Below, piece after piece: positions 1-64,000 of a stretch of 64,000 nucleotides of DNA; positions within the stretch are counted from its first letter, which is position 1; each line of letters starts with the position of its first letter. The DNA lies in contig WGLV01000003.1 in NCBI GenBank assembly GCA_016125385.1, positions 1 to 64,000 on the forward strand, written 5' to 3'. Under the pieces are notes generated by a model, which did no database searches, had not been told where the DNA came from, and saw only the letters and a program-made list of their open reading frames with translations. Source of the DNA: a bacterium. Its GTDB lineage: Bacteria > Hinthialibacterota > Hinthialibacteria > Hinthialibacterales > Hinthialibacteraceae. The position numbers and the translations under genes were made by a program.

Positions 1-732
1 GTTTCCATCCAGCGTCATGGCTTTGCTCAAAGCAGGGGCGCCGTTCAATGAGTAAAACAACGTCATCTGGGTGATGTCATTGGCTGATTTGACGCGCGAT
101 TCAACGCGAACCGCCTGGTTGGGAGCAGGCGACTCAGGAACACGCCGGGTGTAGACGAAATTTGGAGGAGGCGTGGCCAGTTTCTGGCTGTTGGCGCGGC
201 CGGGAGTCGGCGACAGGCTCGCTTTCCAAGCGCTGGCGTCATCGTTATCCATGCCGGCGTTCAACAGTTCCAGCGAAGCGCCGCCGCCATCCGCCGCGTT
301 TGGCCAGGGAGACGAATCGCCATATTCAACCTTGTCGACTCGCTCACCCATCGCGTTTTCCAATATGATGGCTTCGCCGTCATTTGACAGCGACGAATCA
401 GCATAGTTACCGACCGTCACGACGCTGGAGGCTGGTTTATAAAAATCGCGGATAAACAACTCGTTTCGGCAAACAACGACGTACCCGTCCGCGGCGATCT
501 TCGTACCGGCTGGAATCTTGAATTGAATTCCGTCTGTAAACCGCCAGCCGGAGAGATCGATCTCCGAATCGCCCGCGTTATACAACTCAATGTATTCACC
601 ATCATCTGGATTGCTGAACGGGTGATACATGATTTCGTTTATCACGACCTGCGCGAACGAAACAGGCGTCAAAAGAATAGCAAGAAGCAATACAAAACCG
701 ATCTTTTTTCCATTCACGAGTCGTCGATTCAC
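1..732 (-). CDS. Secreted lamin-tail-domain protein, 5' part only
   Basis: The reading frame is open for 244 codons from a GTG at 732 to the left edge, so the C-terminus is missing. The GTG is chosen because AAGGGG lies 8 bases upstream. Residues 1-27 form a signal peptide (basic start, hydrophobic FVLLLAILL, cleavage after SFA). Residues 28-170 read as a lamin-tail domain: VINEIMYHP, DGEYIELYN, then the typical LSGW and a GGASLELLN motif near the end. Residues 190-244 look like the start of an Ig-like segment. Many bacterial lamin-tail proteins of this type continue into CotH or other surface modules, but that part cannot be seen. It is probably an exported surface protein; no enzymatic role is visible. 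It is transcribed away from the chemoreceptor. Confidence 0.85.
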   Translation of the reverse strand, partial: MNRRLVNGKKIGFVLLLAILLTPVSFAQVVINEIMYHPFSNPDDGEYIELYNAGDSEIDLSGWRFTDGIQFKIPAGTKIAADGYVVVCRNELFIRDFYKPASSVVTVGNYADSSLSNDGEAIILENAMGERVDKVEYGDSSPWPNAADGGGASLELLNAGMDNDDASAWKASLSPTPGRANSQKLATPPPNFVYTRRVPESPAPNQAVRVESRVKSANDITQMTLFYSLNGAPALSKAMTLDGN

Positions 733-862
733 GGATCAAATCCCCTTCATCAGTAGAAATACGCATAATCCGCATGAAAGAGTGCGAGATTAATATGCAA
801 AGGAAGAATGGAGAGGCTGCCTTGGAGCCCCTCTCACACAATCCTAACAATCATAACTATAA

Positions 863-891
863 GGAAAAAACCGCCTTTTGTCATCGGGCGG
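863..891 (-). terminator. Second, weaker terminator behind the chemoreceptor
   Basis: On the minus strand a CCGCC/GGCGG stem (871-875 with 887-891) is followed directly by six T residues (870-865). It lies about 22 bp beyond a stronger terminator, so the two form a tandem stop for the chemoreceptor transcript ahead of the lamin-tail gene. Confidence 0.5.
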
Positions 892-901
892 CTGAAATTA
901 G

Positions 902-943
902 ACGAAAGAAAAATCCCTCCCGTACTCAAGCGCAGGGAGGGAT
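902..943 (-). terminator. Intrinsic terminator of chemoreceptor gene
   Basis: A perfect 9-bp stem ATCCCTCCC/GGGAGGGAT (913-921 with 935-943, 13-nt loop) is followed on the minus strand by TTTTCTTTC. It sits about 30 bp past the stop codon of the chemoreceptor gene that ends at 975. Confidence 0.85.
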
Positions 944-974
944 CAATCCAATCAAAGTACAAGGCGACTCGGGT

Positions 975-3011
975 TTAACGAATCAATTGAAATTCATCTT
1001 CAACTTTTTCAGTAAGTTTTTGTAATGGAAGGCGTTCGGCATCGAGTCTGGATGACTTAGATACACCATTTTTCATCGTATAGATATTGCTTCCGCTTCC
1101 CTTGTGTGATTCCTGATATCCGTTTTTCGAATCGACTTTAAAATATTCCACCGTCACTTTTAATTGCTGAGCCTGACTGGACAGTTCTTCACTGGCGGCT
1201 GAAGATTCCTCACTGATGGATGTATTCTGTTGCGTCACCTGGTTAAGTTGTTCGATTGCCTGAAGAATCTGGCGCGTTCCATTAGATTGCTCGCCGCAAG
1301 ATGCGTCGATTTCGCGCATCAGCGAGGCCGCATCCTGAATCTCGGGCACGACATCCTGAATCAGATTTCCGGCGTCTTCCGCCTGTTTGACGCTTCCAGC
1401 GGCCAGTTCACTGATCTCACGAGCGGCCAGCTGGCTGCGCTCCGCCAGCTTTCGCACCTCGACGGCAACCACCGCAAACCCCTTACCCATATCCCCCGCC
1501 CGCGCGGCTTCAATGGCGGCGTTCAGAGCCAGCAAATTCGTCTGATCGGCGATATCGTTAATAATATCGATCTTGTCGGCGATTTTTCTCATGGCGGAGA
1601 CCGTCTGCAACACGGCGGCGCCCCCGCGCTTCGCTTTTTCAGCGGATGAAGAAGCCGCTTCGCTGGTTTTCCGCGAATGATGCGCGTTCGATTCAACCGA
1701 AGAACTCAATTCTTCAACCGCCGCGCACGTCTCTTCTATACTGGCGGCTTGTTGCGTGGTTGCGTTCGCGAGCGATTGTGATGACGCCGACAGTTCTTCT
1801 GAACTTCCCGCCAGTTGTTCAGCCGCGATCTTTACGTTCTGAATCACGCCACGCAACCGGCCGCTCATATTATTCAGACGATCCGCCAAAACTCCCAATT
1901 CATCTCGTCGTGTTAAACTCAGGCTGGAAGTCAGGTCTCCGTTTGCGATACGTTCCGCGAATGCGACGTTGGCATGAATCGGTTTGACCAGATTCCTCGT
2001 CAAAAAGACGGCGAACGCGATAGCCGTCAGCACCGCCAGGCCGCTGATCAAAATTGTATTGACGCGTGTGTTCGACGCCGCGTGCATCATCTCCTCATCG
2101 CTCATAATATGAGAGGCGGCGGTTGATTTGACTTCTTCAAGCAACGACTGAACTTTTTCGAGCATGGGGATGGTTTCCCGCGTATACACCGCTTCAGCCT
2201 CATTGGCTTGTTGCATCAGTTTTTTGTGCCAATCGAGAACGCCATCCAATGCAGCGAGCGTATGTTCCGCTGAAATCCGCGTCGTTTGAGAATAATACGC
2301 CTGAGCCTCTATCCGGCGGCCGCTGGCAAGCATCGCCTGTATCTTCTCCGCGCTCTGGTGCAGTTGCATGTGAGGTTCGAACACGGCCTGAACCACTTTG
2401 TCAAACTCCGGATACTTCTTCCGCAGCGAAGCGCAGGCGTCTGAATACAACCACTTGCCTAACGAGCAATTGTGTGGATCGATTTCCACTTCAAGGGTTT
2501 GGCTCGTCTCATCGAACAAACCGTTATTCACTTTTTCCATCCAAAGCAGGTGGGCGATTTTCATATCGCGGAAAAAGTCGCCAAGATCGGCGTTGACGTT
2601 CTGATGTAACTGGGCGATCTGAATGGCGGATTCATGCAGTTGTTTATGCGGGGCTTCGATTTGGGCCAATATGGGTTTGAGATCGGGAACCAGTTCCTCC
2701 GCCTTGAGCCGTGCGTCGCTGTGATACCACTTCCCGAAAGCACAGAGCGTGGGATCGGTCTGGACCTTCAGGCTGTCGGTTTGATCGTCATGGAGAAAAC
2801 CGGCGACCTGTTCTGCCCATTTGTGATGGTCGACGATGCGTTGAGTGATTTCCGCTTGGAGCCGATTCCCTTCAATCACTTCTTTCGCGTTTTTTACGAT
2901 TTCGCTAACACCTGAAACAGCGATTGCAGAAACCACGGCAAGCGTACCGATCAAAACGCCGAAACAGATAGTGAATTTTCCACCTATTTTTATGTCGTTC
3001 CAATGAAGCAT
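975..3011 (-). CDS. Methyl-accepting chemotaxis protein with two periplasmic CZB-like repeats
   Basis: A 678-residue chemoreceptor. The ATG at 3011 is preferred over the longer frame (3041) because AAGGAG lies 6 bases before it. Transmembrane helices at about 11-33 and 330-350 enclose a periplasmic sensor. The sensor holds two copies of an H..W....L...(D)P..C..GKW(Y/L) pattern, with cysteines near residues 90 and 188. This resembles the chemoreceptor zinc-binding (CZB) domain, in which His and Cys bind zinc. A HAMP segment follows (about 350-400), then a long signalling coiled coil with the conserved hairpin region ([18 protein letters not shown]), which contacts CheA/CheW. No CheR-docking pentapeptide is seen at the C-terminus. 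No che genes are nearby, so it must couple to an array encoded elsewhere. The ligand is unknown; zinc or redox sensing is an inference. Confidence 0.93.
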
Positions 3012-3423
3012 GGCCTTCTCCTTATTCCGGTAATTTCGCAATTAGTTTTTGGAAGCAATGAAAAGACCAAAAAATCATTCGCTCTTTTAAAGAAGAAATA
3101 CAACAAGTCTATTTATCACTTAACTATCTAAAAATATATAATTTATAACACGATCAAAAATAATTGAATTTTTCATATACCGGCAGAACCTGATTAAATA
3201 ACACTCAATAAGTAATGTATGGCGTTACTGCTGTAAGAAGCATTCATTTTTTTAGATACAAAAATATCCTGCCCATCGATCCTGAATCGGATAAAGTAGC
3301 ATTCCTCCCCTTCTTTCAACCTGCTGCGAAATTGACTTCCCGGCCTCGTGTTATAATAGTTGACTTGATCAATCAAACTGGCAAAAATCGTAGTTCAAAC
3401 TCTCAATAGCCGTTGTTATTTCC
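3012..3423. other. AT-rich divergent control region
   Basis: This 412-bp stretch between the divergent chemoreceptor and metal-efflux block holds no convincing gene. Its centre (about 3060-3190) is markedly more AT-rich than the flanking genes and is a likely promoter for the minus-strand chemoreceptor. Toward the plus side a TATAAT at 3352-3357 is preceded by TTGACT at 3332-3337, but the 14-bp spacing is short for a standard sigma-70 promoter. A roughly 60-codon frame on each strand overlaps here; neither has a good ribosome site or a recognisable product. Confidence 0.5.
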
Positions 3424-3843
3424 ATGAAAACCGCCTTGTACTGGATCGTCGCCACGTTGTTACTCTTTCAACCCGCCGTTGAAGGGGCGGTGTTGTGTAT
3501 TGGTGATGATGGTCATTTGATGATCGAAATCGCGCGAAGCGGCTCCTGTTGTGATTACTCACCCGGCGAATCGTCAGCCCATGTTTCTACGATTCAGCGA
3601 AACGAGACAATCGAACATTGTGGTACGTGCGTTGATATCGTTCTGCCCAACCGGGCCGACGCCGCGATTCACAACGTCAAAAGAGAGATGGAATCGACTC
3701 TTGTTTATCAGGTCGTGTCGCTGATTCAACACCCCGCGTTGCACGGCGCATATGAATTATCCATTCGATCCTCAATATCGAAATCTTCCCCTTCTTGCAA
3801 CCAACTTGCGACTCATATCCGTTCTACGATCCTTCTGATTTGA
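3424..3843 (+). CDS. Small Cys-rich secreted protein heading the metal-efflux operon
   Basis: A 139-residue protein with a signal peptide (residues 1-21, cleavage near VEG-A). The mature part has a LCIGDDGHLMIEIA segment, a CC pair and an HCGTCVDI motif. I do not know a named domain. Short exported proteins with 'C.G.DGH..IE...CC' and 'CG.CVD' patterns recur, in my recollection, just upstream of CusCBA/CzcCBA-type pumps, so a periplasmic metal-binding or sensing role is plausible. It lies 112 bp upstream of the outer-membrane channel gene in the same orientation and probably shares its promoter. His, Cys and Asp residues could bind metal, but this is inferred only from composition and context. 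Confidence 0.7.
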   Translation: MKTALYWIVATLLLFQPAVEGAVLCIGDDGHLMIEIARSGSCCDYSPGESSAHVSTIQRNETIEHCGTCVDIVLPNRADAAIHNVKREMESTLVYQVVSLIQHPALHGAYELSIRSSISKSSPSCNQLATHIRSTILLI

Positions 3844-3955
3844 TTCCCGCATAACACATTCCCCCAATCGAACATTTTTTCACCCCCATCACCCGCTTCC
3901 GGTAAAGAGGCGGCGTGTATCCGTTTCATCAATTTTAGATAGTAAGGAGACGAAG

Positions 3956-5347
3956 ATGCGTCTATCCCTTGTCATGATTCCGTTCGTCGCGGCGATCGGC
4001 GGATGCGCCTCCCCGGCGATAAAATCCGAAGCCACAGCGCCTGACATGCAAACCATCACAGAAACAGGAAAGCAGTATTCGGAAGATCAATCATCGCAAC
4101 CTGGCACTGCTGATCTCCCCGAATCCGAACCCACGGGAGATTTGACTTTTCGTCAGGCTGAGGCGCTCGCGGTTTTATACAATCCTTCACTTGCGGCTTA
4201 TAAATGGGAAATCCGTGTCCGTGAGGCGCTCACGATTCAGGCGGGGCTGCCGCCTAATCCCGAGTTGGAGATGGAACTGGAAAATTTCGCGGGTACGGGC
4301 GGCGTTGGCGCGTTTAATCAGGCTGAATCGACTCTGTTGTACAACCAGATGATTGAAACCGGAGGAAAACGAGAGAATCGCCGAACCGTCGCGCAATTGG
4401 AAGCGGAAGGCGCGAAACAGGAGTTTCTGGCCGCTCGTTCTAACGTCTGGGCTGAAACCGCAAAAAGATTTTTCAGCGCACTCGCCTCACAGGAGCTGAT
4501 CGAGATTCATCACGAGTTGGTGAAACTGGCTGAAGAGGCGTTTTATGCGGTATCCGAACGCGTCAAAACCGGTAGAGCCGCTCCGCTGGAAGAGACGCGG
4601 GCGCGAGTCGAACTCGCCGCGGAACGGAACCTGCTCGAACAGGCCAAGCGTGATCTGCAAGCGGAAAAAGCATGGCTGGCTGCAGCGTGGGGAAGTGAAA
4701 GCGTTTCGTTTGATTCAGTGGAAGGCGATCTGGAACGGATATCCGAATCGCTCGATCTGGATGAACTTCGCTCAGCATTGGAAAACAATCCCGAGATTCA
4801 GCGTTGGAAGGTTGAACTGCGACAGCGGGAAGCCGAACTAACGCTGGAACGCTCCCGATCCATCTCCGATGTCACGGTCCGAGGGGGGATGCGTTATCTG
4901 AACGAGCCGGAAGACGTAGCCGCCGTCGCCGCGATATCCGTACCATTGACTTTGTTTGACCGCAATCAGGGAGCGATCCGCGCCGCGCGGGAACGCGTCA
5001 ACAAAACCCGGGAGCAAACACGCGCCGCGTTCGTGGAAATTAACGCGTCCCTGGCCCGCCTGTATCACTTACTCTCTTCCTCACGGATTCAGATCGACCG
5101 GCTGAAAAATGAAATCCTGCCGGGTGCTCGTTCTGCTTATGAAGCCGTGCGAGAGGGCTATCAACAGGGCAAGTTCGACTACCTCAATGTGCTTGACGCC
5201 CAACGCACGCTGTTCAACTCACGCATTGAGTACGTTCGGACGCTCGCGGAGTTTCACTCCAACTGGACGGAACTGCAACGCCTGATCGGTGAACCGTCTC
5301 CAGAAACGATTCAAAACACTCCACAAATCACAAACGAGGGAAATTAA
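3956..5347 (+). CDS. TolC-family outer-membrane efflux channel (CusC/CzcC type)
   Basis: A 463-residue outer-membrane factor of a tripartite heavy-metal pump. The signal sequence ends in a lipobox-like AIGGC with the acylated cysteine at residue 17, so it is probably a lipoprotein. The rest has the two OEP repeats: the first begins near LTFRQAEALAVLYNPSLAAYKWE, and the second near residues 245-450 with alanine- and arginine-rich coiled coil and the YLNVLDAQRTLFNSR motif typical of CzcC. The ATG at 3956 has AAGGAG 6 bases upstream. The gene ends 2 bases before the adaptor gene, so channel, adaptor and pump form an operon. The substrate is a metal cation by context; which metal is not shown. 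Confidence 0.93.
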   Translation: MRLSLVMIPFVAAIGGCASPAIKSEATAPDMQTITETGKQYSEDQSSQPGTADLPESEPTGDLTFRQAEALAVLYNPSLAAYKWEIRVREALTIQAGLPPNPELEMELENFAGTGGVGAFNQAESTLLYNQMIETGGKRENRRTVAQLEAEGAKQEFLAARSNVWAETAKRFFSALASQELIEIHHELVKLAEEAFYAVSERVKTGRAAPLEETRARVELAAERNLLEQAKRDLQAEKAWLAAAWGSESVSFDSVEGDLERISESLDLDELRSALENNPEIQRWKVELRQREAELTLERSRSISDVTVRGGMRYLNEPEDVAAVAAISVPLTLFDRNQGAIRAARERVNKTREQTRAAFVEINASLARLYHLLSSSRIQIDRLKNEILPGARSAYEAVREGYQQGKFDYLNVLDAQRTLFNSRIEYVRTLAEFHSNWTELQRLIGEPSPETIQNTPQITNEGN

Positions 5348-5349
5348 TC

Positions 5350-6591
5350 ATGAAGTCTCTTTCTTCAATCCTGAAAAAAAAATCCGTTGTATTCAATGCG
5401 CTTTCTGTATTTCTCCTGCTATCCGCTGTTCAGGACAGCGGTTTTCGTCACGTATCATTCGCTCAAGAGGATGAGCATGCGCATGAAGCGGGGCATGACG
5501 ATAACAACGCCGCTCATGAAGATGAAGACGAGGGAATTCATTTCGACGATGAAACGCTCGTGGAGTTCGGCGTCAAAACGGCACAGGCCGCTCCAGGGAC
5601 GATTGCAAAACAAGTGGAGGCCCCCGGTGAAGTCGTGTTGAATCCCGACACACTGGCTCACATCGTCCCGCGCATACCAGGCGTCGTACACGAAGTACTC
5701 CGCTCATTGGGCGACTTCGTCAAGAAGAAAGACCTTCTCGCTGTGCTCGATAGCCGCGAACTCGCCATTCTCAAATCAAATTACCTTGCCACGAAAGAAC
5801 GCTTCAACCTGGCGCAAATCAATTTCGATCGGGAACAGGAATTATGGAAAAAAAAGATTTCCGCGGAGCAGGATTATCTGGAAGCGAAACAGGTTCTGGC
5901 GGAGGCGAGCATCAATCTCAAGGCGTCTGAGCAGCAACTGCACGCGGTGGGCTTTACGGAGGATTCGATCGCTCAACTGACGTCGCAATCGGACGACCGG
6001 CTGACGCGCTTTGAGATCCGCGCGCCGTTTGAAGGGCGGATTATCGATAAACACCTGACGCTGGGCGAATTCGTCAAGGATGAAACCGCGGTTTTCACCA
6101 TCGCCGACCTGAACACAGTGTGGGTTAATCTGACGCTTTATCAGAATACTTTACCTGAAATACAAGAAGGCCAGAGCGTGGAAATCGCATATAACCTGGG
6201 CTCGGCAAGCAAGGAAGGCGTGATTTCGTACATCAGCCCCATGCTGGATGAAACCACCCGCACCGCGATCGCGCGCGTGATCGTCGAAAACACGGGAGGG
6301 ACTCTTCGGCCAGGTGCGTTTATCAATGGCTCGATCGTCATCGATCGAACTCCTGTATCCGTTTATGTCCCCAGATCGGCCATTCAAACCATTGATGACA
6401 AACCGGTGGTTTTTATACGTCATGAGGATGGCTTTGAGCCCCGCGAAGTCCAGACCGGCGCGTCGGACAAGCAGGGCGTTCAGATCGTTTCCGGTCTTGA
6501 ACCGGACGAAACCTATGTTTCTGAAGGCGGTTTCGCTCTGAAAGCGGAAATGGAAAAAGAAGCCTTCGCCCATTCCGGACATTCACATTAA
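5350..6591 (+). CDS. RND periplasmic adaptor with His-rich ends (CusB/CzcB type)
   Basis: A 413-residue membrane-fusion protein that links the inner-membrane pump to the outer-membrane channel. An N-terminal signal or anchor (about 12-27) precedes a His/Asp/Glu-rich stretch (residues 39-67, EDEHAHEAGHDDNN...), likely a metal-capture segment. Barrel-sandwich and alpha-hairpin regions follow (VEAPGEVVLNPDTLAHIVPRI... then the SNYLATKERF hairpin). Next are the beta-barrel (RFEIRAPFEGRIIDKHLTLGE) and membrane-proximal domains. The last six residues (HSGHSH) are again His-rich. GAGGG lies 8 bases before the ATG. It sits between channel and pump genes and matches the family length. Divalent-metal preference is suggested by His rather than Met richness; this is inference. 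Confidence 0.93.
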   Translation: MKSLSSILKKKSVVFNALSVFLLLSAVQDSGFRHVSFAQEDEHAHEAGHDDNNAAHEDEDEGIHFDDETLVEFGVKTAQAAPGTIAKQVEAPGEVVLNPDTLAHIVPRIPGVVHEVLRSLGDFVKKKDLLAVLDSRELAILKSNYLATKERFNLAQINFDREQELWKKKISAEQDYLEAKQVLAEASINLKASEQQLHAVGFTEDSIAQLTSQSDDRLTRFEIRAPFEGRIIDKHLTLGEFVKDETAVFTIADLNTVWVNLTLYQNTLPEIQEGQSVEIAYNLGSASKEGVISYISPMLDETTRTAIARVIVENTGGTLRPGAFINGSIVIDRTPVSVYVPRSAIQTIDDKPVVFIRHEDGFEPREVQTGASDKQGVQIVSGLEPDETYVSEGGFALKAEMEKEAFAHSGHSH

Positions 6592-6620
6592 CACCGGCCT
6601 GGCGGCCATTGAGGACAATC

Positions 6621-9600
6621 ATGATCGAACGAATTATCAAATCGTCGCTCGCCAGCCGGTTGCTGGTGCTGGCGCTGGCCGTGCTCGTCATGGGCGCGGG
6701 GTATTACTCGTACACGCGTTTGCCTGTAGACGCGTTTCCTGATATTTCACCGAGTCTCGTACAGGTATTCACCATTACGGAAGGCCTCGCGCCTGAAGAA
6801 GTGGAGCGGTACGTGACCTACCCGGTTGAGGTTGCGATGAATGGGCTTCCGCATCTGGAAAAAATCCGTTCCGTCTCGAACTTCGGGCTATCCGTCGTCA
6901 ATGTTTATTTCAAAGAAGGGACCGATATCTATTTCGCCCGGCAACTGGTGAATGAACGTCTGCAGGAAGCCCGAGGCCGGATACCCGAGGGATTCGGCGA
7001 ACCGGAGATGGGCCCGATTTCAACAGGAATGGGCCTGGTGTTGTTTTATTATCTCGAGGATGAGTCGGGTGAACGCTCGCTGGAGGAATTGCGGACCATC
7101 CAGGACTGGATCATCAAGTTCAACCTGCAAACCGTGCCCGGCGTGACGGAGATTCTGGGCATCGGCGGACAGGAGAAACAATACCACGTCGAGATCAATC
7201 CCGGCGCCTTGATCAAATACGACCTGACCCTGAGCGAAATCGTCGAAAAAATCAGGGCGAATAATCTCAACGTGGGCGCCCAGTTCATCGAAAAAAACGC
7301 GGAGGAATTCATCGTTCGGTCGGTTGGTCTGGCGCATGGCATCGATGACCTGAATCGGATCATCATCAAAAGCGATGACGGCCGGCCAATCTATCTGGCG
7401 GACGTCGCGGGAGTCCGCATCGGCGGCGCGATCCGGCGCGGCGTCCAAACGCTGAATGGTGAACGAGAGGTCGTCGCGGGGATGGTGATCAAGCTGTATG
7501 GTGAAAATTCATCCACCGTAATTGAACGCGTTGAAAACAAAATTCAGGCGATCAATAAGATTCTGCCGGATGGAGTCAAAATCGTTCCCTATTACCAGCA
7601 GAAAGACCTGGTTGAATCATGCGTCAACACGGTCACGACCGCATTAACGCAAGGCATTGCTTTCGTCGTGCTGGTTCTGATGGTGTTTATGGGCGGGTTC
7701 AGGCCCAGCGTGGTCGTTTCGTTGTCGATTCCCTTTTCCGTATTATTCGCCACGCTGGGGATGGGGTATTTTGGCATCTCGGCGAACTTGATGTCGCTTG
7801 GCGGGCTGGCCATCGCCATTGGCATGATGGTCGATGGGACGATCGTAATGGTGGAAAACATCGATCGACACCTTCGCGAAGCCGATCCATCCGAGCCGCG
7901 AATACACGTGATCGCGCGCGCTTGCTCTGAAGTAGGCCGCCCCATCGTCTTTTCCATCGCGATTATCATCGTTGTATTCATTCCGCTCTTTACATTGCAG
8001 GGCGTGGAAGGAATGACGTTTCGTCCATTGGCGTACACAGTCGCGATGGCGATGCTGGGTTCGCTTGTATTCGCCATCACCGCCACGCCCGCGCTCGCCT
8101 ATTATTTGATGCGGCGTCCACGTAACAACATGAATACCGCAAACGATCATGAGATCCGGCTGGTTCGCTGGCTCAAGACGCCATATCTTCCAATCGTGAA
8201 AATGTTTGTCAGGTTCCGTGTGTTATCGCTTGTTCTGTTGGTGTTTTTTATAAGCGCGGGCGTATTCATTTTTCCTCGGCTTGGTTCGGAGTTCACCCCC
8301 GAACTGCAGGAAGGAACCATGATCCTGCGTCTGACGATGGCGCCTTCCATCTCTCTGGAAGAGAGCAAAAACGTCACATTGCGTGTTGAACGGCGATTAA
8401 AGAAGGTTCCTGAAATCGAAACCCTGATTTCCCGCATCGGACGGGGCGAGGTTGGAGCGCATACCGACCCGATCAACAGCGCCGAGATGTTCGTCATCCT
8501 GAAACCGCGAGAAGAATGGCGCGATTCGAGTTGGAGTCAGGAAGAGCTCAGCGTCGCGATCCGGAATGAATTGGGCTCCATCCCCGGGGTGGCGACCAAT
8601 TTCACTCAGCCGATCGCGATGACCGTGGATGAACTGCTGGAAGGCGTCCGCGCCGAGTTGGCGATCAAACTTTTCGGCGACGATCTCGGTACGCTCAAAC
8701 AAAAGGCCGATCAGATCGCGGCTGAGGTCCAGAAAGTTCCGGGCACGGCGGACGTGCAAACCGATCAGGTGGCGGGCAAACCGCAGTTGCTCATTCGCCC
8801 CAGCCGCGATGCGATCTCCCGCTATGGCGTTAATATCGCCGACGTACAAAGCACGATCCGCACAGCGATCGGCGGCGAAACGGCGGGAGATATCTTCGAA
8901 GGCATCCGCAGATTTGACATTTACGTCCGCTATCAAGCGGATGCGCGCGATACGCCAGACCGGATTGGTGATTTGCTGATTCCAGCGCCCAACGGCGTTC
9001 GCGTGCCATTGAAAGAACTGGCTTCCATTGACGAAATCGTAGGGCCCCGTCAGATCACCCGCGAAGACAACCAGCGATTCATCACCGTTCAGTGTAACGT
9101 CGTAGGGCGCGACATCGGTTCATTCGTCGAAGAGGCGCAAAACGCCATTGATGATGAAGTCGATCTGCCTCCGGGGTATCTGGTGACGTGGGGTGGTCAG
9201 TTCCGGCTTCAACAGGAGGCGAATCAACGGTTGGCCATCGTGATTCCCATCACGCTGCTGCTCATCTTCCTCATGCTGTACTCCAGCTTGAACTCCATGA
9301 AAAACTCATTGCTGATTCTACTGAATATTCCACTCGCGCTGGTCGGAGGCGTGGCGGCGCTATGGATCAGCGGAGAGAACCTTTCCGTGCCCTCCTCGGT
9401 CGGGTTTATCGCCTTGTTTGGAATCGCGCTGGAGAACGGCATGGTACTGGTAACGTATCTGAACCAGCTTCTCCGCGACGGCGTTCCCGTGGATGAGGCG
9501 TCCGTACAAGGCGCGTCGTTGCGTCTGAGGCCAGTGCTGATGACGGCCCTGACCACCGCGTTGGGCCTGATTCCACTTCTATTTTCCGAAGGAACGGGCA

Positions 9601-9734
9601 GCGAAGTACAACGTCCGCTGGCGATCGTGGTGGTTGGCGGACTGGTCACGTCAACGGTGCTGACCCTGCTGGTGATTCCTTCGCTGTACAAGTGGTTCGC
9701 CATCGATCCATCCAGTGAAGTTCAGGACGTCTGA
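6621..9734 (+). CDS. Heavy-metal efflux RND pump (CzcA/CusA family)
   Basis: A 1037-residue inner-membrane proton/metal antiporter. The ATG at 6621 (MIERIIKSSL, typical family start, GAGG 6 bases upstream) is preferred over a TTG 12 bases earlier. The N-terminal helix is followed by DAFPDISP and the large porter loops, then helices 2-6, a second porter half and helices 8-12. The fourth-helix motif is LAIAIGMMVDGTIVMVEN (about residues 397-415). Classical Zn/Co/Cd CzcA has an Asp where this has Ala (DFG..VDGAV), whereas copper CusA has AIA.GAMVDAAIVMIEN. This pump is intermediate and resembles what I recall as the HME5 subgroup, so its metal is uncertain. A PII-like gene follows 14 bp later. 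Confidence 0.93.
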   Translation: MIERIIKSSLASRLLVLALAVLVMGAGYYSYTRLPVDAFPDISPSLVQVFTITEGLAPEEVERYVTYPVEVAMNGLPHLEKIRSVSNFGLSVVNVYFKEGTDIYFARQLVNERLQEARGRIPEGFGEPEMGPISTGMGLVLFYYLEDESGERSLEELRTIQDWIIKFNLQTVPGVTEILGIGGQEKQYHVEINPGALIKYDLTLSEIVEKIRANNLNVGAQFIEKNAEEFIVRSVGLAHGIDDLNRIIIKSDDGRPIYLADVAGVRIGGAIRRGVQTLNGEREVVAGMVIKLYGENSSTVIERVENKIQAINKILPDGVKIVPYYQQKDLVESCVNTVTTALTQGIAFVVLVLMVFMGGFRPSVVVSLSIPFSVLFATLGMGYFGISANLMSLGGLAIAIGMMVDGTIVMVENIDRHLREADPSEPRIHVIARACSEVGRPIVFSIAIIIVVFIPLFTLQGVEGMTFRPLAYTVAMAMLGSLVFAITATPALAYYLMRRPRNNMNTANDHEIRLVRWLKTPYLPIVKMFVRFRVLSLVLLVFFISAGVFIFPRLGSEFTPELQEGTMILRLTMAPSISLEESKNVTLRVERRLKKVPEIETLISRIGRGEVGAHTDPINSAEMFVILKPREEWRDSSWSQEELSVAIRNELGSIPGVATNFTQPIAMTVDELLEGVRAELAIKLFGDDLGTLKQKADQIAAEVQKVPGTADVQTDQVAGKPQLLIRPSRDAISRYGVNIADVQSTIRTAIGGETAGDIFEGIRRFDIYVRYQADARDTPDRIGDLLIPAPNGVRVPLKELASIDEIVGPRQITREDNQRFITVQCNVVGRDIGSFVEEAQNAIDDEVDLPPGYLVTWGGQFRLQQEANQRLAIVIPITLLLIFLMLYSSLNSMKNSLLILLNIPLALVGGVAALWISGENLSVPSSVGFIALFGIALENGMVLVTYLNQLLRDGVPVDEASVQGASLRLRPVLMTALTTALGLIPLLFSEGTGSEVQRPLAIVVVGGLVTSTVLTLLVIPSLYKWFAIDPSSEVQDV

Positions 9735-9748
9735 AAGAGGAGAGAACG

Positions 9749-10090
9749 ATGAAAGAGATCAAAGCCTATATCAAACCGCACAAGTTAAACGACGTCACGC
9801 TCGCCCTGCATCAAATGAAGGGACTGACTGGCATGAGCGTGGTTGACGTAAAAGGGTTTGGACGCAATCGAGGGAAAGAGGCTCCCAATCGGGTGGTGGA
9901 GGAACTGGTGGATTACGTTCCTCACGTCAAGATCGAGATTGTGTGCGCTGATTCGATGGTGGATGAAATCGTCTCGGTGATTCAAACAAAAGCGCACACC
10001 GGATTGCGTGGCGATGGAAAGATATTCATTTCCAACGTCGAATCGGCGATCCGGATTCAGACCGGCGAACGTGACGGCGATTCAGTCTGA
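9749..10090 (+). CDS. PII-like signalling protein linked to RND pump (PII-NG type)
   Basis: A 113-residue protein of the PII superfamily: start MKEIKAYIKPHKLNDV, the GFGR element, VKIEIVCAD, and the C-terminal THTGLRGDGKIF-like segment (here AHTGLRGDGKIF) that in PII helps bind nucleotide. The T-loop is short and lacks the uridylylated Tyr of GlnB/GlnK: after GFGRNRGKEAPNR the chain goes straight to VVEELVDYVPHVKIE. PII relatives encoded beside CusA/CzcA pumps are known as a separate branch (PII-NG). It lies 14 bp after the pump gene with an AGAGGAGAG ribosome site, so it is co-expressed and may tune the pump in response to nucleotide or metal. That role is inference. Confidence 0.85.
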   Translation: MKEIKAYIKPHKLNDVTLALHQMKGLTGMSVVDVKGFGRNRGKEAPNRVVEELVDYVPHVKIEIVCADSMVDEIVSVIQTKAHTGLRGDGKIFISNVESAIRIQTGERDGDSV

Positions 10091-10155
10091 TCTCGTTCCG
10101 CATTGTTCAATTCGATTCAACGGATGGTATTCTGTGAAAAGAAAGGAGATTCGGT

Positions 10156-11121
10156 ATGAGCCAAGATCATTCTAATCACGGCCACGCGCATTCGCACGCG
10201 GAGATCGAGAATCTGAGCGATGGACGCCTGTTCGCGGCGGTGGGCGTGAATGGGCTGCTCACCATCGTCCAGATCATCGGCGGCGTCGTCTCGGGAAGTT
10301 TGTCTCTGATCGCGGACGCGCTGCATAATTTGAACGACGCCGCTTCGCTCGCGCTTGCTCTCGCCGCGAGACGCATCGCCCGGATGCCCGCCGATCACCG
10401 GCGGACCTTCGGATACCGCCGGGCCGAAACGATCGGCGCATTGATTAACTTGACGACGCTGATTCTCGTCGGGTTTTACCTGATTTATGAAGCCGTCATG
10501 CGTTACTTTGAGCCGAAGGAGATTCACGGCGGGCTTGTGATCATCGTCGCCGCGGTCGCACTGGTGGTGGACGTCGCAACGGCTTTGCTCACATACGCCA
10601 TGTCGAAAAACAGCCTCAACATCAAAGCCGCGTTTATTCATAACGTAGCCGACGCCCTGGGGTCGGTGGCGGTGATCGTGGTCGGCGTGCTGATCATGCT
10701 GTACGACCTGACGATCGCCGATGTTATCGCCACGTTGACGATCGCCGCCTATGTTCTGTATCAGGGAATCACCATGATGCGCGGCGCGATCCGAACGCTG
10801 ATGGAAAGCGTCCCGGAAGACATTCATCTCGATGAGGTCATTAATGAATTAAGTAAAATGGCTCACGTGAAAGACGTTCATCACGTTCACGTCTGGGAAT
10901 TGGACGAACATCACCGCGCGCTTGAAGCTCACGTCGTCGTGAATGAACAAAACCTATCATTCATTGAAGAAATCAAGCAATCCATGAAAGAAAAAATGAG
11001 AAGCAAATTTGACATTCACCATTCAACGCTTGAAATTGAATTGTTCAACGAAGAAACCACCGGTTGTTCGCAAATCAATGAATCGCAATCATCCGAACGG
11101 GAAAAGTGCTTTGTTTCGTGA
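10156..11121 (+). CDS. Cation diffusion facilitator, zinc type (CzcD/ZitB-like)
   Basis: A 321-residue inner-membrane zinc/proton antiporter. The N-terminus is His-rich (HSNHGHAHSHAE). Six membrane helices follow, with H57-N-L-N-D61 in helix 2 and H162-N-V-A-D166 in helix 5. This His/Asp pair of pairs is the tetrahedral zinc site of zinc-specific members. A cytoplasmic domain (about 205-300) contains VHHVHVWELDEHHRALEAHVVV. AAAGGAG lies 7 bases before the ATG. It lies 65 bp after the PII-like gene and is the last gene before a strong terminator, so it completes a cytoplasm-to-outside metal export route with the RND pump. Confidence 0.92.
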   Translation: MSQDHSNHGHAHSHAEIENLSDGRLFAAVGVNGLLTIVQIIGGVVSGSLSLIADALHNLNDAASLALALAARRIARMPADHRRTFGYRRAETIGALINLTTLILVGFYLIYEAVMRYFEPKEIHGGLVIIVAAVALVVDVATALLTYAMSKNSLNIKAAFIHNVADALGSVAVIVVGVLIMLYDLTIADVIATLTIAAYVLYQGITMMRGAIRTLMESVPEDIHLDEVINELSKMAHVKDVHHVHVWELDEHHRALEAHVVVNEQNLSFIEEIKQSMKEKMRSKFDIHHSTLEIELFNEETTGCSQINESQSSEREKCFVS

Positions 11122-11200
11122 GTTCAGCATTTCAATGTCGCGATGAACCAACAGGCTTCGTTAACGCGACATTTGTTCCACCAGTCGTTTATCAGGGAGG

Positions 11201-11233
11201 GAGGCGGAGAATGCTCTCCGCCTCTTTCTTTGT
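11201..11233 (+). terminator. Strong terminator closing the metal-efflux block
   Basis: A perfect 10-bp stem GAGGCGGAGA/TCTCCGCCTC (11201-11210 with 11215-11224) with a 4-nt loop ATGC is followed by TTTCTTTG. It sits 80 bp past the CDF stop codon. Confidence 0.9.
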
Positions 11234-11462
11234 ATTACAGCCGTCACGGATCCCGCTCCTGTATACTTTCGAACATTTCTGGCGTTCCTTTCCCAGCGGG
11301 TGCAGACCGATCCTGCTGAACTTTCGTTCATTCAGCAAATCCCGGCGAAATCAAACGATCAGCCGCTGATTCCAGCACGGTCTGTGCGGACATTGCATCA
11401 AGCAAGGTTCGATTATCTTATTTCTACGCGATGAAAACCAAAATTTAATTCTTGCACGAAAT

Positions 11463-11481
11463 AATTGTTTTCAAAACAATT
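11463..11481. promoter_or_regulatory. Perfect palindrome, candidate MarR operator
   Basis: AATTGTTTT-C-AAAACAATT is a 9+9 bp perfect inverted repeat around one central base. TTGT/ACAA half-sites of this size are typical of MarR-family operators. It lies 120 bp upstream of a MarR-type gene and about 11 bp upstream of a candidate -35 box, which fits autoregulation. Confidence 0.6.
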
Positions 11482-11492
11482 CGATAAAAACC

Positions 11493-11521
11493 TTCAAATC
11501 TTGATGTATTTGTTCTATAAT
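11493..11521 (+). promoter_or_regulatory. Candidate sigma-70 promoter for MarR gene
   Basis: A consensus -10 TATAAT (11516-11521) is preceded at exactly 17 bp by TTCAAA (11493-11498, 4 of 6 matches to the -35 consensus). It points at the MarR gene 80 bp downstream. Confidence 0.5.
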
Positions 11522-11600
11522 GACTTTGTTCCATCACAAAAAATGATTCGTCCACAACTATTTCGTCCCCAAATTATTCTAAATTGGGTGGGCTGAAAAT

Positions 11601-12158
11601 ATGCGGCCAAATTTGAGCTTGTCAGAACAGGTCTTCGCCGCCCTGCGCCGAATTATCCGGGCGATCGATATTCACTCGAAAAAACTGGTGGAACGCTACG
11701 GTCTAACAGGGCCTCAGTTGCATGTGCTGCAACAACTGGCTGAGCTTGAAGAGGTATCCGTGGGAGGTTTGGCGAAACGGGTCCGGCTCAGCAACGCCAC
11801 TGTCACGGACATTCTCGACCGCCTCGAACGGCGCGGGCTGGTCCAGAGAACGCGCAGCATCAGCGACAAAAGGCGGGTTCTGGTCAAAGTCACCGAAGAT
11901 GGAATGCATATTCTCCTGGCCGCGCCGCCACTGCTGCAAGAACAATTCAGCGCGGAGTTCAACAGGATGCACGATTGGGAACAGACGCTGATCGTCTCCA
12001 CCCTTCAGCGCGTTGCCTCCATGATGGAAACGGAATCGCTCGCGCCTGACAACGGACTGGACGAAACAGCCCTGATCGAAGCCGTAAAAACCGAACCGCT
12101 GGCGTTGGAAGCTTCAGCGGTCGTTCACGAGATCAATCCTGAAAGCAAGGCATCGTAA
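11601..12158 (+). CDS. MarR-family transcriptional regulator
   Basis: A 185-residue winged-helix regulator. Residues about 10-50 form the dimerising helix (VFAALRRIIRAIDIHSKKLVERYGLTGPQLHVLQQLAE). The helix-turn-helix is near 57-78 (SVGGLAKRVRLSNATVTDILDRLERRGLV) and the wing follows (QRTRSISDKRRVLVKVTEDG). About 40 residues after residue 145 extend beyond the usual MarR length and look disordered and acidic. The ribosome site is weak. A perfect palindrome upstream suggests self-repression. The next gene, a methyltransferase 48 bp downstream in the same direction, may be its target. The signal it senses is unknown. Confidence 0.9.
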   Translation: MRPNLSLSEQVFAALRRIIRAIDIHSKKLVERYGLTGPQLHVLQQLAELEEVSVGGLAKRVRLSNATVTDILDRLERRGLVQRTRSISDKRRVLVKVTEDGMHILLAAPPLLQEQFSAEFNRMHDWEQTLIVSTLQRVASMMETESLAPDNGLDETALIEAVKTEPLALEASAVVHEINPESKAS

Positions 12159-12206
12159 TCAATCAGCAATAAGTCAACCGGCTTTGGCCGGGAAAGGATT
12201 TAAATC

Positions 12207-13004
12207 ATGAGCAAAAGCAACTCTCTGGAACATACCGACGTGGTGTTTTCCGTTCGATTCCCCAACGTGGATGAGACGCTCGATCAGGACAAGGAATGGT
12301 GCTGGTTGACATTAGGCGACGAGCGCCGCCGGGTGCGTTTTCATGATTACAACGAAGTCTATCAAGTCCCTGGCTTGTACGAAAAAATCTTTTATGAGAT
12401 GTTGAAATGCAACTCTCCTGAAGTCGTCTGCCGCCTGCTCGACGGCGAGTTGAAAAAAGCCGGATTCGATGCTCGAAAGTTGAACGTTCTCGATGTGGGC
12501 GCCGGTAACGGCATGGTGGGTGAACGCCTCAAATTCATGGGCGTTTCGGAACTGGTGGGCATCGATATTATCAAAGAAGCGAAGATGGCGGCGGAACGCG
12601 ACCGTCCCGATGTGTACAAAGATTATTTCGCTGAAGATTTGACTGATTTGAATCCGGAAACCCATCAGGCGCTTGAAACGGAGCCGTTCAATTGTCTGAC
12701 GACCGTCGCCGCGCTCGGCTTCGGCGATATCCCTCCCCGGGCTTTCACTCAGGCGTACAACTATATCGCCTCGCCAGGCTGGTGCGCATTCAACATCAAG
12801 GAATCGTTTCTTTCAGAAGGGAACGATGACACCGGCTTCTGCAAACTGATCCGCAAAATGAGCCGGGAAGGCGTCCTGGAAATCCTCGCACAGGAGCGCT
12901 ACCAGCACCGGATCGCGATCGATGGCGCTCCATTGCACTACATCGCCATCGCGGCGAAGAAATTGAAGGATATCCCAAAGGAATGGCTTCCCGAGTTTGA
13001 GTAA
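12207..13004 (+). CDS. Class I SAM-dependent methyltransferase
   Basis: A 265-residue predicted cytoplasmic methyltransferase. Residues 94-102 (VLDVGAGNG) are the SAM-binding motif I, and LVGIDI (about 116-121) supplies the acidic residue of motif II. The N-terminal ~85 residues are a separate segment with several aromatic residues (EWCWLTLGDERRRVRFHDY), perhaps a substrate cap. The substrate cannot be told. AAAGGA lies upstream of the ATG. It follows the MarR gene by 48 bp and is closed by a strong terminator, so the two probably form a bicistronic unit. Confidence 0.85.
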   Translation: MSKSNSLEHTDVVFSVRFPNVDETLDQDKEWCWLTLGDERRRVRFHDYNEVYQVPGLYEKIFYEMLKCNSPEVVCRLLDGELKKAGFDARKLNVLDVGAGNGMVGERLKFMGVSELVGIDIIKEAKMAAERDRPDVYKDYFAEDLTDLNPETHQALETEPFNCLTTVAALGFGDIPPRAFTQAYNYIASPGWCAFNIKESFLSEGNDDTGFCKLIRKMSREGVLEILAQERYQHRIAIDGAPLHYIAIAAKKLKDIPKEWLPEFE

Positions 13005-13040
13005 AAGCAGGATATTCTTGTTTTCACACATTGAGAGAAA

Positions 13041-13075
13041 AAAGAACCCGCATAAAATTATGCGGGTTCTTTTTT
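13041..13075. terminator. Strong terminator, usable in both directions
   Basis: A near-perfect inverted repeat, GAACCCGCATAA (13044-13055) with TTATGCGGGTTC (13058-13069), flanked by A's on the left and TTTTTT on the right. It stops the methyltransferase transcript about 40 bp after its stop codon. Confidence 0.92.
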
Positions 13076-13132
13076 CGGCTGAAACTACAATAATACAAGG
13101 TGTTATTATATCGGAACTGTTGAGACAACGTC

Positions 13133-14026
13133 ATGGTTATTCGTGAGCATCTTTTGAATCTCGCCAATGGAAACGGCGACGCCATCATCCAGAACATGAA
13201 TCATGAGCTGGAAGACGTCGTTTCGCTGATGAAGCGATTCTCAATCACCGTTGAAACACTCCCTCCCGAAAAAAAAATGCTTTGGATGGACGCGCAAAAC
13301 ACCGTGCGCGCATCTGAGAAACACGCGATTACTCTGGATACGCACCTGAAGCGGATTCGGATTCTGGAAGGGAAAAAGGGAGTCGTCGAAATTCTGAAAC
13401 TGGAGGATGAAAAGAAAACCGCCAACAGCCCCGCCGCCTTCGGCCGAATCAACCGGCAGTTGACCCACTTGAAAGACGTTCACGCGAGAGAGATGTCGGA
13501 ACTGATCTCAAACCGGCATCAGGCCCTTCTGATTCGCATTCAACTGGTTGACCGATGGAAATCCCTGCTTGCGTCTGAAATTCAACTGCTGGAAGCCTGC
13601 CGCCTGCATGTCGTCAACTTTGCTCTAAGCGCCGCGGAAGATTCGGGCGATCATTCATTTCTCGAAACCGTAAAAACAAAACTCCAATCACTGATGAGCG
13701 GAATAGACCAGGCTCAATTTACCAAGATCAACACATCAACGCTTCATTCAGCCAACTTTCATGTTTTGAAAAAGACGGTGCTGCACCAGTTGGACGAAAT
13801 CGTCAAAATCGAAAAGAAAATCGTGGAAAGAAAAGAAACGCTTCAACAGGTGAGCGCGATTTTCTCCGATTTGAAGATGCAAATGCCAGAACCAGATATC
13901 GCTCCACCTCTCGCGGATGAGATCGCCGCCCCCCAACAGAATCAACCAGATCCACCTCCCTCACAACCAGGAGATACGCCCCCAGCGTCTTCCCGCATGG
14001 CGTTTCGGGATAAACAGAACGACTGA
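13133..14026 (+). CDS. Uncharacterised coiled-coil protein with Pro-rich tail
   Basis: A 297-residue protein that I do not recognise. There is no signal peptide or membrane helix. Residues about 1-235 are almost wholly helical and charged, with heptad-like stretches (for example near 60-125 and 200-235). The last 60 residues are Pro/Gln/Asp-rich and probably disordered. The composition suggests a structural, adaptor or FlgN-like/secretion-chaperone fold, but no motif supports a specific call. It stands alone between a strong terminator and a convergent SDR gene. The ribosome site (GAG in TTGAGACAACGTC) is weak. It ends 24 bp from the convergent gene without a visible terminator. Confidence 0.7.
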   Translation: MVIREHLLNLANGNGDAIIQNMNHELEDVVSLMKRFSITVETLPPEKKMLWMDAQNTVRASEKHAITLDTHLKRIRILEGKKGVVEILKLEDEKKTANSPAAFGRINRQLTHLKDVHAREMSELISNRHQALLIRIQLVDRWKSLLASEIQLLEACRLHVVNFALSAAEDSGDHSFLETVKTKLQSLMSGIDQAQFTKINTSTLHSANFHVLKKTVLHQLDEIVKIEKKIVERKETLQQVSAIFSDLKMQMPEPDIAPPLADEIAAPQQNQPDPPPSQPGDTPPASSRMAFRDKQND

Positions 14027-14050
14027 GTCACGCGCGATCACCGCTCAATA

Positions 14051-14767
14051 TCAAATGGAATGATCGGACGGCAAGACCATTACGCGAGGAATCCGCACGT
14101 GATCTGGCTGCTCCAGCATGAAACGGATCACCCTTGCGATATCCTCTGGCAATAAAGGACGGGGGATATCCAGGCTCTGCGCGGGCTGAACCTCCCACTC
14201 CCGATGCAGTTCGGTTTTCACCAGCCCCGGTTCGACGCACGCGACGGTAACGCCGGTTTTGGCGGTCTCCATGCGCAAGGCCTCGGTTAACGCTTCGATG
14301 GCATATTTGGTTCCCGCGTAAGCCCCTGTGGTCGGGCGGACTTTGGTGCCGAGGATGCTCGACAGGTTCAGCAAATATCCCGCGTTTTTCTCCATAAAAT
14401 ATTTCAACACGGTGTAAGCCATGCGGAACGCCGCTTCCACATTGATGCGCGCCATTTCGCAGACCTTATCGACGTCGATCTCAGCGATGGGGCCAACCGT
14501 CATCACCGCCGCATTATTGATAACGACATCGCATCCGCCGAATGAATCGATAGCGGTTTGCAGAAGGCGAGACGGCATGGCGGGGTCTGAAATATCGCCC
14601 GGGACAGCCACGCCTTTACCCAGCACGGCGGTTAATTCATCGAGCCGGTCGGCGCGGCGGCCATTCAAAACCAGATTCATACCCGCCTGAGCGAGAGTTT
14701 CGGCGGTCGCACGGCCGATCCCGCTGCTGGCGCCGGTGATAATCGCGGTTTTGTTTTTTAAATCCAT
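14051..14767 (-). CDS. Short-chain dehydrogenase/reductase (SDR)
   Basis: A 238-residue classical SDR, probably NADP(H)-dependent given the Arg residues after the second strand (NGRRADR). Motifs: TGASSGIG (11-18) for cofactor binding, NNAA (84-87), catalytic Ser at about 136-137 (NLSS), Y150-A-G-T-K154. After the catalytic pair comes VACVEPGLVKTEL. This resembles the YdfG/serine 3-dehydrogenase-like cluster of small oxidoreductases, but the substrate cannot be inferred. AAGGAG lies about 10 bases before the ATG. It is convergent with the coiled-coil gene and divergent from the redoxin gene. Confidence 0.92.
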   Translation of the reverse strand: MDLKNKTAIITGASSGIGRATAETLAQAGMNLVLNGRRADRLDELTAVLGKGVAVPGDISDPAMPSRLLQTAIDSFGGCDVVINNAAVMTVGPIAEIDVDKVCEMARINVEAAFRMAYTVLKYFMEKNAGYLLNLSSILGTKVRPTTGAYAGTKYAIEALTEALRMETAKTGVTVACVEPGLVKTELHREWEVQPAQSLDIPRPLLPEDIARVIRFMLEQPDHVRIPRVMVLPSDHSI

Positions 14768-14941
14768 GAGGAGATTCTCCTTTTCAAAAAACGAAATTCG
14801 GTGGTTGATGTTGATTCAAACCTCCGATCCCTGCATTCAGCACAAACGGCTTCGCGTAACGATATTTGGCTTCACGCGTTGATCACCATACAATCATATT
14901 CGTTGAACAACAGGCAAATCTACCGTTACAAGGAGACGATC

Positions 14942-15541
14942 ATGAAAAGACGTTTCGCCGTATTCACGATCGCGGCTCTTGCATGTTCATTTCTCATCCC
15001 GAGTTACGCCGCGGATTCCATGGAAATGAAATCGTACAGTTTGGGCGATGAAGTCGCTCCATTTACTCTGAAAGACGCTTCGGGGAACGATCACGACCTC
15101 TCCGTCGCGCTAGGTGAAAAAGTGGTGGTGGTCTATTTCTGGAGCTGCCAGTGCCCGGTATCGAAAGCTTATGAAAACCGTCTGATTTCCATGTTTAACG
15201 ACTATAAAGACAAAGACGTGACATTCTGCGTGATCTCCGCGAATCAGACCGACAGCGTCTCAATGATTCAGGATTACGCCAAAGAACACGAACTGCCCTA
15301 CCCCATTATGAAAGATTCAGACGACGCCGTTGCCGATCTGTTCGGCGCACAGAAAACGCCCGAAGTCTTCGTCATTGGCAAAGACAAGAAACTCTATTAT
15401 CACGGCGCGGTCGACAACAGTCAGAATCCGGACAAAGCGGACCAGCACTATGTTCGCGCGGCGATTGACGCCTTGCTGGCGAACCAGGTTCCTCTCGTGC
15501 AACAGAAACCGGCGTTCGGTTGTGGAATCAAGCGCAAATAA
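14942..15541 (+). CDS. Exported redoxin (thioredoxin-fold) protein
   Basis: A 199-residue protein. The ATG at 14942 is chosen because AAGGAG lies 6 bases upstream and a signal peptide follows directly (residues 1-23, cleavage SYA-A). The longer frame from 14801 lacks both. The thioredoxin fold spans about 35-165. The active region reads YFWSC69QC71PVSKAYE, so two cysteines are one residue apart (CxC) rather than CxxC. A further cysteine is near the end (FGCGIKRK). Proteins with 'CPVSK.YE' and a terminal 'GC.IK' are familiar from Planctomycetes-like genomes. It is probably a periplasmic thiol oxidoreductase or peroxiredoxin-like enzyme. It is monocistronic, with its own terminator. Confidence 0.88.
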   Translation: MKRRFAVFTIAALACSFLIPSYAADSMEMKSYSLGDEVAPFTLKDASGNDHDLSVALGEKVVVVYFWSCQCPVSKAYENRLISMFNDYKDKDVTFCVISANQTDSVSMIQDYAKEHELPYPIMKDSDDAVADLFGAQKTPEVFVIGKDKKLYYHGAVDNSQNPDKADQHYVRAAIDALLANQVPLVQQKPAFGCGIKRK

Positions 15542-15567
15542 ACTCATCTCATGATTGATTTACGCGG

Positions 15568-15600
15568 CGGCCCGGTTCTCCGGGCCGTTGTTATTTTCAC
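15568..15600 (+). terminator. Terminator of redoxin gene
   Basis: An 8-bp GC-rich stem CGGCCCGG/CCGGGCCG (15568-15575 with 15580-15587), loop TTCT, followed by TTGTTATTTT, 26 bp past the stop codon. Confidence 0.85.
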
Positions 15601-15698
15601 AAGACTAGCCGGTGATTCGTTCGAACGTACAATGGTTTGTCGCCGGAGCGACGTTGAGAGTGATGCCGTAACCAATTTCATTGCATTCAGAAAGTTAT

Positions 15699-16274
15699 AT
15701 GAGAATCATCGCTGGGAAATACAAGAACCGGGCGATCGCAACGCCGGAAGGCCTGAACACCAGACCCCTGCTGACGCGGATTCGCAAATCGCTGTTCGAC
15801 ACGATTCAACCCTATCTGGAAGGAGCGCGGGTATTGGATTGTTTTTCGGGAAGCGGCATTGTGGCGCTGGAATCGTTCAGCCGGGGAGCGTCCTACGTGC
15901 TCAGCATCGACGCCGACTCCGCCGCAGTGGCCATTGCGAAAGGCAACCACAAAAAAATATGCCCGGATGAAGATTATTACGTGCTGCGGTCCGATGTGTT
16001 GAAGGCGTTGCCCAACATCGCGCGGATGCAACCCCCGTTCGATGTTATCGGCGTCATGCCGCCATTCGGCAAAAACCTCACCATCAAAACCATGGAGCTC
16101 ATCGACGACAATCCATCACTGTTGAAACCGGACACCGTGGTTTTCGTTCAGAAGGAAGAAGGGGAAGAACTGCCGCTGGAGTGGACTCATCTGGAACACG
16201 TCCGGACGAAAAAATACGGCCGCAACGTGTTCGAATACTTCATGCCGCCTGAAACAGGCGAAGAAAACGCTTGA
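15699..16274 (+). CDS. rsmD: RsmD-family rRNA (guanine-N2) methyltransferase, altered motif IV
   Basis: A 191-residue protein. The ATG at 15699 (MRIIAGKYKNR) matches the usual family start; the frame extends 6 codons further up without support. RsmD methylates G966 of 16S rRNA. Seen here: RIIAGKYKNRAIATPEG, TRPLLTRIRKSLFDTI, and SAM motif I LDCFSGSG with the following IDAD. The expected catalytic motif (D/N)PP(F/Y) reads MPPF in VIGVMPPFGKN, so the Asp/Asn that normally holds the target amine is replaced by Met. The overall match is otherwise good. Either the enzyme uses another residue, has lost activity, or has a different target. It is convergent with rdgB, 4 bp apart. Confidence 0.85.
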   Translation: MRIIAGKYKNRAIATPEGLNTRPLLTRIRKSLFDTIQPYLEGARVLDCFSGSGIVALESFSRGASYVLSIDADSAAVAIAKGNHKKICPDEDYYVLRSDVLKALPNIARMQPPFDVIGVMPPFGKNLTIKTMELIDDNPSLLKPDTVVFVQKEEGEELPLEWTHLEHVRTKKYGRNVFEYFMPPETGEENA

Positions 16275-16278
16275 TTCA

Positions 16279-16884
16279 TCACCCGCCCGGCTGAAACGTT
16301 TCTAAAAAACTCTTGACCTCCTGCAACGCCTGACCGCGATGGCTGACGACGTGTTTCTTTTCGCTGGGAATTTCGGCGAACGTCCGGCCAAAGGGAGGAT
16401 AGTAAAAAATGGGATCGTACCCAAAACCTCCCTTCCCCACAGGTTTGTGCAACAACACGCCGCTGACGCGTTGTTGCGTGGTAAAGACGACCTCTTCACC
16501 CATCGCCAGCGCGGCGGCGCAGACGAAATGCGCTCCTCGATCGCTCTCGGGAACGCTCTCCATCTCTTCGAGAACCTTCCGCAAATTTTCTTCGTCGGTG
16601 GAGCCTTCGCCACGCGCATACCGGGCTGAATACACGCCGGGGCGCCCGTCCAGCGCGTCAACCTCCAGACCGGAATCGTCAGCCAGCGTCAACAGCCCCG
16701 TATGGCGAGACGCATCCATTGCTTTTTTTACCGCATTGCCGATGAAAGTATCCGCGTCCTCAACGGTTTCAGGACAATCCGAATACTCTCGCAGGGTCAC
16801 AACCCGCCAATCGAAGCCCGCCAGCAGTTCTTCGAGTTCCTTCTGCTTTTTCTGGTTGCGCGTAGCGATCAGAAGCGTATTCAT
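16279..16884 (-). CDS. rdgB: RdgB/HAM1 non-canonical purine NTP pyrophosphatase
   Basis: A 201-residue house-cleaning enzyme that hydrolyses ITP, dITP and XTP to monophosphates. Family motifs: LLIATRNQKKQKEL at the N-terminus, LADDSGLEVDALDGRPGVYSARYA in the middle (DDSGLEV includes the metal and catalytic acids), GGFGYDPIF, and the C-terminal SHRGQAL. The length is typical. Its start overlaps the stop of the upstream proline-rich membrane protein by 4 bases, so the two are translationally coupled. It converges on rsmD. Confidence 0.96.
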   Translation of the reverse strand: MNTLLIATRNQKKQKELEELLAGFDWRVVTLREYSDCPETVEDADTFIGNAVKKAMDASRHTGLLTLADDSGLEVDALDGRPGVYSARYARGEGSTDEENLRKVLEEMESVPESDRGAHFVCAAALAMGEEVVFTTQQRVSGVLLHKPVGKGGFGYDPIFYYPPFGRTFAEIPSEKKHVVSHRGQALQEVKSFLETFQPGG

Positions 16885-17645
16885 CGGCGCTCCAACAAGC
16901 GAGGCAACGCCGGAACTTGGCGCGGCCGGCGCAACACTTCAGACATGATAATGGCGGTTTTAAGCGGATTCTGCTCCGCGTCTCGAGCGAGTTTTACGAA
17001 AAACGGATGCCGGGCGCCGGCTCCCGGCGCGGCGGTCATCGCGGGCGCCAGCGGCCTCGGCGTCTCGATTCTTGGAGCGCTTTTCTTCGGCGGCTCCTGA
17101 CGCGGCGCGGTTTTTTTCTTCGCCTTGGGCGGAGTAATTTTCACCGGTTTTTTCGGAGGACGCGGCGGTTCTTCATAGACAAGCTCCGGATCGTCGGCGT
17201 CAAGCAGCGTCTTGAAGATTTCCGTCATTACGTCTCGTTTTCCATCGGGGGGAGAGAGAGGTTCAGAGCGTTTCTCTAGAAATGGCTTCATCTCATGTTG
17301 AGGAGAAGCGTCTTGCTCATGCGTATATTCGGTCTGCGCGGGCTGGCGGCGTTGCAGTTTTTTGCGGCGGCGTTCAGCGACCCGTTCATCATACGAACGG
17401 CCTTCAAGCGACTCCCCCTCCAGCGAGTGACCGGGAAACCTCTGTTTGGGCGGCGCGGGAGGCTGGCTCATTTGTGCGGGCTTGGGCTTGGGTGGACGCG
17501 CAGGGACCCGCTCGGGAGGAGACCAGTTTTCACTGTCGAGGCCTTTGGACATCTGTTCGCGCTTCTTTTTTTCTTTCGACATGCTTGAAAGAGCGCTGAG
17601 CCCAAGAATCAATAGCACCGCGATCGCCTGAATAAAATCTTCCAT
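16881..17645 (-). CDS. Membrane-anchored proline-rich protein of unknown function
   Basis: A 254-residue protein with one N-terminal hydrophobic helix (residues 4-20, FIQAIAVLLILGLSALS) and then a long cytoplasmic tail rich in Pro, Lys and Arg (PPKPKPA, PPRPPKKPVK, KKTAPRQEPPKK). Near the C-terminus is a conserved-looking NPLKTAIIMSEVLRRP. Similar 'A(I/F)I.SEIL..P' tails occur on otherwise disordered proteins in several phyla, to my recollection; their job is unknown. It overlaps rdgB by 4 bases and is the first gene of that pair. It is divergently transcribed from the NeuA-like gene across about 240 bp. Confidence 0.75.
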   Translation of the reverse strand: MEDFIQAIAVLLILGLSALSSMSKEKKKREQMSKGLDSENWSPPERVPARPPKPKPAQMSQPPAPPKQRFPGHSLEGESLEGRSYDERVAERRRKKLQRRQPAQTEYTHEQDASPQHEMKPFLEKRSEPLSPPDGKRDVMTEIFKTLLDADDPELVYEEPPRPPKKPVKITPPKAKKKTAPRQEPPKKSAPRIETPRPLAPAMTAAPGAGARHPFFVKLARDAEQNPLKTAIIMSEVLRRPRQVPALPRLLERR

Positions 17646-17884
17646 GCCTCAACTCCATGATGAGCGGTATGCATTCACTGTCTTTATACGTTTTGAATAC
17701 GACCTGGGAAACGAAGTGTTTTCATTCATTTTCCATATCCACGCCATCATCTCCGATTGTAACATAAAATCCGGCGTACAACCTACCGTCTTTCCACTTG
17801 ACCGCTACATGGGTCAACCTAGGATGAAGCCAGATTCATCCTGAAACTGATTTGACGCGTCCGGGGTATCCAAGAACAATACTG

Positions 17885-18610
17885 ATGATTACCGCATCGA
17901 ACACCCTTTGCGTGGTTCCCGCGCGTGGCGGTTCGAAGGGGCTTCCCCGTAAGAACACGCGCCTGCTTGGCGGGAAACCGCTGATCGCTTATACCATTCG
18001 CGCCGCGCTGAAAAGCCGGCTGGGCGGCTGTCTGGTCTCAACCGACGACGCCGAAATCGCCGGGATCTCGCGGGAGTGGGGCGCTGACGTACCCTTCATC
18101 CGTCCAGCGGAATACGCCGGCGACCAGTCGACCTCGCTGTCGGTGTTGCTGCACGCGTTGCGATTCGCCGAAGAACAACAGGGCCGCGCAATCGAGCATG
18201 TCGTCTTTCTGCAGCCGACGTCTCCTTTCCGGCAGGCGTGGCATCTGGATGAAGCGCTGGCCTTGTATGAAACGGCTGGACGCAACTCGGTGATCGGCGT
18301 CACCAGCGTGGACGAATTTCATCCGTATTTCATGTTCAAGCGTGGAACCGACGGCGGCCTCGCGCCGCTGATTGAAATGAAAGAACGGCCTTTGCGGCGT
18401 CAGGATCTGCCCTCGTTTTACCGCATCAACGGGGCGATTTATATCTCGCGACGCTCGTATTTTGAAAACATCGCGCCCGACGCGGCGATATTCGACTGGC
18501 ACTCCTGCGCGGGATACGTGATGGAGGCTTCAAGCTCGGTCGACATTAACGATTATCTGGATTTTCAGCGGGCTGAACTTCAGTTGCAACACGAAATGGA
18601 GCCAAATTGA
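17885..18610 (+). CDS. CMP-sialic acid synthetase-like cytidylyltransferase
   Basis: A 241-residue acylneuraminate cytidylyltransferase. It activates a nonulosonic acid (sialic, legionaminic or pseudaminic type) with CTP. The nucleotide-binding signature VPARGGSKGLPRKN is at residues 11-24. Further family blocks are LLGGKPLIAYTI, VSTDDAEIA, QPTSPFR and the INGAIYIS segment. The ATG at 17885 is preferred; a TTG at 17852 in frame would add 11 residues and neither has a strong ribosome site. The stop overlaps the start of the next gene by one base (TGATG), so it is coupled to the NeuC-like epimerase. Which sugar is made cannot be told; no NeuB-like synthase is present in the window. Confidence 0.9.
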   Translation: MITASNTLCVVPARGGSKGLPRKNTRLLGGKPLIAYTIRAALKSRLGGCLVSTDDAEIAGISREWGADVPFIRPAEYAGDQSTSLSVLLHALRFAEEQQGRAIEHVVFLQPTSPFRQAWHLDEALALYETAGRNSVIGVTSVDEFHPYFMFKRGTDGGLAPLIEMKERPLRRQDLPSFYRINGAIYISRRSYFENIAPDAAIFDWHSCAGYVMEASSSVDINDYLDFQRAELQLQHEMEPN

Positions 18611-19758
18611 TGAGACGCATCGCCGTCGTGACTGGAACGCGCGCCGAGTATGGCATTCTCAAGCCGGTGCTCTACGAGATCGCCTCGTCGGAAAATATGA
18701 AGCCGTACATTCTGCCCACCGGCATGCACCTCTCGCCGGAATACGGACTGACCATCAAACACATCGAAGAAGACGGCTTCCCCATCACGGCGCGCGTTGA
18801 CATGCTGTTCAGCAGCGATTCACGAGCGGCGATGGCCAAAGGGCTGGGCGTGGGCCTGATCGGCCTGACACAGGAGATCGAGCGCATCCGCCCGCACGCG
18901 GTGCTGGTGCTGGGCGACCGGGTAGAGGCCTTCGCCGGCGCCATCGCGGGGCTGTTCTGCGGCGCGGCGGTGGGTCACCTGCATGGCGGCGACGTGACGC
19001 GCGGCGGCCTTGATGAATATATGCGACACGCGATCACCAAGCTGAGCCATCTTCATTTCGCCGCCACCGAAAAAAGCAAATCCCGCATTCTCAAACTGGG
19101 CGAGTGCGAGGACTTCGTCTACCAGGTCGGGACGCCGGGTCTCGACGCGCTGTTGAAATATCCCCAATACAGCGATCAGGAACTTTCCGAGAAACTGGGC
19201 GTATCGATCCCGGGCCGTTTCGTGCTTGTGGTTCAGCACCCTATCTCGACCCATCCCGAAACCGCCGTTGAAGAAATCAATGAAACCATCAGCGCGCTGA
19301 AGTTCTCGGGTGTGCATACCTTCCTCATCTATCCGAATTCCGACGCGGGCAGCCGCGACATGATCGCCTCCATCCGCGCGGTCGAGCATGAGCCGTGGCT
19401 CGACACCTTCGTTTCCATGCCACGCGAGTTGTACTGCAACCTGCTCCGTCGTTGCGCCTGCCTGGTGGGCAACTCCAGTTCAGGCATGATCGACGCCCCC
19501 GCCTATGGCGTTCCTGTCATCAATGTCGGTGAGCGTCAGGAAGGGCGCGAGCGCGGCGATAACGTAATCGACGTGGCGCCGGTGCGCTCTGAGATTGAAA
19601 AAGCGCTGAACCGGGCGCTGACGGACGAAAATTTCATTCTGCGCGCCAAAAACGCGGTGAATCCATACGGCGATGGCAAAGCCTCTGAGCGCATCAGCCA
19701 GATTCTTGAAACCGTCGACTTCAAACGCGCGCGTTCGTGCAAACGCCTGCCCTGGTAA
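18610..19758 (+). CDS. Hydrolysing UDP-GlcNAc 2-epimerase (NeuC/LegG-like)
   Basis: A 382-residue enzyme. It has the N-terminal VVTGTRAEYGILKPVL, central LVLGDRVEAFAGA and HLHGGDVTRGGLDEYMRHAITKLSHLHFA, and C-terminal GNSSSGMIDAPAYGVPVINVGERQEGRERGDNVIDV blocks of the hydrolysing 2-epimerase family. These convert UDP-GlcNAc (or a 6-deoxy diamino relative) to free ManNAc-type sugar plus UDP, the first committed step to nonulosonic acids. ATG at 18610 overlaps the NeuA-like stop codon. The pair fits synthesis of a nine-carbon acidic sugar for the cell surface, with the condensing NeuB step encoded elsewhere. Confidence 0.92.
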   Translation: MRRIAVVTGTRAEYGILKPVLYEIASSENMKPYILPTGMHLSPEYGLTIKHIEEDGFPITARVDMLFSSDSRAAMAKGLGVGLIGLTQEIERIRPHAVLVLGDRVEAFAGAIAGLFCGAAVGHLHGGDVTRGGLDEYMRHAITKLSHLHFAATEKSKSRILKLGECEDFVYQVGTPGLDALLKYPQYSDQELSEKLGVSIPGRFVLVVQHPISTHPETAVEEINETISALKFSGVHTFLIYPNSDAGSRDMIASIRAVEHEPWLDTFVSMPRELYCNLLRRCACLVGNSSSGMIDAPAYGVPVINVGERQEGRERGDNVIDVAPVRSEIEKALNRALTDENFILRAKNAVNPYGDGKASERISQILETVDFKRARSCKRLPW

Positions 19759-19815
19759 CCCGCCCCGCTCGAGAACCGGCGTATTGACACCGCCCTCGAC
19801 TTCAACAAGCATATA

Positions 19816-19838
19816 CCCGGTAATCATCTTTCACCGGG
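19816..19838 (+). promoter_or_regulatory. Small hairpin overlapping the ribosome site of GH140 gene
   Basis: CCCGGT (19816-19821) can pair with ACCGGG (19833-19838). The right arm overlaps the GGGGTGA (19836-19842) that serves as Shine-Dalgarno for the ATG at 19849. This could modulate initiation; it may equally be chance. Confidence 0.25.
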
Positions 19839-19848
19839 GTGAATTTTC

Positions 19849-21264
19849 ATGCGATTACAATCCGCGCTTCTCGCCATGCTGATCGGGCTCGCGTCAGCCG
19901 CATCCGCATTTTCTGAATCCAAAGTGACTGAGATCCCGTTGCCGGGGCCTTCGTGCGATTTCAGCCGGGGACCGCTCAAGGTTTCATCGAATCACCGCTT
20001 TCTTCAGTACCAGGACGGAACGCCCTTCTTTTATCTTGGCGACACCGCTTGGGAACTGTTCCATCGGCTCGACCGGGAAGAAGCCGAAAAGTATCTGGAA
20101 AACCGGCGTCAAAAAGGGATGACGGTCATCCAGGCGGTGGTGCTGGCCGAACTGGATGGACTGAACGATCCGAATCCATACGGCGATCGCCCACTGATCG
20201 GCAACGACCCCGCCAAACCCAACGAAAATTATTTCAAACATGTCGACTTCATCGTTGAGACGGCGGAGAAAAAAGGCCTGTTCATCGGCATGCTGCCTAC
20301 TTGGGGCGACAAAGTGAATAAAGCATGGGGCGTGGGGCCGGTAATCTTTAATCCGGAAAACGCCGAAGTCTACGGTCGTTTCCTGGGTGAGCGCTACAAG
20401 AACCATCCCAACATTATCTGGATTCTGGGCGGAGACCGCGTTCCGGAAGGCACGGTCGAAGTGTGGCGCTCCATGGCCAAAGGAATCAAATCAGCCGGTG
20501 ACGAACACCTGTTCACCTTTCACCCGCAGGGCTGGCGTTCATCCTCGGAATGGTTTCATAGCGACGACTGGCTCGACTTTAACATGATTCAGTCTGGCCA
20601 CAGCCAGTATGACAACCCTAATTACAAGATGATTCAACGCGATTACGAGCGCAAACCGGTTAAACCCTGCCTCGACGGCGAACCGTGTTATGAAGACCAC
20701 CCCGTTAACTGGAAACCCGAAAATGGATGGTTTGACGATTATGACGTGCGCAAGGCCTGTTATTGGGGACTGTTCGCGGGAGGCTGTGGAAGCACCTATG
20801 GGTGCCACGATATCTGGCAGATGAAAAAGCCGGAAAAACAGCCGATCTCGTCCGCACGAAACACATGGTACGACGTACTGGATTTACCCGGCGCATACGA
20901 CATGATGCACGCCCGTCACCTGATGCTCTCGCGCCCCTATTTCAGCCGCGTGCCCGATCAGTCGCTGATCTCTGGCGATGAGGGGGACGGAACCAGGCAC
21001 ATCCAGGCAACGCGCGGCGAAAACTATGCGTTTATCTATATTCCATTCGGACAAAACGTCGAAATCAATATGGGCAAAATATCCGGCGATCAATGTATGG
21101 CGTGGTGGTTCGACCCTCGGACCGGCGCCGCGAAGCGTATCGGCTCCGTGAAAAATGAAGGCAAAGCCCAATTCGATCCACCCGGCGAACCTGGTAAGGA
21201 CAAAGACTGGATTCTGGTTCTTGACGATCAGGAATCACACTTTTCCGAACCCGGACGGTACTGA
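19849..21264 (+). CDS. Secreted GH140-like (DUF4038) glycoside hydrolase
   Basis: A 471-residue exported protein with a signal peptide (residues 1-20). Residues about 40-370 form a TIM-barrel glycosidase of the DUF4038/GH140 type: FLQYQDGTPFFYLGDTAWELFHRL, NYFKHVDFIVETAEKKGLFIGMLPTWG, NIIWILGGD (probable acid/base Asp region) and CLDGEPCYED (probable nucleophile Glu). A C-terminal beta domain (about 385-471; GRYAFIYIPFG-like segment, then AWWFDPRTG) is the usual partner. Characterised GH140 enzymes are apiosidases acting on rhamnogalacturonan-II, but the wider DUF4038 family varies, so the substrate here is uncertain. It stands alone, 90 bp after the NeuC-like gene, with its own GGGGTGA ribosome site. 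Confidence 0.88.
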   Translation: MRLQSALLAMLIGLASAASAFSESKVTEIPLPGPSCDFSRGPLKVSSNHRFLQYQDGTPFFYLGDTAWELFHRLDREEAEKYLENRRQKGMTVIQAVVLAELDGLNDPNPYGDRPLIGNDPAKPNENYFKHVDFIVETAEKKGLFIGMLPTWGDKVNKAWGVGPVIFNPENAEVYGRFLGERYKNHPNIIWILGGDRVPEGTVEVWRSMAKGIKSAGDEHLFTFHPQGWRSSSEWFHSDDWLDFNMIQSGHSQYDNPNYKMIQRDYERKPVKPCLDGEPCYEDHPVNWKPENGWFDDYDVRKACYWGLFAGGCGSTYGCHDIWQMKKPEKQPISSARNTWYDVLDLPGAYDMMHARHLMLSRPYFSRVPDQSLISGDEGDGTRHIQATRGENYAFIYIPFGQNVEINMGKISGDQCMAWWFDPRTGAAKRIGSVKNEGKAQFDPPGEPGKDKDWILVLDDQESHFSEPGRY

Positions 21265-21368
21265 ACAGCGATCGTCCACCGGCACATTCTGAGTCTCTCA
21301 TTCGAGACGCAACAGGAAGATCGGGCCTTTTCCCGATCGCGACTTCTTCAGATGAAAGGGAGACCATC

Positions 21369-21911
21369 ATGAAGCTGATAATGGACGATGGGGGCTGGAG
21401 TCCCTATCTGGCGGGCGCGCTGGTTGGCGTTCTGGCGATTGTTTCCGCATGGGCGACCACACAATGGCTTGGCAAAACGCATTACCTGGGCGCCTCGACC
21501 ACCTTCGTTCGAGCGGCGGGATTGCTCGAACAGCCCATCGCCGCCGATCACGTCGCGGCGAATGACTATTTCACCGAAACGAAAATTAAGATCGACTGGC
21601 AGTTCATGCTGGTGTTGGGCATTCTCCTGGGCGCGCTGATATCGTCCAAGATGGACGGAAGTTTTCGCATTGAGCATGTCCCGCCTACTTGGGAGAAACG
21701 CTTCGGGCCGTCGGTCGGCAAGCGCGCGGCCGGCGCGCTTTTCGGCGGCGCCGTCGCCATGATCGGAGCCCGGCTGGCGGATGGGTGTCCCAGCGGACAC
21801 GGCCTCAGCGGGATGATGCAGCTGTCGATCAGCGCGTTCGTGGCGCTGGGGCTGTTCTTCGGCGTCGGCGTTGTGGTCGCTCACTTCGTATACAGAGGAG
21901 GACAATCATGA
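21369..21911 (+). CDS. YeeE/YedE-family transporter half, N-side
   Basis: A 180-residue membrane protein of the YeeE/YedE (DUF395, sulphur transport) family. Hydrophobic helices lie near 13-30, 78-93, 117-135 and 145-172. The family signature GARLADGCPSGHGLSG (about 133-148), with its conserved cysteine, probably lies on the thiosulfate or sulphur-compound path. AGGGAG lies 6 bases before the ATG. It overlaps the next gene by 4 bases (ATGA), so the two halves are translated together. Related full-length proteins carry both halves in one chain. The cargo (thiosulfate, selenium or other sulphur species) is not shown. Confidence 0.88.
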   Translation: MKLIMDDGGWSPYLAGALVGVLAIVSAWATTQWLGKTHYLGASTTFVRAAGLLEQPIAADHVAANDYFTETKIKIDWQFMLVLGILLGALISSKMDGSFRIEHVPPTWEKRFGPSVGKRAAGALFGGAVAMIGARLADGCPSGHGLSGMMQLSISAFVALGLFFGVGVVVAHFVYRGGQS

Positions 21912-22438
21912 CGACCGCGCATTGGTTGGGTCTCATCACGGGCGTATTGTTCGGCGTATTGCTGCAAAAAGGCCGCGTGCTTCGCTTTGACAAGCAGGTC
22001 GGAGCAATGTTATTGACCGACATGACCATCCTGAAATTCATGATGTCCGCCATTCTGGTCGGGATGATCGGCATCCAACTGCTCGCGCATTTCGGCTTGA
22101 TCGCGCTGAGCCACAAACCGATGAACGTTGGCGCGGTGGTGATCGGCGGCGCCCTGTTCGGCGCGGGTTGGGCCATCATGGGTTATTGTCCGGGCACATC
22201 GCTGGGTGCTGTGGGCGAAGGGCGCTGGCACGCCGTCTTCGCCATCATCGGCATGATCCTGGGAGCCGCGATCTACGCGGAATTGTTCCCGCTGTTCAAA
22301 TCCACCGTGATCGCATGGAAGGATTTCGGCAAAATCGGCTTGCCGGACGGCATCGGCGTTCCAACCTGGATCGTAGTCATCCTGTTCTGGGCGGGGGCAC
22401 TGGGTTTGTTCGCGTTTTTTGAAAAGAAGAAAATCTGA
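21908..22438 (+). CDS. YeeE/YedE-family transporter half, C-side
   Basis: A 176-residue membrane protein, second half of the split YeeE/YedE transporter. The ATG at 21908 is chosen because GAGGAGG precedes it and it forms a 4-base overlap with the upstream stop. The longer frame upstream lies inside that gene. Helices lie near 4-20, 40-60, 78-95, 105-125 and 150-168. The signature GWAIMGYCPGTSLGAVGEGRWHA (about 88-110) with its cysteine matches the family's second sulphur-path motif. Both cysteines are present, so the pair looks functional. It ends in a strong terminator that also overlaps the convergent eutC. Confidence 0.88.
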   Translation: MTTAHWLGLITGVLFGVLLQKGRVLRFDKQVGAMLLTDMTILKFMMSAILVGMIGIQLLAHFGLIALSHKPMNVGAVVIGGALFGAGWAIMGYCPGTSLGAVGEGRWHAVFAIIGMILGAAIYAELFPLFKSTVIAWKDFGKIGLPDGIGVPTWIVVILFWAGALGLFAFFEKKKI

Positions 22439-22488
22439 CGCGCCGTTTCAGAAAAAAAACAGATCAGCCACTGCTTGAGTTGAATCAT

Positions 22489-22526
22489 CGCGCCGCCGGG
22501 TATGGCTTACACGGCGGCGCGTTTTT
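22489..22526 (+). terminator. Terminator of YeeE pair, overlapping the 3' end of eutC
   Basis: A 9-bp GC stem CGCGCCGCC/GGCGGCGCG (22489-22497 with 22513-22521) is followed by TTTTT on the plus strand. The right arm lies inside the last codons of the convergent eutC. Confidence 0.8.
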
Positions 22527-23286
22527 GCTGCTTCAGTTTGACGCCGCTGCACTGATGCCGCATATACTCATCGATCAGATCGGCGATCACCGCCCCCGCT
22601 TCGACGGGCGGAAGACCGTCGGCATGGATGTTTGAAATTACGTCCCGGTCCGACTCCACCGTATTCAGATTGGGTTGATAGCAGGTATATGCGCTCATGC
22701 TGGCGGCGGTGCGGAGACCAGGGCGTTCGCCGATCAGATAAACGACCGTTTTGGGCCGAAGCATCTCTCCAATATGATCCATCACTCCAACGCGCGCGTA
22801 CTGAATAAAGATCGGCGGAGATGGCGTCAGTTGATGCACCTGCAAGGCGAGCGTAAGGCTGGGCAGAACATCGGCGATGTTCTGTTCGATCGCGAACGCG
22901 CTGAGTCCATCGCCGATCAACAGCAATACGTCGCAGCCATGCAGGCCGCTCTCCAGCAAACACTTCACGCCTTTGTCGGAAACCCGCCTGCCCAGATCGG
23001 GGCGCAGCAGGTATTCCTCACGGTTGGCCGCCTGTGTCTCAATGCAAACCCATTCCGGCGGGAAGCCGCCCTCCAATTCGACCGGCTTGTAGATCGCGTC
23101 TCGCGCCGCCGCATGATCGACGCGGAATCGTAGCCATTCGCCGATCACCGGACGCGGCCCCGAACGCCCCGCTCCGATACGAGCGCTGGTTTGTTTCATC
23201 ATTGCGTCAAGCGACTCGGGATGTTCCGGTGAAGACGCGGCGCCAAAGCGCCTCAGTACGTTTTCAAAATCCGTTGCGTCATTCAT
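22507..23286 (-). CDS. eutC: Ethanolamine ammonia-lyase small subunit
   Basis: A 259-residue light chain of adenosylcobalamin-dependent ethanolamine ammonia-lyase, which splits ethanolamine to acetaldehyde and ammonia. Typical blocks: ARIGAGRSGPRP near the N-terminus, FRVDHAAARDAI, LLIGDGLSAFAIEQN, FIQYARVGVMDHIGE and LIGERPGL. It is somewhat shorter than the roughly 295-residue enterobacterial protein, mainly at the N-terminus. It lies 13 bp after eutB in the order eutA-eutB-eutC. No microcompartment shell, aldehyde dehydrogenase or EutR-like regulator lies nearby. Confidence 0.96.
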   Translation of the reverse strand: MNDATDFENVLRRFGAASSPEHPESLDAMMKQTSARIGAGRSGPRPVIGEWLRFRVDHAAARDAIYKPVELEGGFPPEWVCIETQAANREEYLLRPDLGRRVSDKGVKCLLESGLHGCDVLLLIGDGLSAFAIEQNIADVLPSLTLALQVHQLTPSPPIFIQYARVGVMDHIGEMLRPKTVVYLIGERPGLRTAASMSAYTCYQPNLNTVESDRDVISNIHADGLPPVEAGAVIADLIDEYMRHQCSGVKLKQQKRAAV

Positions 23287-23299
23287 GCGAACTTGAACC

Positions 23300-24667
23300 T
23301 CATTTCAACAGGCAGGTGGCGTCGCCCGCCTTGCGCGTCAGGCGGTTTCCATCCAGCAGGCCCTGAGATTGCATCCATTGGGTGAATTCGGGCGTCGCGC
23401 TCAAATCGAACAACTCCCGTAATGAAGCGATGTCATGATAACTGGTGGTCTGATAGTTCAGCATGACGTCGTCACCCAGCGGAACGCCCATAAAGAAATT
23501 TACTCCCGCCGCGGTCAGCAAAGCGGCCAGGTTTTCAAGGTCATTCTGATCGGATTGACTGTGGTTGGTGTAACAGACGTCCAGCCCCATGGGCAACCCC
23601 ATCAGTTTGCCCATGAAATGATCTTCCAGCCCGGCGCGCGTGATTTGCTTGGCGTCATACAGATACTCAGGACCGATGAAACCCACGACGGAATTCACCA
23701 TGAATGGCTTAAAGCACCGGGCGAGGCCGTAGCATCTCGCCTCCAGCGTCACCTGATCGATTCCTTCATGCGCTCCAGCTGACAACTCGGAGCCCTGCCC
23801 CGTTTCGAAGTACATCCGGTTGGGTCCGGCGGAATATTCGTAATCCCGCATGAACTCGAATCCCTCGCGAAGCACCGCAACATCGACTCCAAACGACTCG
23901 TTCCCCTTCTGAGTTCCCGCGATGCTCTGAAACAGCACGTCGGCTTTCGCGCCGCCGCGCATACATTCCATCTGGGTGGCGATATGAGCGAGAACACAGG
24001 TTTGCGTGGGGACGTTCAACGTCTCATGCGCGGTTTCGTAGATCGCGTCCATCACACGCGCAACGGAAGCGGGCCGATCGTCAACGGGATTCACGCCGAT
24101 CAATGCGTCCCCCGCTCCATAAGAAAGCCCTTCTAATATCGACGCGCGGATTCCCTCGACGCGATCGGCGGGATGATTGGGCTGCAAGCGGCACGCCAGC
24201 ACGCCGGGCCGCCCCAGCGTCGTCCGGCAAGTTGAAACGATCCGGATTTTCTTCGCGGCGCAGAGCAGATCCATGTTCGACATGATTTTCGCCGCCGCCG
24301 CCGCCATTTCAGGCGTTAATCCAAGAGCCCGGCGTTGAATCTCGCCGTCATCGTTGGGTTCCGAGAGCAGATAGCCACGCAGTTCCGCAACGGTCCAGTT
24401 CTGCATGGTTCTGTATTGGTCAAGGTCAAGACTGTCATATACCACGCGGCTTACTTCGTCACGCTCGTATGGAACAGCGGGGTTCTCGTACAGTTCTGAT
24501 AGAGGCGTTTCCGCCAGAAGCGTCTTCGCCGCCATGCGTTCGAGTTCGGTTTCGGCTGAAAATCCGGCTAGCCGGTCACCCGATTTCGGTTCATTCGCTT
24601 TCGCCATCAGGTCATACAGATCGCTGAATTGAAATGACTGGTTTCGGATACGAATCGTTTTCGTCAA
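23300..24667 (-). CDS. eutB: Ethanolamine ammonia-lyase large subunit
   Basis: A 455-residue catalytic heavy chain, close to the usual 453. Recognised blocks: FSDLYDLMAKANEPKSGDRLAG, GLTPEMAAAAAKIMSN, CRLQPNHPADRVEGI, SYGAGDALIGVNPVDD, FETGQGSELSAGAHEGIDQVT and MGLPMGLDVCYTNHS. These are regions that bind substrate and the cobalamin cofactor. Translation starts at TTG 24667, chosen because GAGGAGG lies about 8 bases upstream. It sits 22 bp after eutA and 13 bp before eutC, in one operon. Confidence 0.97.
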   Translation of the reverse strand: MTKTIRIRNQSFQFSDLYDLMAKANEPKSGDRLAGFSAETELERMAAKTLLAETPLSELYENPAVPYERDEVSRVVYDSLDLDQYRTMQNWTVAELRGYLLSEPNDDGEIQRRALGLTPEMAAAAAKIMSNMDLLCAAKKIRIVSTCRTTLGRPGVLACRLQPNHPADRVEGIRASILEGLSYGAGDALIGVNPVDDRPASVARVMDAIYETAHETLNVPTQTCVLAHIATQMECMRGGAKADVLFQSIAGTQKGNESFGVDVAVLREGFEFMRDYEYSAGPNRMYFETGQGSELSAGAHEGIDQVTLEARCYGLARCFKPFMVNSVVGFIGPEYLYDAKQITRAGLEDHFMGKLMGLPMGLDVCYTNHSQSDQNDLENLAALLTAAGVNFFMGVPLGDDVMLNYQTTSYHDIASLRELFDLSATPEFTQWMQSQGLLDGNRLTRKAGDATCLLK

Positions 24668-24689
24668 GCCGGTTTCCTCCTCGTGCGGT

Positions 24690-26081
24690 TCACATCAGTA
24701 CGTTTTTCACAACGACGGGAACAGCGCCGTCTCGCATAGGGCTCCCCACGTCGATATAAGCATGATCGCGCGCGTCCACGCCGTCGATCACGATGACGCG
24801 GTCCGCCTCAACGCCCGGCGTCAGGCGTTTGATATGATAGCCCAGAATCCGCGCCGCGTTCTGATTCAATATCAGAATCAGCGGCTTTCCTGGATCGCGC
24901 TGGATCAAACCAGCCGCCTGAGCCGCCAGTCTCTCAACCTGGGTAAATGAAAGCGGTTTTTCATGATGAATGCAAAAACAGAAAACGTTCACGTCCGGAT
25001 AAAGAGACCGTCCACGCTGAAGAGCCGTTTCAAGCCAATCTGAATGATCATCAACAAGCGAGACATGGGCGATGGGCAAATCGATCAGCGGGAAATTCAC
25101 GCCGCCGCCCAGAAAGATCGTGTCGCCGCTGATTCGCGCGGCGAAAACGCCCACTCCCATTACCGTGGCGCGGATGGGGCGAACCGGCGAAAGCCATTCA
25201 ACGCCTTCCGGGGCTTTGGCGATGAGCGATCGCGCCAGCGCGGCGCCTATATCATCATTTGGTAAATCAGCGGCAGGATCGTTACGCAGAGTCGATATCC
25301 ATTCTCCCACACCGCCGCTGAATCCGATTGTTTCGACTCGATCCACTCCACGAATTCGCTCAAACGGTTCGTCTATCCAATCCAGCGGCGCCTCCCCGCG
25401 CTGAATGTAATTCCACAATATTTCAGCCGCGTGATCCGCCACCGCGGCGGCGCACGCATCATCCAGAGTTTTCCATCCCCGTTCGCGGATAAATGCTTCC
25501 AAAGCGGCATGAGCCGGAATCCAACTGTCATCAATCCGGGTCAATGTTCGGCCGCCAATCCACAAACTGGCCAGATCGACCCATTCTCCCTGCTGAAAGA
25601 CGGCGACGTTCGAAGTTCCACCACCGATATCCACATGAATCACACGGCCGGCGCGATGGCGCGAGGCTTCCGGCGCCCCCGCGCCGCGCGCGGCGAGCAG
25701 GGATTCAAGACGAGGCCCCGCGATAGTGGAGGTGAGATTGGGAATACGGCTCGACAGAAGTTTGACGATCCGCGAAGCGTTCTGTTTGAGCGCCGCCATA
25801 CCGGTGACGATCGCGGCGCCGCTCTCGATCAGATCGACCGAAATGCGGGATTCATTCAACATGCGATCGAAATCACGCAGAATACGTTCCTCATCGATCT
25901 CGCGATTTTGCAGGTGATATGGCGTATTGAGTACCGGGCTCTGGTGGATGATATCATAGCCTCCGATATCACGTCCGCCCGGCGTCAGCGACGGTCTCAG
26001 AAAAACGCGCGTCACCACAAAATGAAACGTCGTCGTGCCGATATCCACGCCGCAACTCAGGTATGAATCCACCAGACGCAA
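24690..26081 (-). CDS. eutA: Ethanolamine ammonia-lyase reactivating factor
   Basis: A 463-residue actin-fold ATPase that reactivates EutBC by exchanging damaged cobalamin. Blocks: GVDIGTTTFHFVVT near the start (phosphate 1), VIHVDIGGGTSNVAVFQ (phosphate 2), GFSGGVGEWI, and FLGGGVNFPLIDLP. The length matches enterobacterial EutA (467). The start is uncertain: TTG 26081 gives MRLVDSYLSCGVDIG, and GTG 26072 is also possible. AAGAGG lies just upstream of the TTG. It leads the eutABC operon and is divergent from a zinc-ribbon membrane protein, about 105 bp away. No cobalamin riboswitch is evident in that short gap. Confidence 0.94.
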   Translation of the reverse strand: MRLVDSYLSCGVDIGTTTFHFVVTRVFLRPSLTPGGRDIGGYDIIHQSPVLNTPYHLQNREIDEERILRDFDRMLNESRISVDLIESGAAIVTGMAALKQNASRIVKLLSSRIPNLTSTIAGPRLESLLAARGAGAPEASRHRAGRVIHVDIGGGTSNVAVFQQGEWVDLASLWIGGRTLTRIDDSWIPAHAALEAFIRERGWKTLDDACAAAVADHAAEILWNYIQRGEAPLDWIDEPFERIRGVDRVETIGFSGGVGEWISTLRNDPAADLPNDDIGAALARSLIAKAPEGVEWLSPVRPIRATVMGVGVFAARISGDTIFLGGGVNFPLIDLPIAHVSLVDDHSDWLETALQRGRSLYPDVNVFCFCIHHEKPLSFTQVERLAAQAAGLIQRDPGKPLILILNQNAARILGYHIKRLTPGVEADRVIVIDGVDARDHAYIDVGSPMRDGAVPVVVKNVLM

Positions 26082-26187
26082 ACACCTCTTCCCGTTGGAA
26101 TGGAACTATCTTACTGTGTTACAAACCGGACGGGAATCGCACAAAGCTCTTTCGGCATGGGCCGACCTCATCGAATGGAGTCTTATC

Positions 26188-27276
26188 ATGTCTTCTTCCA
26201 CCACGCAGGGGCACTGGTCTCATCGTCTCTCCATTTACTTTTTCAGCACGCTGCTCTCGCTGCTGTTTATCTGGCTGCTGGGGTTCGTGTTGAAAGACAT
26301 CGACAGGTGGGAAGGCCCCGACGTGCAGGCGATGCGCGACGAACATATCAAACCGGAATGGCTGTCGTTACGCGATGAAACGACGGCGAAGCGGGATGGC
26401 GTACTCGCGGAAATCAAAAAAGAAGAAGAGACTCAGGACCTGCTCAACAAAAGCACGCAAAGCTCGCGTGAAACCATGACTCAACTGCTCGAAGTCTACC
26501 GGATGAACCTCGAACGGGGCATTACGCCAACCGAAGACGAACACGCCGCCCTCTCGGAAAGCGAAAAATTATTCCTCAACAATCAACACGATTATCAGGA
26601 AGCCAACCAGCGGATCGCCGGGCTGAACGACCGGCGCCGCGAGCTTGAAACGCAACTCGCTCACGTCAACGATCTGATCGATCAAGGCCAGAAACAATTC
26701 AATCAGAAATATCAGATCGTCTATCAGCGTCACCGGTTTTTCATCGCCTGCGTGAAACTGGCGACGTTGATACCCCTGCTGATTCTTATCGCCTGGGTTT
26801 CTTTCCGCTATCGCGGCGGACCGTATATTCCGCTTGTCTACGCGCTGCTTTTCGCGGTCTTCCTGCGGACGTACCTGGTTATGTTCGAGCATTTCCCACG
26901 CGAGTTTTTCAAATACATCGCGATCCTTACCATCATTTCGATCGTATTGTCTTTCCTTCTGCAACGTATCCGCCTGTCCATGCGTCCCAGGCTGGATTGG
27001 CTGATGAAACAGTATAAAGAAGCCTACACGCGTCATCGATGCCCGGTCTGTTCATTCCCCATTCAACAAGGCGCGCTTAAATTCGCGATGTGGACGAAAA
27101 AAGGCCCTGCTTCCCTTCCCGCCTCAATGGAAGCGGGAGAAGAGGAAAGGCCTTACGTATGCCCATCCTGTGGAACCCGGCTGTATGAACTCTGCGGCGA
27201 TTGCGGCGGACTGCGGCGGTCATTACTGCCTTATTGCGACCGTTGCGGAGCGGAAAAGCCGATGCAACCCGTCTGA
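26188..27276 (+). CDS. Membrane protein with coiled coil and C-terminal double zinc ribbon
   Basis: A 362-residue protein that I cannot name. The ATG at 26188 has GGAG 8 bases upstream; the frame upstream of it lacks a ribosome site. One helix at about 12-33 is followed by a highly charged coiled coil (about 45-180). Three close helices follow (about 185-265). The cytoplasmic tail has CPVC (285-288), CPSC (325-328), CGDC (336-339) and CDRC near 352, enough for two zinc ribbons. The layout suggests a membrane scaffold that presents a zinc module to a nucleic acid or protein partner. It is divergent from eutA and ends 2 bp from a convergent redoxin gene. Confidence 0.75.
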   Translation: MSSSTTQGHWSHRLSIYFFSTLLSLLFIWLLGFVLKDIDRWEGPDVQAMRDEHIKPEWLSLRDETTAKRDGVLAEIKKEEETQDLLNKSTQSSRETMTQLLEVYRMNLERGITPTEDEHAALSESEKLFLNNQHDYQEANQRIAGLNDRRRELETQLAHVNDLIDQGQKQFNQKYQIVYQRHRFFIACVKLATLIPLLILIAWVSFRYRGGPYIPLVYALLFAVFLRTYLVMFEHFPREFFKYIAILTIISIVLSFLLQRIRLSMRPRLDWLMKQYKEAYTRHRCPVCSFPIQQGALKFAMWTKKGPASLPASMEAGEEERPYVCPSCGTRLYELCGDCGGLRRSLLPYCDRCGAEKPMQPV

Positions 27277-27278
27277 GT

Positions 27279-27821
27279 TTATTTCGATTCGAGCTCTTTC
27301 ATCTTCGCTTCGAATTTTTCGATATCGAAGCGGTCGCGGTTGCTTTTACCCACGTACCGGAAAACCTCTTTGCCATCCGGATCGAGCAGCACCAGCGCGG
27401 GGTAATGCACCACCTGACCGTGAAATTCATATCCGTTGGGGATGCCGAACGCCTCCGCCAGCCGGGCGTCTGGGTCGCGATAGATCATAGGCGTTTTGAC
27501 GTCGTCCGAGTTATCGAATTTACCCGCCCAGGCTTTGATCTCTTCCACCGTGTCAGGCTTGATGAAAACCTGAACCACGTTAGGAAACTTTTCCGCGTTT
27601 TCCGCGTAGGAATGAGTATGGCGCAGACAAAACGGGCATTCGGTCTTCAACAGAAAATGCAACGCGACGTATTTGCCTTTCGCTTTGGACAGGGTAAATT
27701 CCTTTTCACCATTGATTTCCTTCAACGTGAAATCTTTTGGCGCCTTGACCGCTTCTTGAGCCATCGCGGAAAAACAAAGCATCACCAGCGCCATGCCGAA
27801 CAACTGAATGAATCGACTCAT
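27279..27821 (-). CDS. Exported TlpA/peroxiredoxin-like thiol protein
   Basis: A 180-residue redoxin with a signal peptide (residues 1-21, cleavage AMA-Q). The thioredoxin-fold core (about 28-165) has LKTECPFCLRHTHSY, with a CPFC (CxxC) active site. A later HYPALVLLDPDGKEVFRYVG supplies the usual cis-Pro region. AGGAGA lies 8 bases before the ATG. It may be a periplasmic disulphide reductase or peroxidase. It differs from the redoxin at 14.9 kb, which has a CxC pattern. It is convergent with the zinc-ribbon gene, with no room for a terminator. Confidence 0.86.
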   Translation of the reverse strand: MSRFIQLFGMALVMLCFSAMAQEAVKAPKDFTLKEINGEKEFTLSKAKGKYVALHFLLKTECPFCLRHTHSYAENAEKFPNVVQVFIKPDTVEEIKAWAGKFDNSDDVKTPMIYRDPDARLAEAFGIPNGYEFHGQVVHYPALVLLDPDGKEVFRYVGKSNRDRFDIEKFEAKMKELESK

Positions 27822-27988
27822 CTGAAATTCTCCTGATTGGTTTTAATAATAAAACATTGTACCCAGTACGGCTCAGCTGGCCAAATTTCCGCATGGAGCT
27901 ATTGAAGAAACAGGTTCCGGGTAGATATCTAATTTATCTTTCATATTTTGAATTTATTCAATTCGAGTTAGGATAAGATAAGCAGAAC

Positions 27989-28015
27989 GGAGGTTCTGAA
28001 CGGGGGGGGAGGTTC
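27989..28015 (+). repeat. Direct repeat GGAGGTTC with an eight-G tract
   Basis: GGAGGTTC occurs at 27989-27996 and 28008-28015. A run of eight G (28002-28009) runs into the second copy. The second GGAGG lies 15 bases before the ATG at 28028, an unusually wide gap for a ribosome site. Confidence 0.7.
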
Positions 28016-28027
28016 GGTTTTCAGGGA

Positions 28028-29017
28028 ATGAGCGAACGATACGACCGGGTTAAAGAAGAAATTCTGAACGCCCTTATTCAGGAGTACATCCGCCAGAATC
28101 CTGGCGTCAGCGAGCAGGAAGTCCTCTATCTCGCCAAGGATGGAAAACTTGTGCTTTCCGACCTTGCTTCCGTCCTCGCGGAAATGAAGGTTAGAAAGGA
28201 TTTTAACCAGTCGCTGGAATCCGCCGGGAAAATGTACGCCAACCTGGCGATTCAGGAGAATTCACGCTGGCAGGATTGTTACGACTCGGCGAAACATTCC
28301 CGCCTGATGATCGATTGCCTTCACTCGTCGCCCTTCAACCATTTCGATCAGGATACATGGACTCAGGAACACCACTACATCAAGCGTTATGAATCAATCT
28401 GCGCCCGCGCCACCGTCAAGGTCGAATCGAGTAAAGACGCCCTCGCGGAGATCAAGAAAGAAGGCGTTCGCATCCAGACGCCGCGCGGCCGGATGGCGGT
28501 TATCACTTACCTTCAGTGGCTGATCGATCAGATGACCGCGCTCTATCGCGTTCTCATTAAGGAAGTTGAACTTGGCGACCAGTTTGAAGAACACGCTCGA
28601 CGGTATATCGAAACCGCGTTTGAGACGATAGAAAAAAATTCAACTCCATTCGACCTGAAACCCGATATTTTTAATCAGATCTATAAAGCGCTGGAGGGCG
28701 ACGCCAAGAAGACGCTTCATGTAGAAAGCGTTTCCGACTTGAATCGAAAATTATTGATCGAAACCAAAAACTCTCTGAATCAGGCGATCGGCAAGCTGAA
28801 AAAACATACCCAGGTTCGGCGTCAGCAATTCCAAGAGATGTGGACTGCGATCTCGACCTTGCGCGATTCAGTCAAAAAATTGGAAGAACTGAACAATCTC
28901 GACCGAAATGGAAAGATGCCGCCTGAAGATCCAGATGAAGAAGCAGCCGGAACGGGCTCAGGCGGCCGTATGGCTCGATTTATGAATACGCTGAAATCAT
29001 TTGGACGGAAATCCTGA
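28028..29017 (+). CDS. Uncharacterised helical cytoplasmic protein
   Basis: A 329-residue protein without a recognised domain, signal peptide or membrane helix. It is predicted almost all-helical and highly charged. Notable stretches are the N-terminal VKEEILNALIQEYIRQNPGVSEQEVLYLAKDGKL, a central QTPRGRMAVITYLQWLIDQMTALYRVLIKEVELG, and a C-terminal coiled coil (about 245-290). An acidic Gly-rich linker and a basic tail (ARFMNTLKSFGRKS) follow. The basic amphipathic tail could contact membrane or DNA. It stands alone, followed by a bidirectional terminator. The start has only a distant GGAGG (15 bases) and lies just after a G8 tract. Confidence 0.7.
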   Translation: MSERYDRVKEEILNALIQEYIRQNPGVSEQEVLYLAKDGKLVLSDLASVLAEMKVRKDFNQSLESAGKMYANLAIQENSRWQDCYDSAKHSRLMIDCLHSSPFNHFDQDTWTQEHHYIKRYESICARATVKVESSKDALAEIKKEGVRIQTPRGRMAVITYLQWLIDQMTALYRVLIKEVELGDQFEEHARRYIETAFETIEKNSTPFDLKPDIFNQIYKALEGDAKKTLHVESVSDLNRKLLIETKNSLNQAIGKLKKHTQVRRQQFQEMWTAISTLRDSVKKLEELNNLDRNGKMPPEDPDEEAAGTGSGGRMARFMNTLKSFGRKS

Positions 29018-29040
29018 CTCAATCACCCCAGAAATCACAA

Positions 29041-29069
29041 AAAAAAGGCGGCTCAACGCCGCCTTTTTC
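29041..29069. terminator. Bidirectional terminator between convergent genes
   Basis: An AAAAAAGGCGG/CCGCCTTTTT inverted repeat (GGCGG 29047-29051 with CCGCC 29059-29063) serves both the helical protein gene on the left and the HEAT-repeat gene on the right. Confidence 0.88.
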
Positions 29070-29088
29070 ATTTCCAGACATTGTGGCT

Positions 29089-30051
29089 TTACATTGATTC
29101 CAAAGCCTTTTTCGCCGTGTCCCTGACGATGTAGGAACCATTTTCGGCCTTTTGTTGCAATACTTCTTTTACTCTGGGATCCTTGATCTTCGATATCGAA
29201 ACAATCGCGGCGCAATGTACGTGTTCGCCTACAACTTCCTCGTTTTCCTTCAGGATCAGGTCCAGAATTTCACCCGCTTTCCGTACGTCGCCGCGATCGA
29301 TCAACGCGTCGCAATACAACAGCACGCTATCGACGTACTTGTGCTGCTGGCGCGGAGTCAGAATGTTGAAGTTGGGCAGTTGATCGCGGTCAGGTAAATC
29401 GCCCATGTAAGCCATCGCACGCATGGCGTCGACGGCGAGATCGTAATCGTTGCTCTCAACGTAGGGCGCGGCCGCCTGAGCGGCGGAAGGATCGGCGCGC
29501 TGCTGCAACGCGGCTAATAATCGGGGAAGAAAAGCATGAGTCGATTTATCGAGCGCCTTGACGATGGCGTTGGTCGCATCCGAACCGGGAATCCGTTGAA
29601 TGCAGTAGATCGCCTCTTCCTGTAGATAGGGATCATACAGATACGGCGCGATTTGGCCGACGTATTCTTCATCGGCGATCAACGACAACAGACGCAACGC
29701 TTTCACCCTGACATAATCTTCCTTCCAGCTCAGCAGCCCGATCAGCGCTTCCGTCACCGGCTTGCGCTTGGGGTTGTCTTTCTCTTTCGCGGCGGAATGG
29801 ACGATGTTATCCATGGCGAAATCGGCGGCGCGCACCACGCCGGGGTCTTTTGAGTAGAGCGCCTCGGCGAGGCCGGGGATCTCATCGGCGCCATAGTTCC
29901 CCGCTTCCTGCCAGGCGGCGCAACGGACGTTCGCGTCGTCCGAGTGAATGCGGCCCAGAAGATCGCTTGGCTTTTCACCCGCGGCGTATGCGGAGAGGGC
30001 GGCGGTCGCCGCGGCGGCGCTGAAGATGGTTTGAGCGGTGGTTCGGTTCAT
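29089..30051 (-). CDS. Exported HEAT-repeat protein
   Basis: A 320-residue protein. The ATG at 30051 is chosen because AAGGAG lies 7 bases upstream and a signal peptide follows (MNRTTAQTIFSAAAATAALSAYA). The mature part is a chain of about six HEAT/PBS-lyase-type helical repeats (DDANVRCAAWQEAGNYGADEIPGLAEAL; KEDYVRVKALRLLSLIADEEYV; DPRVKEVLQQKAENGSYIVRDTAKKALES). These make a solenoid for protein binding. It lies 11 bp after a Tat-exported oxidoreductase gene and is likely co-transcribed, so both products would act outside the cytoplasm. The partner is unknown. Confidence 0.88.
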   Translation of the reverse strand: MNRTTAQTIFSAAAATAALSAYAAGEKPSDLLGRIHSDDANVRCAAWQEAGNYGADEIPGLAEALYSKDPGVVRAADFAMDNIVHSAAKEKDNPKRKPVTEALIGLLSWKEDYVRVKALRLLSLIADEEYVGQIAPYLYDPYLQEEAIYCIQRIPGSDATNAIVKALDKSTHAFLPRLLAALQQRADPSAAQAAAPYVESNDYDLAVDAMRAMAYMGDLPDRDQLPNFNILTPRQQHKYVDSVLLYCDALIDRGDVRKAGEILDLILKENEEVVGEHVHCAAIVSISKIKDPRVKEVLQQKAENGSYIVRDTAKKALESM

Positions 30052-30062
30052 GGTCGGTCTCC

Positions 30063-31364
30063 TTAAATGTGCCACTCGCCGCGGCCGGGTTTAAACAACA
30101 TGCGGTTGGCTTCTTCATCGTTCAATACGCGCTCGTTCACCGGGTCCCATTCGAGTTTGCGTCCCAACACGCAGGACAGATTGCCGAGAATGCAGAGCGT
30201 GGCGACGCGATGACCGGCTTCGATATCCATAATGGGCCGCTCGCGGGTCCGGATGCAATCCTCAAAGTTTTCGCGATGACCGGGGCTGTGGAATACCTGA
30301 ACGCCATCGGCGGGAACCTGATAATCCTTCGCTTTCTGTTCGGTATCGGTTTCAGACGTATCGCCGTATGAAACGATCAGGTTGTCTTTATCGCCGATGT
30401 AATTGGCGCCATACGACTTTCGCGTCCATTTGAAGCCTTCTTCATGCGCTTCGCCCGGCATGGCCCAGATCAGCGTCCAGTCGGGATTCTTGAACTGGTA
30501 GGTGATCTCCATCGTCTTCGGCACGTCGTACAGCCCTTCCGGATAGGGATCGCATTTGCCCTCGATACTGACCGGGCCGGTTTTGTCGCCGTCCATAATC
30601 CACATGGCGACGCTCATCACATGGGCGCCGCGGTCGCGAATCTGACCTCCACCTGAATCCATCAGCCAGCGGAAGCTGCCGTGCGTCCGATGGGCGTTGT
30701 AGGGAAACCAGCGCATGGGGCCGACCCACTTTTCATAATCGAGTTCTTCGGGCGGCGGCGTGGCGGGCGACCACTTCGTCTGCGGATTTTCATAATGCCA
30801 GCATCGCACTTCGCTGACGTGACCGATCTGGCCGTTTTGGATGTATTTATTCGCGTGATAAGCGCCTTCCTGCGAGCGCCCCTGCGAGCCAACCTGCACC
30901 ACGCGGGCGTAACGGCGCGCGGCGGTCACCATAGCGCGGCCTTCTTCGATGGTTTTACAGGCGGGCTTTTCCACGTATACGTCCTTGCCCGCCTCACAGG
31001 CGTGGATGGTCATGATGGCGTGCCAGTGATCGGGCGTCGTGACGAAGACCGCGTCGAGGTCTTTCTGATCGAGCAGATCGCGGTAATCGGTATAAAGCGT
31101 GGGGTTTCCGCCCACGCGTTCAGCCGCTTTCTGGAGCCGGTCCTGATCGACGTCGCAGATGGCGACGGTGACGCCGGGACGCAGAAAACCGCTGCCGCGC
31201 CCGCCAACGCCAATGTTTCCCACGCGCAGTTTGTCGCTGGGCGCCTGACGGCTGGGCGAGCCGAACACCGTGTTGGGCACGATGCTGAAAGCGAATACGC
31301 TGCTCGCCGCCGACGCACCCGCCAGAAACGTTCTGCGCGATACGGTTGGTTTTTGTTTTGACAT
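30063..31364 (-). CDS. Tat-exported Gfo/Idh/MocA oxidoreductase
   Basis: A 433-residue NAD(P)-dependent sugar or cyclitol oxidoreductase. The N-terminus has a twin-arginine signal (SRRTFLAGASAASSVFAFSIVP). A Rossmann fold follows (LRVGNIGVGGRG), then DVYVEKPACKT with the EKP motif whose Lys is usually catalytic, and HANKYIQNGQIGHV. The C-terminal domain fits the Planctomycetes-type subgroup (PATPPPEELDYEKWVGPM, SGGGQIRDRGAHVMSV). Tat export implies it folds with its cofactor in the cytoplasm. AAGGGG lies upstream of the ATG. It leads a two-gene unit with the HEAT-repeat protein. The substrate is unknown. Confidence 0.92.
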   Translation of the reverse strand: MSKQKPTVSRRTFLAGASAASSVFAFSIVPNTVFGSPSRQAPSDKLRVGNIGVGGRGSGFLRPGVTVAICDVDQDRLQKAAERVGGNPTLYTDYRDLLDQKDLDAVFVTTPDHWHAIMTIHACEAGKDVYVEKPACKTIEEGRAMVTAARRYARVVQVGSQGRSQEGAYHANKYIQNGQIGHVSEVRCWHYENPQTKWSPATPPPEELDYEKWVGPMRWFPYNAHRTHGSFRWLMDSGGGQIRDRGAHVMSVAMWIMDGDKTGPVSIEGKCDPYPEGLYDVPKTMEITYQFKNPDWTLIWAMPGEAHEEGFKWTRKSYGANYIGDKDNLIVSYGDTSETDTEQKAKDYQVPADGVQVFHSPGHRENFEDCIRTRERPIMDIEAGHRVATLCILGNLSCVLGRKLEWDPVNERVLNDEEANRMLFKPGRGEWHI

Positions 31365-31640
31365 GAGGATCCCCTTCGCGAATGCAATATACGCCGTAAA
31401 AAGCGGTGCTTCATCGTGCCATATTCAGAGCCCGATTGCCAAGGGTATGGACAAAAATCGATATTGAAAAATGAACAAAAAAAGCCCGCAGCCAGACAGG
31501 AGAAGGCGTCAACCGGGGGCGGGGATGACATGGAGAAGCGTTTTATACAACAGGCGCATTGTGCTCCGGGCCTGTTATCTTTATGTGAAATCCGTATTTG
31601 AAATCGTTTAAACCACCAGTTTTACCAGCCTCTTGTTCCT
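31365..31640. other. Gene-free stretch upstream of Tat oxidoreductase
   Basis: About 275 bp between the oxidoreductase start and the terminator of the second chemoreceptor gene (341 bp to its stop). No credible frame, RNA or repeat is seen; it presumably holds the minus-strand promoter of the oxidoreductase operon. Confidence 0.5.
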
Positions 31641-31679
31641 GAAAAAGAAAACCCCGCTCACCGTTTCGGATGAGCGGGG
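31641..31679 (-). terminator. Terminator of second chemoreceptor gene
   Basis: A 9-bp stem CCCCGCTCA/TGAGCGGGG (31652-31660 with 31671-31679) is followed on the minus strand by TTTTCTTTTTC, 27 bp past the stop codon. Confidence 0.9.
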
Positions 31680-31705
31680 CGCCAGAGGGGCGCTGTCAAA
31701 GCGCG

Positions 31706-34144
31706 TTAATACCTGCTTGTTGAGGAATAATCTTCCACGTAATCGTCGACGAACTCGTCGCTTGATTCCATCGCCCGGAACTCGCCCGCCTGGTGGCCTT
31801 TTCCATTAGCTGTGGAAGCCGCTGGAGTGTGGGCGGGTGACGCATGATGAACCGAAGCCAGAACGGGTTTCGCGGTATTTCCATTTTGGCGAAGCCGGAA
31901 GCGGGCGATCATCTCCTGCATCGCCTGCGCCTGAGCGGCGAGTTCTTCACTGGCTGACGCCATCTCTTCGCTTGATGCGGAGTTCTGCTGGGTCACCTGA
32001 TCCAGCTGAACCACCGATTCGCGAATCTGCCCCGCGCCGCGCGACTGTTCATTGCAGGACGCCGCGATTTCCTGAACCAGCTTTGAAGCGTCCTGAACTG
32101 CGGGCACAACCTTCTGAATCAGTACGCCCGCGTTTTCAGCCTTGCCCACGCTGTCTTTGGCCAGGTTGCTGATTTCCTTGGCGGCCTGCTGGCTGCGTTC
32201 GGCGAGTTTGCGGACTTCAACCGCGACCACCGCGAATCCCTTGCCCATCTCGCCGGCGCGCGCCGCTTCAATCGCCGCGTTGAGCGCCAGCAGGTTGGTC
32301 TGATCGGCGATGTCGTCGATGATGCCGATCTGTTCGGCGATGCTCTTCATGGCGGCGACGGTATCCATGACGGCCTGTCCGCCCTGATCGGCTTCTTTCG
32401 CCGCGTTGATCGACATATCGTTGGTCTTGGACGCGTTGACGGAATTCTGTTCGATGGCCTGCGTCAATTCTTCAATCGAAGCGGAGGTCTCTTCCAGATT
32501 CGCGGCCTGCTCGGCGGCCCCATTGGCGAGATTCTGCGAAGAAGACGAAAGCTCTTCCGAACTGGCGGCGACCTGTTCGGCCGATTGCTGGATTCCCTGC
32601 AATACGTCGTTCAGGTTCGTACACATATGATTCAACGCCTGCGCCAGTTGACCGACTTCGTCTTTCTGTTCGAGGTGAATCTTCTGCGTCAGATCGCCCT
32701 TGGCGATGGCTTCGGCGAAGCGTACCCCCATGCGGATCGGATTGACGATCATGCGGGTGATGTATAGCGCCACAATCACGCCGATAATCAGGGCGCAAAT
32801 CAGGCCAATGATAACAGTATTGGTCGCGCGGCTCAGACTGACGTTCGCGTCGTCGGCGATGGTCACGGTTCCGTCGATGCCCGCGTTGGCGGTATCTTTG
32901 GCGAGGGTCAACACTTCATCGCCAATAGAGGCTTGCTGCAGCGCATCGGCGTTTTTCTTTTCCCAGTTTGTGCGGACTGCCGCCATCGACTGGCTGTAAG
33001 AATCCGCCGCGCTGGAGGTATCGGCGATTTGTTTCAGATTGGCATCCTGCTTCGTGATGGCCCGCAATTGAGTAAACAACTCGTTCATTTTGGTGAAACC
33101 GCTCTGCGCGGTATCGATCATGGATGGATCGTTTTTCGCCTGCGCCTTCCAGGCGGCGATGCGGATTCCATTACCGGTTTCAACGATGTTGTTCGCCAGG
33201 GTTATTTTGGTATTCCGATCGGCCAATGTGGCTTTAAACGCCGTCATTTCTTCATTCAATCGTGTATTTTGTCCTTCGATGAACGTAGTGCAGTTTTCCA
33301 TAAACGTTTTGGCCGATGAATCCAGCGTCTGAATCACATCCGCGCTGGAGCCCTCGGATAACAGGCGCTGAATGGCGCCCTTGTATTTATCGCCGGCGGA
33401 TTTGGTGTTATCGATTCTCTGAATATCCGCGTCGAGACGGGTTATCAGACGTAATTCGTTGTATTTTTGATCGAGCTGATCGAATTGTTGAATCGCATCG
33501 CGCGCGAGTTGAGAATTCTGCTCCGCCTGAGATTTCCAGACGGAAAGACGAATGGAGTTACCCAGATCGATAATGTCATTCACCAGATTGAGTTTCTGAA
33601 TTCGTTCGAAAATGGTGGTGAAGTTGGAGTCGATTTCCGTTTGCATCTGCTGACTCTGGCTCTGAACAAACTCATTGGAACGCTCCACGAAAGCGGCCGC
33701 CGCCGTATCCATCGCATTCTGTTCTTCTTTTATTTTAAGAATGGATTCATGGACCTGCTCGGCCAGTTTTTCATATTCCGTGACTTTACTTTCTACGGCG
33801 TTAACCGCGGGCCCCAGTTTGACCAGGTGCGTCGCCTTGCCCGCCAGTTCCTGCGCCTGATCGATGCTCTTTTTCACCAGCGCCAGATTTTCCGTCCCGG
33901 ATTGATAGAGCGATTCGTCGTTGGAGAGTACGTATCTGTCCATGTCCATCATGGTCATCAGCGAATTGCGTTCGATCTCATTACAGACCCGGACTTCCGG
34001 CACGTATTCTGATGAGATCGTATTGGATTTTTCGCCAACCGACATCATCTTCAGCATGGCGACGCCGCCGACTGACGCGGCGATTAACAGAATGATCCCG
34101 AATCCCAAACCGATTTTTTGCCCCAGTTTCAGTTGCTTGAACAT
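31706..34144 (-). CDS. Methyl-accepting chemotaxis protein with HBM-type sensor
   Basis: An 812-residue chemoreceptor. The ATG at 34144 ([16 protein letters not shown]) is preferred; 62 further codons upstream are in frame but lack a ribosome site and read as non-coding. Helix 1 at about 11-31 and helix 2 near 483-505 enclose a roughly 450-residue all-helical periplasmic domain. It has two similar halves ([29 protein letters not shown] and [24 protein letters not shown]), which fits a helical bimodular (HBM) sensor, known in other receptors to bind organic acids. HAMP (about 503-555) and the signalling domain ([18 protein letters not shown]) follow. No che gene is nearby. The ligand is unknown. 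Confidence 0.93.
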
Positions 34145-34351
34145 AGCCGTATGGTCTCCCTGCTCAACAGGATTAGAAGAAGAGGATACGAATGACTTCC
34201 TCTGAATTGGGTGAGGGAGAGTGCAATGACGGCGCCAATATCGAGAATGTGGTGAATATTTATATCCAAGCAGACAATCTATTGATTCTATTGATATAGC
34301 ATTTACATGATATAAAATATCAACTTTCACTTTTGTAACCCATCCAGTTAC

Positions 34352-34382
34352 AAAAAAGCGGTGGAGTGTAACCCCACCGCTT
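34352..34382 (-). terminator. Terminator of glycogen branching enzyme gene
   Basis: A 9-bp stem AAGCGGTGG/CCACCGCTT (34356-34364 with 34374-34382) is followed on the minus strand by TTTTG. It lies between glgB and the second chemoreceptor gene, which are both on the minus strand. Confidence 0.85.
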
Positions 34383-34431
34383 AAAAAAGTAATGATTTAT
34401 TATTTTTATAGGTTTAGTTACTTTCCGAATA

Positions 34432-36369
34432 TTACATTCTCCGCCCTTTCATCACCAGACAGCCCAGTGGAGGCAGCGTCAATCGCAACGAGAAATAATG
34501 ATGATGCGCGGGAATCGGATCCGCCTGAACGCCTCCGAAATTGCCTTGGCCGCTTCCGCCGTATATTTCCGCGTCGCTGTTCAGCGCTTCTTCCCAATAC
34601 CCGTCGATCGGGACGCCAATCCGGTAGTTTCCACGGGGAACCGGCGTGAAATTAAAGATATACAACAGAAATTCGCGGGCGTGTTTGTCTTTGCGAATAA
34701 AGCTCAGCGTGCTGTTTTCACTGTCACAGCAATCCAGCCACTCAAAACCGTCCGAGTTACAGTCGCGCGAATAGGCCGAATTTTCATTGCGGTAAAAATG
34801 ATTGAGGTCCTGAACCCATTGCTGCAACCCGCGGTGAGTGGGATACGACAGCAGGTGCCATTCCACCGCGTCGTCATGCGCCCACTCGCGCCACTGGCCG
34901 ATTTCACCGCCCATGAAGATCAGCTTCTTGCCCGGCTGTCCGTACATATAGCCGAATAACAGGCGGAGATTGGCGAACTTTTGCCAGACGTCGCCCGGCA
35001 TCTTGTTCAGCAGCGAGCCTTTTCCATGAACCACCTCGTCATGCGACAGCGGTAGAACGAAGTTTTCCGTGAACGCATACAGCATGCGGAAGGTTAACTC
35101 GTTGTGATGATATTTGCGATGGATGGGGTCTTTGCTGAAATAAACCAGCGAGTCGTGCATCCAGCCCATATCCCACTTGTAACCGAATCCCAGCCCGCCT
35201 ACGTAGGTGGGCCGTGAAACCATCGGCCAGGAGGTCGACTCTTCGGCGATAACCTGAACGTCGGGAAAAGCGGAATAGATTTCATGATTGGCGCGGCGCA
35301 GAAATTCAATCGCGCCGATGTTTTCCTTGCCGCCGTACTGGTTGGGAATCCACTCGCCCTCGCGCCGCGAATAATCGAGATACAGCATCGACGCCACCGC
35401 GTCGACGCGCAGACCGTCGGCGTGAAACTTGTCGAGCCAGAAGAAGGCGTTGCTATAAAGAAAACTTTTGATCTCGTTGCGGTCGTAATTGAAGATGAAG
35501 CTGCCCCAATCGGGGTGATATCCTTTGCGTGGGTCGGCGTGTTCATAGAGATGAGTCCCGTCAAAAAAGCCCAGACCGTGTCCATCCGAGGGGAAATGAG
35601 AAGGTACCCAGTCAAGAATGACGCCGATGCCGTACTGGTGCAGGTAATCGATCAGGTACATGAAATCCTGCGGTGTACCGTAGCGCGAAGTCGGCGCGAA
35701 AAAGCCGGTGATCTGATAGCCCCACGATCCATAGAACGGGTGTTCCATAACGGGCAGAAATTCCACATGAGTAAAGCCCATCCGCTGAACGTACTCCGCC
35801 AGTTTCGGAGCCAGTTCGCGGTAACTCATGGGGCGGTGGCCCTCTTCGATCACGCGCATCCACGACCCGATATGAATTTCGTATATCGACATCGGCGCGG
35901 AATGAGAATTTTTATCTTTGCGCGACCGCATCCATTCGGCATCGTCCCACTGATAAGCCAACCCGGAAACCTTGGAAGCCGTCAGCGGTGGGGTTTCAGC
36001 ATGAAAAGCGAAGGGATCGGCCTTGTCGGCGCGATAACCGTGGTAGCGGGAATGAATGTGATATTTGTAATTCATCCATTGTTTGGCTCCGGGAATAAAG
36101 CCTTCCCAGATTCCGGATGAACCACGCCCGTGCAGCGCGTGGGCATTGGGCGTCCAGTCATTAAAATCGCCGATGACGCTGACTTCGACCGCGTCGGGCG
36201 CCCAAACGGCGAAATACACGCCTTCGACGCCATCCTCATCGGTCATGATGTGCGCGCCCAGTTTTTCATACAGCTTGAAATGGCTGCCTTCGTTAAACAG
36301 GAAGAGGTCCTCTTCCGTGAGACGCGTCACATCCCAACGCACCGCCGGTCGTCCGGTCGTTTCCGTCAT
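34432..36369 (-). CDS. glgB: 1,4-alpha-glucan branching enzyme
   Basis: A 645-residue GH13 enzyme that makes alpha-1,6 branches in glycogen. An N-terminal CBM48-like domain ([22 protein letters not shown], about 45-70) precedes the catalytic barrel. The four GH13 regions are present: [20 protein letters not shown] (nucleophile Asp), [10 protein letters not shown] (acid/base Glu) and [12 protein letters not shown]-terminal beta domain ends the chain. It lacks the longer N-terminal extension seen in some GlgB, so it is of the shorter type. The ATG at 36369 has GAGGTGA 7 bases upstream. No other glycogen gene is near. Confidence 0.96.
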
Positions 36370-36516
36370 AAGCAAATCACCTCAATAATTGGTTAAGCTT
36401 GTCAATGGTTCATGCAAATTCAAATCAACGAGGTACGGCGCGAATCCATTCGCTCGCGTCATAACCCCATACTAAAACCTTACCACTATCACACTTAAAA
36501 GCAAATCGGGGCGGCG

Positions 36517-37749
36517 TCAGGGCGTTGAAACCGGGTATAGAAGATATTTCGCGCGAACGGCGCGAAAGCGGTCGAGATCGTCCTGCGCCGTTTTGAGAAT
36601 CTCTTTAGCGGAAGCGCCCGATTCCAGCATTGCGCGCAGGTTTTCGCTTCCCCATAATTCATCTAAATATGTACGGCTTTTAAATGAATTGGGGAAGAGA
36701 TCCCGCGCCGCGCAAATCAGCTCGACCGTCAGGCGGATCGGGTCCGCTTCTTCGGGCGTAGTGACCTGAAAACGAAGGCCATGACAGGCTTCATCCATAT
36801 ACTTCGGTTTGGTGGATTTGCCCGGGATCGAAACCGGTGTGAAATTCAGCGCCTCAGCGTGAAATCCGGTGAGCGCCTGTTTCGAAAGCGCGGCCAGCCA
36901 TTGTTCGGCGTCAACGTACGGCGCGCCCACGGTAAGAAAGGGTGCGTCGGTTCCCCGCCCTTCAGACAGGTTGGTCCCTTCGAGAAGACACATACCTGGA
37001 TAGATCAACGCGGCTTCCAGCGTGGGCAAGTTGGGCGATGGCGCGATCCAGTTGAGGCCGGTTTCATCATAAAACATATCGCGTTGATAGCCCTTCATCT
37101 CCACCACGGTCAGATCGGCGTTCAAACCGAAGCCGAGATACGTCTCTCGATTCAACATCATCGCCAGTTCGCCGACCGTCATGCCATAGCGGATCGGCAG
37201 AGGCGCGACCCCGACGAAACTGGCCTCGGCGGGATGCGTAACCGGCCCTTCCACTTTTATCGCGCCGATCGGATCGGGGCGGTCAAGCACAATGAATGGA
37301 ATACCATCGCGCCGGGCTGCGGTCATTCCATAAAACATGGTGGAAGTGTAGGTGTAAAATTTGACGCCGACGTCCTGGATGTCGTACACGAGCACGTCCA
37401 CGTCTTTCAACATGGCCCGGGTGGGCATGCGGTAATCGCCGTACAGGCTGAAGATGGGGAAGGCGTCCGCTTTCTGGCCGCCGATCAGGGCGCCATCGTC
37501 ATGGTCGCCGCGAAAGCCATGCTCGGGCCCGAACACGGCGGCGACGGCCGCGATCTCTTTCAGACGATCGACCAGATGGACGCCGGCGGAATCGACCGAT
37601 GTATGGTTGGCGATCACGCCGACTCGCTTGCCCGCCACCAGTTCGGGATGCTCGTTGAACAACACGTCGAGACCGGGGGTCACCGGCTCGCCTTGCACGG
37701 ATACGCTCAAGAAACAACTGAAAACGGCCACCAGCAGGACGGTTCGCAT
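36517..37749 (-). CDS. NamZ-type exo-beta-N-acetylmuramidase (DUF1343)
   Basis: A 410-residue exported protein of the DUF1343/GH171 family, whose characterised member NamZ removes MurNAc from the non-reducing end of peptidoglycan fragments. A signal peptide covers residues 1-20 (cleavage VQG-E). Family blocks: VIANHTSVDSAGVHLVDRL, FGPEHGFRGDHDDGA, PIFSLYGDYRMPT, DVLVYDIQDVGVKFYTYTSTM, VLDRPDPIGA, and EGTNLSEGRGTDAPFLTVGAP. GAGAGG lies 5 bases before the ATG. It follows the BNR-repeat gene by 56 bp in the same direction, and the two may form a wall-recycling or scavenging unit. Confidence 0.93.
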   Translation of the reverse strand: MRTVLLVAVFSCFLSVSVQGEPVTPGLDVLFNEHPELVAGKRVGVIANHTSVDSAGVHLVDRLKEIAAVAAVFGPEHGFRGDHDDGALIGGQKADAFPIFSLYGDYRMPTRAMLKDVDVLVYDIQDVGVKFYTYTSTMFYGMTAARRDGIPFIVLDRPDPIGAIKVEGPVTHPAEASFVGVAPLPIRYGMTVGELAMMLNRETYLGFGLNADLTVVEMKGYQRDMFYDETGLNWIAPSPNLPTLEAALIYPGMCLLEGTNLSEGRGTDAPFLTVGAPYVDAEQWLAALSKQALTGFHAEALNFTPVSIPGKSTKPKYMDEACHGLRFQVTTPEEADPIRLTVELICAARDLFPNSFKSRTYLDELWGSENLRAMLESGASAKEILKTAQDDLDRFRAVRAKYLLYPVSTP

Positions 37750-37805
37750 CGTCACCTCTCAATAAAAATAGAGTGATCGTATTGTAGCGAGCCGTCACGC
37801 GTGAG

Positions 37806-39518
37806 TCACTTCAACTGAAGCAAAACCTCATCGGCGGAGGAGGTTTTCGGAACCATACGGTAGCGGAAACCGCGATGAATCTGGTCATCCATGGTCCCCG
37901 TCATGGCGTATACCCAGCCGTCCGGCCCGATGTTGGAACCGAACTTGGGGCCGTTTTCGCCGAATGGCGCATCGCCGCGAAATGGATTGGGGGGAAACGT
38001 AACAACGCGATGCCAGGTTTCGCCTCCATCGTGCGTCGCGTACAGCCGTGGCGATTGCATCTGGCCGTTATCAAGCGGATAGGACTGATAGGGCAGATAG
38101 GTAAACGTCACCGTGTCGCGGTTTTCAAAATAGTTACTCCACAACCAGTTCCCCTTATCCGCCCAGGGAACGGGCACGGAAAAGTTATCGATTCCTGAGG
38201 TAGTGACGAAAGGTTCCGAGCCGTCCACGGCGTTTTTATCGCGGGTCCATTTCACGATCTTTTTGAACATGCGGTTGGTGTCCATCCCGAGAAACAGCGC
38301 GTAGGGCGTGAATTCGATGGACGTGTATTGCGCGTCGACGCCGCGTTCGAGCGTTTCCCACGTTCCCGGATCGCCCTGTTGAAACGATCGCAGAAACCGC
38401 CCCACCGCGCCGTCGCCGATGGCGGCGTAGATTGCGTCGCTATACGGGTCCGCTCCGATAAAGTGAACGTGATTGTTCAGCGTGTCGGCGCCGTCGCTGG
38501 GGTTGGAAAAGACGATCTCGAACGCCTCGCCATTGTCTCCGTGGTTTTTGCGGCGCCAGAGGTTTCCGTGATAGGGCGGCGCGTCGAGTCCTCGAATAAT
38601 GCCGCAATACTCTCCGACGAAGACGTTGCCATGACGGTCTTCGGTGATGCGCCAGGCGACGCCGGTGGGCCATTCAAAATCCAGACACTCGCGCCAGGCC
38701 GCGCCGCCATCGCGGCTTTCAATCACGTGACCGTGAATCCCGCGCGACTGGACGGTCTCCGAGGGAGACCACGGGCTGGCGTAAATGATGCCGTGCGAAT
38801 CGACGAACAATTCATACACGGCGCCCTGCAACGCGGGCACCCCCGGCGTGGGGTAGACCTGATCCCATGTTTGTCCGCCATCCGTCGAGCTGAGAATGGA
38901 ACCGCGCCCGGTTCCCGCGTATACGCGTACGCCGGACGGCGATGAGGGATCGGCGACGCTGTACGCCGCCGTCATCACATGGGGACGCCCCAGCGGATCG
39001 GCGCCGAGATCGAGGTCTTCCACTTCAAACTCAAAACCGGGTACAGCCGGATCGGCGACCAGAGCGTATCGCCCGCCCGTGCCGGAGCCTGTCCCGACAT
39101 TGACTTCATATTGATACGCCGCGTCAAGTTTCAGGTTCTGAACGCGCGCGATGTGAATGTTGAGGTCGGGCGAAAAGCCCTCTCCCACTTTTTCAGACGC
39201 CGCGCCCGGATCGCTTTTGAGACGCCGGTAGACCTCAATCACCGGCTGACGCAAAATCGGCTCGACGGGTGGCGTAAGGCTGTAAATGTGGCCATACGCC
39301 GCCAGGCTGACTTTCATGAAATGTTCGGAAGGCTCCAGCGTATAGGTATGGATATGGGCGCTGCTTTCAAGACGCCCCAGCCGGATTTCACCGGCATGGA
39401 TCACGGTGATTGGATCAGGCTGAGCCAATACCAGAATTGAATCGATACAAATCAGGATCAGGGCAAACAAAAACCGCGCGGCCACGCGCGGCGGGTGAAG
39501 GGTGGAATAACGCGGCAT
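37806..39518 (-). CDS. Secreted BNR/Asp-box repeat beta-propeller protein
   Basis: A 570-residue protein with an N-terminal hydrophobic segment (about 14-32) that may be a signal peptide or anchor. A beta-rich N-terminal domain (about 35-150; ITVIHAGEIRLGRLESSAHIHTYTL) comes first. Then comes a propeller with Asp-box motifs: STDGGQTWDQV, SRDGGAAWREC and ATHDGGETWHRV. Such propellers occur in sialidases and in photosystem-assembly-like proteins; the sialidase catalytic Arg triad and Tyr are not evident, so this is probably not a sialidase. It is likely a secreted carbohydrate-binding or structural protein, co-oriented with the downstream namZ-like gene. Confidence 0.75.
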   Translation of the reverse strand: MPRYSTLHPPRVAARFLFALILICIDSILVLAQPDPITVIHAGEIRLGRLESSAHIHTYTLEPSEHFMKVSLAAYGHIYSLTPPVEPILRQPVIEVYRRLKSDPGAASEKVGEGFSPDLNIHIARVQNLKLDAAYQYEVNVGTGSGTGGRYALVADPAVPGFEFEVEDLDLGADPLGRPHVMTAAYSVADPSSPSGVRVYAGTGRGSILSSTDGGQTWDQVYPTPGVPALQGAVYELFVDSHGIIYASPWSPSETVQSRGIHGHVIESRDGGAAWRECLDFEWPTGVAWRITEDRHGNVFVGEYCGIIRGLDAPPYHGNLWRRKNHGDNGEAFEIVFSNPSDGADTLNNHVHFIGADPYSDAIYAAIGDGAVGRFLRSFQQGDPGTWETLERGVDAQYTSIEFTPYALFLGMDTNRMFKKIVKWTRDKNAVDGSEPFVTTSGIDNFSVPVPWADKGNWLWSNYFENRDTVTFTYLPYQSYPLDNGQMQSPRLYATHDGGETWHRVVTFPPNPFRGDAPFGENGPKFGSNIGPDGWVYAMTGTMDDQIHRGFRYRMVPKTSSADEVLLQLK

Positions 39519-39672
39519 TACCGTGTCATCCTTTCAATCGGTGAGCCTCGACTGTACAGGCTCGTGAATTTGACGGACGGGTTCTATATTCTGCCTCGAT
39601 TTCAAGATATCATTGCATTGTAAATATATAATTTCTTTTTCATTAGAATATCAAACCGAATGGGAGAAATTC

Positions 39673-40161
39673 ATGAACCGGCCCAATCGTGGGATATCTG
39701 AAGAACGCAAGACGGCGTATTACGCCGGTATGGCGATATCGGGAATCGGATTTCTTCTTTTCATGGTCCCGTTCGCCTCGGTGTTTCTATCAATAGGAAC
39801 CTCAAGCATCAATCCATCAGGCATCGGCTCCGCGTTCGGCGCCGGGTTCATCGGCTTCATTATGATCGCCGTGGGACAGGTTATCCGTGGGATCGGGGCG
39901 CGCGGGCTGGCGGGTTCAGGCGTATTACTCGACCCGGAACAGGCCCGCCGCGATCTGGAACCCTACAGCCGCATGTCGGGCGGGATGATGGATGACGCCC
40001 TTTCAGAGTCGGACACGGTGCGGAATTTCGTTGAGAGTTTTTCTCATGGCGGCGATGACGATTCAGAACCGCGAGAGGTGATCAAAGTCCGCTGCCGGGG
40101 CTGTGGCGCGCTAAATGACGAAGACGCCCGCTTTTGCGACCAGTGCGGCGCCGCCATGTGA
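39673..40161 (+). CDS. Small membrane protein with C-terminal zinc ribbon
   Basis: A 162-residue protein. The ATG at 39673 is chosen because GGGAG lies 7 bases upstream; the frame starts 20 codons earlier without support. Two helices (about 20-42 and 52-75) are followed by a cytoplasmic linker and a zinc ribbon, CRGCGALNDEDARFCDQCG, with four cysteines in CxxC...CxxC spacing. Proteins with this plan are widespread and mostly uncharacterised. It lies before the fused-barrel gene in the same direction but 170 bp away, so co-transcription is uncertain. Confidence 0.78.
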   Translation: MNRPNRGISEERKTAYYAGMAISGIGFLLFMVPFASVFLSIGTSSINPSGIGSAFGAGFIGFIMIAVGQVIRGIGARGLAGSGVLLDPEQARRDLEPYSRMSGGMMDDALSESDTVRNFVESFSHGGDDDSEPREVIKVRCRGCGALNDEDARFCDQCGAAM

Positions 40162-40333
40162 GCGGCTTGTATTCATATTAGAAAATCTACACAAGATGCA
40201 GTCCGGATTTCCCCCGCGCGCCTTAGACTTCCGCTTTCATTGACCTATACTTTAGGCCGCAACTTTCGCGGTCAGAACGGGTTGGACGCACCCGGCCGTA
40301 TCCATTCATTGTCTTAACGAGGAGAGAACGAAC

Positions 40334-42406
40334 GTGGCATTCGAACGCAACCGACTCGGCATTGTGTATCCCGTCTTGTTCGCGGGGCCGGGCAACACCA
40401 ACTCGAATTTCCGCGGCGAGGCGCGCCGCGAGTACGTCAAACGCACCCTGCAATGGGTGATCGACGATCCCCAGTTCGTCACCGTCGAAATCTCGCGCAT
40501 CAAAAATTCCGCCACTCGCAAAGAAGCCGCTTCCATGCTGAAAGCGGCGCGCAAGTCGGGCGCGGTCGAAGAAGTGGTCTGGTGCGCGCAACTGGTACAG
40601 CTGATCAATGAAGACGGCATCGTTCCGGCGTCCGACATCAGCTCGCTGGATGAATACGACCGCGTCAAGGCGGTGGACCGGCTGAAAGAGTGCATCGACG
40701 AAGCCTGCGAGTATGGCGCCGAGAAATTCACGTTCTTCAGCGGCAAAGACCCGGCCATCATGCAGGGTCTCTCCGGCGAGGCGGCGGAGCGGGTACGCGG
40801 CGAAGCGATGGTTCAATTGCGGCGCTCGCTTCATGAAATCTGCCTCTACCTCAAACAGCAGAACAAAAAGCACAAAAGCGATTGCGTCCCGCTGTTGATT
40901 CCCTTCGACGCGCGGGTCAACCCGCCGGGAGTAACGCCATTTAAAGAAATGCTGATCGGCCCGGCCGACCGCGCTGAAGCCATCATCGAATCGGTGCGTC
41001 ATCATTACGGCCATGAAGAACTGGGCCTGCTGATAGACACCAGCCACGCCATCATCAACGGCGAAGGCCCCGACACGCTGAAGCGGATCGGCGCTTACGT
41101 GAAGCATATTCACGTATCGAACTGCATTCTCAACCGCAACAACCCCGACGGCGATCTGCGCTACGGCGACGTTCATCCCGCGTTCAATCTGCCCGACAGC
41201 GAACTGACCAGCCCGGTTCTGGCCGGCTATCTTCAGGCGCTGGCGGAATGCGGCTTCGAAGGCTCTTTCGCCTTCGAGATCAAGCCGCAGGATCATGAGA
41301 TTCCCGAAGACCTGACGGGAGCGGCCAAGTCGCTGTTTTACGGCGCCTGCAACCGCATCGAAGTCAACTACGCGCCGCGTCTGAATTACATTTACCAGTC
41401 ACGCAAGTTCTTGAGTGAAGGCGTTTGGGACCAGTTGTGCGAACTGCGTATCCATAAGAAATCGATCATCAAGGAGCGCATGCTCAAGCGCAAACAGCGC
41501 AAACAGCTCGCCTCCAACGGCCGCATGGTGATTCTTGCCGCCGATCATCCGGCTCGGATGGTCACTCACGACGGACGTAATCCCGTTGGCATGGGAGACC
41601 GGTTCGATTACCTCGGCCGTTGCGCCCGCGTCATGATGGCCTCCCGGGTTGATGGTTTGATGGCCACCGCCGATATCATCGAAGACCTGGTGCTGCTCGA
41701 CTATCTGCAGCAGGAAAAAACCGGCAAAAGTTTTCTCGACGAGCGCGTACTGATCGCCTGCATGAACCGCAGCGGCCTGTCGGGCGCCCGTTATGAATTA
41801 CTCGACCGCAACACCGCCTACCGCGACGCCAAAAAGATCAAGGAACTCAAACTGGACGGCGCCAAGATGCTGATGCGGCTCGCGGTTCCCGACCCCTATG
41901 ACCGCTACGCCCTTCAGACGATGGAGGAATGTTCGCGCAGCATCGAAATCTGTAACGAAATCGATCTGCCGGTGTTTCTCGAACCGCTTCCGGTCAAACA
42001 GATCGACGGTCAATACAAAGTGTTGATGAACGCCGACGACCTGATCCGCATCATTGGAGTGGCTTCGGGCCTTTCGCACTCCACCGCCAACCTGTGGCTG
42101 AAGATTCCTTACGTCGACAACTACTGGCGTGTGGCGCAATCGTTCTCCGGCCCGATTCTGATGCTGGGCGGCGCTTCGACCGGCAATCCCATCGACGTGA
42201 TCGAACAATTCGTCCGCGGCATGGGTGAAGGTGAAAACGTGCGTGGCGCGATGGTGGGCCGCAACGTGCTTTACCCCGGCGGCGACGACCCCGCCGCAGT
42301 GGCCGAAGCGGTGTGCGCTCTGGTGCATGAGGGCGTCTCGGCCAATGACGCCGTCAAGCGCATCCAGCCGATGCGCGGCGCGAAGATGGACCTGTTAAAG
42401 GTATAA
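40334..42406 (+). CDS. Fusion: xylose-isomerase-like TIM barrel plus Cgl0159-type aldolase-like barrel
   Basis: A 690-residue cytoplasmic protein from GTG 40334 (GAGGAG about 9 bases upstream). Residues 1-345 match the xylose-isomerase-like/AP-endonuclease-2 barrel. Its likely metal-site residues lie in VTVEISR, LGLLIDTSHA, VKHIHVSN, GDVHPAF and FAFEIKP. A basic linker (about 370-395, KKSIIKERMLKRKQRKQ) follows. Residues 395-690 match the Cgl0159 (beta/alpha)8 family: MVILAADHPARMV, GDRFDYLGRCARV, VDGLMATADIIEDLVLLDYL, ACMNRSGLSGA, DGAKMLMRL, FLEPLP, WLKIPYV, LMLGGASTGNP and GAMVGRNVLYP. Stand-alone Cgl0159 proteins sit in inositol clusters of actinobacteria. The fusion suggests isomerase and aldol-type steps in series on a sugar or keto acid. 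The pathway is not known. Confidence 0.82.
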   Translation: MAFERNRLGIVYPVLFAGPGNTNSNFRGEARREYVKRTLQWVIDDPQFVTVEISRIKNSATRKEAASMLKAARKSGAVEEVVWCAQLVQLINEDGIVPASDISSLDEYDRVKAVDRLKECIDEACEYGAEKFTFFSGKDPAIMQGLSGEAAERVRGEAMVQLRRSLHEICLYLKQQNKKHKSDCVPLLIPFDARVNPPGVTPFKEMLIGPADRAEAIIESVRHHYGHEELGLLIDTSHAIINGEGPDTLKRIGAYVKHIHVSNCILNRNNPDGDLRYGDVHPAFNLPDSELTSPVLAGYLQALAECGFEGSFAFEIKPQDHEIPEDLTGAAKSLFYGACNRIEVNYAPRLNYIYQSRKFLSEGVWDQLCELRIHKKSIIKERMLKRKQRKQLASNGRMVILAADHPARMVTHDGRNPVGMGDRFDYLGRCARVMMASRVDGLMATADIIEDLVLLDYLQQEKTGKSFLDERVLIACMNRSGLSGARYELLDRNTAYRDAKKIKELKLDGAKMLMRLAVPDPYDRYALQTMEECSRSIEICNEIDLPVFLEPLPVKQIDGQYKVLMNADDLIRIIGVASGLSHSTANLWLKIPYVDNYWRVAQSFSGPILMLGGASTGNPIDVIEQFVRGMGEGENVRGAMVGRNVLYPGGDDPAAVAEAVCALVHEGVSANDAVKRIQPMRGAKMDLLKV

Positions 42407-42453
42407 CCCGGGCGTATGGCGCCAGGCAATCAAACAGGAAACGATAAGGATCC

Positions 42454-44154
42454 ATGCCGAATCTGACCGAACACATTCAGGCGCTTTCGTCGCCGCAGCG
42501 TCCGCCCGCGTTAACGGCGGCGCTGGGCGTGCTGTTGTTTCACGCGATGCGCATCGACCCGGCCAATCCCGATTGGGCTGGCGGCGATGCGTTGCTGTTT
42601 TCCGATGAGTTCACCGAACCGGCTCACAACGCGTTTTTACGCGCGGGGTGTCCCGCCGGCCGCCTGCCAGAAGCGGGTTTCCGCAGGTTGGAAGGCGCCT
42701 TGGGCTCGCGTGGGGTGTACGCCCTGGCTAACGCCGCCGACGCCACGCGCCTGTCGCGGTTGCGTGACGTGCCCGCCAACGTCACGGTGATCTGCACCGA
42801 CGTTCCGAACGACGCCCACCGCTGGCGAGTCGTTACTCTGGCGCAGGCGGGCGCGGACGCGTATTGCCGCGCTCTCGATGAACGCGACCGCACGGCGCCG
42901 CTGTGGATCGTGGCGCCCATCACCGGCTCGCGCCTGCTCGACGCGGGAGCGGCTGGCGCCGCCCTGCCGCCGCTGGCGGACCGAATGAAAAAACTCGGCA
43001 CCGAAACCGCATTCGATGTGCTAGCCCAGGTGAACCAGTTACGCGCCCAGGGCCGCGACATTCTCTCATTCGGCCTCGGCGAGCCGGCCTTCGACACGCC
43101 GGTTCACGTGAAAGAGGCGGCGCGTAAGGCGATCGCGGAAAACGAAACCCATTACGTCGGCAGCGCGGGAATCCCCAAACTGCGCGAATCGATCGCGGCG
43201 TACATTCAACGTACGCGTAATATTCCCTGCGACGCCGATGAGATCGTCGTCACGCCCGGCGCCAAGCCGGTGATGTTCGACGCCATGATGTCGATGATCA
43301 ATCCCGGTGATGAAGTAATCTATCCCAATCCGGGCTACCCGATCTATGAATCGGTGATCGACTGGATCGGAGGCGTGTCGGTTCCCCTGCCCCTGCTTGA
43401 AGAACGGAACTGGAACTTCACCATCGACGACTTGGCGCGGCTGATCACTCCGAAAACGCGCTGCATCGTGCTCAACTCGCCGGGCAACCCCTGCGGCAAC
43501 GTGCTGGAGGCGAATCTGCTGCGCGATCTGGCGGACCTCTGCAAACAGCGCAACCTCTGGGTCATCTCCGACGAAGTCTATTCGCAGATCATCTGGGGCG
43601 GCGAGCATCACTCCATCGCCTCCTTCCCCGGCATGAAAGAACGCACCGTCATCGTCGACGGATTTTCAAAAACCTACGCGATGACGGGCTGGCGTCTGGG
43701 CTACGGCGTGATGAACCGGGACCTGGCGAAACAGGTCGCCAAGATCGAGACCAACATCGATAGCTGCACCTGCGCGTTCACCCAGATCGCGGGCGTTCAC
43801 GCTCTCGACGGACCGCAGCACGAGTCGCATTACATGGTCGAACAGTTTGAAAAACGCGCGCATACCATCGTCGAATTGCTGAATCAGATCGATGGCGTGC
43901 GCTGTACCCGCGCGGGCGGGGCGTTTTACGTATTCCCCAACGTCACAGGCGCGTGCCGAAAACTTGGCTTGAAGTCCGCGAACGATCTGCAACGCGCATT
44001 GCTGCACGAGGCGGGCGTCGCTGTTTTGCCGCGCACGTGTTTCGGGCGCAAGAATCAAGGCGAAGAGCAGGAATACCTGCGGCTCTCTTTCGCCACCTCG
44101 ATGGAGAACATTCGCGAAGGCATCCGCCGGATGAAACAATTCATCGAGCGCTGA
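42454..44154 (+). CDS. Fold-type I aminotransferase with a degenerate transketolase-like N-terminal domain
   Basis: A 566-residue protein. Residues 172-566 are a complete class I/II PLP aminotransferase: DILSFGLGEPAFDTP, THYVGSAGIPKLRESIA, VVTPGAKPVMFD, NPGYPIYES, LNSPGNPCGNV, the ISDEVYSQI loop, and DGFSKTYAMTGWRLGY with the PLP-binding Lys. It resembles aspartate/aromatic aminotransferases. Residues 1-165 are extra: FHAMRIDPANPDW and the following LLFSDEFTEPAHNAFLRAGC track the N-terminus of transketolase. The GHPGG motif and the LSKGH histidine of active transketolase are missing, so thiamine diphosphate use is unlikely. The ATG at 42454 has AAGGA 5 bases upstream and lies 47 bp after the fused-barrel gene. 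Confidence 0.85.
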   Translation: MPNLTEHIQALSSPQRPPALTAALGVLLFHAMRIDPANPDWAGGDALLFSDEFTEPAHNAFLRAGCPAGRLPEAGFRRLEGALGSRGVYALANAADATRLSRLRDVPANVTVICTDVPNDAHRWRVVTLAQAGADAYCRALDERDRTAPLWIVAPITGSRLLDAGAAGAALPPLADRMKKLGTETAFDVLAQVNQLRAQGRDILSFGLGEPAFDTPVHVKEAARKAIAENETHYVGSAGIPKLRESIAAYIQRTRNIPCDADEIVVTPGAKPVMFDAMMSMINPGDEVIYPNPGYPIYESVIDWIGGVSVPLPLLEERNWNFTIDDLARLITPKTRCIVLNSPGNPCGNVLEANLLRDLADLCKQRNLWVISDEVYSQIIWGGEHHSIASFPGMKERTVIVDGFSKTYAMTGWRLGYGVMNRDLAKQVAKIETNIDSCTCAFTQIAGVHALDGPQHESHYMVEQFEKRAHTIVELLNQIDGVRCTRAGGAFYVFPNVTGACRKLGLKSANDLQRALLHEAGVAVLPRTCFGRKNQGEEQEYLRLSFATSMENIREGIRRMKQFIER

Positions 44155-44181
44155 TCCTGATGGAAGAATGAATTAAACCAG

Positions 44182-44212
44182 AACGGGCGGCGTCATCAGC
44201 CGCCCGTTTTTG
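44182..44212 (+). terminator. Terminator after the aminotransferase gene
   Basis: A 10-bp stem AACGGGCGGC/GCCGCCCGTT (44182-44191 with 44199-44208) with a 7-nt loop is followed by TTTTG. It separates the two-gene fused-barrel operon from the homoserine kinase gene. Confidence 0.9.
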
Positions 44213-44260
44213 TATCGATTGGATTCCGGTTAAACGAATACATTGAAATGAGATAGTGCG

Positions 44261-45175
44261 ATGAAACTGACCATACAGGCGCCCGCAAGCTCAGCCAACC
44301 TTGGCTGCGGCTACGATACGCTGGGCGCCGCTCTCAACCTCTGTAACTCCTTCGAGATGAAACCCGGCGGACCCGGCGTCAGCCTGCATGCCAAAGGCGT
44401 GAACGGCGGCGAAATGGCCGCCATCTGCCAGCGAATGACCGAAATCGCGGCTTCTCTATTCTGCGAGCGGTCGGGCGCGGCGCCGGTTCCCTTCACTCTT
44501 CACATGACCAACCGGGTTCCCATCGCGCGCGGACTGGGCAGCAGCGCCACGCTGCGGCTGGCCGTGATGGCGGGGCTGAACCGTTTGACCGGCGCCGAAG
44601 TGGACGGCGCGCGCATCGTCCAGTGGTGTACCGAACTGGAAGGCTGCTCGGATAACGTAGCGGCCGCGTGGTACGGAGGGCTGGTCGCGTCCGGGATCGT
44701 GCATGGAGAGCTGAGGCATTACAAAGTCGAGTTGCCCGAATCGCTCGATTTCGTCGCGGTTTCTCCCTCGCTGGAAGTCTCCACCGACAAGGCGAGAGTG
44801 ATCTTCCCGCCGGAATTACCGCGCGAAGAAGCGGTGCATAACCTGTCGCGCGGAATCATGCTGGCGATGGCGTTTTCGCAGGGCGACTTTGAACGCATCG
44901 GCGACCTGATGGATGACCGGCTGCATCAACCCGCCCGCCAGGCGAATATTCCCGCGCTGAAACCGCTCTACGATGTGATTCATGCGGCGCGTGAGGCGGG
45001 CGCTGCGGGCGCTTATCTCAGCGGGTCGGGGTCGACCATGATGGCGATTACGCTGCGAAATAAAGAAAGCGTCGCCGACGCAATGCGGGAAGCAATTACC
45101 CGCTACGGCATGGAAAGTGAAACGCGATTTCTAAAGGCGGATAATCAGGGGTTGCGGATAAAAGTTTTTGAATAA
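44261..45175 (+). CDS. thrB: Homoserine kinase
   Basis: A 304-residue GHMP-family kinase that phosphorylates L-homoserine for threonine synthesis. N-terminal APASSANLGCGYDTLGAALNL is the ThrB signature, and VPIARGLGSSATLRLAVMAGLNRL is the ATP loop. LEGCSDNVAAAWYGGLVAS and the C-terminal GAAGAYLSGSGSTMMAI complete the family pattern. The ribosome site is weak (TGAGATAGTGCG). It has a terminator just upstream, so it is expressed separately from the aminotransferase. No other threonine gene is adjacent. It converges on lptB with a 16-bp palindrome between them. Confidence 0.94.
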   Translation: MKLTIQAPASSANLGCGYDTLGAALNLCNSFEMKPGGPGVSLHAKGVNGGEMAAICQRMTEIAASLFCERSGAAPVPFTLHMTNRVPIARGLGSSATLRLAVMAGLNRLTGAEVDGARIVQWCTELEGCSDNVAAAWYGGLVASGIVHGELRHYKVELPESLDFVAVSPSLEVSTDKARVIFPPELPREEAVHNLSRGIMLAMAFSQGDFERIGDLMDDRLHQPARQANIPALKPLYDVIHAAREAGAAGAYLSGSGSTMMAITLRNKESVADAMREAITRYGMESETRFLKADNQGLRIKVFE

Positions 45176-45181
45176 TTAAGA

Positions 45182-45197
45182 ATTCGGCGCGCCGAAT
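45182..45197. repeat. 16-bp perfect palindrome between thrB and lptB
   Basis: ATTCGGCGCGCCGAAT reads the same on both strands with no spacer. It lies in the 33-bp gap between the convergent thrB and lptB genes. It can fold as a short hairpin but has no T tract, so it is not a standard intrinsic terminator. Confidence 0.6.
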
Positions 45198-45208
45198 ATA
45201 GAATCCGT

Positions 45209-45961
45209 CTACGCATCGCGCATGTAAAACTTGTCACCAAGGTAGGTTTCGCGCACGATAGGATCATTGACAAGTTCGGAAGAAGAACCCTGCGTCAGTA
45301 TTTTTCCTTCGTGAACGATATAGGCGCGGTCGGTGACTTCAAGCGTCTCACGAACGCTGTGGTCGGTTATGAGGATGCCGATACGGCGTTTTTTCAATTT
45401 GCGGATAATTTCCTGCAGCTCTGACACTGCAATGGGATCGACTCCCGAAAACGGCTCGTCGAGCAACAACAGCCGGGGCTTGGCGGCGAGCGCGCGGCAG
45501 ATTTCGAGCCGCCTTTTTTCGCCGCCGGAAAGCGTCTCGGCCTTCTGCCCTAACAGATGAGTCAATTCGGCTTCGTTGAGCAACTGGCGGCATTGCGAAT
45601 CGCGCAACGAGGGCGTCATCGGCATGTTTTCCAATACCACCATGATGTTCTCTTCCACCGTGAGGCGGCGAAAGATCGACGGTTCCTGCGAAAGGTAGCC
45701 GATTCCCATGCGTGCGCGCTGAGTAAGCGTCTTCTTTGTGATGTCGGCGCCGTCGAGAAAGATACGGCCTCCGTCCGGCTGAAGAATCCCCATGATCATA
45801 CGGAAAGTCGTGGTTTTGCCGGCGCCATTAGGCCCGAGCAGGCCGACGATTTCTTTCGCGTTGACGCGCAGGCTCACCTGGCTGACCACCGTCTTCGCGC
45901 CGTAACGTTTGACGAGGTCAATCGCCTCCAGAGTCGCAGCCGTTGAGGGTTGTTGTTTCAC
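45209..45961 (-). CDS. lptB: LPS export ABC transporter ATPase LptB
   Basis: A 250-residue ATPase of the LptB2FG complex that pulls LPS out of the inner membrane. Walker A GPNGAGKTT, Q-loop region YLSQEPSIFRRLTVEEN, signature LSGGEKRR, Walker B RLLLLDEPF and the H-loop ITDHSVRETLEVTDRAYIVHEGKI are present. The C-terminal YLGDKFYM matches LptB. It starts at GTG 45961, which overlaps the stop codon of the upstream methyltransferase gene by 4 bases. LptA, LptC and rpoN, its common neighbours, are absent; here it ends an operon with envelope-sugar genes. This shows an outer membrane with LPS or a related glycolipid. Confidence 0.96.
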   Translation of the reverse strand: MKQQPSTAATLEAIDLVKRYGAKTVVSQVSLRVNAKEIVGLLGPNGAGKTTTFRMIMGILQPDGGRIFLDGADITKKTLTQRARMGIGYLSQEPSIFRRLTVEENIMVVLENMPMTPSLRDSQCRQLLNEAELTHLLGQKAETLSGGEKRRLEICRALAAKPRLLLLDEPFSGVDPIAVSELQEIIRKLKKRRIGILITDHSVRETLEVTDRAYIVHEGKILTQGSSSELVNDPIVRETYLGDKFYMRDA

Positions 45962-46782
45962 AAAACGTTCCTCTTATACGCCACCAATCCCATATAGGGA
46001 GCGAAGTTGGGCGTGACCGCGGCGAGAAATTTGTTTTTCAGGCTCATGGCGTGGGCGCGCTGTTCGATAATGAAACCCTTGCGGCGCAGGCAGGAAGACA
46101 GATCCATCGGGTTGGAAAGATACACGCTGTCGGCGTCGCCTCCTATGCGATTCTCAGACAAATCCGGTTCGCGGTACGTAAACGCGGGGCGCAGTGAAAA
46201 CTTCTTGCGCAATGACAGAGTCAGGTTGCGCATCAGCCACGACCACGCCTGGGATGGGGTTTCCGCGAACACCGGACGACCTTCGCCGCCCATCATCATT
46301 CGTAACAGATCGTATGCGGGCAGATAGGGCGATATCAGATTGGGCGAATGGAAGAAGATCCATCCCCCCGGCTTCAGCACGCGGCTCATTTCCTCCAGCA
46401 GCGCCGGAACGTCGGATATATGCTCGACGAATTCAAAAGCCGCGACGGCGTCGAAACAACCATCGGAAAAGGGCAGGCGCAGGGCGTCCGACGCGACCAG
46501 ACCCGTTTCCGGATTCGCCTGCTTCTCCACCGCAAGAAAAAGCGGCGACCAGTCGGCTCCGACGGCGTCGTAGCCGCGCTGAATCAGCATGCGAGTAGAC
46601 AACGCGGCGCCGCACCCCAGATCGAGCACGCGCGCCGGTTTGCGCAGATAGCGCTCAACCAGAATCAGGTACGGTTCGAGAAAACGCTCGTCGTGCGTGA
46701 TCAGGTCGTCGCGATACAGCGTGCTGCTCTGATAGTATCGTTTGAGATCGCCGGCGAGCTCCGGCCGCGGCGGCTGGCTCAT
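45958..46782 (-). CDS. Class I SAM methyltransferase in envelope operon
   Basis: A 274-residue methyltransferase. VLDLGCGAALSTRMLIQRG (about 50-68) is motif I, VGADWSPLFLAVE is motif II, and FDAVAAFEFVEHISDVPALLEEMSRVLKPGGWIFFHSPN gives motifs IV-VI. This is typical of the UbiE/Methyltransf_11 group. A longer C-terminal part (about 170-274) may bind substrate. It sits 3 bp after a WbpA-like dehydrogenase gene and overlaps lptB by 4 bases, so a surface sugar or lipid substrate is plausible, though unproven. Confidence 0.85.
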   Translation of the reverse strand: MSQPPRPELAGDLKRYYQSSTLYRDDLITHDERFLEPYLILVERYLRKPARVLDLGCGAALSTRMLIQRGYDAVGADWSPLFLAVEKQANPETGLVASDALRLPFSDGCFDAVAAFEFVEHISDVPALLEEMSRVLKPGGWIFFHSPNLISPYLPAYDLLRMMMGGEGRPVFAETPSQAWSWLMRNLTLSLRKKFSLRPAFTYREPDLSENRIGGDADSVYLSNPMDLSSCLRRKGFIIEQRAHAMSLKNKFLAAVTPNFAPYMGLVAYKRNVL

Positions 46783-46785
46783 TCA

Positions 46786-48102
46786 TCACGCCTTTACGAT
46801 TTTATCGCGGTGGTTTTTGACGTCCTTTGTGGCGTTCCGGGTATCGACCACCAGTTGCGCGTGTTCAGACACCCACTCGTAATCGATGCAGGAATGATCG
46901 GTCAGAATGAACACCGCGTCGCTCTCTTTTACGACCGCCTCGGTCAGTTCAATCGACGAAAGCCCCAGATCGCCATGCCGTCCCTTGGGATACACGGGAA
47001 TATATGGATCGTGATAACTCACATTAAAGTCCCACTCGCGCATGAACTCGACCACCTTAAGCGCGGGCGACTCGCGCACGTCGTCAACGTCTTTCTTATA
47101 CGCGACGCCGAGTACGAGAATTTTCGCTCCCTTCACGACCTTGCCCCGCTTCGCCAGAGCCTCGACCAGTTTGTTCACCACGTAACGCGGCATACCGGTA
47201 TTGATTTCGCCCGCCAGTTCGATAAAGCGGGTTGAGAATTCATACTCACGGGCTTTCCAGGTCAGATAAAAAGGATCGATCGGGATGCAATGCCCTCCCA
47301 GACCGGGGCCGGGATAAAACGGTTGATAACCGAACGGCTTGGTAGCGGCCGCGCCGATGACTTCCCATACGTCGATGCCCATTCGTTCGCACAGCATCTT
47401 CAACTCATTCACCAGAGCGATGTTGACCGAACGGTAGATATTTTCGAGCAGTTTGGTCAGTTCGGCGGTCTGCGTGGACGACACCTGAACCACGTTATCG
47501 AATATGCACTGATACAGCGCGACGCCCGTCTCAAGACATGCGGGCGTCGTTCCGCCAAACACTTTCGGAATGGTTCGAGTAGTATAATCCTTGCGGCCCG
47601 GGTCTTCGCGCTCGGGCGAGTAAGACAGAAAGAAATCGACGCCTACTTTCAGGCCTTTGGCTTCGAGTTTGGGACGGATGCGCTCTTCCGTGGTCCCCGG
47701 ATAGGTTGTGCTCTCCAGCACGATCAGTTGACCTTTACGCAAGGTTTCCGCGATGGCGTCCGCCGTGGCGTCGACCGCGCCCAGATCAGGTTCGCGATAT
47801 TCATCCAGCGGGGTTGGGACGCAGATCAGAATCGCGTCGACTTCGCTCAGGCGGTGATAATCGACCGTCGCTTCAAAAAGCCCTCCATCCACCAGTCCTC
47901 GTATTTTTTCAGAAGAAATATGGTGAATATACGATTCGCCTTTTTGTAATTTATTAACTTTCACGGGGTCGATATCAAACCCAATCGTCTTGAATCCCGA
48001 TTTTGTGGTTTCGAGAACGATCGGCAATCCGACGTACCCCAACCCAACCACGCCGACAACCGCTTCACGGCTTTGAATTCGGCCAATCAATTGTTCTTTC
48101 AT
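46786..48102 (-). CDS. UDP-sugar 6-dehydrogenase, WbpA/TviB-like
   Basis: A 438-residue nucleotide-sugar dehydrogenase that oxidises C6 of UDP-GlcNAc-type sugars to uronic acids in two NAD+ steps. The N-terminal Rossmann motif GVVGLGYVGLP, central VPTPLDEYREPDL and ESTTYPGTTEE, and the catalytic cysteine in GGHCIPIDPFYLTWKA are present. The C-terminal domain has LGVAYKKDVDDVRESPA. WbpA-type enzymes supply glycans of O-antigen or capsule. It is first in the operon with a methyltransferase and lptB. It is divergent from smpB over about 185 bp. Confidence 0.93.
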   Translation of the reverse strand: MKEQLIGRIQSREAVVGVVGLGYVGLPIVLETTKSGFKTIGFDIDPVKVNKLQKGESYIHHISSEKIRGLVDGGLFEATVDYHRLSEVDAILICVPTPLDEYREPDLGAVDATADAIAETLRKGQLIVLESTTYPGTTEERIRPKLEAKGLKVGVDFFLSYSPEREDPGRKDYTTRTIPKVFGGTTPACLETGVALYQCIFDNVVQVSSTQTAELTKLLENIYRSVNIALVNELKMLCERMGIDVWEVIGAAATKPFGYQPFYPGPGLGGHCIPIDPFYLTWKAREYEFSTRFIELAGEINTGMPRYVVNKLVEALAKRGKVVKGAKILVLGVAYKKDVDDVRESPALKVVEFMREWDFNVSYHDPYIPVYPKGRHGDLGLSSIELTEAVVKESDAVFILTDHSCIDYEWVSEHAQLVVDTRNATKDVKNHRDKIVKA

Positions 48103-48288
48103 GCTGAAGAAGACTCCTGACTCGGTATGCGATTGACATCAACACATGATTCCGGCTCAACAGAGGCTCGCTCGCCCATCGTGACGCGGGGGCCTCAAAC
48201 CGAAGCCCAATCATACTCGGAAGTTCGATGAAATCGAAGATTTTCAGCGTATGCGTTCCGGGCGTTGATTCGATGAGGGATCGCCGCC

Positions 48289-48810
48289 ATGATGATCTAC
48301 GATCGCCCGGCGTTTCCGGTTATTGAACTCATGACGAAAAAAGACCAATCCAAACCAGAACATAAAAACGCGGCTCAGAATCGCAAAGCGCGCCACGAAT
48401 ATCATATTCTTGAAACCTTTCAGGCGGGCATCGCCTTGCAGGGTACCGAGGTCAAGTCGCTTCGCCAGGGCAAAGCGAATCTGCAGGATAGCTACGCCAG
48501 TATCGAGAAGGGCGAAATCTATCTTCTTGATTGCCACATCAGCCCTTACGAACAGGGGAACATCTACAATCACGATCCCCGGCGCCCACGCAAACTGCTG
48601 ATGCACAAAATGGAGATCATCCGCCTGTTCAGCAAGGTACAGCAGAAAGGCTATACCCTCGTCCCCTTAAAAATCTATTTCGTTCGCGGCAAGGCCAAGG
48701 TCGATATCGCTCTGGCGCAGGGTAAAAAACTCTACGACAAGCGCGAAGATATCAAACGGCGCGACATCGACCGTGAGATGGAACGCGCCAAGTCTGAAAA
48801 ATACCGCTGA
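48289..48810 (+). CDS. smpB: SsrA-binding protein SmpB
   Basis: A 173-residue partner of tmRNA in ribosome rescue. Core blocks: [97 protein letters not shown] and the basic [11 protein letters not shown] tail. ATG 48289 is preferred because GAGGGA lies 9 bases upstream. It adds 14 residues before the usual start-like MTKKDQSK at 48331, which lacks a ribosome site. The tmRNA gene itself was not found in the flanking gaps. A DUF374 acyltransferase gene follows 14 bp later. Confidence 0.95.
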
Positions 48811-48824
48811 ACGGCGTTTCCACC

Positions 48825-49502
48825 ATGAAGTCAAAATCGCTCCCCTTCATCGTTTCCCATGCCGCTCACGCCTATATACAATGCTGGGGGGCCACCAACC
48901 GGCTCGAATCGATCGGTCGCGAATTTAACGCGGACCGTATTCGAAACGGCGGCCCGTTTATCTTCTGTTTCTGGCACAGCCGCCAGATTTTCCCTCTCTA
49001 TTATTATAAAAACACGGGCGTCTCGACGCTGGTATCAAAAAGCCGCGACGGCGAATTCATTACTCAGACGATTCGGCGGTGCGGGCTGGAAGCCAGCCGG
49101 GGGTCCTCGTCACGCAACGGGTCGGAAGGCTTGCTCGGCTTGTTGCATTGGCTGAAAAAAGGCCACAGCGTCGCGGTTACGCCGGATGGACCGCGCGGAC
49201 CACGCGAAACCGTTCAATCCGGAATCATCCATCTCGCCCGCCTCGCCGGCATCCCGATCATGCCCGCGACATGGGCGGCGTCGCGATGTTTGAGAATGAA
49301 AAGCTGGGACCATTTCATGGTTCCCCTGCCATTTGGCGTTGTGCGTGAAGTGATTGGAAAAGACGTCGCCGTTCCCATAGACGCCAGCAGCGATGTCATG
49401 GAAGAAAAGCGGATTGAATTACAGGAGGAAATGCGGCGTATCACCCGTCTCGCCGATGAAATTCTGCCGGAAAGTCAGCGCTTCCCGCTCGATAACACCT
49501 GA
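48825..49502 (+). CDS. DUF374 lysophospholipid-acyltransferase-like protein
   Basis: A 225-residue protein of the DUF374 family, a relative of LPLAT acyltransferases often found in LPS biosynthesis settings. Seen: FCFWHSRQIFPLYYY (His-containing box), STLVSKSRDGEFITQTIRRCGLEASRGSSSRNG, HSVAVTPDGPRGPRETVQSGIIHLARLAGIPIMP. It is probably peripheral on the inner membrane and may add an acyl chain to a lipid A-type core or act in an O-antigen route. It follows smpB by 14 bp and overlaps the convergent glycosyltransferase gene by 28 bp at the 3' ends. Confidence 0.88.
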   Translation: MKSKSLPFIVSHAAHAYIQCWGATNRLESIGREFNADRIRNGGPFIFCFWHSRQIFPLYYYKNTGVSTLVSKSRDGEFITQTIRRCGLEASRGSSSRNGSEGLLGLLHWLKKGHSVAVTPDGPRGPRETVQSGIIHLARLAGIPIMPATWAASRCLRMKSWDHFMVPLPFGVVREVIGKDVAVPIDASSDVMEEKRIELQEEMRRITRLADEILPESQRFPLDNT

Positions 49503-50605
49503 TGGTACTCCGCTTCCAACGCATCAATCGACCGAGTGAAATCAAATTCCCGCGAGGCTCGTTCTTTTGCGGCGCTTGAATACGCCGCGCGCAACGCTGG
49601 GTCACCGGTGATTTTTCGGATCGCATCCGCCAGAGCTTCTTCATCGCGCCGGGGAACCACCAGCCCGGTTTCCTCGTGCTGATTGACGAAACGCACCCCG
49701 GTGGGCAGATCGGTGCTGATGACGGGCGCTCCCTCTCTCATCGCCTCCAACAGAACATAACCAAACGCCTCATTGCGTTCGATGGACGGCAGAACGAAAA
49801 CGTCGGCGGCGCGATATAACGCCTTTTTTTCGGCTTCATCGACATGACCGAGAAAATGGACTTGGCCCGATGCGATCTGGTCTCGCGCCTGCTTTTCAAG
49901 CGAATCCCGCAGAGCCCCTTCTCCCGCGATCAGAAGCGTTCCATCCACGCGTTTCATCGCCCGCAAAAGATAGGGCAGTCCTTTATACCCAACCAGCCGC
50001 CCGACGAACAGAACGATTGGGTTTTTATACGCCGCGCGGATCGACGCCGCGGCGTTATCATCAATTTCATTTTTATCAGCGGGCAGACAGAGCGGCATCG
50101 GGACGCATCGTTCCAGATGAGATTGCAGCGGTTTCGAGTGTTGCATCAGAATAGGCGACGTCGTCAGAATTCGTTGACATCGCCCTAAAAACGCCTGTTC
50201 GTATGAATGCAGCAACGGCATGGCCCACGCCTGCCTGACAATATCGCTGTGCCAGGTGCATACGACCGGCGTCTGTGCGTCCACTCGCCGCGCCGCCAGC
50301 CATCCCAGGGGGAAAGGCGTATGCACGTGAACGACGTCAGGTTTAAGAGCGCGCAAACGGGAGGAATACCCCCAGGTGAGCGGTTGCGACATCCAGCTCC
50401 CCCAGCGTTTGACACGAATCACGCGGACGCCCGCCCGCCATTCGCGCGTTTCGAATCCGGCGTCGTTACAGACCAGCGCGGTGACGCGCCAGCCGCGCGC
50501 GGCCAGCGCCTCGCTGATGTCGCGCACATGGCGCTCAATGCCGCCCACCCAGGGCGGATACGCTTTATGAAGCATGACGATATGGGGACTGGTCCGTTGA
50601 CTCAT
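49475..50605 (-). CDS. Family 4 glycosyltransferase
   Basis: A 376-residue GT-B glycosyltransferase. The ATG at 50605 (MSQRTSPHIVMLHKAYPPWVGGIERHVRDIS) is preferred over a TTG three codons earlier; neither has a good ribosome site. The N-terminal domain carries PWVGGIERHV and DVVHVHTPFPLGWLA. The C-terminal domain has IVLFVGRLVGYKGLPYLLRAMK and the donor-binding block PSIERNEAFGYVLLEAMREGAPVISTD, including the E..G..LLEAM motif. The nucleotide-sugar donor and acceptor are unknown; envelope glycan assembly is likely given the neighbours. Confidence 0.92.
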   Translation of the reverse strand: MSQRTSPHIVMLHKAYPPWVGGIERHVRDISEALAARGWRVTALVCNDAGFETREWRAGVRVIRVKRWGSWMSQPLTWGYSSRLRALKPDVVHVHTPFPLGWLAARRVDAQTPVVCTWHSDIVRQAWAMPLLHSYEQAFLGRCQRILTTSPILMQHSKPLQSHLERCVPMPLCLPADKNEIDDNAAASIRAAYKNPIVLFVGRLVGYKGLPYLLRAMKRVDGTLLIAGEGALRDSLEKQARDQIASGQVHFLGHVDEAEKKALYRAADVFVLPSIERNEAFGYVLLEAMREGAPVISTDLPTGVRFVNQHEETGLVVPRRDEEALADAIRKITGDPALRAAYSSAAKERASREFDFTRSIDALEAEYHQVLSSGKR

Positions 50606-50815
50606 GCCGATCAAATCGTTCTTTCGCAGGCGGTTTTTCCCTTGCCAGATTCCATCGCCGGGTTACAAACTGAATGTATAATGATCGATAGCGGTGACGG
50701 AATAAAGTAATTCACGCCGCATTCAATTCAACCTTCGCGCCATTCACGATCACCATCATCCGAACCAGCGTCTTTGTTCAATCGAACCGATTTCACGATG
50801 GAGGCTTTTCATACG

Positions 50816-52225
50816 ATGACGCTTCCCAAAACTTTGGGCGATCTCAAGGCATCCGGCTACACGCCGCGCTCGGTCAAGACTGAAATGCGCGCCAACCTGA
50901 TCGAGCGCCTCAAAAACAAAAGCGCGCTGTTCCCCGGCGTTATTGGATATGATGACACCGTCATTCCCCAGATCGTTCACGCCGTATTGTCGCGGCACGA
51001 TATGATTTTCCTCGGTCTGCGCGGTCAGGCCAAAAGCCGCATGATCCGCATGTTGCCCTCGCTGCTGGATGAATTCCTTCCCATCGTGGATAGCAGCGAG
51101 ATCAATGACGATCCCTTTCATCCCGTCTCCAAATTCGCCCGCAAAACGATCGCCGAGCGAGGAGACGAAACCCCCATCGCCTGGCTGGATCGCGAACGGC
51201 GCTTCACCGAAAAACTGGCGACGCCCGACGTCACCATCGCCGATCTGATCGGCGACATCGACCCCATCAAGGCCGCGAAAATGCGGCTCGATCTGGCCGA
51301 TGAAGAAGCCATGCACTTCGGTCTCATCCCTCGCGCCAACCGGGGCGTATTCGCCGTCAACGAAGCGCCCGACCTGTCGCCCAAAATTCAGGTCGGCCTG
51401 TTCAACATCATGCAGGAACGCGACGTACAGATTCGCGGCTATTCGATTCGCATGCCGCTCGACGTGTGCCTCGTCTTCAGCGCCAATCCGCAGGACTATA
51501 CCAACCGAGGACGCATCGTGACTCCGCTCAAAGACCGGATTGGTTCTGAAATCCGCACACACTATCCACTCACTCGTGAAGATGGGATGTGCATTACCGA
51601 TCAGGAGGCCGACGTCGCCGCGCGCGACGGAATGGCGATCGTCATCCCCACTTTTATGAAACAGATCGTCGAAGAAATGGCTCGCGCGGCGCGTGAGGCG
51701 AAGGAGGTCGAACAGGCTTCCGGCGTCAGCGCGCGTTTCTCGATCACCAGTATGGAGAACATCGTCAGCAGCGCCGAACGCCGCGCGCTGCTCAATGGAG
51801 AAAAAGTGATCTGTCCGCGCGCCTGCGACCTCGTTTATGCGATGTCATCCATGACCGGCAAGATGGAACTCAGCTACGCGGGTGAAGAGCTGGGCGCCGA
51901 GCGGGTTTCACGGCGCATCATCCGGCAGGCGGTTCGAATCGTTTTCAATGAATATTTCGGCCATGACGATTGCCAGAGCACGGTCGACTGGTTTCAGAAA
52001 GACGCGGGGTCGTTCATGCTCGACGATTCCGTACCCGCGAAAGAACTGATCGGCCAGGCGGAAACGGTTCATGGTCTGCTGGGACGCGTCAAGGCATATC
52101 TCAAGGACGAAAAACTCGATACGCCGGAAGTCTTTGCGTCCGCGATAGAATTCATGCTGGAAGGGTTGTACGCCCACAAGCGGCTCAGCAAAACCAGTGT
52201 GAAGGGCAAAGTCGCGTACGGTTAA
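50816..52225 (+). CDS. MoxR-type AAA+ ATPase (Mg-chelatase-like)
   Basis: A 469-residue AAA+ ATPase. ATG 50816 is preferred (GGAGG 11 bases upstream), with in-frame ATGs at 50774 and 50798 as alternatives. Walker A GLRGQAKS is at residues 67-74. The Walker B region reads GVFAVNEAPDLSP, with Asn where AAA+ proteins usually have Asp before Glu. FSANPQDYTNRGRIVTPLKDRI supplies sensor I and the arginine finger. Such ATPases pair with a VWA protein to remodel or load metal into a target. The partner VWA gene follows 51 bp later. The target is unknown. Confidence 0.88.
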   Translation: MTLPKTLGDLKASGYTPRSVKTEMRANLIERLKNKSALFPGVIGYDDTVIPQIVHAVLSRHDMIFLGLRGQAKSRMIRMLPSLLDEFLPIVDSSEINDDPFHPVSKFARKTIAERGDETPIAWLDRERRFTEKLATPDVTIADLIGDIDPIKAAKMRLDLADEEAMHFGLIPRANRGVFAVNEAPDLSPKIQVGLFNIMQERDVQIRGYSIRMPLDVCLVFSANPQDYTNRGRIVTPLKDRIGSEIRTHYPLTREDGMCITDQEADVAARDGMAIVIPTFMKQIVEEMARAAREAKEVEQASGVSARFSITSMENIVSSAERRALLNGEKVICPRACDLVYAMSSMTGKMELSYAGEELGAERVSRRIIRQAVRIVFNEYFGHDDCQSTVDWFQKDAGSFMLDDSVPAKELIGQAETVHGLLGRVKAYLKDEKLDTPEVFASAIEFMLEGLYAHKRLSKTSVKGKVAYG

Positions 52226-52276
52226 TCCGTACTCAGACATTGAACGCCGCTGTGATGAATACAAACGAGGCGAACC

Positions 52277-53368
52277 ATGAGATATCTTTTCACGCAATAC
52301 GAAGGCGATGATGACGATGATCTGCTCGAACTGGCGCAATCGCTGCTTGAAAAGCTGAAAGATTATCTCTATCTGACCGATGGAGACGTACGCGCCGCGA
52401 TTCAGCTCATGATGGAAGACGGCCAGCTTGGCGGAGGCGAAGAAGCCGAAAAGAACGCTCAGGAGCTGATGCGCCTGCTTGAAAAAGCAGGATACATCGA
52501 CCGGCAGGGGCGCGTCAAAAAATTATCCGACAAAGGGCTTCGCCTTATCAGTGAAAAAACTCTGGAAGAATTGTTGACCTCGATTCAGAAAAGCCACACC
52601 GGTCATCACGAGATCGCTCAAAAAGGTTCGGGCGATGTGTATAACTATGAAAGCCGCCCGTGGCGATTCGGCGATCATCTCGACATCGATATTCCCCGGA
52701 CGTTTCAAAACGCCTTCATTCGCAACGGCGTCCAGCTGCCGGTCGACATCGATCAGGAAGATCTGGAGATCATCGAAACCGAACACATGAGCCGTTGCGC
52801 CACGGTTTTGATGGTCGATATCAGCCATAGTATGATCCTCTATGGCGAAGACCGTTTCACGCCGGCGAAAAAAGTCGCGATGGCGCTCTCTCACCTGATC
52901 CGGACCAAGTATCCGCAGGATTCGCTGAACATCATCCTGTTTTACGACGACGCGCGTGAGATATCAGTACAGGAGTTAATGACTTCTGAAGTCGGCCCCT
53001 ATTACACCAACACCAAGGCGGGTCTGGCTCTGGCTCAACGCATCCTGTCACGCCACAACACCGATAACAAACAGATCATCATGATCACCGACGGCAAACC
53101 TTCCGCCATCTGGCACAAAGGCGAAATCATACGCCATTCTTGGCTCGATCCGTGGATCATCCATGAAACGTTGATGGAAGCGGAGAAATGCCGCAACAAG
53201 GGCATCCGTATCAATACTTTTATGCTGGCGCGCGATTATGTGTTGATCGACTTCGTACAGAAACAGACCCAGATCACCAAAGGCAAGGCCTACTTCACTT
53301 CACCGCACACGCTGGGGCAATATCTGCTGGTGGATTTTATGAATCAGCGCCGCCACAAAATTCTATGA
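52277..53368 (+). CDS. VWA-domain partner of MoxR ATPase
   Basis: A 363-residue protein. Residues about 170-340 form a von Willebrand A domain with the metal-ion-dependent adhesion motif D181-I-S-H-S185 (VDISHSM), a downstream Thr/Asp region (TNTKAGLALAQRIL) and MITDGKPSAIWHKGE. The N-terminal 165 residues are helical with two very acidic stretches and a REK/SDKGLRLISEK winged-helix-like segment. MoxR/VWA pairs (such as RavA-ViaA, NorQ-NorD) act as chaperones. The order ATPase then VWA fits this. No metalloenzyme that might be the client is adjacent. Confidence 0.88.
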   Translation: MRYLFTQYEGDDDDDLLELAQSLLEKLKDYLYLTDGDVRAAIQLMMEDGQLGGGEEAEKNAQELMRLLEKAGYIDRQGRVKKLSDKGLRLISEKTLEELLTSIQKSHTGHHEIAQKGSGDVYNYESRPWRFGDHLDIDIPRTFQNAFIRNGVQLPVDIDQEDLEIIETEHMSRCATVLMVDISHSMILYGEDRFTPAKKVAMALSHLIRTKYPQDSLNIILFYDDAREISVQELMTSEVGPYYTNTKAGLALAQRILSRHNTDNKQIIMITDGKPSAIWHKGEIIRHSWLDPWIIHETLMEAEKCRNKGIRINTFMLARDYVLIDFVQKQTQITKGKAYFTSPHTLGQYLLVDFMNQRRHKIL

Positions 53369-53407
53369 CCGGAAACCTGAGGTCAACCGTTACACGTTTT
53401 TTTATGG

Positions 53408-53436
53408 AGAGGGGATGCTTTTTTCCTCTAATTTTT
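53408..53436 (+). terminator. Possible weak terminator after VWA gene
   Basis: AGAGGGGA (53408-53415) can pair, with G-U pairs, to TTTTCCTCT (53421-53429), followed by AATTTTTA. Weak. Confidence 0.35.
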
Positions 53437-53483
53437 ATAGAGTATGTTGGTGAAGCCATTTTTTTTAAAATTCGACGAGCGTA

Positions 53484-54179
53484 ATGAATACAGCGCAATT
53501 CTTTGATTTATCTTACGACCTGTTCTGTATCGCGGGTCTGGATGGGTACTTCAAGCGGGTCAATGCCGCTTGGGTTCACACCTTGGGTTATAGCGAATCG
53601 GAACTGCTGGGCAAACCTTTCCTTGATTTCGTTCATCCCGAAGATATCGAAAAAACCGCCAGTGAATTTGAAAAACTTTTAAATGGCGAGCGGTCCCACG
53701 GATTCAGAAACCGTTACATCGATAAACAGGATGGCGTCCACACGTTTGAATGGATTACGTTAAGCCACTTTGAAAGCGGAATCATATACGCGACGGCCCG
53801 TGATATCACCCGCCAACTGGAGACCGAAAACGAGATCAAACGGCATCAGGAAGAGTTAGACCAGCTGGTCGCGCAACGTACAGCGGACCTGATGGAATCA
53901 AACAGCCGGTTATTGACTGAAATCGCGGAACGAAAGCGCATTCAGGAAGAGAACGAAAAACTGATCGCCGAACTGCGAGAAGCGTTGTCGAGAGTAGAAA
54001 CGCTCAGCGGTTTGATTCCCATCTGCGCCAGTTGCAAGAAAATACGCGACGACCAAGGGTATTGGAGCCACGTCGAACAATATATTCAGGCTCATTCAAG
54101 CGCGATATTCAGCCACGGAATGTGTCCTGATTGCGCGGAGCAGTATTACGGAGACGCTGCGATCGAATCATCCGCGTGA
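53484..54179 (+). CDS. PAS-domain protein with coiled coil and C-terminal CxxC motif
   Basis: A 231-residue cytoplasmic sensor-like protein with no output enzyme. Residues 4-112 are a PAS fold (DLSYDLFCIAGLDGYFKRVNAAWVHTLGYSESELLG, then the HPEDIEKT and IIYATARDITR segments). A coiled coil (about 113-172) is followed by LIPICASCKKIRDDQGYW and HGMCPDC, four cysteines that could form a zinc site. This tail is common behind response-regulator or PAS modules in delta-proteobacteria and other phyla, and its role is unknown. The ribosome site is weak. It overlaps the convergent methyltransferase gene by 34 bp. Confidence 0.85.
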   Translation: MNTAQFFDLSYDLFCIAGLDGYFKRVNAAWVHTLGYSESELLGKPFLDFVHPEDIEKTASEFEKLLNGERSHGFRNRYIDKQDGVHTFEWITLSHFESGIIYATARDITRQLETENEIKRHQEELDQLVAQRTADLMESNSRLLTEIAERKRIQEENEKLIAELREALSRVETLSGLIPICASCKKIRDDQGYWSHVEQYIQAHSSAIFSHGMCPDCAEQYYGDAAIESSA

Positions 54180-55105
54180 ATCTGTTCCGGGGCTTTGAGG
54201 GGTTTTCGAGCCAGAATCCACGACGCAAAGGTAGTCAGATCTTCTTCGGAGATCGAGCGGTATCGATCAGCCAGTTGCTCCCGCTTGATGCCGGATGGTT
54301 TGATTTGCCGTTCATCAGCCACCAATTCAAAATCACACTCCTTCATAATCCGCACGATTTCAGAATGGGGCAGACGGTTGGTCAGATACAGCCTTTTTCC
54401 CCGCATCAGCTTGTACATTCCGTCTGATAACGCCCAGTGGCCGTTCCATGCTTCGGATGTCCCGAGACTGGAAAAATCGATCCAGTGCGACATGAATCCC
54501 CCGGGTTTCAGCCAGCCGTGAAGGTTCGCGAACAAACCGGCCAGATCATCGACGTGTTGAAGCACGACCTGTGAAAAGGCGAAATCCACGCTGTCCGGCT
54601 CCAACGTATCACGGGTGTAATCAGGCGCGGTATAACGCACTAAAAACGCACCGTCAGGCGCATCCCCGCCGGCGCGAATCGCCTCACGCAACAGATCCAG
54701 CCGATTGGAGTCCAACAACATGCGCATGCGCCCCCCAGTAAGAATCGGGCTGGAAAACAATGGGTCGTCCGCTGAATCCAATGCGGAACGGAACCGTTTC
54801 ACCAGCCCATCGAACACGGCAAGGTTGCGCTCGGATGTGGCGTAACGGTATACATCGAGAGAATGCAATCGCCGCGATCCCGCGATCAACCATGCGAGAC
54901 CGGCGCCCTGGCTGGCGCCGCACCCCAGTTCGAGAATCGATTCAGGGAAAGCGGTTATTCCCTGCTTCGCGAAATTGATCAAGTGACCGCGAAAAATCGA
55001 AAAACAATAATCGGCGTTGGCCGTTTCGCCGCAGTTCGGGTCGGGCCGCAGCCGGGCGATTGGCGTATAACTCAACAGTCCACCCAGAATCCGCTTCCAC
55101 ATCAT
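54146..55105 (-). CDS. SAM-dependent methyltransferase of unknown target
   Basis: A 319-residue protein. ILELGCGASQGAGLAWLI (about 56-73) is motif I. Further segments are DSVDFAFSQVVLQHVDDLAGLFANLHGWLKPGGFMSHWIDFSS, the UbiE-like motif IV-VI region. The chain has a long insert between motif I and the next strand (about 75-140). The last 60 residues resemble the C-terminal part of glycan-related methyltransferases of the SpsF/WbbD kind only loosely. It is downstream of tilS by 20 bp and shares its direction. The substrate is unknown. Confidence 0.8.
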   Translation of the reverse strand: MMWKRILGGLLSYTPIARLRPDPNCGETANADYCFSIFRGHLINFAKQGITAFPESILELGCGASQGAGLAWLIAGSRRLHSLDVYRYATSERNLAVFDGLVKRFRSALDSADDPLFSSPILTGGRMRMLLDSNRLDLLREAIRAGGDAPDGAFLVRYTAPDYTRDTLEPDSVDFAFSQVVLQHVDDLAGLFANLHGWLKPGGFMSHWIDFSSLGTSEAWNGHWALSDGMYKLMRGKRLYLTNRLPHSEIVRIMKECDFELVADERQIKPSGIKREQLADRYRSISEEDLTTFASWILARKPLKAPEQIHADDSIAASP

Positions 55106-55125
55106 GGCTGAGACTCGCTTTGTTT

Positions 55126-56559
55126 TTATTGATTACCATGCTGCGGCATGGGGGCGATCCGGTTTAACGAGATTCGAAGTACTGTCCGAGTCTGTTCATC
55201 CACCTGAAACAGTTTAGACAGACATACGCCCGCCGCCCACGCCAGTTCGCCATTAAACAGAACGATCGGCGTCCGGTCCCGTTCTTCCAGAATGATCCGC
55301 CGTTCCTGCAGCAGTTTTTTGATTTTCTTGCGGCCTTCCATTCCAACGGGCGCGATCGCGTCGCCATCGCGCCGCCCGCGAATGGTGATCGGCGTAAACG
55401 CCTTGTCCGCGTCGAATTCCGCGCACCATTCATCCCGGACGGGCAAACGTTCAACCGAAGCGGGAAACAGGTCGATTATCGCTTCAACTCCCAACTCAGG
55501 CGCCGGGGTCGATCCGGGCACAGCGAGTTCGGTTTCCGGTACGGGAGCGCCCAGGCCATGCGGCGAAGCGATATAAAAGCGGTCATATCGTCGATACACC
55601 CGCAGGTTCTGATCGATGTGAATTTCCCCCTGAGGGCGTTCACCCGCAATCAGCGCGATCGCCGCGTCGATGGCGGGCATCGCCGGAGATGGATCGAACG
55701 CCTTCACGTAATGACGAATCAGGCGGCGCTGTTCGGCTCTCGACAACGCGGAGAACAACTCGCAATCGGCGGAGGCATCGGGCGTGGCCAATCCGACGCT
55801 ATCCGCCAGACAGGCGGTATGCTGTTCCCAGAAATTCTCTTCTTCGCGAGCGAGGTCGGCCAACCGCCCCAAGGCGCTCTCCAAGTTTGGATTGAATGAA
55901 TCTTTCAGGAACGGGATCAGTTCATTTCGGACCCGAACGCGCCAGAACGTGGAGTCATCGTTCATTTCATCATGACGGTATGCGATCGCTTCTTCACGAG
56001 CGTATCGCAACACCTCCTCGCGTGTATGAGCCAACAGCGGCCGCGCGATCGCGGCCTCCCTCTCGAATTTGACCGGGAGAACGCCAGAGAGGCCGGTCAA
56101 TCCGGACGAGCGTATCATTCGCAGCAGAACGGTCTCCGCCTGATCGCTCAGCGTATGGCCCGTCAGGATGGGGGAAAGGTTCAGTTCTTCCGCGGTGTGA
56201 CGAAGTTTTTCATACCGCAGACGGCGCGCTTCATCTTCCAGGTTGCCCGTACGGATGCGCTCAATCTCATCGGGTTCAAATCGCCGCACCGTGAGAGGGA
56301 GATGATACTGATGAGCGAGTTGAATCACAAAGCGCTCGTCTTCATTCGACGCCGCGCCGCGAAGCCCGTGATTGACGTGGCAGAGATGAAGATCGAGATT
56401 CCATTCATCCTGCATTCTGGCGATGACGTCGAGCAACACGCATGAATCGGGCCCGCCGGATACCGCCAGCAAGGGGCGGCTACCCCGGCGCAGCATGCTG
56501 AAACGCTCGATCGTCTCGATCGCGCGCGTACGAAACGCATACGGGAATGATGGATTCAT
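55126..56559 (-). CDS. tilS: tRNA(Ile)-lysidine synthase
   Basis: A 477-residue N-type ATP pyrophosphatase that attaches lysine to C34 of tRNA-Ile(CAU), making lysidine. The PP-loop S34-GGPDS39 is followed by LHLCHVNHGLRG and ILTGHTLSDQAETVLLRMIRSSGLTGLSG. The C-terminal domain (about 330-477) ends in the RDGDAIAP...KKIKKLLQERRI.....RTPIVLFNGELAWAAGVCLS pattern of TilS. It lies 21 bp after mgtE and 20 bp before the methyltransferase gene, in a minus-strand run of genes. Confidence 0.96.
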   Translation of the reverse strand: MNPSFPYAFRTRAIETIERFSMLRRGSRPLLAVSGGPDSCVLLDVIARMQDEWNLDLHLCHVNHGLRGAASNEDERFVIQLAHQYHLPLTVRRFEPDEIERIRTGNLEDEARRLRYEKLRHTAEELNLSPILTGHTLSDQAETVLLRMIRSSGLTGLSGVLPVKFEREAAIARPLLAHTREEVLRYAREEAIAYRHDEMNDDSTFWRVRVRNELIPFLKDSFNPNLESALGRLADLAREEENFWEQHTACLADSVGLATPDASADCELFSALSRAEQRRLIRHYVKAFDPSPAMPAIDAAIALIAGERPQGEIHIDQNLRVYRRYDRFYIASPHGLGAPVPETELAVPGSTPAPELGVEAIIDLFPASVERLPVRDEWCAEFDADKAFTPITIRGRRDGDAIAPVGMEGRKKIKKLLQERRIILEERDRTPIVLFNGELAWAAGVCLSKLFQVDEQTRTVLRISLNRIAPMPQHGNQ

Positions 56560-56580
56560 GATTCCACGCGATTCTTCGCC

Positions 56581-57975
56581 TTACATCAGAAAAAACATCG
56601 CCATGCTGAAAAAGATGGTCACGCCCAGCGTATCCATCAGCGTGGCGACCAGCGGTCCGGAAGCCATCGCGGGGTCGATGCCCAACGTGCGTAGAATAAA
56701 AGGCAGCATCGAACCCGTTATGGTTCCCATCAATACGATTCCGATCACTGAACAGCCCACTGTGACGCCCAGAAAGAAATAGTCGTCGCCATATTGAGCG
56801 GCGGCGTGCGGCCAGAAAACAACACGCAACAACGCCACCATTCCGAGAAACACGCCCAGCATCAGGCCTGTCATCATCTCACGCCACAATACGCCGAACC
56901 AGTCGCGCAACGAAACGTCCTGAACCGACAAGGCGCGAATCACCAGCGTTGACGCCTGCGACCCGGAGTTGCCTCCGCAGCTGATGATCAGCGGCAGAAA
57001 GAACAACAGCGCGATACTGGCGTTGCTCATCGCGCTTTCAAACTGGTGCATTACCGATACGGTAATCATCTCACCCAGAAACAGAACGAATAACCACCCG
57101 CCGCGCTTACGGGCCATCGTCACGAACGGCGTTTCCGAATACGGCTCTTCCAACGCTTCCATACCGGCCATGAGCTGCATGTCTTCGGTGGTTTCCTCAA
57201 CCACGACGTCGAGTACGTCGTCGGCGGTGACGATGCCGACCAGCGTCCCCTCGGAATCGACGACGGGCAGCACGTACAGGTCGTAGTGCAACATCATTTC
57301 CGACGCCATTTCCTGGTCGTCGGTGGCGCGCAGGGCAGCGACGTGGGTATTCATGATCTCGTCGATCCGCGATTCCGGTTCGGCGAAGATGAGTGATTTG
57401 AGCGAAACGTCAGCGGTGAGCCGGTCGTTCGAATCGGTTACATAGAGAGTGTTGAGGGTTTCTTTATCCCGGCCGGTTTTGCGTAGAATGGTCATCGTTT
57501 CCTGTACGCTCCATTCTTCCTGAATGGAAACGTACTCGGGCGTCATCAGACGCCCGATGGAATATTCGGGATAACCGAGCAGTTGTTGAGCGATCTTGCG
57601 TTCTTGCGGAGAAAGCGAAGCGATCAGCCGTTTGGTGACCTGACCGGGCAGTTCTTCAAGCAACGCGGTACGGTCATCGGGCTCCATTTCGTTCAGGATG
57701 CCGGTGACGTGTTCGTTGCCCAGATTGTGAAGCAACTCCTCCTCATCGGCGATGGGCAGATACGCGAACACTTCCGCCGCGACCTTGCGCGGCAAAATTC
57801 GAAACACCACCGCCCGCTCTTCGGGCGAGAGCACCAGCAGCGCTTCCGCGATGTCGGGCGATTCGAGATCGGCCAGCGCTTCTCTCAAGCCTTTATAGTC
57901 CTTGGCGTTGAGAAGCTCCTTGATCTCGGGCTCGACCAGGTGGCCCCAATAATTAATATCGCCGGTGGTCGTCAT
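56581..57975 (-). CDS. mgtE: Magnesium transporter MgtE
   Basis: A 464-residue magnesium channel. The N-terminal helical domain (about 1-140, with superhelical LPGQVTKRLIASLSPQERKIAQQLL) is followed by two CBS domains (about 145-275; YVTDSNDRLTADVSL, YVLPVVDSEGTLVGIVTADDVLDVV), which gate the pore by sensing Mg2+. Five transmembrane helices form the C-terminal half; LPLIISCGGNSGSQASTLVIRAL is the pore signature, with its Asn/Gly pattern. GAGGAG lies 6 bases before the ATG. The family length is 450-470. The upstream DUF1080 gene has a hairpin between it and mgtE. Confidence 0.95.
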   Translation of the reverse strand: MTTTGDINYWGHLVEPEIKELLNAKDYKGLREALADLESPDIAEALLVLSPEERAVVFRILPRKVAAEVFAYLPIADEEELLHNLGNEHVTGILNEMEPDDRTALLEELPGQVTKRLIASLSPQERKIAQQLLGYPEYSIGRLMTPEYVSIQEEWSVQETMTILRKTGRDKETLNTLYVTDSNDRLTADVSLKSLIFAEPESRIDEIMNTHVAALRATDDQEMASEMMLHYDLYVLPVVDSEGTLVGIVTADDVLDVVVEETTEDMQLMAGMEALEEPYSETPFVTMARKRGGWLFVLFLGEMITVSVMHQFESAMSNASIALLFFLPLIISCGGNSGSQASTLVIRALSVQDVSLRDWFGVLWREMMTGLMLGVFLGMVALLRVVFWPHAAAQYGDDYFFLGVTVGCSVIGIVLMGTITGSMLPFILRTLGIDPAMASGPLVATLMDTLGVTIFFSMAMFFLM

Positions 57976-58046
57976 ACGCGCTCCTCGGCTGGACAGAATC
58001 GCCCTGCATCCCGATACACATCAGTTGGCGTGAGCTGGACGCCCGG

Positions 58047-58070
58047 CGCCGCGAGGGTCACTTCGCGGCG
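58047..58070. other. GC-rich hairpin between DUF1080 and mgtE
   Basis: An 8-bp stem CGCCGCGA/TCGCGGCG (58047-58054 with 58063-58070) lies 2 bp past the DUF1080 stop. There is no T tract on the minus strand, so it is not a standard terminator; it may be a processing or pausing structure. Confidence 0.4.
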
Positions 58071-58072
58071 GA

Positions 58073-59206
58073 TTACAACGGTTTGATCTGGAGGTCTTTA
58101 AACTCGATCCACGGTTCGTTGCTGTGCATCTGCAGCGAAATGTGCCCGGCCCGCACGGTGGGCACTTCGTCGCTGTCGACCACAGTTTCACCGTTTACGC
58201 GAACCACCACATGCGATCCCTTCAGAATGATCTGCATGGGGAACCACGCTTCATCCTCGTAATGGAACATGGGAGCTCGAACGATATTATACAGGCTGCC
58301 CGTCGGGTAATTTGAATCGGGCACGTTTTCGATCTGGATTTCATTGCCGCGATCGCCGTTTGACAGCGTCTTCCAGCGAATGAAGATGCCGCCGTTCGCG
58401 GTACGGCTGGTGCGGATATACGTTTGCAGTTCAAAATCTTCAAACTCATCCTCGGTCACCAGGTAGCTGGTCCCGCCGGTGGCGTGGAGGTTTCCGTCCA
58501 CGATGCTCCAGTGCGCGCCGGAACCTTCCTGATACCAGCCTTTGAAGTTTTTCCCGTTGAACAGCGAGCGCCATTCTTCCTTGCCGGGCAGTTCCTTCAC
58601 GCGGATATTACGGAACCAGACCTGGTAGCCCATATCCTGCAGACCGATGTATCCGTGACGGAAGCGGTATTTCAGTTCGGGATAATCTTCGACGTTGATG
58701 TCCTGCACGATCTGACCGTTCATCCAGTATTTCAGGTTGGGCCAGTCCATCAGAATCCGGCCTGTGTTCCAGCTCTTGTCAGGGCCCAGCGCCATCGCGG
58801 AAGGGGCGACCACGTCAAACACGGCGCCAGCCGATTTTTTGCGCAGCCCTTCATGTGACATCTGGTCAATCTGGTATTCGAAACCGACCTTCGAGCATCG
58901 TCCATAACGCGGTGCGTGAAAGAAAACGCCGCTGTTGCACCAGCCGTCCAACCGGAACTCAAATCGCAGATCGAAGTTCTCGTATTCACGGTCGCTGCGA
59001 AGCCAGGCGGGGTAATGAGAACGTCCAGAGCAGTAAATCACGCCGTTTTGAACGACGAACGTTTTGGGACCGCCATTCTCGATATTCCATCCACTGAGGT
59101 TTTTGCCGTTGAACAACGCCGTAAAGCCTTCTTCCACCTCTGCGGCGAAAACCGAACAACTCAGCGCCATCAAGACGAATACTGTGGTCATCCATCGTTT
59201 CATCAT
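58073..59206 (-). CDS. Secreted protein with two DUF1080 (3-keto-disaccharide hydrolase) domains
   Basis: A 377-residue exported protein with a signal peptide (residues 1-21, cleavage VFA-A). Two DUF1080 concanavalin-like domains follow: the first (about 25-205) has GFTALFNGKNLSGWNIENG, and the second (about 210-377) has WRSLFNGKNFKGWYQEGS. Each has the YENFDLRFEFRL or FEDFELQTYIRTS strand and the NGGIFIRW/NSGVFFHA block, with a HYPAWLR and YLVTEDEFE link. Family members split 3-keto-disaccharides that arise from oxidised glycans, so it may work in the same pathway as Tat-exported Gfo/Idh enzymes. GGAGGAAGG lies upstream of the ATG. Confidence 0.92.
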   Translation of the reverse strand: MMKRWMTTVFVLMALSCSVFAAEVEEGFTALFNGKNLSGWNIENGGPKTFVVQNGVIYCSGRSHYPAWLRSDREYENFDLRFEFRLDGWCNSGVFFHAPRYGRCSKVGFEYQIDQMSHEGLRKKSAGAVFDVVAPSAMALGPDKSWNTGRILMDWPNLKYWMNGQIVQDINVEDYPELKYRFRHGYIGLQDMGYQVWFRNIRVKELPGKEEWRSLFNGKNFKGWYQEGSGAHWSIVDGNLHATGGTSYLVTEDEFEDFELQTYIRTSRTANGGIFIRWKTLSNGDRGNEIQIENVPDSNYPTGSLYNIVRAPMFHYEDEAWFPMQIILKGSHVVVRVNGETVVDSDEVPTVRAGHISLQMHSNEPWIEFKDLQIKPL

Positions 59207-59268
59207 TCGTCACCTTCCTCCCGGAAATAGTCTCTCGCACACGGTTACTCGAGAGAGGATCGGTCCCA

Positions 59269-60114
59269 TCATCCGCATTCGACGAATTCAAGTTCCACTT
59301 TATTGGGGATCAATCCCGCCTCGTAGCCTCGATCCAAGAATAACTGATACGACCGCGCGCCGTCTTCCCCCAGATGCAGAGTTTTTTCGTTTACGTACAT
59401 GCCAACGAATTTGTCGGCGTCCGCGGGATTGAGATCGCGGGCGAAGCGTAAGGCGTATTCCAGCGCTTCCTTGCGGTGTTCGAGGCTGTATTCGATCGTT
59501 TTTCGCATGAAGGGCGCCACGCGTTGAATCATCTCTTCGCCCAGGTTCTTACGGATTGCGTTGGCGCCCAGAGGCAGAGGCAGCCCGCCGGTTTCCTCCG
59601 CCCACCATTCGCCCAGATCGACGATTTTATGCAAACCATGCCCGGCGTACATCAACTGACCTTCGTGGATGATAAGCCCCGCGTCGACGCGGCCGTCTTC
59701 CACCGCGGGCAGAATCTGGTCGAACGGAACGACATCGTAATTAAATTCGCCGATGCAGAGCCGCAGCCCGAGATAAGCGGAAGTCATCTTGCCGGGGATG
59801 GCGATGGTTTTCGTCTTGAGAGTTTCGATATCCATCGGCTCACGGGCGATCACCATCGGCCCGTAGCCTAACCCCAGGCTTCCGCCGGCTGTAAGAATCG
59901 CGTAATTGTGATTCACGTAGGCGTATGCGTGAACTGAAATCGCGGTGACTTCCATCTCGCCCACCGCCGCGAGGTGGTTAAGCGTCTCGATATCCTTCAG
60001 AACGTGTTTGAATTCGATCCCGCCTGTGTCGATCTTGTGATTGGCGAGAGCGTAAAACATAAACGCGTCGTCCGAATCAGGACTGTGCGCGATGGTGATT
60101 ACGGGGTTAGACAT
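59269..60114 (-). CDS. mqnD: 1,4-dihydroxy-6-naphthoate synthase (futalosine menaquinone route)
   Basis: A 281-residue MqnD-type enzyme that cleaves cyclic dehypoxanthine futalosine. Family blocks: IAHSPDSDDAFMFYALANHKID, HLAAVGEMEVTAISVHAYAYV, AGGSLGLGYGPMVIARE, IPGKMTSAYLGLRL, FDQILPAVEDGRVDAGLIIHEGQLMY, GLPLPLGANAIR, and FVGMYVNEKTLHLGE. The fold is a periplasmic-binding-protein-like two-lobed enzyme. It is 48 bp after rsmA in the same direction. It indicates that the host makes menaquinone by the futalosine route, so respiration is probably anaerobic or microaerobic at least part of the time. Confidence 0.95.
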   Translation of the reverse strand: MSNPVITIAHSPDSDDAFMFYALANHKIDTGGIEFKHVLKDIETLNHLAAVGEMEVTAISVHAYAYVNHNYAILTAGGSLGLGYGPMVIAREPMDIETLKTKTIAIPGKMTSAYLGLRLCIGEFNYDVVPFDQILPAVEDGRVDAGLIIHEGQLMYAGHGLHKIVDLGEWWAEETGGLPLPLGANAIRKNLGEEMIQRVAPFMRKTIEYSLEHRKEALEYALRFARDLNPADADKFVGMYVNEKTLHLGEDGARSYQLFLDRGYEAGLIPNKVELEFVECG

Positions 60115-60162
60115 GATCGGGTGTTCCCTTCTTCTGTTTTATCAATCAATTTTAAAAAGCCC

Positions 60163-61053
60163 TCATTCACCGGCCGGTGGTTGCGACTGAATATAGCGCG
60201 CGAAACCGATCCACCGTTCCAGCGGCCATTGTTCGGCGCGTTCGTCAAAATCGAACGATTCCGGAGCCCGTTCGAGGAATTCATCATTCAGATGCCGTTT
60301 CTGAATCACAGACCCGCGAAACGAATGTTTCAGTTTCTTCCGCCGGTGTAAAAATCCCACCTGGGCAGTACGTTCAAGAAACAATTGCGCGAATTCCGCG
60401 TCGGCGTCCGGCTTTGGCGTCATCTTGATGAACATGGATTCCACTTTGGGCACGGGGAAAAACACGTAAGGCGGCAATATCTCGACCGCTTCAATATCAT
60501 ATAGATATTGAAGCACGATGGAGAGGCGTCCAAACACCTTGCAGCCGGATTCGGACAGGATTCGCTCGCCGACTTCCTTCTGCACCATTCCACAGATCGA
60601 GCCAAAACCCGCTCCCGAATAGGCCAGGTGAAACAGGATGGCGGTAGCCGCGTTATACGGCAGGTTGCCCACCGCCGCGAGGGCGCCGGTCTCTTCGCGC
60701 AATCGCTTGAAGTCGACCTTCATGGCGTCGTCTCGCACCAGGTTAAAACGGGCGGCGTTATCCGGGTCCAGCGCGGCGAGTTCTCCCAGCATGGCGGCGA
60801 AACGCCGGTCTTTTTCAACGGCGGTTACGGACAGCCCCCGTTCCAGCAGCAGCCACGTCAGATGCCCCACGCCGGGGCCGATTTCGATCACGGCGCCCGA
60901 ACGGGGTAAACCCGCCTTATCGAGAATCGACGCCATCCACTCGCGCTGAATAATAAAATGCTGGCCGAGCGCCTTGGTGAGGTGTAAATCGCGCGAACGC
61001 GCGTAGGCGATCATGCCTTTTTTTGAGTACAGCGATTCGAGCAGGATGTGCAC
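60163..61053 (-). CDS. rsmA: 16S rRNA dimethyladenosine transferase (KsgA/RsmA)
   Basis: A 296-residue enzyme that dimethylates A1518 and A1519 of 16S rRNA. LTKALGQHFI, VIEIGPGVGHLTWLLLERG, VEKDRRF and the catalytic NLPYNAATAIL (AVGNLPY) are the signature motifs. VEILPPYVFFPVPKVESMFIKM and the FLHRRKKLKHSFRG C-terminal block follow. The GTG at 61053 has AAGGAT 8 bases upstream. An ATG at 61014 is possible but lacks one. It leads the pair with mqnD and is divergent from mtnA, about 117 bp away. Confidence 0.96.
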   Translation of the reverse strand: MHILLESLYSKKGMIAYARSRDLHLTKALGQHFIIQREWMASILDKAGLPRSGAVIEIGPGVGHLTWLLLERGLSVTAVEKDRRFAAMLGELAALDPDNAARFNLVRDDAMKVDFKRLREETGALAAVGNLPYNAATAILFHLAYSGAGFGSICGMVQKEVGERILSESGCKVFGRLSIVLQYLYDIEAVEILPPYVFFPVPKVESMFIKMTPKPDADAEFAQLFLERTAQVGFLHRRKKLKHSFRGSVIQKRHLNDEFLERAPESFDFDERAEQWPLERWIGFARYIQSQPPAGE

Positions 61054-61170
61054 CGCGAGATCCTTCGTTTGTTTTGAGGTTGGCGTTCGCCCGGTTCGAT
61101 GCTACCGTCTTCAACGTTCCAGAACCCGGTTTTCCAAACTGGAAACGCATTTCAGAATCAGGGAGCGCCC

Positions 61171-62208
61171 ATGCCGTTCGATACGATAGCCGTTGATCAC
61201 GGCCAAGTCAAAATCATCGACCAGACCCGGCTGCCGACGGAAACCGTTTATCTCACGATTGAATCAGCCGAGCAGATGTGGGAAGCCATCAAAATGCTGC
61301 GGGTGCGCGGCGCGCCGGCCATCGGCGTTTCCGCCGCTTTTGGAGTGTACGTCGGCGTAAAAAACTCACAAGCCGCCGATTCAGCCTCGTTTCTGGAAGA
61401 GGTGAACCGGGTCGCTGACTATCTCGCCACCTCGCGGCCCACCGCCGTCAACCTGTTCTGGGCGCTTGATCGGATCAAGCGAGTCGCGTCCGATCACAAA
61501 GATCGTCCCCCGGAAGAACTCAAAAAAGTGATCTTTGACGAAGCCGTCCGTATGCTGGAAGAAGACGCCGCCGTCTGCCGCGCCATCGGCGAACACGGCG
61601 CGAAACTTTTTAACCATGGCGACGGTCTTCTCACTCACTGTAACGCAGGCGGACTGGCCACCGCGCGCTATGGCACAGCGCTGGCGCCTATGTTCGTCGC
61701 GAAAGAGCAAGGCGTGGTGTTCAACGTCTATTCCGATGAGACTCGTCCCCTGTTACAAGGTTCGCGCCTCACTGCGTGGGAACTGCAGCAGGCGGGCATC
61801 CCGGTCACGGTGATCTGCGACAATATGGCGGCGAGCGTGATGAGCCAGGGAAAAATTCAGGCGGTGATCGTCGGAACCGACCGCGTCGCGGCTAACGGCG
61901 ACGTGGCGAATAAAATCGGCACTTACGGCGTAGCGGTGTTGGCGAAGGCGCACAAGATTCCTTTTTATGTCGCGCTGCCGACATCGACCATCGACCTCAG
62001 CCTTTCCGATGGCTCGAAGATCCCCATTGAAGAGCGCGATCCCGGCGAGATTATCAACGGATTCGGCCGCCAGACCGGTCCCGACGGGGTCAACGTCTAC
62101 AATCCCGCCTTCGACGTCACCCCGAATGAATACGTCACCGCGTTCATCACCGAAAAAGGGATTGTATATCCGCCTTACAAAGAAAACCTGAAAGCGTTAT
62201 TCGACTGA
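61171..62208 (+). CDS. mtnA: S-methyl-5-thioribose-1-phosphate isomerase
   Basis: A 345-residue enzyme of the methionine salvage pathway that turns 5-methylthioribose 1-phosphate into the ribulose form. ATG 61171 is chosen for AGGGAG 5 bases upstream and the conserved start ([22 protein letters not shown]). Motifs: [33 protein letters not shown] with the catalytic Cys, [29 protein letters not shown] with the catalytic Asp, and the C-terminal [20 protein letters not shown]. Related proteins include eIF2B subunits, but these motifs fit MtnA. No other methionine-salvage gene is adjacent. Confidence 0.96.
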
Positions 62209-62234
62209 CGCCCATCCCAGAGCGCACAAACGAA

Positions 62235-62264
62235 AAAAGGCGGCACGAAGCCGCCTTTTTTTTT
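62235..62264. terminator. Bidirectional terminator between mtnA and DUF2961
   Basis: A GGCGGC/GCCGCC stem (62239-62244 with 62250-62255) with a 5-nt loop is flanked by AAAAAA on the left and nine T on the right, 27 bp past mtnA. Confidence 0.92.
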
Positions 62265-62280
62265 ATACCATTCCAAAACT

Positions 62281-64000
62281 CTATCTCTTTTGAACCCAGA
62301 TGAAATCAATGGCGATTTCACCGGAACCGCCCGCCACGGCGGGGCCCAGATATTTCAACGTCAGGGTATGTTCACCTTGGGTTAGTTCCATCGCGTCAAG
62401 CGAACTCGTACGCAACAGGCGGCGATAGGGGCGATGGGTGCTGACTTCATCCAGCGCCATGTCTCCATCCAGCATCGCGGCGAAGCGCCCCCCTCTCGGA
62501 GTCTGGCCGCAGGTCAGATGAATCTGCCATTTGCCGTCTTCGGTAACGGGAACAGCCAGATTCACCGTCTCTCCCGGTCTGGATGGAGTCCATACCCACA
62601 CGGAGCCATCCGCCCAGAAACGATCCCGATCCATGCGATGCGGGGCGTCTGGCGAGGCGATCGATTCCGCCGAATAGAAGACGGAATTCGCTGAGCCATG
62701 CTTGGCGATGGGCGCCCAGTCGCCGGGCAGTTCGGGCTTGCGCAGGTCTTCATCGGTGATCGGCCCCTGATCGTCCACGGCGCCGGGCCTGGCGTAGTGA
62801 TAGCCGATGCGCGCATACGACATATCCGGCGTTTCGTCATGCGCGTAAAGTTCCATATAAAAGGCGATGTACGATTCAAAAGGAATCGGGTCCAGCATGT
62901 GCCAGCGGTGATTGGTGACGAACCCGCGCGTGTTGGGGCCATCGTTTCGCGGCTGACCGGCGTAGGGTGTGTTCCAGATATCTTCCGCCGACCAGGCGTA
63001 GTTGTAATAATCCTCCGACCCCGTCCCCAGAAAAGAAGGCTTATTATTCTGGTCGACGAAGACCTTCTCATCGCCTTCACCCCACCAGTTTCCATAACTG
63101 GTGGGAACCATGTTCGGATTCATGATGTAACTTCCCGTCCCCACGTAGACGCCACGCCCCATCGTCAGCACGAAAGGCAGATCGCGAATCGGCCGGCTGA
63201 ATACGTTATGGTCGACGCGCCACTTGGCGCGGAAGTGCATGAAGTTTTCATCGTTCGCGTTGAATTCGCACGGCAGCGCGGAACCGGTCACCGTCACCGG
63301 TTGTTTTCCGCGATTCTCAATAAGGATTCGAGCGTTTTTACGGAACGGCATCACGAACCGGCAGGTCATCGTTCCATCCGGTTCAACGGTAAACGGAACC
63401 GCGTTGAATGGATTGATTCCCGGCGCGGCGCCCATGAAGTCGCCAATGGGCGACAAGACCTGCGGCACGTCGAAGTCATCGAATACAATGTGTAACAAAG
63501 TCTGACGCAAAGCGAGGTCCACGTCTTCCGCCAACACCTTCAGCGTAAGCCGTTCGATCGCCATCGAGCCTTCCAGCTTGAGCGCTTCCTGCGTTTCACC
63601 GGATTGCACCGTCGCCGCGATTGGCTTGGCGGGTTGGGTGGAACGATATGTCCAGGCGTCTTTCGGATTCATCAACGCTTTCGCCGCGGCGCGCACGGCG
63701 TCCGACGCCCGTTTCACGTCATCGGGCGAAAATGTTTTCACCTCGGCGCTCTCTTCATATAACCTTGTTTCGATCTCATAAAAATGCAGCTGTTTGACGT
63801 CGCCCCGCCAGACGACACGACAGCGTTTCGCGAATGGAATAGGAAAATAGCAGGCGTTGCGTTGCTGGAACGCGTTATCGAGGTCCCGGATCCCCGCCTG
63901 CTGCAGATACCCTTTGCAGAGAAACTGGAAGAAATCCTGTGCGGACCCGTCGAACACCGGCTTATCGGCGTCGTCGAGCGTCATCGTTACGTCGCCCTTG
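62281..64000 (-). CDS. DUF2961 secreted protein, 3' part
   Basis: The frame is open for 573 codons to the right edge with no in-frame stop, so the N-terminus is missing; an internal ATG at 63982-63984 is not the true start. The visible part matches DUF2961: FNAVPFTVEPDGTMTCRFVMPF, FMHFRAKWRVDHNV, GRGVYVGTGSYI, YGNWWGEGDEKVFVD, SFLGTGSEDYYNYAWSAEDIW and ESYIAFYMELYAHDETPDMSYARIGYHYA. The family forms double jelly-roll folds, and some members are glycoside hydrolases (for example GH172). A C-terminal beta domain (GEHTLTLKYLG, FIWVQKR) ends it. Likely a secreted or periplasmic polysaccharide enzyme; the substrate is not known. It ends next to a strong bidirectional terminator shared with mtnA. 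Confidence 0.93.
   Translation of the reverse strand, partial: KGDVTMTLDDADKPVFDGSAQDFFQFLCKGYLQQAGIRDLDNAFQQRNACYFPIPFAKRCRVVWRGDVKQLHFYEIETRLYEESAEVKTFSPDDVKRASDAVRAAAKALMNPKDAWTYRSTQPAKPIAATVQSGETQEALKLEGSMAIERLTLKVLAEDVDLALRQTLLHIVFDDFDVPQVLSPIGDFMGAAPGINPFNAVPFTVEPDGTMTCRFVMPFRKNARILIENRGKQPVTVTGSALPCEFNANDENFMHFRAKWRVDHNVFSRPIRDLPFVLTMGRGVYVGTGSYIMNPNMVPTSYGNWWGEGDEKVFVDQNNKPSFLGTGSEDYYNYAWSAEDIWNTPYAGQPRNDGPNTRGFVTNHRWHMLDPIPFESYIAFYMELYAHDETPDMSYARIGYHYARPGAVDDQGPITDEDLRKPELPGDWAPIAKHGSANSVFYSAESIASPDAPHRMDRDRFWADGSVWVWTPSRPGETVNLAVPVTEDGKWQIHLTCGQTPRGGRFAAMLDGDMALDEVSTHRPYRRLLRTSSLDAMELTQGEHTLTLKYLGPAVAGGSGEIAIDFIWVQKR

Follow-up and report, generated by a model that had tools for sequence, protein, structure and literature searches.

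A probable pseudo-transketolase domain fused to an aspartate-type aminotransferase in the OLB16/SURF-12 lineage

An aspartate-type aminotransferase of the OLB16/SURF-12 lineage carries at its N-terminus a degenerate domain homologous to the N (PP/TPP-binding) domain of transketolase. The fusion is encoded in the window, i.e. the whole 64,000-nucleotide stretch of contig WGLV01000003.1 that was analysed, by a single frame of 566 amino acids with no internal stops, and the same architecture is found in related genomes. There is good confidence both that this architecture is real and conserved and that the N-domain is a pseudo-transketolase. An earlier note on this DNA had called the architecture unfamiliar, and no report of a transketolase N-domain fused to an aminotransferase, or reused as a non-catalytic part, was found in searches of an open-access library of papers. 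The gene and its two domains are as follows.

42454 to 44154, + strand: whole fusion gene, degenerate transketolase N-domain plus aspartate-type aminotransferase (566-aa ORF; full-length frame in four relatives too)
42454 to 42969, + strand: degenerate transketolase N-domain, residues 1-172, homologous core ~15-157 (hhalign, PDB profile search, AlphaFold and Foldseek)
42970 to 44151, + strand: aspartate-type aminotransferase domain, residues 173-566 (Pfam PF00155, NCBIfam, nearest solved structures, invariant residues)

Relationship of the N-domain to transketolase

Within the N-domain, three stretches are referred to below.

42511 to 42636, + strand: best-preserved transketolase segment, residues ~20-61, L..A...LLF..MRIDPANPDW...D.LLFS (invariant columns and alignment to TktN)
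42712 to 42798, + strand: beta-alpha-beta unit, residues ~87-115, at the position of transketolase GDGE..EG.., here VYALANAADA (alignment and model)
42820 to 42924, + strand: residues ~123-157, RWRVVT...ALDER..APLWIVAPIT (the C-part's own hhalign match)

Comparison of the N-domain with twelve transketolase N-domains by hhalign in local mode gave an E-value of 4e-10 over residues 15-163; the reversed N-domain alignment gave 0.19. In global mode the E-value was 8.5e-11, compared with a best of 0.13 among 25 column shuffles. Searches of the PDB point to the same family: the single N-domain sequence (phmmer) retrieved the split-chain transketolase N component 6yak at E 0.002, and a profile of five N-domain sequences retrieved it at E 5e-7, with further transketolases weaker (E 0.015 and above). 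The NCBIfam transketolase model matches the window protein weakly (residues 24-62, E 0.01) and is matched by four of the five fusion members, at best with E 6e-4, and PF00456 gave a single match among the five fusion N-domains (Pfam, E 0.33). Across the five fusions 31 N-domain positions are invariant; in the best-preserved segment these are L20, A23, L27, M32, R33, D35, P36, P39, W41, D45, L47, S50 and A60. Towards the C-terminal end of the domain, the RWRVVT...ALDER..APLWIVAPIT segment aligns as the counterpart of transketolase fgWnVi.idGHD..ALdeA...rPtviIA.T.

The predicted structure also resembles transketolase. An AlphaFold model built from three fusion sequences, with no transketolase rows, reached a pLDDT of 70 and a pTM of 0.70, and Foldseek with this model placed thiamine enzymes (MenD and transketolases) at the head of the list. 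The ten best matches had probabilities of 0.80-0.98 and TM-scores by query of 0.40-0.52, with values of up to 0.54 lower in the list; E-values were above 0.001 and the rmsd was 6-7 Å. Addition of four transketolase rows raised the pLDDT to 80, with nearly unchanged secondary structure and agreement of all five models, and the top Foldseek matches were again transketolases, although this second model shows compatibility only, because the added rows bias it by design. In the model, the beta-alpha-beta unit comprises strands at residues 88-91 and 110-114 and a helix at 94-101. The earlier note had claimed that the first ~165 residues, including FHAMRIDPANPDW (residues 29-41 of the 566-aa fusion protein) and LLFSDEFTEPAHNAFLRAGC (residues 47-66), track the N-terminus of transketolase, and had proposed a profile and AlphaFold comparison of residues 1-170 with transketolase N-domains. 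That comparison found similarity, and the claim is borne out by the profile, shuffle, PDB and structure results alike.

The catalytic elements of the transketolase N-domain are lost. Internal deletions leave the domain ~100 residues shorter in total than a 277-aa TktN, and alignment to TktN places the SGHxGG loop and the stretch holding the TGSLGQGLS helix among the deleted parts. SKGH has lost its KGH, the window protein reading SDEF and the relatives having variants, and the Mg/TPP motif GDGE...N is replaced by NAAD, DSDD, EAAD, DAAD and DSND across the five fusions. The alignment agrees with the earlier statement that GHPGG and the LSKGH histidine are absent. Pfam and NCBIfam found neither the Pyr (PF02779) nor the C (PF02780) domain in the fusion protein or in its two neighbours. 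With GHxGG, SKGH, GDGE and GSLGQGLS gone, established transketolase structures suggest that the N-domain would have no thiamine chemistry, and neither ketol transfer nor TPP binding is to be expected of it.

The aminotransferase part

The sole Pfam match in the 566-aa protein is aminotransferase class I/II at residues 202-559 (E 8e-70), and it covers PF00155 nearly whole (profile positions 2-360 of 361). The PLP lysine is K406, in DGFSKTYAMTGWR. The aminotransferase part (172-566 in the earlier note) appears complete with its lysine, as had been claimed. All five fusions have N345, D373, Y376, K406, R414, R543 and K271 unchanged, and among these the Schiff-base lysine, the Asp and Tyr at PLP and the carboxylate-binding arginine (K406, D373, Y376, R414, R543) align to 1j32 and 6f77. 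The nearest solved structures are the aspartate aminotransferases 1j32, 6f77 and 6f35; the NCBIfam model asp_aminotase_Arch scores 338 bits, under its cut-off of 550. Most probably, the fusion protein is a functional PLP-dependent class I aminotransferase of the aspartate type, like the AspAT of Phormidium or Sinorhizobium. In known AspATs the lysine of GGK takes the alignment position of Lys271 (GAKP here), a suggestive hint that aspartate may be the preferred amino donor.

Distribution and neighbouring genes

A search for the same fusion in other genomes, which the earlier note had suggested, found it in four further genomes with the long form open. Five genera of the OLB16/SURF-12 lineage have the fusion, which is present in five of the six genomes of the same family (among 14 genomes of the phylum). 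A search of 386 genomes with the N-domain profile yielded the five fusions and six weak matches only, the latter in open frames of 288-310 aa, a length that fits transketolase N subunits encoded on their own. In a collection of 84,980 species, two full-length fusions were present among the best 80 aminotransferase loci, with protein sequences the same as those of G004 and G002. The fused aminotransferases form one clade (support 100/99), indicating one origin, within a well-separated aminotransferase subfamily in which the Armatimonadota are the sister group; the tree was read without the G011 row, which was in the wrong frame and had a very long branch. One of the two full-length fusions from the large collection belongs to isolate SURF_12; the records L015 and L016 (SURF_12 and Zod_Metabat.949) are deposited as Candidatus Omnitrophota, and the OLB16/SURF_12 lineage has been wrongly classed as Omnitrophica (PMC10066038).

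Two genes on the same strand flank the fusion.

40334 to 42406, + strand: partner gene of 690 aa, a xylose-isomerase-like TIM barrel (1-385) fused to a Cgl0159-like class I-type aldolase (396-659) (Pfam)
44261 to 45175, + strand: homoserine kinase (ThrB), downstream (TIGR00191)

The isomerase-aldolase fusion lies directly upstream of the aminotransferase fusion in all five genomes and is found in exactly these five among 193 genomes; G003, of the same family, has neither fusion. Homoserine kinase is near the fusion in four of the five genomes, is located elsewhere in G004, and is also encoded by most of the phylum's other genomes, including ones that have no fusion. As a housekeeping gene that occurs independently of the fusion, it was set aside and probably does not belong to the module.

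Unfused members of the aminotransferase subfamily show a further association with transketolase. A transketolase gene is near four of the 14 such members (loci L017-L029 and L031) and near none of the remaining, more distant aminotransferase loci among the best 80, counts that are approximate as flank lengths differ between loci. At two Actinomycetota loci the next gene downstream of the unfused aminotransferase encodes a complete transketolase (about 677 aa). At two Aerophobota loci a complete transketolase of about this length is also downstream, with an SHMT-GcvT fusion in between; the latter (L017:7194-10976 and L031:7218-11006) is a protein of ~1260 aa that joins serine hydroxymethyltransferase and the glycine-cleavage T protein, as identified by Pfam for the copy at L017.

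Other genes of related function were also seen. The window's genome encodes a separate normal split TktN/TktC pair and, at L142:4269-6194, a second transketolase-like gene (641 aa) in an apparent sugar gene cluster, as read from the sequences. In one Armatimonadota genome (L029:7257-8729), a related aminotransferase gene directly abuts an FGGY kinase gene (gluconokinase/xylulokinase-like).

Conservation of the N-domain and alternative explanations

Identity across the fusions is 36-46% in the N-domain, compared with 69-84% in the aminotransferase. In the N-domain, pN is 0.35-0.46 against a pS of 0.63-0.79, and dN/dS is roughly 0.2-0.4, with dS near saturation. The much faster evolution and the lost catalytic motifs would suit a functionless relic of an accidental fusion, tolerated and in slow decay. 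However, the open frame has been kept in five genera, the 31 invariant positions persist, and non-synonymous change is well under synonymous change, so that a relic is unlikely. The N-domain is under purifying selection and is therefore not simply decaying, despite evolving faster than the aminotransferase; it is retained, if under looser constraint. The earlier description of the domain as decayed holds in so far as it is degenerate, but not as regards decay, and "degenerate but retained" fits better.

The closest solved relative of the N-domain is a split-chain TktN, and the presence of a TktN/TktC pair in the same genome raises the thought that the N-domain pairs in trans with the TktC subunit encoded at that other locus and serves transketolase as a substitute N-subunit or a regulatory one. 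Such pairing is very improbable, given that the thiamine-site elements SGHxGG, SKGH, GSLGQGLS and GDGE are absent and that a normal TktN already adjoins TktC in the genome.

The sequence signal for transketolase is uneven: its strong part is within residues ~16-62 and nearly all of it is in residues 1-66. Residues ~63-122 on their own have no sequence similarity to transketolase, residues 71 to the end alone reach an hhalign probability of about 5%, and a Pfam search of residues 1-174 found nothing. Residues 1-170 could on these grounds be an unrelated small domain, transketolase-like only in the short motif at 20-62. Nevertheless, residues 85 to the end alone give a weak colinear match to TktN 213-251 in local mode (score 23.0), above the best of 60 shuffles (19.3), and the lack of a match for the C-part in the global-mode controls is misleading, since local mode did find one. 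Moreover, the whole transketolase-free AlphaFold model aligns to transketolases and the order of secondary structure agrees with theirs, which leaves little room for an unrelated domain.

The long form, taken to be the real protein in the earlier note, is supported by the full-length frame conserved in five genera. The argument offered for it there, a strong ribosome site, is weak: AAGGA is only 3 nt before the ATG of the window gene, and a consistent Shine-Dalgarno site at the fusion start is absent from the other four genomes. The case for the long form is therefore made from the frame conserved at the protein level and not from the ribosome site. Translation from M178, leaving the N-domain unexpressed, is extremely unlikely: although all five fusions keep this methionine where the two domains meet (RM..LGTE) and unfused homologues begin only a few residues earlier, several of these homologues have it too, no clear Shine-Dalgarno site precedes it in the five genomes, and the protein sequence encoded upstream of it is conserved.

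Possible origin and role

The pseudo-transketolase domain most likely derives from a transketolase PP domain that lost ~100 residues (GHxGG loop, SKGH histidine and GSLGQGLS helix) and had its GDGE replaced, with the beta-alpha core kept. Its source would have been a transketolase gene adjoining this aminotransferase, an arrangement still present in the Aerophobota and Actinomycetota. In these unfused relatives transketolase is downstream of the aminotransferase, not upstream, so that simple read-through of such a gene order would not have produced the fusion.

The inferred and most likely present role of the domain is that of a non-catalytic module for docking or regulation, which would tie the aminotransferase to the isomerase-aldolase protein or else sense a sugar phosphate. 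Such a role is favoured over a relic because the catalytic motifs are gone, selection is purifying and the isomerase-aldolase fusion is its constant company; docking, taken alone, is put forward as a tentative proposal. More speculatively, a repurposed pseudo-transketolase (docking or sugar-phosphate sensing) may couple the aminotransferase and the isomerase-aldolase protein in a two-protein, four-domain carbon-nitrogen module that replaced an ancestral aminotransferase-transketolase gene pair, a possible but doubtful reading under which the module would be undescribed.

Three phyla thus show a link between the aminotransferase subfamily and transketolase, one through a fusion and two through neighbouring genes. 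Outside the fusion lineage, the link suggests that both enzymes work in the same metabolic context, which may, speculatively, be serine/hydroxypyruvate or ketose metabolism, and the three-phylum pattern points to an unrecognised, biochemically testable connection of amino-acid transamination with pentose or ketose metabolism.

Comparison with known systems

The N-domain resembles split-chain TktN (6yak, PF00456) in the profile match, in beta-alpha order and in the MR.DP.NP.W...D....S segment. It differs in being ~100 residues shorter, in having none of GHxGG, SKGH, GDGE..N and GSLGQGLS, and in being fused to an aminotransferase with no TktC partner gene adjoining. The aminotransferase part aligns over its full length with the class I aspartate aminotransferases (1j32, 6f77, 6f35; NF041091) and shares with them the PLP lysine, the residues that partner it and the GxK motif; unlike them, it belongs to a separate well-supported subfamily, falls under NCBIfam cut-offs and has an extra N-terminal domain. 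The Aerophobota and Actinomycetota neighbourhoods (L017, L024, L025, L031) share with the fusion an aminotransferase of the same subfamily beside or near transketolase, but there the two are separate complete proteins in the opposite order, and the transketolase is full-length with intact motifs.

The reuse of degenerate enzyme domains in non-catalytic roles has precedents in many families. Human TKTL1 (transketolase-like 1), a homologue of transketolase, has a deletion within its thiamine-binding N-domain, and its activity is disputed; unlike the fusion, it keeps the Pyr and C domains and is not joined to an aminotransferase.
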